From a virus: DNA of 37,000 nt. A program made the translations under genes and the position numbers. Position 1 is the first letter of the stretch; each line of letters begins with the position of its first letter. The stretch covers positions 1-37,000 of the IMG/VR virus record IMGVR_UViG_3300048929_000124; one strand, written 5' to 3'. The notes beneath the pieces were generated by a model. That model did no database searches. It was not told the origin of the DNA and saw nothing but the letters and a program-made list of their open reading frames with translations. Below, piece by piece: positions 1 to 37,000 of the stretch.

Positions 1-118
1 GCACGGATTAAAGATCGCTGGTGTTGATTTGAATAGAAAAGTATTAGCTGACATGGCTGTTAATGACGCAGCAGGCTTTGCAAAGTTAGCAGAACTTGCA
101 AAATCTAAAGTAGCTTAA
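1..118 (+). CDS. rplT: 50S ribosomal protein L20 (bL20), 3' end only
   Basis: Reading from base 2, the last 38 codons end at TAA 116-118 and contain the string [16 protein letters not shown], which is the conserved C-terminal part of bL20 (globular domain that binds 23S rRNA). The rest of the gene lies to the left of the window. It is the only clearly non-phage gene here and marks the chromosomal flank of the prophage. bL20 normally closes the infC-rpmI-rplT operon, which fits the terminator directly after it. Identification is from recognised sequence, not alignment. Confidence 0.93.
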
Positions 119-137
119 TCTTATATACGAACCTCGG

Positions 138-163
138 AAACCTCGTGTTTACGAGGTTTTTTA
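138..163 (+). terminator. Intrinsic terminator of the rplT operon
   Basis: An 8-bp perfect stem (AAACCTCG at 138-145, CGAGGTTT at 152-159) with a 6-nt loop is followed by a run of T. It lies 20 bases after the rplT stop and is oriented to end host transcription before the prophage. Confidence 0.88.
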
Positions 164-203
164 TTGCGCTAAAATGAGTAAAAACGAGTGAATTTTGATT
201 CGT

Positions 204-243
204 AATATACGAGCAATATACGTATAATATACACGCAATACAC
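204..243. repeat. Four 11-bp-spaced AATATAC direct repeats beside the integrase gene
   Basis: AATATAC occurs at 204, 215 and 226, and the variant AATACAC at 237. The period is exactly 11 bp, about one DNA helical turn, so all copies face the same side of the helix. The array lies between the host terminator and the 3' end of the integrase gene. That is where arm-type integrase binding sites or the left attachment region would be expected. Their role is inferred; the att core cannot be named because the right prophage end is outside the window. Confidence 0.6.
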
Positions 244-253
244 AAAATAATTA

Positions 254-1321
254 TTAGAACTTAGCAGGAATTTTGTTGATTTCTGAAACAAGCTCTTCCG
301 TTGTTTTATGAGTATAGGTTCCCTTGGTAATATCGGATATGGAATGGCCAGCGATGAGCTTGATGCACAGATCACTTACTTTATATCGGTCTGCTAGAGT
401 AACGAAAGTGTGTCGGGTGTCGTGGGGAATGTGGTTCAGTTTCATGCGCTTAGCAGCGGGTTTCCAATAATTCGTTATAAAATTAGTGTAAGATAGGGCT
501 TTTCCGCTCATATTTGTGATCAAGTATTTATTACCTTGATTGTAATATCTCTTGAAAAAGGGCAGTACTGCATCGTGAATAGGTATGGTTCTATTTGTTC
601 CTGCCTCTGTCTTCATTCCTCCAATCAGAAATCTTTCTTTTAAATTAACATTTTTCTTTTCTATAGATACAAACTCACTGGCTCTCATGCCGGTGTAGAT
701 CATCATGAGAATTACATCAACAAAAGGTTCTTCTTTGTTATCCCACAAATAGTGTAATTCATTTTCAGAGAATGGAGAATGCATTTCTTCCTCTGAATTT
801 GTGTATTCCCAGGTAACAAGTTCTGCGTAATTCTTTTCGCAATATTCATTTTTAATTCCATACTCATACATTTGAAAGAGTACAGTTTTGGCCATAGCAA
901 CCGTGGATTCGGATTTCTCCTTCAATGTATCTGCGATTTCTTGAATATCCTTGGTACGAATCGTGGTAAACTTTCTTTGGTGCAAGGGTTCGAAGCGCTT
1001 AAATGCAATTCTATAGTTTCTGACAGTAGAAGATGAGGGGGACTTCTTAAGGTTCATTTTAAAATTAAGCCATTCATCATAAACCTGAACGAAAGTAGGC
1101 ATATCGGAAAATGATTGATGCTCAGGAACGGCTTTTCCTGCGTTATAGTCAGCTAGGTAAGCATAGGCCTTTTTCTGGTTCTCAAAGTATTCTAGGTATT
1201 TATATGTTTGGATGTAACCCTTCTCTGTTTTTTTCCGGCCAGTGCTTATACGAACTCCGTAAGGTTTGCGCCGCTTTCCGCTTAATTTAACTACTGATCC
1301 GTAGCCGTTTGGTAATCTCAT
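254..1321 (-). CDS. int: Phage tyrosine site-specific integrase
   Basis: This 355-residue tyrosine recombinase catalyses attP x attB integration and, with an excisionase, excision. The N-terminal ~70 residues look like an arm-binding domain (NGYGSV..LSGKRRKPYGVR). Residues ~75-165 form the SAM-like core-binding domain. The catalytic domain shows R213 in TGMRASEF, H300 and R303 in PHDTRHTF, H326 in IAGHS and the nucleophile Y336 in GTYTH. All catalytic residues are present, so it looks functional. The ATG at 1321 has an AAAGGA motif upstream. It is the leftmost phage gene and abuts the rplT flank, the usual position of int next to attL. Confidence 0.96.
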   Translation of the reverse strand: MRLPNGYGSVVKLSGKRRKPYGVRISTGRKKTEKGYIQTYKYLEYFENQKKAYAYLADYNAGKAVPEHQSFSDMPTFVQVYDEWLNFKMNLKKSPSSSTVRNYRIAFKRFEPLHQRKFTTIRTKDIQEIADTLKEKSESTVAMAKTVLFQMYEYGIKNEYCEKNYAELVTWEYTNSEEEMHSPFSENELHYLWDNKEEPFVDVILMMIYTGMRASEFVSIEKKNVNLKERFLIGGMKTEAGTNRTIPIHDAVLPFFKRYYNQGNKYLITNMSGKALSYTNFITNYWKPAAKRMKLNHIPHDTRHTFVTLADRYKVSDLCIKLIAGHSISDITKGTYTHKTTEELVSEINKIPAKF

Positions 1322-1380
1322 AGTTATTATTTCCTTTCATGTACTGTGTTAACTTATTTTTGGGTATAAAAATAACGCCC

Positions 1381-1409
1381 TTGTCAGGACGTTCCAAAAA
1401 TGATATAAT
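1381..1409 (+). promoter_or_regulatory. Near-consensus sigma-A promoter for a small RNA
   Basis: TTGTCA at 1381-1386 and TATAAT at 1404-1409 are separated by exactly 17 bases. This gives a near-perfect sigma-A promoter pointing rightward, while both flanking genes point left. The predicted start is about 1415-1417. No rightward ORF with a ribosome binding site follows before the terminator at 1472. Confidence 0.78.
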
Positions 1410-1415
1410 CCTTGT

Positions 1416-1504
1416 GATGAGTAGGTTATATCTTTTCGGTTCATCCGACGAGAGAAAATCTATATGTAAAGCCGTTCGGTGTTGGTAGCACCGGGCGGTT
1501 TTTT
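1416..1504 (+). ncRNA. Candidate structured small RNA (~90 nt) between integrase and lipoprotein genes
   Basis: The unit has its own promoter and a strong terminator but no plausible coding frame. Inside it, TATA (1428-1431) and TTTTC can pair with GAAAA and TATA (around 1454-1464), enclosing a small CGG-TTCAT-CCG hairpin at about 1437-1447. The 3' end is the terminator hairpin. It is transcribed opposite to the integrase and lipoprotein genes, and its end touches the lipoprotein stop codon. I do not recognise an RNA family. It could be a regulatory RNA, an antisense RNA to the convergent transcript, or a type I antitoxin-like RNA. The boundaries are inferred from promoter and terminator. Confidence 0.6.
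1472..1504 (+). terminator. Strong intrinsic terminator of the small RNA
   Basis: A 10-bp stem (CCGTTCGGTG at 1472-1481 with CACCGGGCGG at 1489-1498, two G-T pairs) encloses a 7-nt loop and is followed by six T at 1499-1504. It is oriented for the plus strand. Confidence 0.85.
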
Positions 1505-2005
1505 CTATTTATAGTTCATGAAAACTTTGACTATTTCATCTTTGTTCTCAGCTTTATCACACATAAGCATGTATTTATCATTGATTGCGGTTGGTTCCAT
1601 TTTTGTACCAAATCCTTCTAAGACTACATAGCCATTTTCTAATAGGCCTTTATAACTATCTGAATCCTTATCAAACTCGTATATAGCTACATCATTGTAT
1701 TTAGAACCACTTATAGCACCTAATGATTGAGCTGGTATACCTGCTGGTTCCCCTTCAATCATTTTATTTTCTTTCAGGTAATTAGCGAGATCTTCTAAAG
1801 AATTTGTTGTAGCAGCTGTTGATGCATTTTCTAGATCTTTAGCCCTATCCACCAAGCTTTCACTTAGACTTTCAGTTTTTTCTTGGATTTGTGTTGTAGT
1901 TTCAGTCTGTGTTTGGGGCTGGGTAGCATTTGTATTGCTTGAAGCGCAAGCAGATAAAAGCAGTGCGCTAATAGCAAACATAGGTAAAAACTTAATTACT
2001 TTCAT
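1505..2005 (-). CDS. Small surface lipoprotein, possible superinfection-exclusion factor
   Basis: A 166-residue protein with a lipoprotein signal: basic start MKVIK, hydrophobic core, then lipobox LSAC with the lipidated cysteine at residue 20. A Thr/Gln-rich linker follows (to ~residue 55). The remaining ~110-residue domain (EDLANYLKENK ... YDVAIYEFD-like segment ... VKVFMNYK) is not one I can name. ATG 2005 is preferred to an upstream TTG because AGAGGA lies 7 bases before it. The position between integrase and repressor on the lysogenic strand matches that of Ltp, the superinfection-exclusion lipoprotein of Streptococcus phage TP-J34. That functional link is by position only. Confidence 0.85.
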   Translation of the reverse strand: MKVIKFLPMFAISALLLSACASSNTNATQPQTQTETTTQIQEKTESLSESLVDRAKDLENASTAATTNSLEDLANYLKENKMIEGEPAGIPAQSLGAISGSKYNDVAIYEFDKDSDSYKGLLENGYVVLEGFGTKMEPTAINDKYMLMCDKAENKDEIVKVFMNYK

Positions 2006-2036
2006 ACTCAATTCCTCTTTATCTTTAGTATTTATT

Positions 2037-2056
2037 AAAAAGCCATAGGCTATTTT
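2037..2056 (-). terminator. Short terminator-like hairpin after the repressor gene
   Basis: AGCC at 2041-2044 pairs with GGCT at 2048-2051 around a 3-nt loop, flanked by A and T runs that could extend the stem. On the minus strand it is followed by TTTTT. It lies 22 bases past the repressor stop, so it could partly end that transcript before the lipoprotein gene. The stem is short. Confidence 0.4.
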
Positions 2057-2077
2057 AATCTTTCATTTGTATGTAAC

Positions 2078-2869
2078 TTACTCCTCAAAGAAAGCATCAT
2101 CATGTTTTTTCATTTCCTCAGTCACTTCTGTATCTGTTCTTTCGTGAGATGCTATCGGTAGAAGATGATCCCTTACAGTATGCATTGGAATCATGGACAA
2201 GTCATTATTCGATTTACAACGATTGTACTCCATTTCAAGAACCGTATCCACGGTGTGCTTACCCTTTTCATCCACAAAACGATATTTGTTAAGGTGAGCC
2301 TTTTCGTTTTCGGATATGGCTGTCATTAAAGTCTCTTCTATGTTAGTATTTTTTAAAACTCTTTGGTTTTGTACGAATGCTTCATCTGCTGTTTGCATTG
2401 GTCCTTCGTAAGTTGGTATTTCCTGTTTAGCAAGTGCCGCCCTTAACTTACCTCCAGGTAAGCCAACAACCTCCGCCACTTTTGTTATCCAGGTATAACC
2501 TATCTCATCTGGACCAAATTCACCGGGCGTAAAAGTCTCTAGATGTTGCAGCCAATGAAGCGAGACCTTTGATTTTTTTGATACTTCTTCCAATGTCATT
2601 CCTGTCTCATCCAATCTAGTATTTAATATACTGCTTAAAGAATCATCACTGATCATTGAAACATCTTGGCCGGATATCCATGCGGGATTAACTCTTAAAG
2701 AATCTGCAATGGCCTGAAGAACAGGAAGTTTTGGTTTACTAATAAGCCCATTTTCATATCTTTGTATAGTTGACTTCGCAACACCTATTTCATTAGCAAT
2801 ATCATCCAGTGTGTAGTTGCGTAAAGTTCTGGCTTGCTTTATCCTGTCTCCAATTTTTCTAATATCCAT
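2078..2869 (-). CDS. CI-type phage repressor, two HTH regions, no peptidase domain
   Basis: A 263-residue DNA-binding protein likely to maintain lysogeny. Residues ~5-65 form an XRE-type helix-turn-helix (LDDIANEIGVAKSTIQRYEN). A second HTH-like stretch covers ~80-145 (MTLEEVSKKSKVSLHWLQHLE). The C-terminus includes a KYRFVDEKGKHTVDTVLEMEY segment seen in clostridial phage repressors. There is no S24/LexA-like domain with a Ser-Lys dyad. The open frame reaches back to 2938, but ATG 2869 is the start because GAGGAG lies just before it and the promoter ends upstream. It is divergent from the Cro-like gene and its promoter overlaps a perfect operator-like palindrome, which suggests autoregulation. 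Confidence 0.88.
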   Translation of the reverse strand: MDIRKIGDRIKQARTLRNYTLDDIANEIGVAKSTIQRYENGLISKPKLPVLQAIADSLRVNPAWISGQDVSMISDDSLSSILNTRLDETGMTLEEVSKKSKVSLHWLQHLETFTPGEFGPDEIGYTWITKVAEVVGLPGGKLRAALAKQEIPTYEGPMQTADEAFVQNQRVLKNTNIEETLMTAISENEKAHLNKYRFVDEKGKHTVDTVLEMEYNRCKSNNDLSMIPMHTVRDHLLPIASHERTDTEVTEEMKKHDDAFFEE

Positions 2870-2909
2870 TTTAGTCTCCTCTACATTTGTATCAACTTCT
2901 AATAAGAGC

Positions 2910-2938
2910 AGTATACTACATATTATTGCATAGTGCAA
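2910..2938 (-). promoter_or_regulatory. Lysogenic (repressor) promoter
   Basis: On the minus strand, TTGCAC (plus positions 2933-2938) and TATACT (plus positions 2910-2915) are 17 bases apart. The -35 box lies inside the palindrome at 2924-2940, so a bound dimer would block or tune this promoter. Confidence 0.7.
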
Positions 2939-2940
2939 TA
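2924..2940. promoter_or_regulatory. Operator 1: perfect 17-bp palindrome
   Basis: TATTGCATAGTGCAATA is a perfect inverted repeat (7-bp arms, TAG centre). It covers the -35 box of the repressor promoter. The same core recurs at 2991-3005 and in weaker form at 2966-2980 and 3240-3254, as expected of operators shared by a repressor and a Cro protein. Confidence 0.75.
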
Positions 2941-2965
2941 GTGAAACTGAAAAATAATAAAAAAA

Positions 2966-2980
2966 GTTGCGTAATGCTAT
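2966..2980. promoter_or_regulatory. Operator 2: imperfect copy at the lytic -35 box
   Basis: GTTGCGTAATGCTAT matches the copy at 2991-3005 in 12 of 15 positions, starts exactly 25 bp upstream of it, and touches the first base of the TTGACA box. Confidence 0.5.
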
Positions 2981-3008
2981 TGACAGGTTTGTTGCATAGT
3001 GCTACACT
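2980..3008 (+). promoter_or_regulatory. Early lytic promoter (cro-antirepressor operon)
   Basis: A consensus TTGACA at 2980-2985 is followed after 17 bases by TACACT at 3003-3008. It faces right into the Cro-like gene. An operator copy overlaps the spacer and the -10 box, so a bound repressor would occlude RNA polymerase. Confidence 0.78.
2991..3005. promoter_or_regulatory. Operator 3: copy over the lytic -10 box
   Basis: GTTGCATAGTGCTAC shares the TTGCATAGTGC core with the perfect palindrome at 2924-2940 and overlaps bases 3003-3005 of the lytic -10 box. Confidence 0.68.
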
Positions 3009-3033
3009 GGCATAAGAAAGAGAGGTGATAGAC

Positions 3034-3240
3034 TTGATAAATACCGGCAAAGTAAAAGGCCGACTTGCAGAATTAGGGTTGACCCAAAAAGATGTTGCTG
3101 TGGCTTTAGATATCGCCCAGCCCACAGCAAACCAAAAGATTAACAACATTCGACCTATGGATTTAAATGAGGCAGAAAAATTAGCTGGCTTATTACATTT
3201 GGCCCCAAAGGATTTCCAATTATATTTTTTTGCAAATTAG
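3034..3240 (+). CDS. Cro-like helix-turn-helix regulator
   Basis: A 68-residue XRE-type protein made almost entirely of one HTH domain (LTQKDVAVALDIAQPTANQK, then LNEAEKLAGLLHL). A TTG at 3034 is chosen as start: AGAGGTGAT ends a few bases before it, while the upstream GTG at 3025 lies inside that ribosome binding site. It is the first gene of the rightward operon, divergent from the repressor, and ends 35 bases before the antirepressor. By position it should be the Cro-type factor that shuts off repressor synthesis. Confidence 0.85.
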   Translation: MINTGKVKGRLAELGLTQKDVAVALDIAQPTANQKINNIRPMDLNEAEKLAGLLHLAPKDFQLYFFAN

Positions 3241-3254
3241 TTGCGCTGTGCAAC
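3240..3254. promoter_or_regulatory. Operator 4: inverted repeat between cro-like gene and antirepressor
   Basis: GTTGCGCTGTGCAAC has perfect 5-bp arms and the same half-site (GTTGC / GCAAC) as the switch operators. It starts at the last base of the Cro-like stop codon, 21 bases before the antirepressor ATG. It could act as a roadblock or allow separate control of the antirepressor. Confidence 0.5.
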
Positions 3255-3274
3255 AAATAAAAAGGAGAATAGAA

Positions 3275-4057
3275 ATGAATGATTTATTGAACGGGCCAAT
3301 GACGGATACATCCAGCCTGACCTCTATTGAAATCGCTTTAGGAATTGACGCTGATGGAATGACTACGGCGAGGACGTTACATGAATTTTTAGGAATGGAC
3401 AAAAGTAATTTTTCCAGATGGGCAAAAACCAACATAGAAGAAAACGAATTCTACGATGATGGTAAGGATTGGTGGGGGTTCGTCATTGTGACGAACGGTA
3501 ATGAGTGCCGAGATTACAAGCTTACAACGGATTTTGCAAAACATCTATCCATGAGTTCTCACTCTGCAAAAGGAAAAATTGCAAGGGACTATTTTGTATC
3601 TGTTGAGGACGGAGCTAAGAAGATGATTCTCCAGCTTCAGGATATGTCCCCTCAGCTTCAGTACATGATCAAAGTGGAGCAGGAGCAGAAGCGCCAAGCG
3701 CAGGAAATCGAAGCCGTAAACAATCGTGTGGATAGCATCAGGGAAGTTGTTGCACTGGACACCACCTCATGGCGAGAAGACACCAGGAATCTCATTAATA
3801 AGATTGCTCAGGAGCTAGGTAGTGGACAAGCGTTTCAACAGGTTCGTGCAGAAAGCTATGAACTTTTAGAAAAAAGGATGGGAGTCAGTCTAAAGCAGCG
3901 TCTTACGAATAAACGCCGTCGCATGGCAGAAGAGGGTGTCTGCAAGTCGAAGAGGGATAAGCTCTCCCAGGTAGATATCATATCCGAGGACAAGAAGCTA
4001 GTCGAAGGGTACACGGCCATTGTAAAAGAATTGGCAATCAGATATGGAGTTGCGTAA
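3275..4057 (+). CDS. Phage antirepressor (AntA domain + ORF6C domain)
   Basis: A 260-residue protein in two parts. Residues ~15-115 are an AntA/AntB-type domain (ARTLHEFLGMDKSNFSRWAK ... DYKLTTDFAKHLSMSS ... ARDYF). Residues ~140-260 match the ORF6C type (DTTSWREDTRNLINKIAQEL ... YELLEKRMGVSLKQRL). Proteins of this kind bind the prophage repressor and free lytic promoters. ATG 3275 is chosen over an upstream in-frame ATG at 3230 because AAGGAG precedes it. Because the repressor lacks a self-cleavage domain, this gene may be the main inducer route. Confidence 0.9.
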   Translation: MNDLLNGPMTDTSSLTSIEIALGIDADGMTTARTLHEFLGMDKSNFSRWAKTNIEENEFYDDGKDWWGFVIVTNGNECRDYKLTTDFAKHLSMSSHSAKGKIARDYFVSVEDGAKKMILQLQDMSPQLQYMIKVEQEQKRQAQEIEAVNNRVDSIREVVALDTTSWREDTRNLINKIAQELGSGQAFQQVRAESYELLEKRMGVSLKQRLTNKRRRMAEEGVCKSKRDKLSQVDIISEDKKLVEGYTAIVKELAIRYGVA

Positions 4058-4094
4058 TTTGTACACGTGTAATATATGAAAGGAGGAACACAGA

Positions 4095-4343
4095 ATGTCT
4101 GCACTTGATAAAGTTACCACAGCTCAAGCCGCTAAGGAACTGAAAACAACGATTCTTAATATCCAGGAAAGTCTTATCCAGGGGCAGTTACCCATTGGGT
4201 ATGCACAAAAGCGCAGGGGCAGCGCTCGTTATAATTATGTTATTTACAGAGGTCTTTTAGACTCTTACAAGAAAAAAATTGAGTCAGGAGAACTTTTTGA
4301 CTTTAATAAAGAAGCGGAGGTCCCACATGCCAAAGTACTATGA
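4095..4343 (+). CDS. Small phage protein, possible DNA-binding
   Basis: An 82-residue protein with a clear AAAGGAGG site 8-13 bases before its ATG. The N-terminal half (TTAQAAKELKTTILNIQESLIQGQLPIGYAQ-like pattern) resembles the MerR/excisionase style of short HTH with a following basic wing (RRGSARYNYVIYRG), so it could be an excisionase-like or regulatory protein. I cannot assign a family. It lies in the early operon between the antirepressor and a tiny membrane protein, whose gene it overlaps by 17 bases. Confidence 0.75.
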   Translation: MSALDKVTTAQAAKELKTTILNIQESLIQGQLPIGYAQKRRGSARYNYVIYRGLLDSYKKKIESGELFDFNKEAEVPHAKVL

Positions 4344-4476
4344 AAACTTAGACGATTACACCGACACCCGCCCATCAAAGCTGATGGAGTTTACAAAGCG
4401 GATTATGCCGGCGGTGATTTTTGGTAGCAGCTTAATCCTGATGTTTGCCATTTGTGGAGCATTAGAGGTGATGTGA
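4327..4476 (+). CDS. Tiny single-pass membrane protein
   Basis: A 49-residue protein with an acidic/polar N-terminus (YYENLDDYTDTRPSK) and one transmembrane helix at residues ~27-48 (IMPAVIFGSSLILMFAICG). ATG 4327 has GCGGAGG 8 bases upstream, inside the previous gene. The function is unknown. The translational overlap with the gene before suggests coupling. Confidence 0.65.
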   Translation: MPKYYENLDDYTDTRPSKLMEFTKRIMPAVIFGSSLILMFAICGALEVM

Positions 4477-4490
4477 GAGGAGGTATAGGA

Positions 4491-4655
4491 GTGAATATAC
4501 AGGAATTTGAAAAAAACCTTAAAGTGCAACGTGAACTAAGAAATGAGATTATCAACTTCTTGAAAAGCAAGGGACTGACGTATGGACAAGCATTGAATGC
4601 AATAAAAGAAGCCCAATCGTACTTGGAAAGGACTTCTTTAGAAAACAAGCTTTAA
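4491..4655 (+). CDS. Small phage protein, unknown function
   Basis: A 54-residue protein from GTG 4491, which has AGGAGG 7 bases upstream; the longer open frame to 4452 has no such signal. It is predicted mostly helical (VQRELRNEIINFLKSKGLTYGQALNAIKEA). It is the last rightward gene before a convergent minus-strand gene that ends 5 bases away. Confidence 0.7.
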   Translation: MNIQEFEKNLKVQRELRNEIINFLKSKGLTYGQALNAIKEAQSYLERTSLENKL

Positions 4656-4660
4656 AATGT

Positions 4661-4834
4661 TTAATCCATGTCTTCATATTCAATAGGAATTTGTTGGAGT
4701 GCGTAATTATATGACTTAACAAATGCTCGCAACTCAGAATCATGACCGTTTTCTTCTGGGTTATCCTGTTGATACTTTATTAATTTAGCTTGTGCGTAAG
4801 CAATGGCCAAATCATAAACAGTTTTTTTATCCAC
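4661..4834 (-). CDS. Small acidic protein on the opposite strand
   Basis: A 57-residue protein with GTG start at 4834 and AAAGGA on the minus strand about 9 bases before it. It begins MDKKTVYDLAIAYAQAKL and ends IPIEYEDMD. It is predicted helical and acidic, with no membrane segment. The family is unknown. It is too short for most gene finders and lies against the direction of the early operon, so it may be expressed from the prophage. The strong start signal and clean frame make it likely real. Confidence 0.7.
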   Translation of the reverse strand: MDKKTVYDLAIAYAQAKLIKYQQDNPEENGHDSELRAFVKSYNYALQQIPIEYEDMD

Positions 4835-4868
4835 TTTTATTTATCCTTTCATTCGTACTCAGCTCTGG

Positions 4869-4899
4869 CAGGAGCTTGCAATTCAGTATATGGAAGAAG
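4869..4899 (+). repeat. 31-bp copy of part of a tail-completion gene
   Basis: Bases 4869-4899 match 27866-27896 in 30 of 31 positions, with the last 25 identical. In the local frame this reads QELAIQYMEE, against KQDLAIQYMEED in the tail gene at 27782-28141. It is flanked by unrelated sequence and ends before the next gene, so it looks like a gene fragment left by recombination. Confidence 0.7.
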
Positions 4900-4933
4900 T
4901 AGAAGGTTTTACAAGAAGGAAGGTGAAAGAATC

Positions 4934-5074
4934 ATGTTGCAAATAGAAAAAGAGCATAAGCGGTCAACGCTCATGAGCAGTAAGCAAAAAGATCTGGTAC
5001 CGGATTCGTACAGTCCGCAAAGCACTAAAAATGCAGAAACCCTAGGAGCGGCAACTCCCAGGGAATTCAAGTAA
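4934..5074 (+). CDS. Short polar phage protein, unknown
   Basis: A 46-residue Ser/Lys-rich protein from ATG 4934 with GGAAGGTGA 8 bases upstream; the longer open frame from 4790 covers another gene's start region and is not favoured. There is no hydrophobic segment or recognised motif. It lies 52 bases before the RecF/SbcC-like ATPase and is probably the first gene of the replication module. Confidence 0.55.
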   Translation: MLQIEKEHKRSTLMSSKQKDLVPDSYSPQSTKNAETLGAATPREFK

Positions 5075-5126
5075 CTCGAAAATATTATACATCCCTATTG
5101 TAAGGGATTTACTGGAGGAAATCAAG

Positions 5127-6401
5127 ATGTCTATGAAAATCAATCAGTTGGAGATTGAGAACGTAAAACGTATTAAGGCCATAAAGATTGAGCCAACCGC
5201 AAACGGACTGACCATCATCGGAGGTCGGAACAACCAGGGAAAGACCTCTGTACTGGATTCCATTGCATGGGTGCTAGGTGGGGACAAGTATCGCCCATCA
5301 CAGGCCCAGCGTGACCAGTCAGTGATTCCACCTAACCTGCGCATCACTATGAGCAACGGCCTTGTTGTTGAAAGGAAAGGCAAGAATAGCGCCTTGAAGG
5401 TCACAGATCCAAAAGGACAAAAGGGAGGTCAGCAGCTTCTTAACGACTTTGTGGAGCAGTTTTCTTTGAACCTTCCTAAGTTCATGGAATCCACCTCTAA
5501 GGAAAAAGCGCAGATCCTACTTAAGATCATTGGAGTGGGGGACAAGCTCATGGCCCTGGAACGGGAAGAGCAGGAGCGGTATAACGAACGGCTTACCATT
5601 GGCCGCATTGCGGACCAGAAAGAAAAGTATGCCAAAGAACAGCCAGCTTACAATGACGCTCCAGCGGAATTGGTTTCTGCTTCGGAACTCATTAAGAAGC
5701 AACAAGACATCCTAGCACAGAATGGAGAGAACCAGAGAAAACGGGAATGCCTCCATCAACTGGAACAGGAAGATCAGAGACTTATGGAGCAGATTCAGGA
5801 ACTACTGAAAAAGCAAGAGGCGGTCCGGGCCGATCTTACCATTGCTAGAATGAACGCCAAGGATTTAGAAGATAAGTCCACTACAGAACTGGAGCAAAAT
5901 ATCTCTGATATTGAGGAGATCAACCGGAAAGTGCGAGCGAACCTTGATAAAGAAAAGGCAGAGGACGACGCCAAAGAATACCGCCGGCAGTGTGACCAGC
6001 TTACTAAGCAGCTTGATGAAAGCCGTGAAGCAAAGAATAACCTGCTTAAGACAGCGGAGCTTCCTCTTCCGGAACTTTCTATAAAAGATGGGGAGCTGAT
6101 TTATAAGGGGCAACAGTGGGACAATATGTCTGGTTCTGATCGTCTAAAAGTAGCTACCGCCATTGTCCGGAAACTTAATCCAGAATGTGGTTTCGTCCTC
6201 CTTGACAAGTTGGAGCAGATGGATCTTGAAGTGCTGAATGAGTTTGGTGAGTGGCTACAAGCAGAAGGTTTACAAGCTATTGCTACCAGGGTAAGCACTG
6301 GGGAAGAATGCTCCATTATTATTGAAGATGGATACGTGGCAGGACAAGAACACCCACTCATGGAAGATAGGAAAACAGAATGGAAGGAAGGAGTATTTTA
6401 A
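5127..6401 (+). CDS. SMC/RecF/SbcC-like AAA ATPase
   Basis: A 424-residue ABC-type ATPase of the DNA repair class. The Walker A motif is at residues 33-40 (GRNNQGKT). A coiled-coil region lies at ~185-310, rich in Glu/Gln/Lys. An ABC signature-like MSGSDRLKVATAIV comes near residue 332 and Walker B FVLLDKLEQMD near 352. In Walker B the usual second acidic residue after LLD is Lys. Family members process DNA ends or help recombination. The ATG has GGAGG 8 bases before it, and the stop overlaps the next gene's ATG (TAATG), so the two are translationally coupled. Confidence 0.88.
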   Translation: MSMKINQLEIENVKRIKAIKIEPTANGLTIIGGRNNQGKTSVLDSIAWVLGGDKYRPSQAQRDQSVIPPNLRITMSNGLVVERKGKNSALKVTDPKGQKGGQQLLNDFVEQFSLNLPKFMESTSKEKAQILLKIIGVGDKLMALEREEQERYNERLTIGRIADQKEKYAKEQPAYNDAPAELVSASELIKKQQDILAQNGENQRKRECLHQLEQEDQRLMEQIQELLKKQEAVRADLTIARMNAKDLEDKSTTELEQNISDIEEINRKVRANLDKEKAEDDAKEYRRQCDQLTKQLDESREAKNNLLKTAELPLPELSIKDGELIYKGQQWDNMSGSDRLKVATAIVRKLNPECGFVLLDKLEQMDLEVLNEFGEWLQAEGLQAIATRVSTGEECSIIIEDGYVAGQEHPLMEDRKTEWKEGVF

Positions 6402-7528
6402 TGCAGATTGTAAGAGGAAAATTGCCAGGAGCAAAGAAAATTGTTGTGTACGGTCCGGAAGGAATAGGAAAGTCAACGTTTGCCGCACGGTTCCCTGATC
6501 CAGTATTTATTGATACTGAGGGAAGTACTAAAGATATGGATGTTGCTAGGTTTCCGGAACCTAGTAGCTGGACCATGATTCTAAATCAGGTATCAGACGT
6601 GATCAAAACGCCAAGTGTCTGCAAGACTTTAATCATTGATACTGCGGACTGGGCTGAAATGCTATGCACTACCAGTGTTTGCACGAAGAATCAGAAAAGC
6701 AGCATTGAAGATTTTGGATATGGAAAAGGGTATACATACATTCAAGAAGAGTTTGGAAAGCTCTTAAATCTCCTTACAGATGTAATAAAAGCTGGAATTG
6801 ATGTAGTTCTTACGGCTCACGCTAAAATGCGTAAGTTTGAGCAACCGGATGAATTAGGTGCTTACGATCGGTGGGAGATGAAGCTAAGTAAAGGTGTGGC
6901 CCCTATGGTGAAGGAATGGGCCGACATGGTCCTATTCTGTAACTATAAGACCATGGTTGTTAATGTAGACGGACAAGGCGCTCAGAAGGGCAAGAACAAA
7001 GCCCAGGGCGGCAGACGTGTCATGTATACCACTCACCACTCCTGTTGGGACGCAAAGAATCGGTATGGGTTTCCTGATGAAATGCCGTTTGAGTATGAGT
7101 CAATTCGTCATATTGTAGAAAGTTCCAATGCGGGAATTCCCGTTTCGGAGGAAAAGAAGACAACTCCACCCACTTCACAACCGAAACAGGAGAATACTTG
7201 GAGCACTGCCAGTCAGAGCCGAGAAGAGCCTCCAAAAGAAGAGAAAGCAACTCCACCAGTGGATGCGAGGTCGGAACCTGTGACTCCACCTGATGTAAAA
7301 GTGGATGAGCGAATCCCAAAAGCTCTACGTGATCTAATGATACATAATCAGGTTGACGAGTGGGATCTCCAAAATGTTGTAGCTGCAAAAGGATATTTCC
7401 CGGCAGATATGAAAGTTGCAGATTATCCTGGGGACTTTATCTCCGGTGTATTAGTAGGAGCCTGGGATCAAGTGTTTGGCATGGTTAAGGAAATGAAAGA
7501 AAAAGACAGCTTAGTATTTAATCAATAG
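6401..7528 (+). CDS. Sak4-like RecA-fold ATPase (single-strand annealing/recombination)
   Basis: A 375-residue RecA-fold ATPase (AAA_24 type). Walker A GPEGIGKST is at residues 18-26, Walker B LIIDTADW near 72-79, and a VVLTAHAKM motif near 131. The C-terminal third is a Pro/Glu-rich linker (PPTSQPKQE..., PPKEEKATPP) followed by a short helical tail. Proteins like this, paired with a DUF669 protein, form the Sak4-type phage recombination system; the next gene is DUF669. ATG 6401 shares bases with the upstream stop. Confidence 0.85.
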   Translation: MQIVRGKLPGAKKIVVYGPEGIGKSTFAARFPDPVFIDTEGSTKDMDVARFPEPSSWTMILNQVSDVIKTPSVCKTLIIDTADWAEMLCTTSVCTKNQKSSIEDFGYGKGYTYIQEEFGKLLNLLTDVIKAGIDVVLTAHAKMRKFEQPDELGAYDRWEMKLSKGVAPMVKEWADMVLFCNYKTMVVNVDGQGAQKGKNKAQGGRRVMYTTHHSCWDAKNRYGFPDEMPFEYESIRHIVESSNAGIPVSEEKKTTPPTSQPKQENTWSTASQSREEPPKEEKATPPVDARSEPVTPPDVKVDERIPKALRDLMIHNQVDEWDLQNVVAAKGYFPADMKVADYPGDFISGVLVGAWDQVFGMVKEMKEKDSLVFNQ

Positions 7529-7541
7529 GAGGAATATATAA

Positions 7542-7991
7542 ATGGCAGATTATGAAGGCAAAGAATTAGGTTGGGAAGATGAAGTGGAAAAAGGAGAAGG
7601 GGGCGGGGACTTTGTCCTCCTTCCTCCTGGAGATTATGAATTTACAGTGGAATCATTTGAACGTGCAAGACATCCGGGTGGAGCAAAGTCTCCGGAATGC
7701 AACAAGGCTGTGTTGAAACTAAGGATTGAAGCACCGGAGGGAACCGCACTTATTACAGAAAGCTTACTCCTGTACGATAAAATGCAGTGGAAGATCGCAG
7801 AATTCTTTCTTTGTATTGGTGAAAAGGAAGTCGCTGGCAAGGTAAAAATGAACTGGTCAGCGGTTCCGGGATCTAAGGGCAAAGCAACAATAGAAGTGAC
7901 ACCTGGCAGAGATGATCCAAACAAAAAGTTTAACCATGTGAAGAGATATCTTCCGCATGAACCTAAAAAATTCGAGGCAGGGAAGTTTTAA
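7542..7991 (+). CDS. DUF669 family protein, likely ssDNA-binding partner
   Basis: A 149-residue protein with the DUF669 pattern: LPPGDYEFTVESFE near residue 26, then LKLRIEAPEG..LITESLLLYDKMQWKI, and KGKATIEVTPG. DUF669 proteins follow phage RecA-like ATPases and are thought to act like single-stranded-DNA-binding proteins. Here the gene follows the Sak4-like ATPase by 13 bases, with AGGAGG before the ATG, and precedes the helicase by 2 bases. Confidence 0.85.
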   Translation: MADYEGKELGWEDEVEKGEGGGDFVLLPPGDYEFTVESFERARHPGGAKSPECNKAVLKLRIEAPEGTALITESLLLYDKMQWKIAEFFLCIGEKEVAGKVKMNWSAVPGSKGKATIEVTPGRDDPNKKFNHVKRYLPHEPKKFEAGKF

Positions 7992-7993
7992 TT

Positions 7994-9577
7994 ATGGAAC
8001 TTAGACCATATCAGTCAGAAGCAAAGGCTGCAATCTTTGAAGAATGGGACAAGGGCGTCAAGCGGACGCTCCTGGTCCTCCCTACGGGGTGTGGTAAGAC
8101 AATCGTATTCGCAAAAGTTACAGAGGATTGTGTCCGCAGAGGAAACCGGGTTTTGATCCTGGCACACCGTGGGGAACTATTAGATCAGGCTTCCGATAAA
8201 ATCGGTAAGGCAACAGGCTTAGGGTGTGCCACTGAAAAGGCAGAAGAAACTTGTCTGGGAAGTTGGTTCCGGGTCGTGGTTGGATCTGTACAAAGCCTTA
8301 CTAGGGAAAAGAGGTTAAAGCAGTTCCCAATAGACTACTTTGACACCATTATTATTGATGAAGCACATCATTGTCTATCTGACAGTTATCAAAAGATCTT
8401 AGATTATTTCAAAGGGGCCAATATTTTAGGTGTGACAGCAACCCCAGACCGTGGAGATATGCGGAACCTGGGGGAATGTTTTGATAGTCTGGCCTATGAG
8501 TACACACTACCCAAAGCAATTAAGGCAGGTTTTTTGTCCCCTATTAAAGCACTGACCCTTCCCCTGCAGCTTGATCTATCCGGTGTTGGTATGCAGTCGG
8601 GTGATTTTAAAACCGGAGATATTGCAAACGCACTGGACCCATACCTCTATCAGATTGCAGAGGAAATGGAGAAGTACTGCAAGGAACGTAAAACGGTTGT
8701 GTTTCTTCCTTTAGTAAAAACAAGCCAGAAGTTCCGGGATATCTTAAATGAAAAGGGATTTAAGGCCGCAGAGGTAAACGGAGACAGCAAAGACCGTGCG
8801 AAGGTTTTAACTGCCTTTGACAGAGGAGATTATAACGTGCTCTGCAACTCTATGTTACTTACGGAAGGCTGGGACTGTCCCAGTGTTGATTGTATTGTTG
8901 TACTTCGACCTACCAAAGTGCGAAGCCTTTACAGTCAGATGGTGGGGCGTGGTACCCGGTTGTTTCCGGGTAAAGAATACTTATTATTACTAGATTTTCT
9001 ATGGCATACCGAACGTCATGAGTTATGCCATCCGGCTAGTCTGATCTGCCAGGATGAGGAAGTGGCCAGGAAAATGACGGAGAACATTGAAAAAGCCGGT
9101 TGCCCTATGGATATAGAAGAAGCGGAAAAGCAGGCGGCAGAAGATGTAGTTGCTCAAAGAGAAGAAGCCCTGGCCAAACAATTGGAGGAAATGAAGAAGC
9201 GTAAGAAAAAGCTAGTGGATCCCCTGCAGTTTGAAATGAGTATACAAGCGGAAGATCTATCCGGATACGTTCCTTCCTTTGGGTGGGAAATGGCTCCACC
9301 TTCTGATAGTCAGAAGAGAGAGTTAGAAAAGCGAGGCATCATGCCGGATGAGATAGACAACTCCGGAAAGGCTAGTTTAATTCTGGATCGATTACATAAA
9401 CGACAGGAAGAAAATTTAAGCACACCAAAGCAGATCCGTTGTCTGGAGAAATACGGATTCCAGCATGTAGGGACTTGGAATTTTGACAATGCAAAGAACA
9501 TGATTGATCGAATTGCTGCGACAGGTTGGCGTGGCGCCCCTGCAGGTGTAAAACCGCAGGAATATATACCGGAATAA
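7994..9577 (+). CDS. SF2 DEAD/DEAH-box DNA helicase
   Basis: A 527-residue superfamily 2 helicase. Motif I PTGCGKT is at 30-36, motif II DEAH at 122-125, motif III GVTATPD near 148, and motif VI QMVGRGTRL near residue 315. The C-terminal ~150 residues are charged and helical and end in a domain with repeats of SDSQKRELEKRGI / TPKQIRCLEKYG type, which look like a small DNA-binding module present twice. It likely unwinds DNA in replication or recombination. It is coupled tightly to DUF669 and followed by the primase-helicase after 13 bases. Confidence 0.92.
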   Translation: MELRPYQSEAKAAIFEEWDKGVKRTLLVLPTGCGKTIVFAKVTEDCVRRGNRVLILAHRGELLDQASDKIGKATGLGCATEKAEETCLGSWFRVVVGSVQSLTREKRLKQFPIDYFDTIIIDEAHHCLSDSYQKILDYFKGANILGVTATPDRGDMRNLGECFDSLAYEYTLPKAIKAGFLSPIKALTLPLQLDLSGVGMQSGDFKTGDIANALDPYLYQIAEEMEKYCKERKTVVFLPLVKTSQKFRDILNEKGFKAAEVNGDSKDRAKVLTAFDRGDYNVLCNSMLLTEGWDCPSVDCIVVLRPTKVRSLYSQMVGRGTRLFPGKEYLLLLDFLWHTERHELCHPASLICQDEEVARKMTENIEKAGCPMDIEEAEKQAAEDVVAQREEALAKQLEEMKKRKKKLVDPLQFEMSIQAEDLSGYVPSFGWEMAPPSDSQKRELEKRGIMPDEIDNSGKASLILDRLHKRQEENLSTPKQIRCLEKYGFQHVGTWNFDNAKNMIDRIAATGWRGAPAGVKPQEYIPE

Positions 9578-9590
9578 GGAGACTTGAAAC

Positions 9591-11822
9591 ATGGATAGTA
9601 CATACGACCTCATGGAGGTCCTAGATCATATAGACCCATCGGAGCTTAATTACCAGGACTGGGTTAACGTTGGTATGGCTCTGCATCATGAAGGGTATTC
9701 CGTTGATGCGTGGGACCGTTGGAGTATGAATGACCGACGTTATCACGCAGGGGACTGTGATAAGAAATGGCGGGGCTTCCACGGGGCTGGTACTCCGGTA
9801 ACAGGTGGGACCATTGTCCAGTATGCCAGGGATCAGGGGTGGACGCCTCCTTACGATCCCGGTACCGCCCTAGACTGGAACGATACCATATCAACAGAAG
9901 GCGTTGTTGTTGATAAGAACTGGGTGGAAGGGCGAGAAGTTGCCGAGCCAAAACAATGGGATCCGGCCAGAGAACTCATAAAGTATCTGGAAACTCTTTT
10001 CGAAGCCGGGGAGAATGTCGGCTATGTGGTTAAGAGTTGGAAGAAAGACGAAAAGTATCTTCCAGCAGACAAGGGAGCTTATGGTAGGTCTGCGGGACAA
10101 CTCATTGAACTTCTGACGCAATGTGATGGGGATATTGGCAGCGTATTAGGTGATTATGATCCTGAAGGTGGCGCATGGATTCGCTTTAACCCAATGGACG
10201 GTAAGGGCGCCAAAAATGAGAATGTTACTGATTTTAAATACGCCCTGGTGGAATCAGATTCCATGGAGATTGAAAAGCAGCACGCTATTATAAGGGAATT
10301 AGAATTGCCTGTTGCCTGTCTAGTACACAGTGGTGGAAAGAGTCTTCACGCTATCGTAAGGGTTGATGCTGTAGACTATGCCGAGTATCGGAAACGGGTA
10401 GACTATCTTTATGAAATATGTAAGAAGAACGGCCTTGCTATTGACACTCAGAACCGCAACCCGTCCAGACTATCCAGAATGCCCGGCGTTATGCGAGGTG
10501 GTCAGAAACAGTTTATCGTTGATACTAATATAGGAAAAGAAAGCTGGACCGAGTGGAAAGAGTGGATTGAGTCTATCAATGATGATCTACCGGATCCGGA
10601 AAGCCTAGATGATGTGTGGGACAATCTTCCTGATCTGGCACCGATCCTGATTGACGGTATGCTTCGTCAGGGACATAAGATGCTGATTGCGGGACCGTCT
10701 AAGGCGGGAAAGTCCTTTCTACAGATAGAAATGTGTATTGCCATAGCAGAGGGGAAGAAGTGGCTTAACTGGGCCTGTTCACAAGGAAAGGTAATGTATG
10801 TGAACTTAGAACTTGACCGGGCCAGTTGTCTCCACCGATTCAAAGACGTGTATCAGGTACTTGGTTGGGAGCCGAAGAACCTTAAAAATATTGAAATCTG
10901 GAATCTAAGAGGAAAGTCCCGTCCTATGGACAAGCTGGCACCCATGTTAATCCGCAGGGCGGCGAAAAAGAATTACATAGCCATTATTATTGACCCGATT
11001 TATAAGGTTATCACTGGTGACGAGAACAGCGCAGATCAAATGTCTAATTTCTGTAATCAGTTTGACAAGGTATGTACGGAGCTGGGCGTGGCGGTTATTT
11101 ACTGCCATCATCACAGCAAGGGAAGCCAGGGCGGGAAGAAGTCCATGGACCGAGCCAGTGGATCCGGTGTGTTCGCCAGGGATCCGGATGCGCTTATTGA
11201 TCTTATTGAACTGGAAACAACCGAAGAACTTATGAAGCAACAAGAAAATAAGGCAGTCTGTGACGCCTGCAGACAGTACCTTGATGCTCACTTTAAATGG
11301 GAAGATGATTTATCTCAGGACGATTTATGCAGTAGCTTCCAGATGATAAACTACTGCAAAGAAAAGCTGGACAAGTGGCAAATGGAAGCCTTGGAGCGCA
11401 ACATCGAAGCAGCTAAGGCTAAGATAAAAAGCATGACGGCATGGCGTATTGAAGGGACTCTCAGGGAGTTTTCTAAGTTTGATCCGGTGAACTTATGGTT
11501 CGATTACCCCTTACACACCCTGGATCACTCCGGAGTACTGGGAGACATTCAGCCAGATGCGGAACAGGCGCCGTGGCAAAGGGGAAGCGCAAAGAACAAA
11601 AAGAACGCCAAAAGCCGAAAAACAGATCGTAAAACAGCCCTGGAAGAAGCAATCGAAGGGAGTAATTTTGGAGAGAAACCGTCTGTAAATGAGGTAGCAG
11701 AATACCTTGGAGTTTCGGAAAGAACCGTTCGAGACAGGGTAAAAGAACATGGTGGATACACAATTGAAGATGGTCTTATTCAGAAAAGTGATGTAAAGCA
11801 AGATACGGGAAAGTCTGAATGA
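9591..11822 (+). CDS. Primase-helicase: PriCT-2, primase-like and RecA-like domains
   Basis: A 743-residue replication protein. Residues ~5-80 look like a PriCT_2 domain (ELNYQDWVNVGMALHHEG ... DKKWRGFHG). Residues ~190-310 contain an archaeo-eukaryotic-primase-like core (HSGGKSLHAIVRVD, then NPSRLSRMPGV). Residues ~345-545 are a RecA-like helicase with Walker A AGPSKAGKS (367-375), a Walker B-like IAIIIDPIY and a YCHHHSKG motif. The C-terminus carries an HTH (VNEVAEYLGVSERTVRDRV). It is probably the main replisome-initiating enzyme; the C-terminal HTH may recognise the repeats downstream. The start has AAGGAG upstream. Confidence 0.9.
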   Translation: MDSTYDLMEVLDHIDPSELNYQDWVNVGMALHHEGYSVDAWDRWSMNDRRYHAGDCDKKWRGFHGAGTPVTGGTIVQYARDQGWTPPYDPGTALDWNDTISTEGVVVDKNWVEGREVAEPKQWDPARELIKYLETLFEAGENVGYVVKSWKKDEKYLPADKGAYGRSAGQLIELLTQCDGDIGSVLGDYDPEGGAWIRFNPMDGKGAKNENVTDFKYALVESDSMEIEKQHAIIRELELPVACLVHSGGKSLHAIVRVDAVDYAEYRKRVDYLYEICKKNGLAIDTQNRNPSRLSRMPGVMRGGQKQFIVDTNIGKESWTEWKEWIESINDDLPDPESLDDVWDNLPDLAPILIDGMLRQGHKMLIAGPSKAGKSFLQIEMCIAIAEGKKWLNWACSQGKVMYVNLELDRASCLHRFKDVYQVLGWEPKNLKNIEIWNLRGKSRPMDKLAPMLIRRAAKKNYIAIIIDPIYKVITGDENSADQMSNFCNQFDKVCTELGVAVIYCHHHSKGSQGGKKSMDRASGSGVFARDPDALIDLIELETTEELMKQQENKAVCDACRQYLDAHFKWEDDLSQDDLCSSFQMINYCKEKLDKWQMEALERNIEAAKAKIKSMTAWRIEGTLREFSKFDPVNLWFDYPLHTLDHSGVLGDIQPDAEQAPWQRGSAKNKKNAKSRKTDRKTALEEAIEGSNFGEKPSVNEVAEYLGVSERTVRDRVKEHGGYTIEDGLIQKSDVKQDTGKSE

Positions 11823-11827
11823 CAAGG

Positions 11828-12040
11828 TATCCCCGTCAAGCAGTAAAACACAGGGAACACTTAAAAACAGACTTCCCCGTTAAAGGGGTAAAAGTGCGGG
11901 GAAGACTTAAAATCAGGAATCCCCGGAGTGCGGGGAAGACACTATATTATAATATAACATTTTCCCCCGTTACACGTGGTCATGGGGTAGGAAAGGACGG
12001 GTCTAAGTTGACACCCGTCCCCTCCCTTCCCCTTCCCATG
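11828..12040. other. Candidate replication origin: repeats, AT-rich tract and long hairpin
   Basis: No convincing gene lies between 11823 and 12102. The region holds two copies of AGTGCGGGGAAGAC (11893-11906 and 11927-11940, 34 bp apart). Inverted partners are CTTCCCCG at 11872-11879 and TCCCCG at 11920-11925, with a further TCCCCGTC at 11830. An AT-rich tract follows at 11941-11961. Last comes a 60-base near-hairpin at 11981-12040 with ends CATGGG/CCCATG and a perfect 8-bp apical stem GGACGGGT/ACCCGTCC around a 10-nt loop. Position directly after the primase-helicase, repeats and AT tract fit a phage origin, but this is inference. Confidence 0.55.
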
Positions 12041-12102
12041 ACAGGGCGAATTTCAAAAACAAGAATTATTTCGCACGTTAAGTATTTAGAGAGGTAAATC
12101 GA

Positions 12103-12501
12103 ATGGTAATAGATTTTTTTATGGTCATGAAAAAGGTCCCTACCGTAACGCACCAGGAGAAGCAGGTGCATGTCGTAAATGGGAAGCCGGTATTTTATGA
12201 ACCAGACGAACTGAAAGCGGCCAGGGCGAAGCTACAGGCTCACCTGGGGCAGCACATACCGGAAGAGAAGTTCACTGGTCCAGTGAGACTGACAACATGG
12301 TGGTGCTTTCCTGTCACTGGCAAGCATAAGAACGGGGAGTACAAGACCAGTAAGCCAGACACAGACAATCTGGTGAAACTCCTTAAGGACGTTATGACTG
12401 AACTTCATTTCTGGAAAGATGATGCGCAGGTGGCCTCAGAGGTGATTGAAAAGTATTGGGCAGATCTCCCTGGGATCTATGTGAAAGTGGAAAGCCTATG
12501 A
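12103..12501 (+). CDS. rusA: RusA-type Holliday junction resolvase
   Basis: A 132-residue endonuclease that cuts four-way DNA junctions. The RusA signature is visible: KPDTDNLVKLLKDVMTE with acidic D86 and D88, and FWKDDAQV with D106/D107, the metal-binding residues of the family. GAGAGGT precedes the first ATG; in-frame ATGs at 12121 and 12127 are alternatives, and a start there would remove 6-8 residues. The stop overlaps the next ATG (ATGA). It belongs with the recombination genes upstream and helps resolve concatemers before packaging. Confidence 0.88.
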   Translation: MVIDFFMVMKKVPTVTHQEKQVHVVNGKPVFYEPDELKAARAKLQAHLGQHIPEEKFTGPVRLTTWWCFPVTGKHKNGEYKTSKPDTDNLVKLLKDVMTELHFWKDDAQVASEVIEKYWADLPGIYVKVESL

Positions 12502-12728
12502 CAGATCAGGAAGTACAGAAAGGTTTTGAAGAAGTTTATAACAAGTTCTGGCTGAATTACCGGGGGAAAGTTGTTCCAAAGCATTCAGACGAATGGGAGC
12601 GCATGAATACATGGGCAGTGGTCCTGATGAAGAAGTATCCTTTCATGGAGCAGGTAGTTGCTGAAATGATAGCGGAGTTTGGACAGAGAATGTGGAGGGG
12701 TGAAGGTGAGAAAATTAGAAGTGCGTAA
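12498..12728 (+). CDS. Small conserved-looking phage protein
   Basis: A 76-residue protein beginning MTDQEVQKGFEEVYNKFW, translated from an ATGA overlap with the RusA gene. It is helical and soluble with no recognised motif. Coupling suggests production with RusA, but no function can be given. Confidence 0.7.
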   Translation: MTDQEVQKGFEEVYNKFWLNYRGKVVPKHSDEWERMNTWAVVLMKKYPFMEQVVAEMIAEFGQRMWRGEGEKIRSA

Positions 12729-12772
12729 GGGTATTTGATAGAGAAACTAGTATCATTTGCTTAGGGAGAGGG

Positions 12773-12967
12773 GTGGCCGGCAGTAGTGTCGACCTGGGTA
12801 GCTGCGTTTTGTGTAAATGTAAGTTGGGTATTAGTCATATATGCCTCCGTTGCTTCCGAAACATCAATAATGGCTGCAAAGATTTTAATTACAAGTATTA
12901 TGACTGCCAACCATTTTCCTCTCACCCGGACACCTGTCCGCCTAAACAAATGATGTGTGAATTATAA
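12773..12967 (+). CDS. Cys-rich small protein, probable zinc-binding
   Basis: A 64-residue protein from GTG 12773 with GGGAG a few bases before. It has ten cysteines in 64 residues: CVLCKC, HICLRC, GCK, DCQ, TC and MMC, which looks like a treble-clef or zinc-ribbon fold. Zinc-ribbon proteins of phages often act as regulators or in host takeover, but that is inference. A minus-strand frame over the same bases has no ribosome binding site and is less convincing. Confidence 0.55.
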   Translation: MAGSSVDLGSCVLCKCKLGISHICLRCFRNINNGCKDFNYKYYDCQPFSSHPDTCPPKQMMCEL

Positions 12968-12991
12968 CATAAAGAATAGTTATTAACAACT

Positions 12992-13042
12992 GAAAGGAGG
13001 CTGGAGCGGTGGCCACCGTAACAGGATATCCTGGCTCCTTTC
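12992..13042 (+). promoter_or_regulatory. Structured leader with SD/anti-SD stem before the methyltransferase
   Basis: GAAAGGAG at 12992-12999, the ribosome binding site of the leader peptide, is the exact complement of CTCCTTTC at 13035-13042. Between them lie two perfect palindromes, CGGTGGCCACCG (13007-13018) and CAGGATATCCTG (13022-13033). The RNA could fold into a three-way structure that hides the ribosome binding site. The palindromes could also be target sites for the methyltransferase or for a regulator. Confidence 0.65.
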
Positions 13043-13050
13043 AAAAATGA
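13009..13050 (+). CDS. 13-codon leader peptide coupled to the methyltransferase
   Basis: GTG 13009 lies 8 bases after GAAAGGAGG and opens a 13-residue frame, MATVTGYPGSFQK. Its TGA (13048-13050) overlaps the methyltransferase ATG (13047) as ATGA. The methyltransferase itself has no ribosome binding site of its own: the bases before its ATG are CTCCTTTCAAAA. Translation therefore probably enters at the leader and restarts at the methyltransferase. The peptide is inferred from these signals. Confidence 0.6.
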   Translation: MATVTGYPGSFQK

Positions 13051-14669
13051 GAGATTTAATTATAGATTGTTTTGCCGGTGGTGGTGGCGCAAGTGTTGGA
13101 ATTGAAATGGCTCTGGGCAGACCAGTGGACATAGCTATCAATCATAATCCACAGGCTATCAGGATGCACAAAACGAATCACCCTGATACTCTACATTTGA
13201 CAGAGGATATCTTTAAAGTTGATTTGCAGAAGTATGTAAGAGGCTGTCACGTAGCTTTAATGTGGGCAAGTCCAGACTGTACCAGTCATAGTAAGGCAAA
13301 AGGTGGTAAGCCTAGGGAAAAAGGGTTAAGAATACTTCCTTGGGCAGTATATAAACATGCAAAAACGATTCTACCAGATGTAATTCTAATGGAGAATGTA
13401 GAGGAAATCCAGAAGTGGGGACCATTGGATAATGAGGGGTATCCCATAAAGGAACGCAAAGGGGAAGACTATCAGAGGTTCATTACGGCCATGAAGTCAC
13501 TAGGCTATGTATTTGATAGTCGGGAACTGGTAGCGGCTGATTACGGAGCACCTACCACAAGAAAACGATGGTATGCAGTCTTTCGCAGAGATGGGAAAAC
13601 TATTGTATGGCCGGAACCTACACACAATAAATTCGGAACAGATGGACTTGAAAAGTGGGAACCTATTTGGAAGTACTTGGATTTAACAGATTTAGGAAAG
13701 TCTATCTTTGGCAGAAAGAAACCACTGGCAGACAAAACTATGAACCGGATCGCCAGAGGACTTGATAAATTTGTTTTTAATTGCCCAGAGCTGTTTATTG
13801 TTCAGGTGAACCATGGTGGAGACAACTTCCGAGGACAGAGCATACATGAGCCAATGCCCACTATAACACAGAAGCATGGCTTTGGGACTGTGACACCATA
13901 CATTATGCAGATAGGGCAGACAGGTTTCTGCTCTGATAGAAATAGGTCAGTAGAAGAACCTATGAGTACAGTGGTTACTAAAAATGAACACTGCCTTGTC
14001 AGTCCGCTTTTGATTCAATATCATTCCGAGACAACAAAGTCCGATGTCAGAGGGCAGTCGGTTGATGAACCAATCATGACACTGGACACCAGTAATCGTT
14101 ATGGTCTGGTAGCAGGTTTTCTTACAAAATTTTATAAAACGGGAACAGGCCAGTCTTTGTGGGAACCGATACATACGATTACAACCAGTCCTGGACATTT
14201 TGGACAGGTAAGCATTCTTGCAATAAGCAAGGAAGAACTGCTAATAAATGGTGTTGATGAAGAAACAGCGCAGAAATGTACATGGGTAAGCCAGTTTATC
14301 ATTGAGTACTACGGATGTGGTACTGGACAGAGCTTAAGTGATCCTTTGCATACAATTGTGACAAAAGATCGATTTGCACTGGTTACGGTCCTTGGTTATG
14401 AGTATGTGATTTTGGATATCTTTCTCCGAATGCTTAAAGCTGAACCAGAATTAAAGCTAGGTCAGGGCTTCCCAGAGGATTACATCATTGATCATGATTA
14501 TGAAGGGAAGAAATATCCGGTATGTGAGCAGGTGGCCCGTATTGGAAACAGTGTAGTTCCTATCGTGGCTGAAGCCTTGGTTAAGGCGAATTGTTCATAT
14601 CTTAGAGTTGGTGAACGAATGCCGAACATGAGGATTGATGATAGCCAGGATCAGCTTAGATTTGCCTGA
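13047..14669 (+). CDS. DNA (cytosine-5) methyltransferase
   Basis: A 540-residue C5 cytosine methyltransferase that would methylate phage or host DNA to avoid restriction. Motif I is DCFAGGGGASVG (residues 7-18) and the catalytic cysteine is C78 in SPDCTSHSKAKGG, a phage-type variant where PC becomes DC. ENV is at 116-118 in MENVEEI, and APTTRKRWYAVF follows. Residues ~255-450 carry about five imperfect repeats of the form RGQSxxEPxxTIT(T), present in some phage C5 enzymes in the target-recognition region. Motifs IX-X are at the C-terminus (GNSVVPIVAEALVKAN). The start is the ATG overlapping the leader peptide stop. Confidence 0.93.
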   Translation: MRDLIIDCFAGGGGASVGIEMALGRPVDIAINHNPQAIRMHKTNHPDTLHLTEDIFKVDLQKYVRGCHVALMWASPDCTSHSKAKGGKPREKGLRILPWAVYKHAKTILPDVILMENVEEIQKWGPLDNEGYPIKERKGEDYQRFITAMKSLGYVFDSRELVAADYGAPTTRKRWYAVFRRDGKTIVWPEPTHNKFGTDGLEKWEPIWKYLDLTDLGKSIFGRKKPLADKTMNRIARGLDKFVFNCPELFIVQVNHGGDNFRGQSIHEPMPTITQKHGFGTVTPYIMQIGQTGFCSDRNRSVEEPMSTVVTKNEHCLVSPLLIQYHSETTKSDVRGQSVDEPIMTLDTSNRYGLVAGFLTKFYKTGTGQSLWEPIHTITTSPGHFGQVSILAISKEELLINGVDEETAQKCTWVSQFIIEYYGCGTGQSLSDPLHTIVTKDRFALVTVLGYEYVILDIFLRMLKAEPELKLGQGFPEDYIIDHDYEGKKYPVCEQVARIGNSVVPIVAEALVKANCSYLRVGERMPNMRIDDSQDQLRFA

Positions 14670-14872
14670 TAAATGGGAGGAGCCGACAAGATTGGGGGAA
14701 TCCTGCCGGCTGAGTATGAAAAAAAGTTTATTTAAATGTTGTCTCTTTACAAGTATTAATATACCGGGAAAATGTGACGGGAGTTTGATGGATCTGCGAA
14801 GAGTTTGTGAAAGGAGTTTGAGGTGGCTGATTTTGAGCCAGTGGAGCAGATAAGACTGGGAGAATGAACACT
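14670..14872. other. Gap with a possible gene remnant
   Basis: No solid gene is visible. A 14-codon frame at 14823-14867 (GTG, MADFEPVEQIRLGE) follows AAGGAG at 14811-14816 with 6-base spacing. It may be the truncated start of a gene lost when the neighbouring minus-strand gene arrived. Nothing else is visible in this stretch. Confidence 0.35.
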
Positions 14873-15007
14873 TTAATAATTAATATCTCTATTGCCGAAA
14901 TATATCCCTTTTTTAATCGGAGATATTAAAAAGCCAATAATTATACCTAGTAAAAAAGCAGTAAACATACTTAGAGGGCTACATTCAAATTTTAAGAAAT
15001 TTTTCAT
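14873..15007 (-). CDS. 44-residue single-pass membrane protein
   Basis: A minus-strand frame starting at ATG 15007 with an AGTAGG motif 5 bases before it. The sequence MKNFLKFECSPLSM precedes a transmembrane helix (FTAFLLGIIIGFLISP) and a short basic then polar tail (IKKGIYFGNRD). Proteins of this style are seen in clostridial genomes, but I know of no function. It opposes the operon and may be prophage-expressed. A small hydrophobic toxin, a holin-like factor or an exclusion protein are all possible. Confidence 0.68.
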   Translation of the reverse strand: MKNFLKFECSPLSMFTAFLLGIIIGFLISPIKKGIYFGNRDINY

Positions 15008-15112
15008 AAATACCTACTTTCTATGAGTTAAAGAAAAATCGCTATTTTGTGATAAGCAATAACACAATTATAAATCTAGATTTATGGTTTTGCAAGGGGA
15101 GGGATAGCTATA

Positions 15113-15268
15113 TTGAGAAAATCATCAAAAGACTGCAGAGCGCAGAAGAACAGTGTTAACAGCCGTTTACAGGCCGAGGCGGATGCAGCTATAAAGGCAC
15201 CACCGGTCATGAGCTTCAGTGCGCGGATGCCAAGCCTATGCATATACGAGTTTATGCCCGGATCCTAA
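15113..15268 (+). CDS. Small basic protein, unknown
   Basis: A 51-residue protein from TTG 15113 with GGGAGGG about 9 bases before it; the first residues are MRKSSKDCRAQKN. It is basic, then polar, with no membrane segment. The clean frame and ribosome binding site support it, but the TTG start and unknown family leave doubt. Confidence 0.5.
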   Translation: MRKSSKDCRAQKNSVNSRLQAEADAAIKAPPVMSFSARMPSLCIYEFMPGS

Positions 15269-15303
15269 GCGTAGGAAGCCTCCTGTGAGAAAGAAGGTGC
15301 AGC

Positions 15304-15480
15304 ATGAAGCTTGAAGATAAACAGAAAATCGTTGTCCAAGTTTACCCTGGTAGGAAGTTTGGGCTTGTGATAGGCAGCTATGAGGGCCTGATCGGGATCC
15401 TTCTGGACGATGGCGAATACATAGATGTTCCCCAGGAGCGAGTGAGAATTGTATCGGTGGAGGTGGAGGAAGGAAAGTAA
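15304..15480 (+). CDS. Small phage protein, SH3-like beta-rich
   Basis: A 58-residue protein from ATG 15304 after AAGAAGGT, beginning MKLEDKQKIVVQVYPGRKFG and continuing with alternating beta-like strands (LVIGSYEGLIGILLDD.. YIDVPQERVRIVSV). The pattern suggests a small beta barrel. Too short for many gene finders but with a clean start and stop. The function is unknown; it belongs to the rightward early/middle operon leading to the late regulator. Confidence 0.72.
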   Translation: MKLEDKQKIVVQVYPGRKFGLVIGSYEGLIGILLDDGEYIDVPQERVRIVSVEVEEGK

Positions 15481-15506
15481 TGGAAATATTTAGTAATTAA
15501 CTAGTG

Positions 15507-15520
15507 TTCCACATGTGGAA
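15507..15520. promoter_or_regulatory. 14-bp perfect palindrome upstream of the late regulator
   Basis: TTCCACATGTGGAA is a perfect inverted repeat 51 bases before the late-regulator GTG. It may be an operator, but the binding protein is unknown. No good sigma-A promoter pair is seen alongside. Confidence 0.4.
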
Positions 15521-15570
15521 AAGGATTCATGATAATATGTAAAATATTTTGACAGCAGGGAGGTGACAGG

Positions 15571-15954
15571 GTGGGAAATGTAAGACCATTGAATCAAAGT
15601 AAGTACGGGATCAGCAAAAACCGTTTCTGGGAGTTGTACTACTGGTGCCTGCAATATAGTGAGTGGAAGAATGAGCTTAAATATAATACAAATACAGTAG
15701 GAGCTATGGAGATCACTGATATGCCTACAAGCAAGAATAGTGGGGATTCCACTCAGAAGCTTGCCATGAGGCGGGTCATGCTAGAGCAGAACTGCAGGCT
15801 GATAGAGCAGACGGCCATAGAAGCTGATGCTGACATTTATCAGTATATACTTAAGGCGGTGACGGAGGAGAGCGTGACGTATCACTATCTAAAGTTAATT
15901 ATGGATATTCCATGTGGACGTACCATGTACTACGAACGACGTAAAAAGTTCTAG
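15571..15954 (+). CDS. ArpU/RinA-like phage late transcription regulator
   Basis: A 127-residue protein with the layout of ArpU/RinA-like late activators: an N-terminal helical region (ISKNRFWELYYWCLQYSEWKNEL), a linker, then a C-terminal HTH-like end (YQYILKAVTEESVTYHYLKLIMDIPCGRTMYYERRKKF). GTG 15571 has GGGAGGTGACAG before it. Position, just before the late module, is where this class lies in many Firmicute phages. It should switch on packaging and structural genes, though its target site is not identified here. Confidence 0.75.
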   Translation: MGNVRPLNQSKYGISKNRFWELYYWCLQYSEWKNELKYNTNTVGAMEITDMPTSKNSGDSTQKLAMRRVMLEQNCRLIEQTAIEADADIYQYILKAVTEESVTYHYLKLIMDIPCGRTMYYERRKKF

Positions 15955-16087
15955 TGGTTGTTAAGTCAGAAAAAATAATGTTAAAAAGTGCGGTACTCAC
16001 GGGACAAGTCAATATGGTATTCTACTATTATCCAGTATTAGATAAATCTGGAAGGTCCCTTGATTTTAATTTATTCTCCTTTTAAGA

Positions 16088-16123
16088 AACGCCTATCTTG
16101 ATTAAGTCTTGATGGGCGTTTTT
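16088..16123 (+). terminator. Intrinsic terminator after the late regulator gene
   Basis: AACGCCTATC (16088-16097) pairs with GATGGGCGTT (16111-16120), one G-T pair, and is followed by T at 16119-16123. The sequence just before it (TTATTCTCCTTTT) recurs before the terminator at 17298. The rest of 15955-16253 shows no gene. Confidence 0.82.
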
Positions 16124-16253
16124 GCGTCTAAAAATTTGCCCAAGTGGTTAAAACGCATCCTAATCGTGTCCTGTTAATGACTTCATAGCTGAATTACAAT
16201 TATGTTATCCAGTAGCAATAGTTCTGGAAAAACAAACAGAGGAGGATTTATTT

Positions 16254-16661
16254 ATGACAGACAAAAAATATTGTATTCAGCTTGCAGAATGCGAAGGAAA
16301 TTCTAAAGAGGTATATTCCTTTGACGAAATTGAGATTGGTACATGGGTGGACGGAAAGCCGATCTATCGTAAGGTGATTGCGGGGACACTTGCTAAGGAT
16401 AGTGGTAATAAATATACATTTGCAAACGTTTCTGACATCAATATTGACCAGGTGATCAATTTGTACGGAAATGTGGTCAACAAGGATACCACAGAGCAAA
16501 CAACATTGCAGACATCTTTTAACCGAACAACTGGATTATTTACGGCGGTAAATATGTTTTACAATAGGGAAACAGAAAACATATACTATAATTTCATAAA
16601 CACTGATGGAGGTCTTTCAGGAAGTACAGCAAATGTAGTTCTTGAATACACAAAGAAATAA
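16254..16661 (+). CDS. Stand-alone tail-fibre-tip-like protein 1
   Basis: A 135-residue beta-rich protein. The segment IEIGTWVDGKPIYRKVI and the ending NVVLEYTKK are typical of the last domain of tail or receptor-binding proteins of clostridial phages, where such a domain is normally fused to a long fibre. Here it is a separate gene in front of the packaging module. AGGAGG precedes the ATG. It could be a trimeric tip cap, a decoy or adhesin; the family is named from pattern recall, not alignment. Confidence 0.68.
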   Translation: MTDKKYCIQLAECEGNSKEVYSFDEIEIGTWVDGKPIYRKVIAGTLAKDSGNKYTFANVSDINIDQVINLYGNVVNKDTTEQTTLQTSFNRTTGLFTAVNMFYNRETENIYYNFINTDGGLSGSTANVVLEYTKK

Positions 16662-16710
16662 TACTGTTTAAAAAAATTGTCTGAAAATTAATGAAAGAGA
16701 GGATTTATTT

Positions 16711-17145
16711 ATGGAAGATAGATTTTGTTTACAGATGGTAAGGTGTGGTGATGGTTGTTGCAACGAGAATGGTAATGGGACATCATTAAACGAAGAAGTA
16801 CTGTTCGAAGGAGTCGCTAATGCAGTTGGCGTGGCGTACAAGTTAAAGAAATCAATTACTGAGTATAAGGAGTTGATTGTAGAATACGGACGATTAAATA
16901 AAGGAAGCTGGGTAAAATCATACGGTGTTATACCAAATGTCAATAAGGTACCGGCCGATATGTTTGAAAAAATCGTTCATATTCATTATAAGGACTCAGC
17001 GCTTCTGCGTTGGTTTATGAACTGGCATTTTACTGATGAATTAACATTTTCATGTGATTACATTGCTAAAAGCGAGAATTCTACCACTTTAAAGAATGTT
17101 GATGGTGAAGATACGGCACTTTTAAAAATTATCGGAATTAAGTAA
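16711..17145 (+). CDS. Stand-alone tail-fibre-tip-like protein 2
   Basis: A 144-residue protein with a Cys-rich start (RCGDGCCNENG), then a tail-tip-like pattern (EVLFEGVANAVGVAYKL .. YKELIVEYGRLNKGSW .. LLKIIGIK). Like its neighbour it resembles the C-terminal domain of a fibre without the shaft. The ribosome-binding stretch GAGGATTTATTTATG is the same as for the preceding gene, so the two starts look duplicated. The stop is followed by a chain of hairpins. Confidence 0.65.
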   Translation: MEDRFCLQMVRCGDGCCNENGNGTSLNEEVLFEGVANAVGVAYKLKKSITEYKELIVEYGRLNKGSWVKSYGVIPNVNKVPADMFEKIVHIHYKDSALLRWFMNWHFTDELTFSCDYIAKSENSTTLKNVDGEDTALLKIIGIK

Positions 17146-17150
17146 TTAAC

Positions 17151-17218
17151 GGCTGCCAGGTGTAACAGCTTGGCGGCTGATTAAAGCCGACGTTCTTATG
17201 CTTTCTTCATGGCTTTTT
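17151..17218 (+). promoter_or_regulatory. Attenuator-like set of competing hairpins
   Basis: Four segments can pair in mutually exclusive ways. Segment 1 GGCTGCCAG (17151-17159) pairs with segment 2 (17170-17178). Segment 2 CGGCT (17174-17178) pairs with segment 3 AGCCG (17185-17189). Segment 3 AAAGCC (17183-17188) pairs with segment 4 GGCTTT (17211-17216), which runs into five T. The 3:4 hairpin would act as a terminator and 2:3 as an antiterminator. The 3:4 loop is long (22 nt), so this is only a candidate. Confidence 0.4.
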
Positions 17219-17297
17219 AAATCGGATAGAAAGCAGTGATTAAGAATTAGTTTTAGACAGCCCCGATTTCCATTTATACTTATTCTCCTTTTTGAAG

Positions 17298-17329
17298 ACG
17301 CCTGTCGATCTTATGTCGATGGGTGTTTT
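17298..17329 (+). terminator. Intrinsic terminator before the DUF4062 gene
   Basis: ACGCCTGTCGA (17298-17308) pairs with TCGATGGGTGT (17316-17326) over 11 positions, several G-T, followed by TTTTC. It resembles the terminator at 16088 in flanking and stem sequence, so the two fibre-tip genes sit between related terminators. Confidence 0.75.
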
Positions 17330-17345
17330 CTTTAATTGTAAAATG

Positions 17346-17354
17346 TGGTATTAT
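17346..17354 (+). promoter_or_regulatory. Possible extended -10 promoter for the DUF4062 gene
   Basis: TGGTATTAT at 17346-17354 is an extended -10 element (TGN before TATTAT). It lies right after the terminator and 31 bases before the gene. There is no good -35 box, so this is tentative. Confidence 0.35.
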
Positions 17355-17385
17355 TATCCATATTAATAATCATGGGGGATCGGGT

Positions 17386-18321
17386 ATGGACAAAAGATAT
17401 CAGGTTTTTATAAGTTCTACTTTTGCTGATTTAGAAGAGGAGCGCAAGAGAATTATGCAGGCTATAATTGAATTGGATTGCTTTCCGGCTGGAATGGAAA
17501 TGTTTCCGGCTACAGATAGTGAACAATTTGAGTATATAAAATCTATTATTGACGAAAGTGATTATTATGTTCTGATAGTAGCAGGTAGGTATGGTTCCAT
17601 TGCTGAAGATGGAGTTAGCTACACGGAAAAAGAGTTTGCTTATGCAAAGAAAAAGGGTATTCCAATTCTTGCATTTGTAAAAAAGGATATCAACAGTATA
17701 CCTGTTGGAAAGACAGATCAGGACACCTTAAAGCGAGAAAAGTTAGAAGTATTTAAAACTAAAGTGTTAGAGGGAAGAATGGCTAATTTTTGGGATACTG
17801 CTGACGAATTAAAATATAAGATACATAGTAGTCTATCAAAGCAATTTAAAACACATCCAAGAATTGGCTGGGTTAAAGGAGACACTATACCTAGGTATGA
17901 AGCATTAGAACAATTAAATCAATTACAAGAAGAAAATAGGCAATTAGCGAATAAACTTCAAGATTTTGAAATTAGTAATGATAATAGCTTTAAAATATCT
18001 AAGACATTTGAAATTGATTTCTTTGAAAAAGATACGTTTGATCTTATAAAAACGATAATATCAATAAAAGATATAATTAATAAGACTGGATTGTTTTTGA
18101 GAAGTGGTATGTGGCAAAACGAGTTTGAAGTACTAATTAACAATAAATACATTAACGATGATTTAATAACAGAAGCGTTCATAACAGAAGATTCTCTACA
18201 AGAAATTGAGAAAAGAATGTTAGCTTTAGATATTGTCGAAATCAGAGATGTAAGTAGCGATGTATACATGAAATTCACTGATTATGGTAATAAAGTTTTT
18301 ATACAAAGTATAGAATTTTGA
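17386..18321 (+). CDS. DUF4062 (TIR-like fold) protein, candidate defence effector
   Basis: A 311-residue protein. Residues 1-~150 match DUF4062, a domain related to TIR/Toll-like folds: RYQVFISSTFADLEEERKRIMQAI, FPAGMEMFPA, DYYVLIVAGRYGS, SYTEKEFAYAKKKGIPILAFV. A coiled linker (LNQLQEENRQLANKLQDFE) follows, then a C-terminal domain (~210-311) I do not recognise, possibly a winged helix. ATG 17386 is chosen over an upstream in-frame start because of GGGGGAT before it. DUF4062 occurs with STAND ATPases and other immune-type proteins. The gene is AT-rich compared with flanking phage genes, has a terminator just before it, and is followed by a nuclease-like membrane gene, as in a mobile accessory cassette. 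Confidence 0.85.
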   Translation: MDKRYQVFISSTFADLEEERKRIMQAIIELDCFPAGMEMFPATDSEQFEYIKSIIDESDYYVLIVAGRYGSIAEDGVSYTEKEFAYAKKKGIPILAFVKKDINSIPVGKTDQDTLKREKLEVFKTKVLEGRMANFWDTADELKYKIHSSLSKQFKTHPRIGWVKGDTIPRYEALEQLNQLQEENRQLANKLQDFEISNDNSFKISKTFEIDFFEKDTFDLIKTIISIKDIINKTGLFLRSGMWQNEFEVLINNKYINDDLITEAFITEDSLQEIEKRMLALDIVEIRDVSSDVYMKFTDYGNKVFIQSIEF

Positions 18322-18369
18322 TATTAAAGAGGGAGGCATCTATCCCTGGATTATTGGTAAATTTTAGTA

Positions 18370-18375
18370 TATAAT
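18370..18375 (+). promoter_or_regulatory. Possible -10 box for the membrane nuclease gene
   Basis: A perfect TATAAT lies at 18370-18375, 31 bases before the start of the next gene. The region 17 bases upstream does not hold a good -35 box, so it is a weak candidate. Confidence 0.35.
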
Positions 18376-18405
18376 CTAATTTAGTCAAAATTAAGGAGAA
18401 GAAAT

Positions 18406-19236
18406 GTGGAAAATAAGAATTTTAACTGGAGGAAACAAGATTATTTTTGGTTAATTGGGATCCTAATAGGTATAATTATATTTGTTTGTACATTACGATT
18501 GAGTGATAATGCAGACATTGTCAATATCATATCGTTAATTGCTAGTGGAGTTTCAATTGCACTTGCAATTATTGCAATTTGGTGGGGGCAAGTAAATAAT
18601 TCTCAAACGAGTAAGATATATGATAAAATATATGACAAAATTGATGGGGTAAAAGACGATACTGTTGGCTTACATACCAAAATAGTTACTATGCAGAAAG
18701 AATTAATACAAGCATTTCATGAAAGCATTGATTCAGCAGAGATACCTATTGAGAAAAAAGAAGAAATAAAAGAAACAATAGATCTTTATGTTAGAGATAT
18801 AGCACTTGTAAGCTTGGAAAACGGATACTGGAATTATGGTATTGCACAATATCTTGAATTTGAGCGAGAGATATATGATAACATACAATCGAATTTGGTT
18901 GAAGGCGAGGCATTAGAACATTGTATTAAAGATACCGATTGCGGAGACATCGTATTATATATTAAAAATGTAAAAGTTATTATTGAGTTAAAGGTCAGAC
19001 GTTTTGCAACAAATATTATGTCCATGGAAAAATTTTTACCTAAAGCAGATAATTGTGAAAATATTAATGAAATTTATAGTATGGTAATATGTGCACATAA
19101 GAGAGGTATAGATATATTGGCTAAAGGTAATGGAATAATAAAGTTCAAAAGAATAACTGATTATTCTGTTGAATTGCCAAAGATTAATATCAAAGAAGAA
19201 ATTATCAGCGTTATAAAAAAAATAAAAGATCAATGA
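18406..19236 (+). CDS. Membrane-anchored PD-(D/E)XK-like nuclease
   Basis: A 276-residue protein: two transmembrane helices at ~14-31 and ~38-60, a helical stretch (~65-135), then a domain with a PD-(D/E)XK-like core. D181 sits in GDIVLYIKN, with E194 and K196 in VIIELKVRR, an ExK motif on a beta strand. GTG 18406 is the start (AAGGAG 7 bases before); the ATG two bases earlier gives another frame. It is AT-rich like its neighbour and shares the block between terminators at 17298 and 19301. A nuclease held at the membrane would be well placed to cut incoming DNA. No family name is certain. Confidence 0.75.
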   Translation: MENKNFNWRKQDYFWLIGILIGIIIFVCTLRLSDNADIVNIISLIASGVSIALAIIAIWWGQVNNSQTSKIYDKIYDKIDGVKDDTVGLHTKIVTMQKELIQAFHESIDSAEIPIEKKEEIKETIDLYVRDIALVSLENGYWNYGIAQYLEFEREIYDNIQSNLVEGEALEHCIKDTDCGDIVLYIKNVKVIIELKVRRFATNIMSMEKFLPKADNCENINEIYSMVICAHKRGIDILAKGNGIIKFKRITDYSVELPKINIKEEIISVIKKIKDQ

Positions 19237-19300
19237 TATGAGTAAGCTTCATACATAAAAAATAGCATGCTCATAAAAGTTGAAATAAATTCTTTTCCAC

Positions 19301-19327
19301 AGAGGCGGTCTACCCCGTCTCTTTTTT
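19301..19327 (+). terminator. Intrinsic terminator before the packaging module
   Basis: AGAGGCGG (19301-19308) pairs with CCGTCTCT (19315-19322) and is followed by six T. It separates the accessory cassette from the terminase genes. Confidence 0.82.
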
Positions 19328-19363
19328 AATACAAAAACAAACACGATTGAGAGGTGGTGATCG

Positions 19364-20128
19364 GTGGATGAAATCAGAGCCCCAAATTATGAATTAGCCC
19401 TGCTTGATTATCAAACAGGCATGAAATATAAGGATATTGCTGAAAAATATGGCGTCACTATTAACACGGTGAAGTCCTGGAAGACCAGATATCAATGGTC
19501 GAAGGACAATAAAAAAGGTGTGCACACAAAATCAGAAAAAGTATGCACACAAAAAGGTGGCCAGCCTGGAAATAAGAATGCCGTTGGAAACAAAGGCGGG
19601 GCTCCCCCAAAAGAGAATAAGAATGCAGTTAAGACAGGAGAGTTTGAGACTCTCTTTTTTGATGCCCTGGAGGAAGACGAGAAAAAGTTAATCGGTATGG
19701 TTCAGCTTGATAAGGAGCAGTTACTCCTTCAAGAGATCCAGCTCCTTACGGTCCGTGAACGGCGAATGCTGAAACGGATTGAGGACATAAAGCAAGCAGC
19801 AGCCGATCAGATAGAGAGCGACGCCCCAGGTATGACAGCGGTTAAGTATAGAATAGGAATCGATGAGAATACGACAGAATATACCGGAATCCTGGGGCAG
19901 ATCCAAGCGGTAGAAGATGCTCTTACCCGTGTTCAGGCAAGGAAGCAGAAGGCTATTGATTCCCTGCATCGGTATGGATATGATGATGCACGTCTGGAGC
20001 TTGAAGTAATGAGGTTAGAATTGGAGATTATGAAGCAAGATAATCCAGATCAAGAGATTGAGGACGATGGTTTCATGTCTGCCATGAATGAAGGAGCTGC
20101 CGAGATTTGGGGTGATGCTGATGATTGA
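19364..20128 (+). CDS. terS: Terminase small subunit
   Basis: A 254-residue DNA-recognition subunit of the packaging motor. The N-terminal HTH ([24 protein letters not shown], ~20-45) is followed by the linker [23 protein letters not shown], diagnostic of this phage TerS class. A helical oligomerisation region continues to ~200 and an acidic end binds the large subunit. GTG 19364 follows AGGTGGTGATCG. It overlaps terL by 8 bases. Confidence 0.92.
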
Positions 20129-21479
20129 AAGACTGCAAGCCTTGAAAGAGAAAATTAATAAGTTAAAGCAGAACCACAGAATATCTACCAAGTTACAGGT
20201 ATTTAAGTTTCAACCCTTTTCTCTCAAACAGAAGAAAGTTCTGACATGGTGGTGTGACACCTCTCCAGTCAAGGATAAAGACGGAATCATAGCAGATGGT
20301 GCGATCCGATCCGGAAAGACGGTCTGTATGTCGCTATCTTTCATCATGTGGGCCATGCAGCGGTTTAAAGGTCAGAACTTCGCCATGTGCGGTAAGACAA
20401 TCGGATCATTCCGGAGAAACGTTCTCTTCTGGCTAAAGCTGATGCTTAAGAGTCGGGGCTATCGTGTGGTAGATCACAGGTCTGACAACCTAGTGGAGAT
20501 AAGCCGGGGAAAGGTCACGAACTACTTTTACATATTTGGTGGAAAGGACGAACGCTCCCAGGATCTTATCCAAGGTATCACGCTGGCAGGTGTGCTTTTC
20601 GATGAAGTAGCCTTGATGCCAGAATCCTTTGTCAATCAGGCAACTGGACGTTGTTCTGTTGATGGATCAAAGTATTGGTTCAACTGTAACCCTGACGGAC
20701 CATATCACTGGTTTAAGACAAACTGGATTGATGGGGCGAAGAAAAAGAATCTGATTGTCCTTCACTTTACCATGGAAGATAACTTAAGCCTGTCAGAGAA
20801 GATTAAGGCTAGATACCGGAGCATGTACAGTGGGGTTTTCTATAAGCGTTATATTTTAGGCTTGTGGGCTATGGCCGAGGGTATCATCTATGACATGTTT
20901 GACGTTGATCGTCATGTAAAGAAAGTCAAGGACTTTGCCCGGCTCCTAATTGATGGTGGTCGTTATGTAAGTATCGATTACGGTACACAGAATGCTATGG
21001 TTTTTCTTCTGTGGAATAAAGGCATAGATAAGAAATGGTACTGCACCAGGGAGTATTATTATTCTGGTAGGGATAAGGGAATACAGAAGGCGGATTCCCA
21101 ATATGCGGACGATTTAGAGAACTGGTTGGAAGGAACGCCAGTTAAAGCCATCATCGTGGATCCGTCAGCAGCTTCCTTTATTACGGAACTAAACAACCGG
21201 GGATACAAAACCATGAAAGCGGATAATGCCGTGGAGGACGGGATCCGGTTGGTTTCCACGCTCCTAAATACAGGAAGGATAGCTTTTAGCCAATCCTGTA
21301 TTAATACGATTAAAGAGTTTGCTTCCTACATTTGGGACGCAAAGGCTGCGGATCGGGGAGAAGATAGGCCCGTAAAGCAGCACGATCATGCAATGGACGC
21401 AGTTAGGTATTTCTGTTATACGATACTTAATAATAAGACAATCAAGATCCGGAGCAAATCTGCTTTTGGATTTAATTAA
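20121..21479 (+). CDS. terL: Terminase large subunit (PBSX-type)
   Basis: A 452-residue packaging ATPase/nuclease. Walker A is GAIRSGKT (60-67) and Walker B is [10 protein letters not shown]. Nuclease motifs include [15 protein letters not shown] and DHAMDAVRY, the acidic centre of the RNase H-like domain. It translocates DNA into the prohead and cuts the concatemer. ATG 20121 is chosen with GGGGTGAT just before; an ATG at 20115 would overlap that site. Confidence 0.95.
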
Positions 21480-21492
21480 GGGGGTGAGAGGA

Positions 21493-21681
21493 ATGTGGGT
21501 CTTAATACTTTTAGGATTATTACTTATAGTTTCTATAAAGTATTTAGGAAATTGGATTGGGTTATTGGTAACTATAAAATGGATGCAAATAAACAAAATG
21601 CCACAGCCATCTGATCAACAACGAAGAGAAATAACCAAATGGGTGGCATCAAATATTTTGAAAGATTTAAAGAAGATTTAA
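21493..21681 (+). CDS. Small single-pass membrane protein
   Basis: A 62-residue protein from ATG 21493, 13 bases after terL, with GGGGTGAGA before it. One transmembrane helix (~2-26: VLILLGLLLIVSIKYLGNWIGLL) is followed by a polar tail. The function is unknown; it ends 15 bases inside the convergent DUF2513 gene. Confidence 0.6.
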   Translation: MWVLILLGLLLIVSIKYLGNWIGLLVTIKWMQINKMPQPSDQQRREITKWVASNILKDLKKI

Positions 21682-22062
21682 TTGCTGTTTAACATAAGCT
21701 GTTGCGACACCTTCAGATATGGTTCTTAGAATATCAAGACCAAAAGAGCCAGCCTTTGATGCGATTTCTTTAGTTTTATTCCAGTTATTGTCTTGGCTTA
21801 TGTTGGCTAAAAATGCATGTCCTTTAGGTGTTAAATCACGAATATCTATGCCTTCCCCACAGTCATAGAAGGAGACATTATAAATTAATTCAGACATTTC
21901 ACATTGCTGGACATGATAGGCGATCTCTTCGACGGTATATATGTTTAGGGACTTGAAATCATCATGATTATACTTAAACTCGGTGGCATGTAAATAGTCA
22001 CTATGCTTTTCAACCATAAGAAGAATATCGCGAATACAGTCGGGATTCAATTTCATGGTCAT
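21667..22062 (-). CDS. DUF2513 family protein, moron on the opposite strand
   Basis: A 131-residue protein beginning MTMKLNPDCIRDILLMVEKHSD, with the DUF2513 start (KLNPDCIRDIL) and later ..TVEEIAYHVQQCEMSELI.. and ..LTPKGHAFLANI... DUF2513 proteins are common in prophages and have a winged-helix-like appearance, but no established role. The minus strand inside the late operon suggests expression in the lysogen. ATG 22062 has an AAAGGA motif before it; an ATG two codons later is an alternative. Confidence 0.85.
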   Translation of the reverse strand: MTMKLNPDCIRDILLMVEKHSDYLHATEFKYNHDDFKSLNIYTVEEIAYHVQQCEMSELIYNVSFYDCGEGIDIRDLTPKGHAFLANISQDNNWNKTKEIASKAGSFGLDILRTISEGVATAYVKQQLNLL

Positions 22063-22161
22063 ATTTTCCTTTCCTTTTACTCAGCCATGCAGTGGCTTGT
22101 ATGTAAAGTATAGGATTAATATATGGAAAATTCAACCAATAACAGAAAGAAGGTGATAACC

Positions 22162-23568
22162 ATGTACATATACACAATACCACGGGAAAATTGGGACGAA
22201 TTAAACCCAGATAAACAGGCAATTCGCACGCTGATTGTAAAGCACCGTAGGGAAGCAATCAGACTAAGAAAGCTCATGAAATACTATGAAGGGCAGCATA
22301 AAATCCTAACAGAAAGCCGTAAAACAAAGCTGGTATGTAATCATGCGAAGGATATTGCAGATACAGCCAGCTCTTACTTTATCGGAAATCCAGTGTCTTA
22401 CAAGAGTAAAGAGGACATTGCAGCCATAACCGATGCCTTTGAACAGGCCGGAGCAGATGAAGCGGATGGAGACAATGGCCTGGATCTTTCAGTCTATGGC
22501 CGAACATATGAATACATCTATCCGGAAGAAGGAGAAACGGATCTTACCATAAAGAGCCTATCTCCGGAAAATACCTTCATGGTATACGATGATACCATAG
22601 AGCAGAAGGAGCTGTTCGCAGTTTATTACTATGCCAGGAAGGACGATTCTGACAAAAAGAGGACCATATACGTTGCCACGGTTCTGACAGAGCATTATAA
22701 ATACGTCTTAAACATTGATGATATTACCGGGCCACAGGCGCTAATGGAAGAGCCAGAGCCCCATTTCTTTGAAGAGATCCCGGTGGTGGAATATCTGAAC
22801 AACAAACTTGCAATCGGTGACTTTGAATTGCAGATTCCTTTGATTGATGCATATAATGCCCTAATGTCAGATCGTATTACAGACAAGGAACAGTTTATTG
22901 ATGCAATCCTTGCCATTTACGGGGCCATGCTTGGGGATCCTGATGCCAAGGACGAAGACGGGAAGACCGCCAAGGATAAAGTGAAAGACGATAAACTCCT
23001 GGAATTGCCAGTTGATGCCAAGGCAGAATACCTAACCCGTACTTTTGATGAAACTGGAGTAGAGGTCCTAAAAAAAGCCATAGAGCAGGATATCCATAAG
23101 TTTTCCCATATCCCGTGTATGACAGATGAAAGCTTCGGAGGTAATGTATCAGGTGTAGCCATGGAGTTTAAGCTCTTAGGCATGGAGAACATTACAAAGA
23201 TTAAGACCCGGTACTACAAAAAAGGGTTAAGGAAGCGGATCCGACTCTTTTCTGGTTGGCTACAGAAGAGTAAGGCGGTGAATGTAGATATCACTGGTAT
23301 TACTCCTACCTTTACCCGTGCTATGCCTAAGAATCTTCTGGAGATCAGCCAAATTGTTGCAAACCTTTGGGGTAAGGTAAGTAAGAAAACCCTTCTTTCG
23401 CAGGTGCCATTTGTTGAAAATGTTGACGAAGAATTAAAAGCTGTGGACAAAGAAACGGATGAGGCGGTAAAACAGCAAAAGGAAATGTTTGGCTTAGGCA
23501 GTAATACTCCACCAGAAGAGGAGGAAGAGGCAGCAGGAGAGAAAAAGGCTGGTGCTTTAAATGAATAA
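22162..23568 (+). CDS. Portal protein (SPP1 gp6-like)
   Basis: A 468-residue portal of the Gp6-like family, which forms the dodecameric ring at the capsid vertex through which DNA enters and leaves. Visible signs include RREAIRLRKLMKYYEGQHKIL near the N-terminus, NHAKDIADTASSYFIGNPV and the C-terminal acidic stretch. ATG 22162 is chosen (AAAGGTGATAACC upstream). It overlaps the head morphogenesis gene by 8 bases. Confidence 0.93.
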   Translation: MYIYTIPRENWDELNPDKQAIRTLIVKHRREAIRLRKLMKYYEGQHKILTESRKTKLVCNHAKDIADTASSYFIGNPVSYKSKEDIAAITDAFEQAGADEADGDNGLDLSVYGRTYEYIYPEEGETDLTIKSLSPENTFMVYDDTIEQKELFAVYYYARKDDSDKKRTIYVATVLTEHYKYVLNIDDITGPQALMEEPEPHFFEEIPVVEYLNNKLAIGDFELQIPLIDAYNALMSDRITDKEQFIDAILAIYGAMLGDPDAKDEDGKTAKDKVKDDKLLELPVDAKAEYLTRTFDETGVEVLKKAIEQDIHKFSHIPCMTDESFGGNVSGVAMEFKLLGMENITKIKTRYYKKGLRKRIRLFSGWLQKSKAVNVDITGITPTFTRAMPKNLLEISQIVANLWGKVSKKTLLSQVPFVENVDEELKAVDKETDEAVKQQKEMFGLGSNTPPEEEEEAAGEKKAGALNE

Positions 23569-24601
23569 TCTTTCTTACTGGGAGAAACGCAAAGCACAGG
23601 AAATGTTTCAGTATATGGGCAAAGCGGAACAGGTGGCCGATGAGATATCTAAGTTGTATATAAGAAGCTCCCGGTATATAAGTATGGAACTTGAAGATAT
23701 TTTTGAACGTTACCAGGGAAAACATAAGCTTTCAAGAGAAGAGGCCCGTGAGCTCCTCAACACAATAAAAGACCCGACTTCCCTTAGTGAATTAAAAGAA
23801 GCTTTAAGGACTAAACTGGATAGCAAAACAAAAGCGGATTTATTGGCAGAACTGGAAGGCCCAGCATACCGAGCCAGGATGGAACGGCTCCAACAACTGC
23901 AAAACCAGTTAGATGCAACCATGCAGCAGGTGTACCAACAGGAAAAGGCCAGGAGCACCGGTCATTACGTGGATCTTGCAAGGGAAGCTTATTACCGATC
24001 AGTCTTTGATATACAGGCACAAACAGGCATAGGGTTTAGTTTCAATCATGTATCTAAGAAAGCCATTGACTGTGTTGTTAATAGTAAATGGTCTGGCTCC
24101 AATTACTCGTCAAGAATATGGAAAAATACCCAGGCACTTGCACAGGATTTAAAAGCAGAATTACTAATGAATGTTATAACAGGACGCACGGACCGGGAAG
24201 TAGCTGAAATCATAGTTGAAAAGTTTGCAGCAGGATCCAGTCAGGCGAGAAGGCTTGTAAGAACAGAAAGTTGCAATCTTGTTAATCAAATGGAAATGGC
24301 CTCTTATGAGGAATGTGGAATTGAATACTATCGTTTCCTAGCCACTCTTGACTTAAGGACTTCATCTATCTGTCGAAACCTAGATAATGAGCGTTTCAAG
24401 GTATCGGAGCAACAGCCAGGACTTAACTGCCCTCCTATGCACCCGTGGTGCCGATCAACAACGATTTGTGATATAGGGGAAATAGAGCTGGCAGAAATGA
24501 AAAGGCGTGCGAGGGATCCGGTTACTGGAAAGGTACGGACTCTCCCGGCAAATATTACATATAAACAATGGTACAAAGCTCAGGCAATCAAATCCGCCTG
24601 A
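23561..24601 (+). CDS. Head morphogenesis protein (Mu gpF / SPP1 gp7-like)
   Basis: A 346-residue minor head protein. The C-terminal third has the Mu F-like pattern TLDLRTSSICRNLDNERFKV, then LNCPPMHPWCRSTT with the paired Cys/His set. Such proteins attach to the portal and aid DNA ejection or head assembly. The start overlaps the portal gene. Confidence 0.92.
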   Translation: MNNLSYWEKRKAQEMFQYMGKAEQVADEISKLYIRSSRYISMELEDIFERYQGKHKLSREEARELLNTIKDPTSLSELKEALRTKLDSKTKADLLAELEGPAYRARMERLQQLQNQLDATMQQVYQQEKARSTGHYVDLAREAYYRSVFDIQAQTGIGFSFNHVSKKAIDCVVNSKWSGSNYSSRIWKNTQALAQDLKAELLMNVITGRTDREVAEIIVEKFAAGSSQARRLVRTESCNLVNQMEMASYEECGIEYYRFLATLDLRTSSICRNLDNERFKVSEQQPGLNCPPMHPWCRSTTICDIGEIELAEMKRRARDPVTGKVRTLPANITYKQWYKAQAIKSA

Positions 24602-24616
24602 AAATAACAGCTAACA

Positions 24617-24647
24617 AACACGCAGGAATCCCCTGGGTGTTATTTTT
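24617..24647 (+). terminator. Hairpin between head-morphogenesis and scaffold genes
   Basis: AACAC-G-CAGG (24617-24626) pairs with CCTG-G-GTGTT (24632-24641) with one mismatch, then A and five T. In the late operon it could reduce readthrough to set the ratio of minor head protein to scaffold and capsid. Confidence 0.5.
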
Positions 24648-24701
24648 ATGTTTAAGCAACGATCCGGGCAAAGAACGGAACGGGGCAGAAAGGATGGAAG
24701 A

Positions 24702-25349
24702 ATGAAAAAGAAGAATTTATTACCTATGAATTTACGATTCTTTGGTCATGAGGACGGCACCGGCACAGGAGATGGTGAAGGTGGTGGTACAGATGAGCCG
24801 GGAAAGGAAGGAAATGGAGAAAGTGGAACTGGTGGCGATGGAGTAGGGAAGGACCAGGATTCTCCAAAAACTAAAACATTTGATGAGATCCTGAAAGATG
24901 GAAGTTATCAGGCTGAGTTTGACCGCAGGATCCAGAAGGCCCTGGGAACGGCAAAAGATAAATGGTCTGCCTTGATGGATGATAAACTTTCCGAAGCTGA
25001 AAAGCTATCCAAGATGAATAAGGAAGAAAAAGATGCGTACTTACGCCAAAAGCAGGAAAAAGAACTTCAGGACCGTGAAGCAGGTATTACATGCCGTGAG
25101 CTCATGGCAGAAGCAAAGAATACCCTGACAGAAAAGAAACTTCCGGTGGGGCTTGCAGAAGTGCTAAATTACGCCGATGCAGATTCCTGCAACAAATCCA
25201 TAGCAGCCGTAGAAAAAGCCTTTCAGGAGGCGGTACAGTCTGCTGTAGAAGAAAAACTAAAAGGTGGCAAGCCACCGAAAAAAGCAACATCACAGGAAGA
25301 AGTAGACCTTGCAAAGCAGGTCGAAGCCCTGATGATGGGAACCGTATAA
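24702..25349 (+). CDS. Scaffold protein (DUF4355-like)
   Basis: A 215-residue protein with a low-complexity Gly/Asp/Glu-rich N-terminus (DGTGTGDGEGGGTDE..), then a charged helical region (AEKLSKMNKEEKDAYLRQKQEKEL). That is the usual build of a phage scaffold before the capsid gene. ATG 24702 with AAAGGA is preferred to the longer frame from 24648. Confidence 0.85.
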   Translation: MKKKNLLPMNLRFFGHEDGTGTGDGEGGGTDEPGKEGNGESGTGGDGVGKDQDSPKTKTFDEILKDGSYQAEFDRRIQKALGTAKDKWSALMDDKLSEAEKLSKMNKEEKDAYLRQKQEKELQDREAGITCRELMAEAKNTLTEKKLPVGLAEVLNYADADSCNKSIAAVEKAFQEAVQSAVEEKLKGGKPPKKATSQEEVDLAKQVEALMMGTV

Positions 25350-25368
25350 GAAAGGAAGATAAAACATT

Positions 25369-26301
25369 ATGGCAATTAACACATTAGCAACAGCAACCTT
25401 ATTTCAGAACACCCTGGATAAAGTAGCAATTCAGGAGGCTGTTACCGGTTGGATGGATTCCAATGCCGGACAGGTGATTTACAATGGAGGGGCAGAGGTA
25501 AAGATTCCTAAAATGACCGTACAGGGCATGGGTGACTATGACCGTGATAACGGGTATCAGCAGGGTGGAGTTACTTTAGAATATGAAACCCGTAAAATGA
25601 CACAAGACAGAGGTCGTAAGTTTCAGCTTGATCCGGTTGATATCAACGAAAACAATTTTGTTTCCACTGCCGCCGCAGTAATGGGAGAATTCCAGCGCAT
25701 GTATGTGGTACCGGAGATCGACGCATACCGTATATCGAAGATTGCAAGTGAAACGATCTCAGCCAACAAAGCAGGAATGGTTTCTTACGGATATACGCCA
25801 GGTGCAACCGGAACATCCGCACTCCGCAAGGTTAAAGAAGGTATTAAGGCGATCCGTGAATTATACAATGGCCCGCTGGTGATCCATGCTACTCCTGATT
25901 TTATCATGGAATTAGAGATGGAGTTAACCGGAAAAATCATTAACACTACATTTGCCAAAGGCGGCATCGATACCGCAGTTCCTTCTGTAGATGGTGTTCC
26001 GATTATTTCTACACCTTCCAATAGAATGTACACAGCCATTACTATTTATGACGGCAAGACACCTGGCCAGGAGCAGGGCGGATATATAAAAGGTGCGACA
26101 GCAAAAAACATCAATTTCATGGTGTTGCCTCGTACAACTCCTATTGCAATCACAAAGCAGGACATTATGAGAATCTTTGATCCGAACATCAACCAGAAGC
26201 TTAACGCATGGCAGATGGATTACAGACGTTTCCATGATATCTGGGTACTGGACAATAAACTAGATTCCATTTACTTAAATGTTAAAGAACCAAAAGAATA
26301 A
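25369..26301 (+). CDS. Major capsid protein
   Basis: A 310-residue shell protein that follows the scaffold directly. It starts MAINTLATATLFQNTLDKV and has the N-terminal pattern ..NAGQVIYNGGAEVKIPKM..GDYDRDNGY, with TRKMTQDRGRKFQLDPVD, as seen in HK97-fold capsid proteins of clostridial phages. The length fits a T=7 siphovirus shell. Confidence 0.9.
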   Translation: MAINTLATATLFQNTLDKVAIQEAVTGWMDSNAGQVIYNGGAEVKIPKMTVQGMGDYDRDNGYQQGGVTLEYETRKMTQDRGRKFQLDPVDINENNFVSTAAAVMGEFQRMYVVPEIDAYRISKIASETISANKAGMVSYGYTPGATGTSALRKVKEGIKAIRELYNGPLVIHATPDFIMELEMELTGKIINTTFAKGGIDTAVPSVDGVPIISTPSNRMYTAITIYDGKTPGQEQGGYIKGATAKNINFMVLPRTTPIAITKQDIMRIFDPNINQKLNAWQMDYRRFHDIWVLDNKLDSIYLNVKEPKE

Positions 26302-26312
26302 GGAGGTACCGC

Positions 26313-26582
26313 ATGAGGCTGATAAAAGGAAATGTTGAAAGAATTGTTAAGGACGATGTAAAAGCTTCAAAGCTTATTGCAGATGGTTTTAAGGAATTGA
26401 ATGAAGCTAAGGAGGTAGAACCTGAGAAACAGGCAGAACCCGAAATTCCACCAGATCCGGAAAAGAGTCTGGAGGATATGACGGTGCCTGAGTTAAAGAC
26501 CCTGGCAAAGGAAAGGGGCATTGATGGAGCCTCTTCTCTGAACAGAGATGATTTACTCTCTGTACTAAAGGAAGTGGAATAA
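26313..26582 (+). CDS. Small head protein with Rho_N/SAP-like end
   Basis: An 89-residue protein. The C-terminal ~35 residues (LEDMTVPELKTLAKERGID..LNRDDLLSVLKEVE) match the helix-extension-helix (Rho_N/SAP/LEM-like) pattern, and the N-terminus has an extended Pro/Glu linker. Such proteins often sit between capsid and connector genes and may bind DNA or the head surface. AGGAGG precedes the ATG; the stop abuts the next gene. Confidence 0.75.
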   Translation: MRLIKGNVERIVKDDVKASKLIADGFKELNEAKEVEPEKQAEPEIPPDPEKSLEDMTVPELKTLAKERGIDGASSLNRDDLLSVLKEVE

Positions 26583-26942
26583 ATGGAAGATGTTGAAAAA
26601 CTGAAAAAGCTTACCGGGGAGAGTGATACTGAATTGCTCTCCCTTTTGCTTGATGATGCGAAGGAATTCGTCCTATCCTACACAAACCGGACGCAGCTTC
26701 CTCCAGCGTTACAGAAAACAGTTCGTGATCTGGCTGTGATTGCCCTTAATCGCATGGGAACAGAGGGAGAGTCCAGCCGAAGCGAAGGCGGGGAAAGTTA
26801 CAGTTTTGAAGATGCTCCCAAGCACATATATGGCGTACTTGACCGTTACCGGCTGGTACGGATAGGAGGCAAAGCCTATGAGATTAAAAAGGAATCGGCT
26901 GAAACAATACCATCACAGGACAGCAGTACCGAAAAAGGATAA
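26583..26942 (+). CDS. Head-tail connector protein (gp6/gp15-like)
   Basis: A 119-residue protein of helical adaptor type, LKKLTGESDTELLSLLLDDAKEFVLSYTNRTQLP..RDLAVIALNRMG. This is typical for the gp15/gp6-like adaptor that docks under the portal. It overlaps the next gene by 65 bases. Confidence 0.82.
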   Translation: MEDVEKLKKLTGESDTELLSLLLDDAKEFVLSYTNRTQLPPALQKTVRDLAVIALNRMGTEGESSRSEGGESYSFEDAPKHIYGVLDRYRLVRIGGKAYEIKKESAETIPSQDSSTEKG

Positions 26943-27249
26943 TGAAGGTAACTCATTTATACAGTATGATCCAGGAACCCCTATGACTGCGGAAATCTGG
27001 CCCGCTGGAGGAAAACTCCAGGCTGAACTATACGGGCAAAAGCTTTCTTACATCCGTAACTGCCGGATTGATGGAGAATACAAGGTACAGACGGATGCAA
27101 AGGGTAAGATCAGCTATCTTTTTGGTACCAAAGCAATCCGGGAAGGGGACGGTATCTGTGTTTATGTCCCTGGTGAATCAAACCCGGATTATAAAATCAT
27201 AGCAATCCGGCCATACCGGCACCTCTACATGGAATTGGAGAAAATATAA
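26878..27249 (+). CDS. Head-tail stopper/joining protein
   Basis: A 123-residue beta-rich protein (GTPMTAEIWPAGGKLQAELYGQ..YIRNCRIDGEYKV) in the place of the SPP1 gp16-like stopper. The ATG at 26878 has AGGAGG 7 bases before it and lies inside the previous gene. Confidence 0.82.
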   Translation: MRLKRNRLKQYHHRTAVPKKDNEGNSFIQYDPGTPMTAEIWPAGGKLQAELYGQKLSYIRNCRIDGEYKVQTDAKGKISYLFGTKAIREGDGICVYVPGESNPDYKIIAIRPYRHLYMELEKI

Positions 27250-27785
27250 TGGCAGGGAATATCAAAGGGCTTGATAAGCTGATGAAGAAGTACGGCACTC
27301 TTGCCACACAAGTAGTTGGCCAGAGCATGGAAAAAGCGGTAGGAACCTCTATCAAAATGGTTCAGGCCGAGGCAAAGTTAATGTGTCCCGTTAATGATGG
27401 AGAGTTGAGACAAAGCATCATGACGGATACGGAGGTGCAGGACGGAAAAGTGACGGGTACTATTTACACCAATAAAAAACACGGCCCTTATGTGGAGTTT
27501 GGTACCGGACCGGCTGGAGAGGCAGATCACGCAGGCATCTCCCCTTCTGTTTCGCCATCCTATTCACAGTCCCCCTGGTGGATCCATGAAAGCCAGATTG
27601 ATGCAGCTACGGCTGAGAAGTACCACATGTTTTATATAGATACACCAGAAGGACGTTTCTATCAGAGCTCTGGCCAGGCCGCACAACCATTTATGTATCC
27701 GGCTCTTAAGAACAATGAGGAACGGGCCACCCATAACATAAAGAATTATCTGGCAAGAGAGATCAGAAAGGCGGTAAAACAATGA
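27249..27785 (+). CDS. HK97 gp10-like tail-completion protein
   Basis: A 178-residue protein matching the HK97 gp10 type: KAEAKLMCPVNDGELRQSI, KHGPYVEFGTG, and the terminal QPFMYPALKNNEE. These complete the neck between head and tail. The ATG overlaps the previous stop. Confidence 0.88.
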   Translation: MAGNIKGLDKLMKKYGTLATQVVGQSMEKAVGTSIKMVQAEAKLMCPVNDGELRQSIMTDTEVQDGKVTGTIYTNKKHGPYVEFGTGPAGEADHAGISPSVSPSYSQSPWWIHESQIDAATAEKYHMFYIDTPEGRFYQSSGQAAQPFMYPALKNNEERATHNIKNYLAREIRKAVKQ

Positions 27786-28141
27786 TTAATGTAAAAGATC
27801 AAGTATATATGGCTCTGCTCACCGTTACGGAAAATGTAAGCGATAATTATCCAAGAGATTGGAAACAGGATCTTGCAATTCAGTATATGGAAGAAGATAA
27901 CAAGGTTGTGGAATACACAGACATGAAAGAACAGAAAGCCTATTGCCGGTATCGAATTGATATCTGGTCGGGAAAGAGTACTTCTGCGGCATCGGTTGCA
28001 GTAGATGGAGCCATAGCAGCCTTAGGGCTTAAACGTACTCAATGTACGGACGTAGAGGATCCGAGCGGATTGAAACATAAACAAATGCGATATGAAATGG
28101 TAATCGACGTAAAGACAGGGCAGGTATATCACAATGATTAG
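27782..28141 (+). CDS. Tail terminator/minor tail protein
   Basis: A 119-residue protein starting MINVKDQVYMALLTV, overlapping the gp10-like gene by 4 bases, with the fold pattern of SPP1 gp17-like tail terminators (beta-rich, KAYCRYRIDIWSG). Bases 27866-27896 inside it recur at 4869-4899. Confidence 0.8.
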   Translation: MINVKDQVYMALLTVTENVSDNYPRDWKQDLAIQYMEEDNKVVEYTDMKEQKAYCRYRIDIWSGKSTSAASVAVDGAIAALGLKRTQCTDVEDPSGLKHKQMRYEMVIDVKTGQVYHND

Positions 28142-28156
28142 AAGGGAGATAGATAA

Positions 28157-28570
28157 ATGTTAACAAATGGCATAACGCTAGGTATGAAGAAAAAAGGGGC
28201 AACCGCCTTTGCTATTCTAGCAGGGCTTAAGGAAGTACCTGAACTTGGAGTGGATCCGGAGAAGGTAGACAATACCACTCTAGCGGATACGATGAAACAT
28301 TCCGAGCTTGGCATTGGTGATCCTGGTGATCTGGCCTATAAGTTTAAATGGGAGAATGGTACAAATTCCTCATACCGAGCGCTTCGGGAGGTAGCAGACG
28401 CTAAGGAAACAGTATCCTTTGAGCAAACGTTTCCTGACGGTACAAAGTTCCATTTTGACGCACAGTGTAGCGTCAAGGTCAGCGGTGGCGGTGTAAATGC
28501 AGCTGTTGAGTTTACACTTAATCTTGGATTACAAACAGATATTGTAGTTGTTAATCCAACAGGAGAATAA
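28157..28570 (+). CDS. Major tail tube protein
   Basis: A 137-residue tail tube protein (phi13/TP901-1 type style): ITLGMKKKGATAFAILAGLKEVPELG, ending with beta strands SVKVSGGGVNAAVEFTLNLG. It forms the tube of the non-contractile tail. AAGGGAGA precedes the ATG. Confidence 0.85.
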   Translation: MLTNGITLGMKKKGATAFAILAGLKEVPELGVDPEKVDNTTLADTMKHSELGIGDPGDLAYKFKWENGTNSSYRALREVADAKETVSFEQTFPDGTKFHFDAQCSVKVSGGGVNAAVEFTLNLGLQTDIVVVNPTGE

Positions 28571-28590
28571 GGGAAGGAAGGTAATACATA

Positions 28591-29025
28591 ATGGAATATG
28601 GTTTAGATGATGAGAAGGTAGTAACCGAAGAAAAGAAAGAAGATGCTACCAAAACAAAGCGTGCGCCCTTTGCTTACTGGGAGGTAGGGGGTAAGGAGTA
28701 TAAATTAAAGCTTACAACTGCGGTGATTTGTCAGTTAGAAGATAAGTTTAAATGTAACTTGATGAATATTCTCCAGAATTCTGGAGGGATGCCACCTCTG
28801 GCCATGATGCTCACCATTGCTCAGGGAGCTATGAAAACATGGGAGCATGGAATTAAATATATCGATGTACAAAACATGTTTGACAAGTACTGCGAAGATG
28901 GAGGTACTCAGCTGTCTTTCATGACAGATGTCTTCATGCCTATTTACAGCGTATCTGGTTTTTTCTCGGAGGACCAGCAGACGGAAATGGATCGGAAGCT
29001 GGAGGCTGTGAAAGAAGAAATGTAA
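28591..29025 (+). CDS. Tail assembly chaperone, zero-frame product (gpG-like)
   Basis: A 144-residue protein located between tube and tape measure, as tail chaperones always are. It contains FAYWEVGGKEYKLKLTTAVICQLEDKF. Near its end, at 28959-28965, the sequence T TTT TTC is in the right phase for -1 ribosomal slippage. The gene ends at TAA 29023-29025 if no slip occurs. Confidence 0.85.
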   Translation: MEYGLDDEKVVTEEKKEDATKTKRAPFAYWEVGGKEYKLKLTTAVICQLEDKFKCNLMNILQNSGGMPPLAMMLTIAQGAMKTWEHGIKYIDVQNMFDKYCEDGGTQLSFMTDVFMPIYSVSGFFSEDQQTEMDRKLEAVKEEM

Positions 29026-29429
29026 GTTACACCTTATCGGATTATATCGGTGAGCTTTATCCGATTGCGCTTGATTGTGGTATTGCTATAGATTGTTTCT
29101 GGTTACTGTCCATAGGGGAGATACAAGACATTATGGAAAGCTACGAGCGAAAAGATCGAATGCAGACAAAACAACGGCTCATAGAAAAACATTTTCTGGC
29201 GCAGGATATTGCCCAATATGTAAGCCTTGTTATCAACGGTTCGAAGGATTCGCAGATATTAGAATTATGGGACTACTTTCCGGAATTGTTCGAAAACCAA
29301 GGTTCTGAAATCAATAAGAAAAAGCAAGAACAGGAAGTGGCGGTATACAAAGCTCAGATGATCGACTTTGCACACCGTCATAACCATGCCAGAATAGGAG
29401 GTGATAAAGCTGGAAGGCATGACACTTGA
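28591..29429 (+). CDS. Tail assembly chaperone, -1 frameshift fusion product (gpG-T-like)
   Basis: The -1 frame is open from well before 28959 to TGA 29427-29429. Slippage at T TTT TTC (28959-28965) joins 125 residues of the zero frame to about 154 residues of the -1 frame, giving ~279 residues. The extension includes LSDYIGELYPIALDCGIAIDCFW and QDIMESYERKDRMQ, which resembles the T half of clostridial phage chaperones. An independent start at ATG 29133 has only a distant GGGGAG and would omit the conserved upstream part, so fusion by programmed frameshift is the better model. It overlaps the tape measure start by 29 bases. Confidence 0.72.
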
Positions 29430-32400
29430 AAAGCTGCAGGTAATTATTGAGGCATATACAAAGCCTTATCGTGATGAACTGGAAAAGGTGAAAAAGCAAA
29501 CTGCCAACACAGCAAACCACGTGGAGCGGCAGACTGCAAAAATGGCATCTTCTTTTAAAAAGATCGCTGGGGTGGTTGCAGCAGCTCTCAGTATTACCGC
29601 TATTGTGGCATTTGGGAAATCTTGCATTGAGCTGGGGTCCAATCTGACGGAAGTACAGAACGTTGTTGACGTTACGTTTGGATCCATGAGTAAGCAGGTA
29701 AACGCCTTTTCCAAGAATGCCATAACTCAGTTTGGCCTATCAGAATTAACAGCCAAGAAATACATGGGTACATACGGGGCTATGGCGAAAGCGTTCGGAG
29801 TCACTGGGGAAGCTGGCTATCAAATGTCAGCGGCCATTACTGGTCTTACTGGTGACGTAGCATCATTTTATAATCTCTCCACCGATGAAGCATATACAAA
29901 GCTAAAAAGTATCTTCACAGGTGAAACCGAAAGCTTAAAAGATCTTGGCGTGGTTATGACACAGACTGCCCTGGATCAATATGCCTTAAATAATGGGCTT
30001 GGAAAAACAACAGCTAAAATGACGGAGCAGGAAAAGGTAATGCTCCGCTATCAGTTCGTTATGAGTTCCCTGGCCGATGCGTCCGGGGACTTTTCAAGAA
30101 CGTCCCACCAGTGGGCGAATCAAGTGCGGGTTTTGCAACTGCAATTTGAATCCTTCAAAGCAACTATCGGACAGGGGCTTATTAATGCCTTTACACCTGT
30201 AATCCAGGTGATTAATACGGTTCTTTCCAAACTCCAGACGATGGCAAATTACTTCAAAGCATTTACTTCGGCTTTGTTCGGTGATGCCAGCGGCGGCAGC
30301 AGTGATGTGGCCGGTACTATGGAGAATGCAGCCGGATCTTCTGGGGCGGTAGCGGATAACCTGGGCAATGCCGCTAAGTCAGCCAAAGAAATGAATAAGC
30401 AACTGAGCGCATTCGATGAACTTAATAATTTGAGTGCTGGTAGCGGTGGAAGTGGAGGAGGATCTGGCAGTGTTGGTGGAGCTGTTCCGGATTTCGGTAA
30501 TTTATCTGGAGAATTGTTTTCTGATGTAACAGTCAATCCTGCGGTAGAAGAGGCAGCACAGAAGGTCAAGGAAATGCTGGAAGCTATCAAAGATGCTGCA
30601 GAACCAACCAAAGAGGCTTTAAAACGGTTGTGGAACGAAGGGCTTTCTAAGCTTGGAACCTTTGTATGGACTGGGCTAAAAGACTTCTTCAATGAATTTT
30701 TAGTACCACTAGGCAAATGGACTTTAGGCACCGGACTCCCGATGTTTTTAGATGCAATTAATAACTTCCTGTTGAAAATAGACTGGCCAAAGATTAATGA
30801 GGCGCTTAAGAACTTTTGGAAAGCGCTGGAGCCGTTTACAGAAGGAGTTGGAACCGGCCTTTTAAAGTTCTTCCGTGATCTGCTAGACATTGGTGCGGAT
30901 TTTATCAATGCAGTGGTACCAGGAGGATTAAATGGAATTGCCGTAGCTTTGAATGCGATTGATCCAGATCAGGCCGAGCGGATCGGATACGCTCTAGGAG
31001 TGATCGTAACAGCTATAGCAGGATTTAAGACCGTTGCTAGTATTATGGGGACTATTAAAGGTTTTGCAACCTTTGTGTCTGGTATTAAGATTGTTGGCTT
31101 TGTTAAAACGCTTGCTGAAATGATAGCCGTAGTAAGTGGAGGGGCTGGAACGCTGGGAGAAGCCTTTGCAGTGTACTTTCCTAAGCTATCGTCTTTTGTC
31201 AGGGTCATTGGTAAGATAGGGTCTGGCTTGCTTGGTGCAATAAATGGATTACCAGCCATAATGCAAAGTGGAGGACCTGCACTTGAAATGATTGTAGTGG
31301 ACATACTGGGTTGGATCAATGATGGACTAGATAAGTTACTCCCAGATTGGGTGACAAGATTTTTCGGAAATCTGGTGGCTGGACTTGTTGCTGGTGCGGT
31401 GGCCGGATCCTGGATACCTGGACTTGGAACATTGGCGGGAGCTATTGTTGGGGCTATTATTGGTGCGCTCAATGGTATTGTGATTGACGGAAAGAGCGTT
31501 CTTAAAACCATTGGTGATAAGATCTTTAACTGGGACACGATGCAGGGCTTATTTCAGACGGCTAAAGACGCCTTTAGCAGAGCGTTTTCCGGCAATGAAG
31601 CATGGTATAAGATAGGTATGGATATTGTCCTGGGAATAGGAGCCGGAATCAGCGGGGCTTTTGCTTTTCTATTGGAGCCGATTGGGGACCTTCTGGACTG
31701 GATTGTAGAGGGGATATGTAATGTATTTGGGATTCATTCTCCAGCAGCAGAAATGAAGCCTTACGGAGCGTTTATATTGCTTGGGATCGTTGAAGGCTTT
31801 AAAAACACCTTCGGTGAATGGACCGCTTCTTTAAATGAGTGGTACACAAGTTATATTACACCATGGTTTACTGTACAGAAATGGAGTGACCTATATAAGA
31901 CAATCAAAGAACAGATGAAAAAGACCTGGGACGAAACAGTGGGACAATGGAAGTCTGGTATATCCGGCTGGTGGGATAAAGAAGTAAGCCCCTGGTTTAC
32001 CCTAGAGAAGTGGAAAGGTATCATGTCAAAGGTACCCGATGCATTTACAACCACGTTCAGTAATGCGATTGCTGGAGCCAGGAGCCTGTTTAATAAGTTC
32101 ATTGACTGGCTGAACGAAAAGATGAAATTTCAGTGGGACAGCGTGGAGATTGCTGGCCAGACCATTGTTGAAGGTGGCTCCTTCCAGCTCTTTAAGATTC
32201 CAAACATTCCAGCATATGCTTCTGGTGGATATCCAAGTACAGGAGAAATGTTCCTGGCCAGAGAATCCGGACCGGAGCTTGTTGGCCGGATCGGAAATAA
32301 AACAACAGTTGCAAACAATGATCAGATCACTACCGGCATCAAGAATGCGGTCATTGAAGCAATGCTGGAAGTGGCGCCGGCTTTCGCAGGAAAAGGAGAT

Positions 32401-32505
32401 ACAAATTTCTTCCTGGAGCCAGATGCCGAAGGGATTTTTAAACTAGTGCAGAAAAAGAGTGAGGAACATTTTAGAAATACTGGAAAGAGTGCTTTCCAGA
32501 CTTAA
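29401..32505 (+). CDS. Tape measure protein
   Basis: About 1034 residues, the longest gene, which sets tail length and takes part in DNA ejection. The N-terminus is a coiled coil (KKQTANTANHVERQTAKMASSF). There follow a hydrophobic stretch, helical repeats around TQFGLSELTAKKYMGTYGAM, a Gly/Ser-rich linker (~348-362), long hydrophobic segments (~525-690: GLVAGAVAGSWIPGLGTLAGA), and a C-terminal tail-assembly region. The start is uncertain: AGGAGG at 29396-29401 overlaps the frame's first GTG, is 8 bases from a CTG at 29410 and 17 bases from ATG 29419. The true start is likely 29410 or 29419. Confidence 0.9.
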   Translation: MIKLEGMTLEKLQVIIEAYTKPYRDELEKVKKQTANTANHVERQTAKMASSFKKIAGVVAAALSITAIVAFGKSCIELGSNLTEVQNVVDVTFGSMSKQVNAFSKNAITQFGLSELTAKKYMGTYGAMAKAFGVTGEAGYQMSAAITGLTGDVASFYNLSTDEAYTKLKSIFTGETESLKDLGVVMTQTALDQYALNNGLGKTTAKMTEQEKVMLRYQFVMSSLADASGDFSRTSHQWANQVRVLQLQFESFKATIGQGLINAFTPVIQVINTVLSKLQTMANYFKAFTSALFGDASGGSSDVAGTMENAAGSSGAVADNLGNAAKSAKEMNKQLSAFDELNNLSAGSGGSGGGSGSVGGAVPDFGNLSGELFSDVTVNPAVEEAAQKVKEMLEAIKDAAEPTKEALKRLWNEGLSKLGTFVWTGLKDFFNEFLVPLGKWTLGTGLPMFLDAINNFLLKIDWPKINEALKNFWKALEPFTEGVGTGLLKFFRDLLDIGADFINAVVPGGLNGIAVALNAIDPDQAERIGYALGVIVTAIAGFKTVASIMGTIKGFATFVSGIKIVGFVKTLAEMIAVVSGGAGTLGEAFAVYFPKLSSFVRVIGKIGSGLLGAINGLPAIMQSGGPALEMIVVDILGWINDGLDKLLPDWVTRFFGNLVAGLVAGAVAGSWIPGLGTLAGAIVGAIIGALNGIVIDGKSVLKTIGDKIFNWDTMQGLFQTAKDAFSRAFSGNEAWYKIGMDIVLGIGAGISGAFAFLLEPIGDLLDWIVEGICNVFGIHSPAAEMKPYGAFILLGIVEGFKNTFGEWTASLNEWYTSYITPWFTVQKWSDLYKTIKEQMKKTWDETVGQWKSGISGWWDKEVSPWFTLEKWKGIMSKVPDAFTTTFSNAIAGARSLFNKFIDWLNEKMKFQWDSVEIAGQTIVEGGSFQLFKIPNIPAYASGGYPSTGEMFLARESGPELVGRIGNKTTVANNDQITTGIKNAVIEAMLEVAPAFAGKGDTNFFLEPDAEGIFKLVQKKSEEHFRNTGKSAFQT

Positions 32506-32510
32506 TCATG

Positions 32511-32536
32511 AGCGCCTGGGATTCCTGGGCGCTTTT
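32511..32536 (+). terminator. Hairpin after the tape measure gene
   Basis: AGCGCCT (32511-32517) pairs with GGGCGCT (32527-32533), followed by four T. The T run is short, so it may act as a partial terminator or an mRNA end stabiliser. Confidence 0.5.
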
Positions 32537-32557
32537 ATCATGGAGAAAAGGAGCGTG

Positions 32558-32947
32558 ATGCCTATGTCCTATCAGGGGTATTTGTTAAAGGTAGATGGAG
32601 TGGTATTCCCAAACAATTTCATATCCAGCGGAAGTTTTTCCATATCCCCCAATCAAAGGCAGGATCTGGACTCCTACCGGGACAGTACAGGATACTTACA
32701 CCGGAATATTGTCCCTCATAAGATAACAAAAATTGAATTTAACACAAAGCTTTTGCATGAAGTAGACAAGGCAACCCTGGAGAGTCTCTTGGCTAACAGG
32801 GATAAATTTACACTGGAATACTGGAACAATGGTTATCAGACCGGTACTTTCTATAGCACAGATCCTAAGTATGAAATTTATGATGTGGACAGTGTAACGG
32901 AAGATATCCGTTATAAGCCGGTACGAATTGCTATGATAGAATATTAG
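32558..32947 (+). CDS. Distal tail protein, DUF6711 type
   Basis: About 129 residues from ATG 32558 (AAAGGAG 4 bases before) or ATG 32564 (10 bases); both spacings are off optimum. The sequence SYQGYLLKVDGVVFPN .. PNQRQDLDSYRD..GYLHRNIVPHKITKIEFNT has the DUF6711 pattern found after tape measure genes in clostridial phages, a likely distal-tail component. Confidence 0.82.
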   Translation: MPMSYQGYLLKVDGVVFPNNFISSGSFSISPNQRQDLDSYRDSTGYLHRNIVPHKITKIEFNTKLLHEVDKATLESLLANRDKFTLEYWNNGYQTGTFYSTDPKYEIYDVDSVTEDIRYKPVRIAMIEY

Positions 32948-32957
32948 GAGGTAAGGT

Positions 32958-34937
32958 GTGTTAAGTATACCGGAGGAAATAAAAGCCCTGTATCGGGCTG
33001 ATAATAGCAATAGTAAAACGGTTAGACTTTTAAAGCTGCGCTTCTATGATGATTCTATAAATCTGATCTATCCTAGTGAAGATTTATGGCCGTCCGACGA
33101 TCTTTTTCCCGTAGATGATACACCTCTCCTTCTTGTGAGGGAGGATCAGATCACCTACGAGTCCTTAAGTATCAACCAGATGCTTTGCTCCAGCGAGTCA
33201 TTGACATTTGGTGAATGTAATGCAGCCAAGATAGAAATAACCGTGGCCGATGTTACTATGGACGTAACGGGGAAAGAATTTACCTTATCCGTAGAGGTTG
33301 GCGGTTATGAAATGATGATGGGAATTTACAAGGTGGATAGCTTTGAACGGCAAGCAGATCGGAGGCTTAGAAAGATAGTTGCCTATGATCGCATGTTGAA
33401 CTTTGATATTGATGTGTCAGGCTGGTATCGTGGCCTTACATTTCCAATGTCGTTAAAGCAATACCGGAAATCCCTGTGTGACTTTATTGGAATCCGGCAG
33501 AAGGAGATCACACTCCCCTTAGACGATATGGCGGTCACAAGGTCTATTGATCCATCGAAGCTATCCGGCAGAGACGCAATGAAAGGCATTTGTGAGATAA
33601 ATGGATGCTTTGGCCAGATTGATGTAACAGGGAGATTTAAGTACGTCTTCCTCGGAGCGTCTGGGCTGTTTCCTTCAGAAGAACTTTACCCTGCAGAAGA
33701 TCTGTTTCCATCCCAACTGGAAGGAGAAAGCCTGTCACACTATAAGCCATCAGGGACTACATATGAGGACTTCCTCGTGTACGGTATAGACAAGGTGCAG
33801 ATCAGACAAGAAGAAGGGGACGTGGGGGCCATATATGGGGCAGGGACCAACGCTTATACGGTACAGGGTAATTTCCTCGTCTACGGTAAAAATGCGCAGG
33901 AATTGCTTACTATAGCGGCCACCGTGCATAACCAAATATCTGGAAAAATATACCGACCCTGCAAGATCGTAACACAGGCTCTTCCCTGGGTGGAGCCGGG
34001 AGACGGGATCATCTGTTATACCTCTGATGATGTAATAGAGACTTATTGTCTGAAACGCACCATAAAAGGTATTCAGGCTATGATGGATACCTTTGAAGCC
34101 AGTGGAAGCAGAGAGAGAAGGGAAAGCTTTGGAATCGGTACACAGATCATTCAGCTTGAAGGAAAAACAGCAGTCATTAAGAAGTCCGTGGAAGAAGTAT
34201 CTGTACGTGTAACCGATCTTAAAGAATACACCGAAGCGCAGTTCGTAATCACGGCTAACCAGATTATTGCCGAAGTAACCAGAGCGCAACAGGCCGAAGC
34301 TTCCTTGAGTATCAAAGCGGAGCAGATAGCCTTGTCAGTGACGAACCTTAAGAATGATACCAATTCTAAGTTTGAGCAGACAGCGAGCCAAATTCTTGCA
34401 AAGGTGAGCAAAGGTGATGTTTCTTCTCAGCTTTCCATTGAGCCAGACGATATTATTCTTAAGACAAACCGTTTATCATGGGAGTCCAACTACTCCAGCA
34501 TGACAAAAGATGGAGTACTGACCTGTAGGAACATCAATGCCATAAATGGTTCCTTCTCTGGGAGATTGGCAACAAGTGTATTCTATGCGGACAACGATCT
34601 TGTACGTTTTGGAGATTACCAAGTAAGCGCAGATGGTACGGGAACGCTTATGTCGGCTAATGGATTGATAAATATTTCGGACACCTTTTCTTCCGGCCCT
34701 TTAAATGAATTTGCAAGTCTTACAGTTGGGAATAATTCGTCAAGAGAATCAATTAAGATTGATGGAACAGGTGATATCTATTCTGCCAGATATTGGTGTA
34801 GGGGAGATATTTATTTCCAAAATGATTCTTGGGTAGGTAATTGGGGAGTCAAAGAAATGCTAAAGCAAATATATAACAGATTGGATGCAGTAAGGTATTC
34901 TATACGAAGCATGGGAGGAAATGTTGACTGGGATTAA
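32958..34937 (+). CDS. Tail tip / tail-associated structural protein
   Basis: A 659-residue protein from GTG 32958 (AGGAGG 6 bases before). Residues ~1-380 look like a tail-hub region. They include two similar Pro-rich sets, YPSEDLWPSDDLFP near residue 38 and FPSEELYPAEDLFP near 236, possibly a metal- or sugar-binding turn repeat. The C-terminal part carries coiled-coil repeats typical of tail spikes (EEVSVRVTDLKEYTEAQF, QIIAEVTRAQQAEASL, LSVTNLKNDTNSKFEQT) and then a beta-rich tip. It follows the DUF6711 gene, so it fits a Tal-like or spike protein. Confidence 0.85.
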   Translation: MLSIPEEIKALYRADNSNSKTVRLLKLRFYDDSINLIYPSEDLWPSDDLFPVDDTPLLLVREDQITYESLSINQMLCSSESLTFGECNAAKIEITVADVTMDVTGKEFTLSVEVGGYEMMMGIYKVDSFERQADRRLRKIVAYDRMLNFDIDVSGWYRGLTFPMSLKQYRKSLCDFIGIRQKEITLPLDDMAVTRSIDPSKLSGRDAMKGICEINGCFGQIDVTGRFKYVFLGASGLFPSEELYPAEDLFPSQLEGESLSHYKPSGTTYEDFLVYGIDKVQIRQEEGDVGAIYGAGTNAYTVQGNFLVYGKNAQELLTIAATVHNQISGKIYRPCKIVTQALPWVEPGDGIICYTSDDVIETYCLKRTIKGIQAMMDTFEASGSRERRESFGIGTQIIQLEGKTAVIKKSVEEVSVRVTDLKEYTEAQFVITANQIIAEVTRAQQAEASLSIKAEQIALSVTNLKNDTNSKFEQTASQILAKVSKGDVSSQLSIEPDDIILKTNRLSWESNYSSMTKDGVLTCRNINAINGSFSGRLATSVFYADNDLVRFGDYQVSADGTGTLMSANGLINISDTFSSGPLNEFASLTVGNNSSRESIKIDGTGDIYSARYWCRGDIYFQNDSWVGNWGVKEMLKQIYNRLDAVRYSIRSMGGNVDWD

Positions 34938-34964
34938 TAAAAATGGACATACTATTTACACCAT

Positions 34965-34994
34965 ATGCAAATAATGATATCATTTACGTATAAT
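34965..34994 (+). promoter_or_regulatory. Independent promoter for the cell-wall-binding protein gene
   Basis: A perfect TATAAT at 34989-34994, with a poor -35 candidate (ATGCAA, 18 bases upstream), lies in the 74-base gap before the gene. With the terminator at 35406 it makes a self-contained transcription unit, so lysogens may express this gene. Confidence 0.5.
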
Positions 34995-35011
34995 TTGTTT
35001 GGAGGTGTAAT

Positions 35012-35386
35012 ATGAAAAAGATTGTGACCATCTTATTAATGATTTCAACAATATTTATTATGACAAGTAATGTGTATGCAGGAGAATTTGGTGGAAGCGG
35101 TATAGACAAAGACGGTAATCCAGGCTGGAGGTATTTTGATGAATCCGGAATGGTTAAAAGTAAATGGGTTCAAAATCAAGAAGGTAAGTGGTATTACTGC
35201 GGTGAAGATGGTTTTCTACTAAAAAACACCTGGCTCCACGATCCGTCCAATGGTAAATATTATTATCTTGGTGATGATTGGATTATGCTCCACGACACCA
35301 GAACTCCAGACGGATATACAGTAGGCTCAGATGGAGCTTGGACAAGAGACGGTCAGGTGGTCATTGAAACAGTGGCTAATAAATAA
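35012..35386 (+). CDS. Secreted protein with cell-wall (choline-binding type) repeats
   Basis: A 124-residue protein: signal peptide ~1-23 with VYA before the cut, then CW_binding_1-like repeats (GWRYFDESGMVKSKW, GKWYYCGEDGFLLKNTW, GKYYYLGDDWIM). Such repeats bind choline-type cell wall ligands. No catalytic domain is present, so it could block other phages at the surface, alter the host surface or anchor something. AGGAGGTG precedes the ATG. Its position among tail genes with its own promoter and terminator marks it as a moron. Confidence 0.85.
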   Translation: MKKIVTILLMISTIFIMTSNVYAGEFGGSGIDKDGNPGWRYFDESGMVKSKWVQNQEGKWYYCGEDGFLLKNTWLHDPSNGKYYYLGDDWIMLHDTRTPDGYTVGSDGAWTRDGQVVIETVANK

Positions 35387-35405
35387 TTAAATAAAACTAT
35401 TACAC

Positions 35406-35435
35406 AGAGCGAGGATTAGGTTCCCCGCTCTTTTT
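35406..35435 (+). terminator. Intrinsic terminator of the cell-wall-binding gene
   Basis: AGAGCG (35406-35411) pairs with CGCTCT (35426-35431); an inner GGA/TCC pair extends the stem past a mismatch. Five T follow at 35431-35435. Confidence 0.8.
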
Positions 35436-35455
35436 GTGTGCAGAAAGGAGAGTCT

Positions 35456-35632
35456 ATGAACAAAGTAATTACATTTACAGAAGAACAGGTCTTACAGATG
35501 AAATATATGTTAAACGCTGTCACGGTAACCGGAATCCAGAACGCCAAGCAGGTGTCTGCAATTGCGCAGGTATTGGAATCCGGAATGCTAGGAGAGATTA
35601 GCGAGCTAGATCAGAAAGCAGGTGAAGTCTAA
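35456..35632 (+). CDS. Small phage protein before the fibre gene
   Basis: A 58-residue helical protein (NKVITFTEEQVLQMKYMLNAV), with AAAGGAGAG before ATG 35456. Its stop overlaps the next ATG (TAATG), so it is coupled to the fibre gene. The function is unknown; it may be a small tail factor. Confidence 0.7.
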   Translation: MNKVITFTEEQVLQMKYMLNAVTVTGIQNAKQVSAIAQVLESGMLGEISELDQKAGEV

Positions 35633-36753
35633 TGGCCTACGTACCGTATTATTACATTACAGACTGGGAGAATGAGCCGTCACAGAAAACCCCGATGAAC
35701 CGCACTAATTTGCTAAAGATAGAAAATGGAATTAAGGAAGCTGATAACCGTATTGTTCATATTGATGCCAACAAAGCTGACAAAGCTATGGTCAATGCCT
35801 TGGTTAGAGATCTTACCGTGGATACCGATACCGGAATCCTTACAGTAACCTATCAAAACGGATCAGTAAAGACTTATGATCTGGATATTGAAAAGGTCGT
35901 TGTAAACTTTGATATCACAGACGATGATAAGTTAGTCTTAACCCTGGCTGATGGTACACAAAAGGTAATCGACCTTACTCGGTTTGTTTATTCCGTAGAC
36001 AGTACTCCCACTATTTCTATGAAGATCCTGAATCGGACTATTACTGCTGAGATCGTGGACGGATCCGTTACTATGGCAAAACTAGACGCAGCTATACAGA
36101 CCGAGTTTAGGCAATATATGCTTGATGCGCAGTCGGCTCGTGATGCAGCTCTCCAGTATCAAAAATTTGCAAAACGTTATACCTTGGGGGATCCGGATTT
36201 TCCAGGAAGCGAAACGGATAATGCAAAGTTTTATTATGGTCAGGTAAAAGAAGATGCAACAACGTCCGGCCAGAACGCCCAGCTTGCAGCAGACAGTGCG
36301 GCTATATCCACTACGCAAGCAGGTATATCCACCACCAAGGCAGCGGCAGCCACGGCGGCGGCAAACCAAACGGCAGCGGATGTTATAACTACAACAGCAA
36401 AAGCAACAGCAGCAGGAACAAGTGAGCAGGTGGCGAGGGATAAGGCTACGGAGGCAGGAGCTAGTAAAACGGCGGCTGGTCAGAGTGCAGCAGAAGCCCA
36501 GGCCAGCGCATTACAAGCTAAACGATATGCTGTTGGTGATGGAAGTGTACCGGGAAGTGAAAGCGATTGTGCAAAGTCTTATTATCAGCAGACAAAGGAT
36601 TTAAAAGCTCAGGTGGATCAGATGGCTAAGATATCTATTCCACGGTTCTATGTGGATTCTGTAACAATGAAGTTTATGAGTGATACAGAAGCCAAGGGTA
36701 TGCGCTTCTGGTATGAAAACGGAAAATTCTATGGAGAGGAGATCACGGCATAA
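35632..36753 (+). CDS. Tail fibre protein (BppU-like) with Ala-rich coiled region
   Basis: A 373-residue fibre. The N-terminus (~1-110) is beta-rich with WENEPSQKTPMNRTNLLKIENGI, a tail-baseplate attachment pattern. The middle (~155-310) is an Ala/Ser/Thr/Gln-rich trimer-forming region. A motif occurs twice, AKRYTLGDPDFPGSETDNAKFYY near 182 and AKRYAVGDGSVPGSESDCAKSYY near 298, likely bracketing the shaft. The C-terminus is a short globular cap (FYVDSVTMKFMSDTEAKGMRFWYENGKFY). The next gene overlaps by one base. Confidence 0.82.
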   Translation: MAYVPYYYITDWENEPSQKTPMNRTNLLKIENGIKEADNRIVHIDANKADKAMVNALVRDLTVDTDTGILTVTYQNGSVKTYDLDIEKVVVNFDITDDDKLVLTLADGTQKVIDLTRFVYSVDSTPTISMKILNRTITAEIVDGSVTMAKLDAAIQTEFRQYMLDAQSARDAALQYQKFAKRYTLGDPDFPGSETDNAKFYYGQVKEDATTSGQNAQLAADSAAISTTQAGISTTKAAAATAAANQTAADVITTTAKATAAGTSEQVARDKATEAGASKTAAGQSAAEAQASALQAKRYAVGDGSVPGSESDCAKSYYQQTKDLKAQVDQMAKISIPRFYVDSVTMKFMSDTEAKGMRFWYENGKFYGEEITA

Positions 36754-37000
36754 TGGCAGCACAAGAATATGGAACAATAGGGATACGTCCCATGGGGGCT
36801 TATGATCCTGATACAAAGTATGGCCTACTTAATTTAGTTGAGTATGATGGCAGTAGCTATGTGGCGCATACAGATCCACCGTTAGGCTCTTTGCCAACAA
36901 ATACATCCTATTGGCAAGTATCAGCCCAGGGTACTGGAAAGGCCACGGCTGATAGCGTGGGAACCGTTAAGCCAGACGGAACAACAACGGAAGTCAGTAC
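36753..37000 (+). CDS. Tail fibre / carbohydrate-binding-like protein, 5' part
   Basis: The ATG at 36753 overlaps the stop of the previous gene (TAATG). The 82 visible codons read AQEYGTIGIRPMGAYDP.., YDGSSYVAHTDPPLG, SYWQVSAQGTG, a pattern seen at the N-terminus of many clostridial tail-fibre proteins and in chitin-binding-like modules. The gene continues past the window edge, so length and function stay open. Confidence 0.75.
   Translation, partial: MAAQEYGTIGIRPMGAYDPDTKYGLLNLVEYDGSSYVAHTDPPLGSLPTNTSYWQVSAQGTGKATADSVGTVKPDGTTTEVS

Follow-up and report, generated by a model that had tools for sequence, protein, structure and literature searches.

What might a small RNA encoded between a phage integrase gene and a lipoprotein gene control? 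The locus lies within a window of 37,000 nucleotides (positions 1 to 37,000 of IMG/VR virus record IMGVR_UViG_3300048929_000124), and an earlier note on this sequence had proposed that the RNA, at positions 1381–1504, could regulate the integrase, regulate the lipoprotein or act in trans. Analysis of the locus showed that the element of interest exceeds this interval and includes the integrase leader, 1319–1504 on the minus strand. The RNA is very probably a cis-encoded antisense RNA that turns integrase off by attenuation, as judged from the sequence features listed in Table 1 and their recurrence in related phages.

Table 1. Features of the integrase leader and its surroundings in the window.
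Feature	Position	Strand	Remarks
Tyrosine integrase gene (target)	254–1321	−	Pfam PF00589, E 1.3e-16; PHROG 1 integrase
Integrase ribosome site GAAAGGA	1331–1337	−	Downstream of leader terminator; read from sequence
Leader intrinsic terminator	1366–1393	−	AACGUCCU GACA AGGGCGUU, then AUUUUUAU; −11.4 kcal/mol
R2, second antiterminator arm	1383–1411	−	Complement of antisense promoter
R1, first antiterminator arm	1424–1449	−	Within region complementary to antisense RNA (sRNA body)
Antisense RNA promoter TTGTCA-17-TATAAT	1381–1409	+	−35 TTGTCA 1381–1386; −10 TATAAT 1404–1409; 17-nt spacer; TG 1401–1402 (extended −10)
Antisense small RNA, ~89 nt	1416–1504	+	Putative start site 6–7 nt past −10
Intrinsic terminator of antisense RNA	1468–1504	+	Stem-loop 1468–1502, then T; loop TTGGTAG, U-turn type (YUNR)
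Lipoprotein gene	1505–about 2005	−	Stop codon 1505–1507 abuts leader
Cro/C1-type repressor gene	2078–2869	−	Pfam HTH_3; first in presumed lysogeny operon

The RNA is opposed to both of its neighbours, as had been claimed. It had also been placed on the lysogenic strand, but repressor, lipoprotein and integrase are all encoded on the minus strand, and the RNA is therefore antisense to the lysogeny operon. The lipoprotein gene was assigned by its signal peptide; it matched no Pfam or PHROG family, and a search of viral contigs returned no relatives. Opposite the repressor, an AntA-type antirepressor gene (PF08346; 3275–4057, plus strand) directly follows a small Cro-like gene. Positions 2–118 (plus strand), which from their sequence we take to be the end of the ribosomal protein L20 gene with its terminator, stand before integrase in the window, and the prophage probably sits beside rplT.

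The promoter described previously was present, and it scores 11 of 12 consensus bases. Of the 10 promoter-like matches in a 4-kb region it ranked first; shuffled sequences gave an expectation of 10.7, so the number of matches is at chance level and the case for the promoter rests on conservation. The internal pairing reported for the RNA was also confirmed, with the predicted transcript of ~91 nt folding at −36.9 kcal/mol (z = −5.7 relative to shuffles). Two descriptions needed adjustment. The terminator and the T's after its stem were found, but the stem, given as 10 bp, reaches as many as 16 pairs once A-U and G-U are counted. The length of about 90 nt likewise stood, and the description of the RNA as free of any ORF was nearly right: a 23-codon frame opens with an ATG (1417) that coincides with or adjoins the start site, lacks a ribosome site and is lost from most relatives. 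In Rfam 15, no family reached its gathering score in the window, and a permissive search returned only chance-level matches.

The element was then written as the integrase mRNA leader, that is, as the minus strand of the window. In this direction it comprises a hairpin complementary to the sRNA terminator, followed by R1, R2 and then R3, which comes with either a U-tract or the ribosome site; R2 can pair with R1 or with R3. The end of R2 (1386–1393) doubles as the first arm of the leader terminator, AACGUCCUGACAAGGGCGUU followed by U5, which is located just ahead of the integrase ribosome site. The R1–R2 hairpin of the window (−24.6 kcal/mol) contains CGUCC, which is also part of the first terminator arm (AACGUCCUGACAAGGGCGUUAUUUUUAU, −11.4 kcal/mol); only one of the two structures can therefore form. 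When the antisense-covered part was removed, the terminator became the predicted fold. The terminators of relatives are not the same but are complete, such as AACAGCUUGCAAUAGCUGUU in L036, which has a serine integrase behind it. Leaders of the Faecalibacterium type use the ribosome site itself as R3: in phage Roos CUCUUUUGGGUA pairs with UACCCAAAGGAG, and in the L019 leader CCACCUCC pairs with GGAGGUGG.

The earlier note named lack of stem conservation in related elements as one result that would refute the RNA. Conservation was examined, and the refuting result did not arise. A first blastn search of phage records located the terminator segment, placed between integrase and the gene beside it, in several Ruminococcus gnavus and Faecalibacterium phages and in a Monoglobus record in which tuf adjoins integrase. 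Viral contigs and genomes were scanned with the terminator core CRGTGTTGGTAGCACYGGG, giving 95 and 104 stretches, respectively, and 180 distinct sites in total. At 82 of the 180, a tyrosine integrase starts right behind the site on the opposite strand, and at approximately 19 further sites a serine recombinase does so (Pfam Resolvase/Recombinase). Requiring a promoter and a T-run retained 98 distinct loci, corresponding to 59 non-redundant elements. The element lies immediately upstream of the integrase (79 tyrosine, 19 serine), on the opposite strand, and the loci are almost all in Clostridia and their phages, mostly from gut bacteria. Spacing of the promoter boxes is 17 or 18 nearly always. 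The −10 box takes the extended form TGNTAYAAT, TG preceding it in most of the 59 non-redundant elements. The predicted antisense RNA differs in length among relatives. Many share the TTGGTAG loop and some have other loops. Near-identical elements precede unrelated recombinases, as in L016 (serine) and L073 (tyrosine).

Since this set had been collected through the terminator motif, an independent sample was obtained using integrases as queries, without the sRNA motif. The antisense −10 box occurred at a similar place in 17 of 17 complete leaders. About half of these leaders have a different sRNA terminator hairpin (with loops such as TTGGCG), indicating that the TTGGTAG loop, though common, is not obligatory. 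Script-based re-analysis covered 12 sequences (11 of these leaders plus the window) and returned the full element for 10; for L214 and L231 the script chose a promoter elsewhere, and the element is visible by eye.

Pairing energies were compared between cognate and non-cognate arms across the 59 non-redundant elements. For R1–R2, cognate arms averaged −18.5 kcal/mol and non-cognate arms −10.5 kcal/mol, with −12.7 as the lowest value in 10,000 permutations. For R2–R3, the corresponding values were −17.6 and −12.8 kcal/mol, with a permutation best of −14.3. Both pairings are thus locus-specific. The permutations retain the promoter-derived sequence common to all R2 arms, and so the excess of pairing is not due to the −10 box. 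Blocking R1 in silico raised the median number of R2–R3 pairs from 3.5 to 18.1. Replacement of R1 by a shuffled or foreign R1 doubled the R2–R3 pairs and reduced ribosome-site access from 0.34 to 0.19 (p about 1e-7 to 1e-8).

Mismatches in the arms were examined to distinguish RNA from DNA constraint. On the leader strand, R2–R3 mismatches were G-U rather than A-C at a ratio of 54:26, compared with 179:178 in non-cognate controls, and the bias toward G-U was seen in 27 loci against 8. This indicates that the hairpin is maintained as sense-strand RNA. R1–R2 mismatches showed no G-U enrichment (33:54, controls 128:199), and R1–R2 taken alone therefore does not tell the two kinds of constraint apart. 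Covariation was also assessed. No pair of the terminator stem changed on both sides among the 12 nearest relatives. For the antiterminator, 7 pairs carried double changes and the covariation score exceeded that of all 500 shuffles; sliding the partner by one column gave about the same score, and this alignment-based test is only supportive. The promoter, the terminator, the mutually exclusive pairings, their locus-specific conservation and their position at integrases were all computed from sequence.

How the leader itself would be transcribed was considered next. Because the lipoprotein stop codon abuts the leader, read-through is the probable source. In 87 of 92 loci the gene ahead of the leader is oriented like integrase, its stop codon lying a median of 18 nt away, which fits read-through. 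Candidates for a dedicated sense promoter immediately ahead of the leader were weak and inconsistent (30 of 97 loci when scored permissively), and for this reason read-through is preferred. Most simply, integrase would close the repressor operon and depend on read-through for its expression.

We infer that both RNAs are made, in which direction the effect runs and when in the phage life cycle it operates. Integrase would be the final gene of a minus-strand lysogeny operon of repressor, lipoprotein and integrase. As the leader emerges, R1 would pair with R2, the terminator would be blocked and integrase would be expressed; this ON state is expected early in infection, when antisense RNA is scarce. 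Once transcribed from its strong promoter on the opposite strand, antisense RNA would pair with the leader and sequester R1. The freed R2 would pair with the segment that follows it, and transcription would stop just ahead of the integrase ribosome site, an OFF state expected once lysogeny is established. For many relatives, the second hairpin is predicted to hide the ribosome site instead, such that translation rather than transcription is blocked. By this means the antisense RNA may uncouple integrase from repressor, both being made at first and integrase going off once antisense RNA accumulates. In approximately one-quarter of the non-redundant leaders, the full-leader thermodynamic fold prefers R2–R3 even without antisense RNA, and for these the model needs co-transcriptional folding. 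Excision after induction also requires integrase, which counts against the attenuation model, as release of the block is not explained by the sequence.

Of the roles put forward earlier, regulation of integrase is strongly supported by the conserved antisense position at leaders and by the mutually exclusive, locus-specific folds. Regulation of the lipoprotein found no support: integrase is constant among relatives whereas the gene on that side varies (zinc-finger, metallopeptidase, HTH and other genes), and a role tied to the lipoprotein was rejected.

Other explanations for the element were weighed against attenuation. Integrase could be blocked by plain transcription interference, or by RNase III cutting of a double strand, with the leader folds being incidental. 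Convergent transcription is indeed built into the locus, and the two transcripts would overlap completely. Such a block, however, predicts no conserved, locus-specific and exclusive R1–R2 and R2–R3 pairings, and these were found; we consider it unlikely. The inverted repeat over the antisense promoter might instead be a DNA operator for a repressor, or an integrase arm site, given that the arms form an inverted repeat taking in the −10 box and that R1–R2 lacks G-U enrichment. Against a DNA site stands the behaviour of the arms, which vary in sequence, length and spacing from locus to locus yet remain complementary, and one of which competes with the terminator or ribosome-site hairpin. Moreover, a single element serves tyrosine and serine recombinases, whose DNA sites are unrelated. 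Recognition as DNA is accordingly a very improbable explanation.

A trans-acting prophage small RNA, with host or other phage mRNAs as its chief targets, is marginally less probable still. Unpaired stretches of the antisense RNA are AU-rich, and the shared UUGGUAG loop could start pairing with other RNAs, but the body of the RNA diverges in sequence from locus to locus, and conservation extends only to its complementarity with the locus of origin. Least credible of all, and considered extremely improbable, is a type I toxin–antitoxin system, in which the RNA would be the antitoxin to a small minus-strand toxin. The RNA is short and lies opposite small frames, among them one of 31 codons (1349–1444, minus strand); the encoded peptide, however, is non-hydrophobic and not membrane-like, leader length and sequence vary among relatives, and the constant neighbour is integrase. 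No small, hydrophobic, conserved frame was found opposite the RNA, and this candidate was rejected.

The hairpin that carries the loop is not confined to integrase leaders. The same hairpin (CCCGGTGCTACCAACACCG on the gene strand) was also observed in other bacteria, where it lies 40–50 nt ahead of different phage genes (L023, L025, L048, L098, L107, L133, L155, L167 and others), with Proteobacteria and Actinobacteria among the hosts. The genes behind it encode HNH endonucleases and Rha, ORF6N and Bro-N regulators. Some of these hairpins directly follow TATAAT and would form the 5′ end of the mRNA. A second hairpin with a TTGGTAG loop and a different stem occurs inside longer sRNAs (L021, L091, L096, L105, L108 and L138). 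Repetition of the loop points to a function of the loop itself, perhaps as a U-turn for loop–loop contact.

Action in trans, the remaining suggestion of the earlier note, would hold only between prophages with near-identical elements and not otherwise. IMG genome 2545555826 contains at least four prophage contigs with the element (L020, L047, L056/L215 and L216), and within two pairs of them the sRNA bodies are almost identical. In this one polylysogen, integrases are therefore predicted to be silenced in trans across prophages.

Integrase is needed as a pulse on infection and must be kept off in the lysogen. A mechanism for this pulse or shut-off in phages of gut Clostridia was not found in the open-access literature searched. 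Antisense attenuation would provide a concrete, RNA-only mechanism for integrase control, testable in described phages such as those of Ruminococcus gnavus and Faecalibacterium, and the approximately 100 natural elements, in transcriptional and translational forms, constitute a resource of antisense RNA switches. A broader proposal is made tentatively, as a possibility that falls a little short of an even chance: that these elements form a large, unnamed class of antisense attenuators that is the standard integrase switch in many temperate phages of Clostridia, the module moving between serine and tyrosine integrases and swapping transcriptional for translational output, with matching co-resident prophages silencing each other's integrase in trans.

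No description of antisense control or attenuation of phage integrase leaders was found in the open-access papers searched. Control of a phage integrase at the RNA level, dependent on the origin of the transcript, is familiar from lambda sib, which is situated downstream of int and acts via RNase III processing; here, by contrast, an antisense RNA in the leader would be responsible. The int-alpA RNA motif (Rfam RF02996) takes its name from its proximity to phage integrase genes; its gathering score was not reached in the window or in the scanned group A loci. An Rfam scan of the loci returned only a tRNA and one int-alpA match, the latter at 3158–3224 of L107, among apparent prophage structural genes with no integrase seen near. 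ArrA of Bacillus subtilis is an antisense RNA over the dnaA 5′ untranslated region that lowers expression (PMC12112137). The element resembles it in covering a 5′ untranslated region and in lowering, as predicted, expression of the gene; the ArrA target is a host gene, and the abstract on ArrA names no antiterminator/terminator switch. A microbiome RNA survey lists candidate structures near integrases (PMC8040213), such as HMP2_7457 of Firmicutes, and these might include elements of the type in the window.

The closest likeness is to plasmid copy control. Like the antisense attenuators of the pT181/pIP501 type, the window sequence has an RNA that is encoded opposite a leader and has a promoter and terminator to itself, antiterminator and terminator structures that exclude each other, and an antiterminator arm within the antisense-covered part; antisense binding is predicted to cause premature termination, as it does in that type. 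Descent from the pT181/pIP501 copy-control family is not claimed, the target here being a PF00589 integrase or a serine recombinase and not a plasmid replication initiator. In pIP501, RNAIII is a 136-nt antisense RNA that causes premature termination in the repR leader, with convergent promoters (PMC4981023). The attenuation logic is shared; pIP501 differs in having a partner protein, CopR, and in serving plasmid replication, with no integrase. In the pT181 repC attenuator of Staphylococcus aureus, antisense binding to the leader permits the terminator to form, and this terminator also holds the ribosome site (PMC5435934). The target of pT181 control is a plasmid replication initiator, and copy number is set, whereas the target here is the integrase that ends a lysogeny operon; the two are likened in their logic, and no sequence relation is claimed. 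The antisense promoter also lies, unlike that of pT181, inside the second antiterminator arm. Both systems share an antisense RNA from the opposite strand, a sequestered antiterminator arm and a terminator upstream of the gene, and the pT181 terminator with its ribosome site matches the two flavours, transcriptional and translational, seen here. The element would thus extend a plasmid copy-number mechanism to the control of lysogeny.
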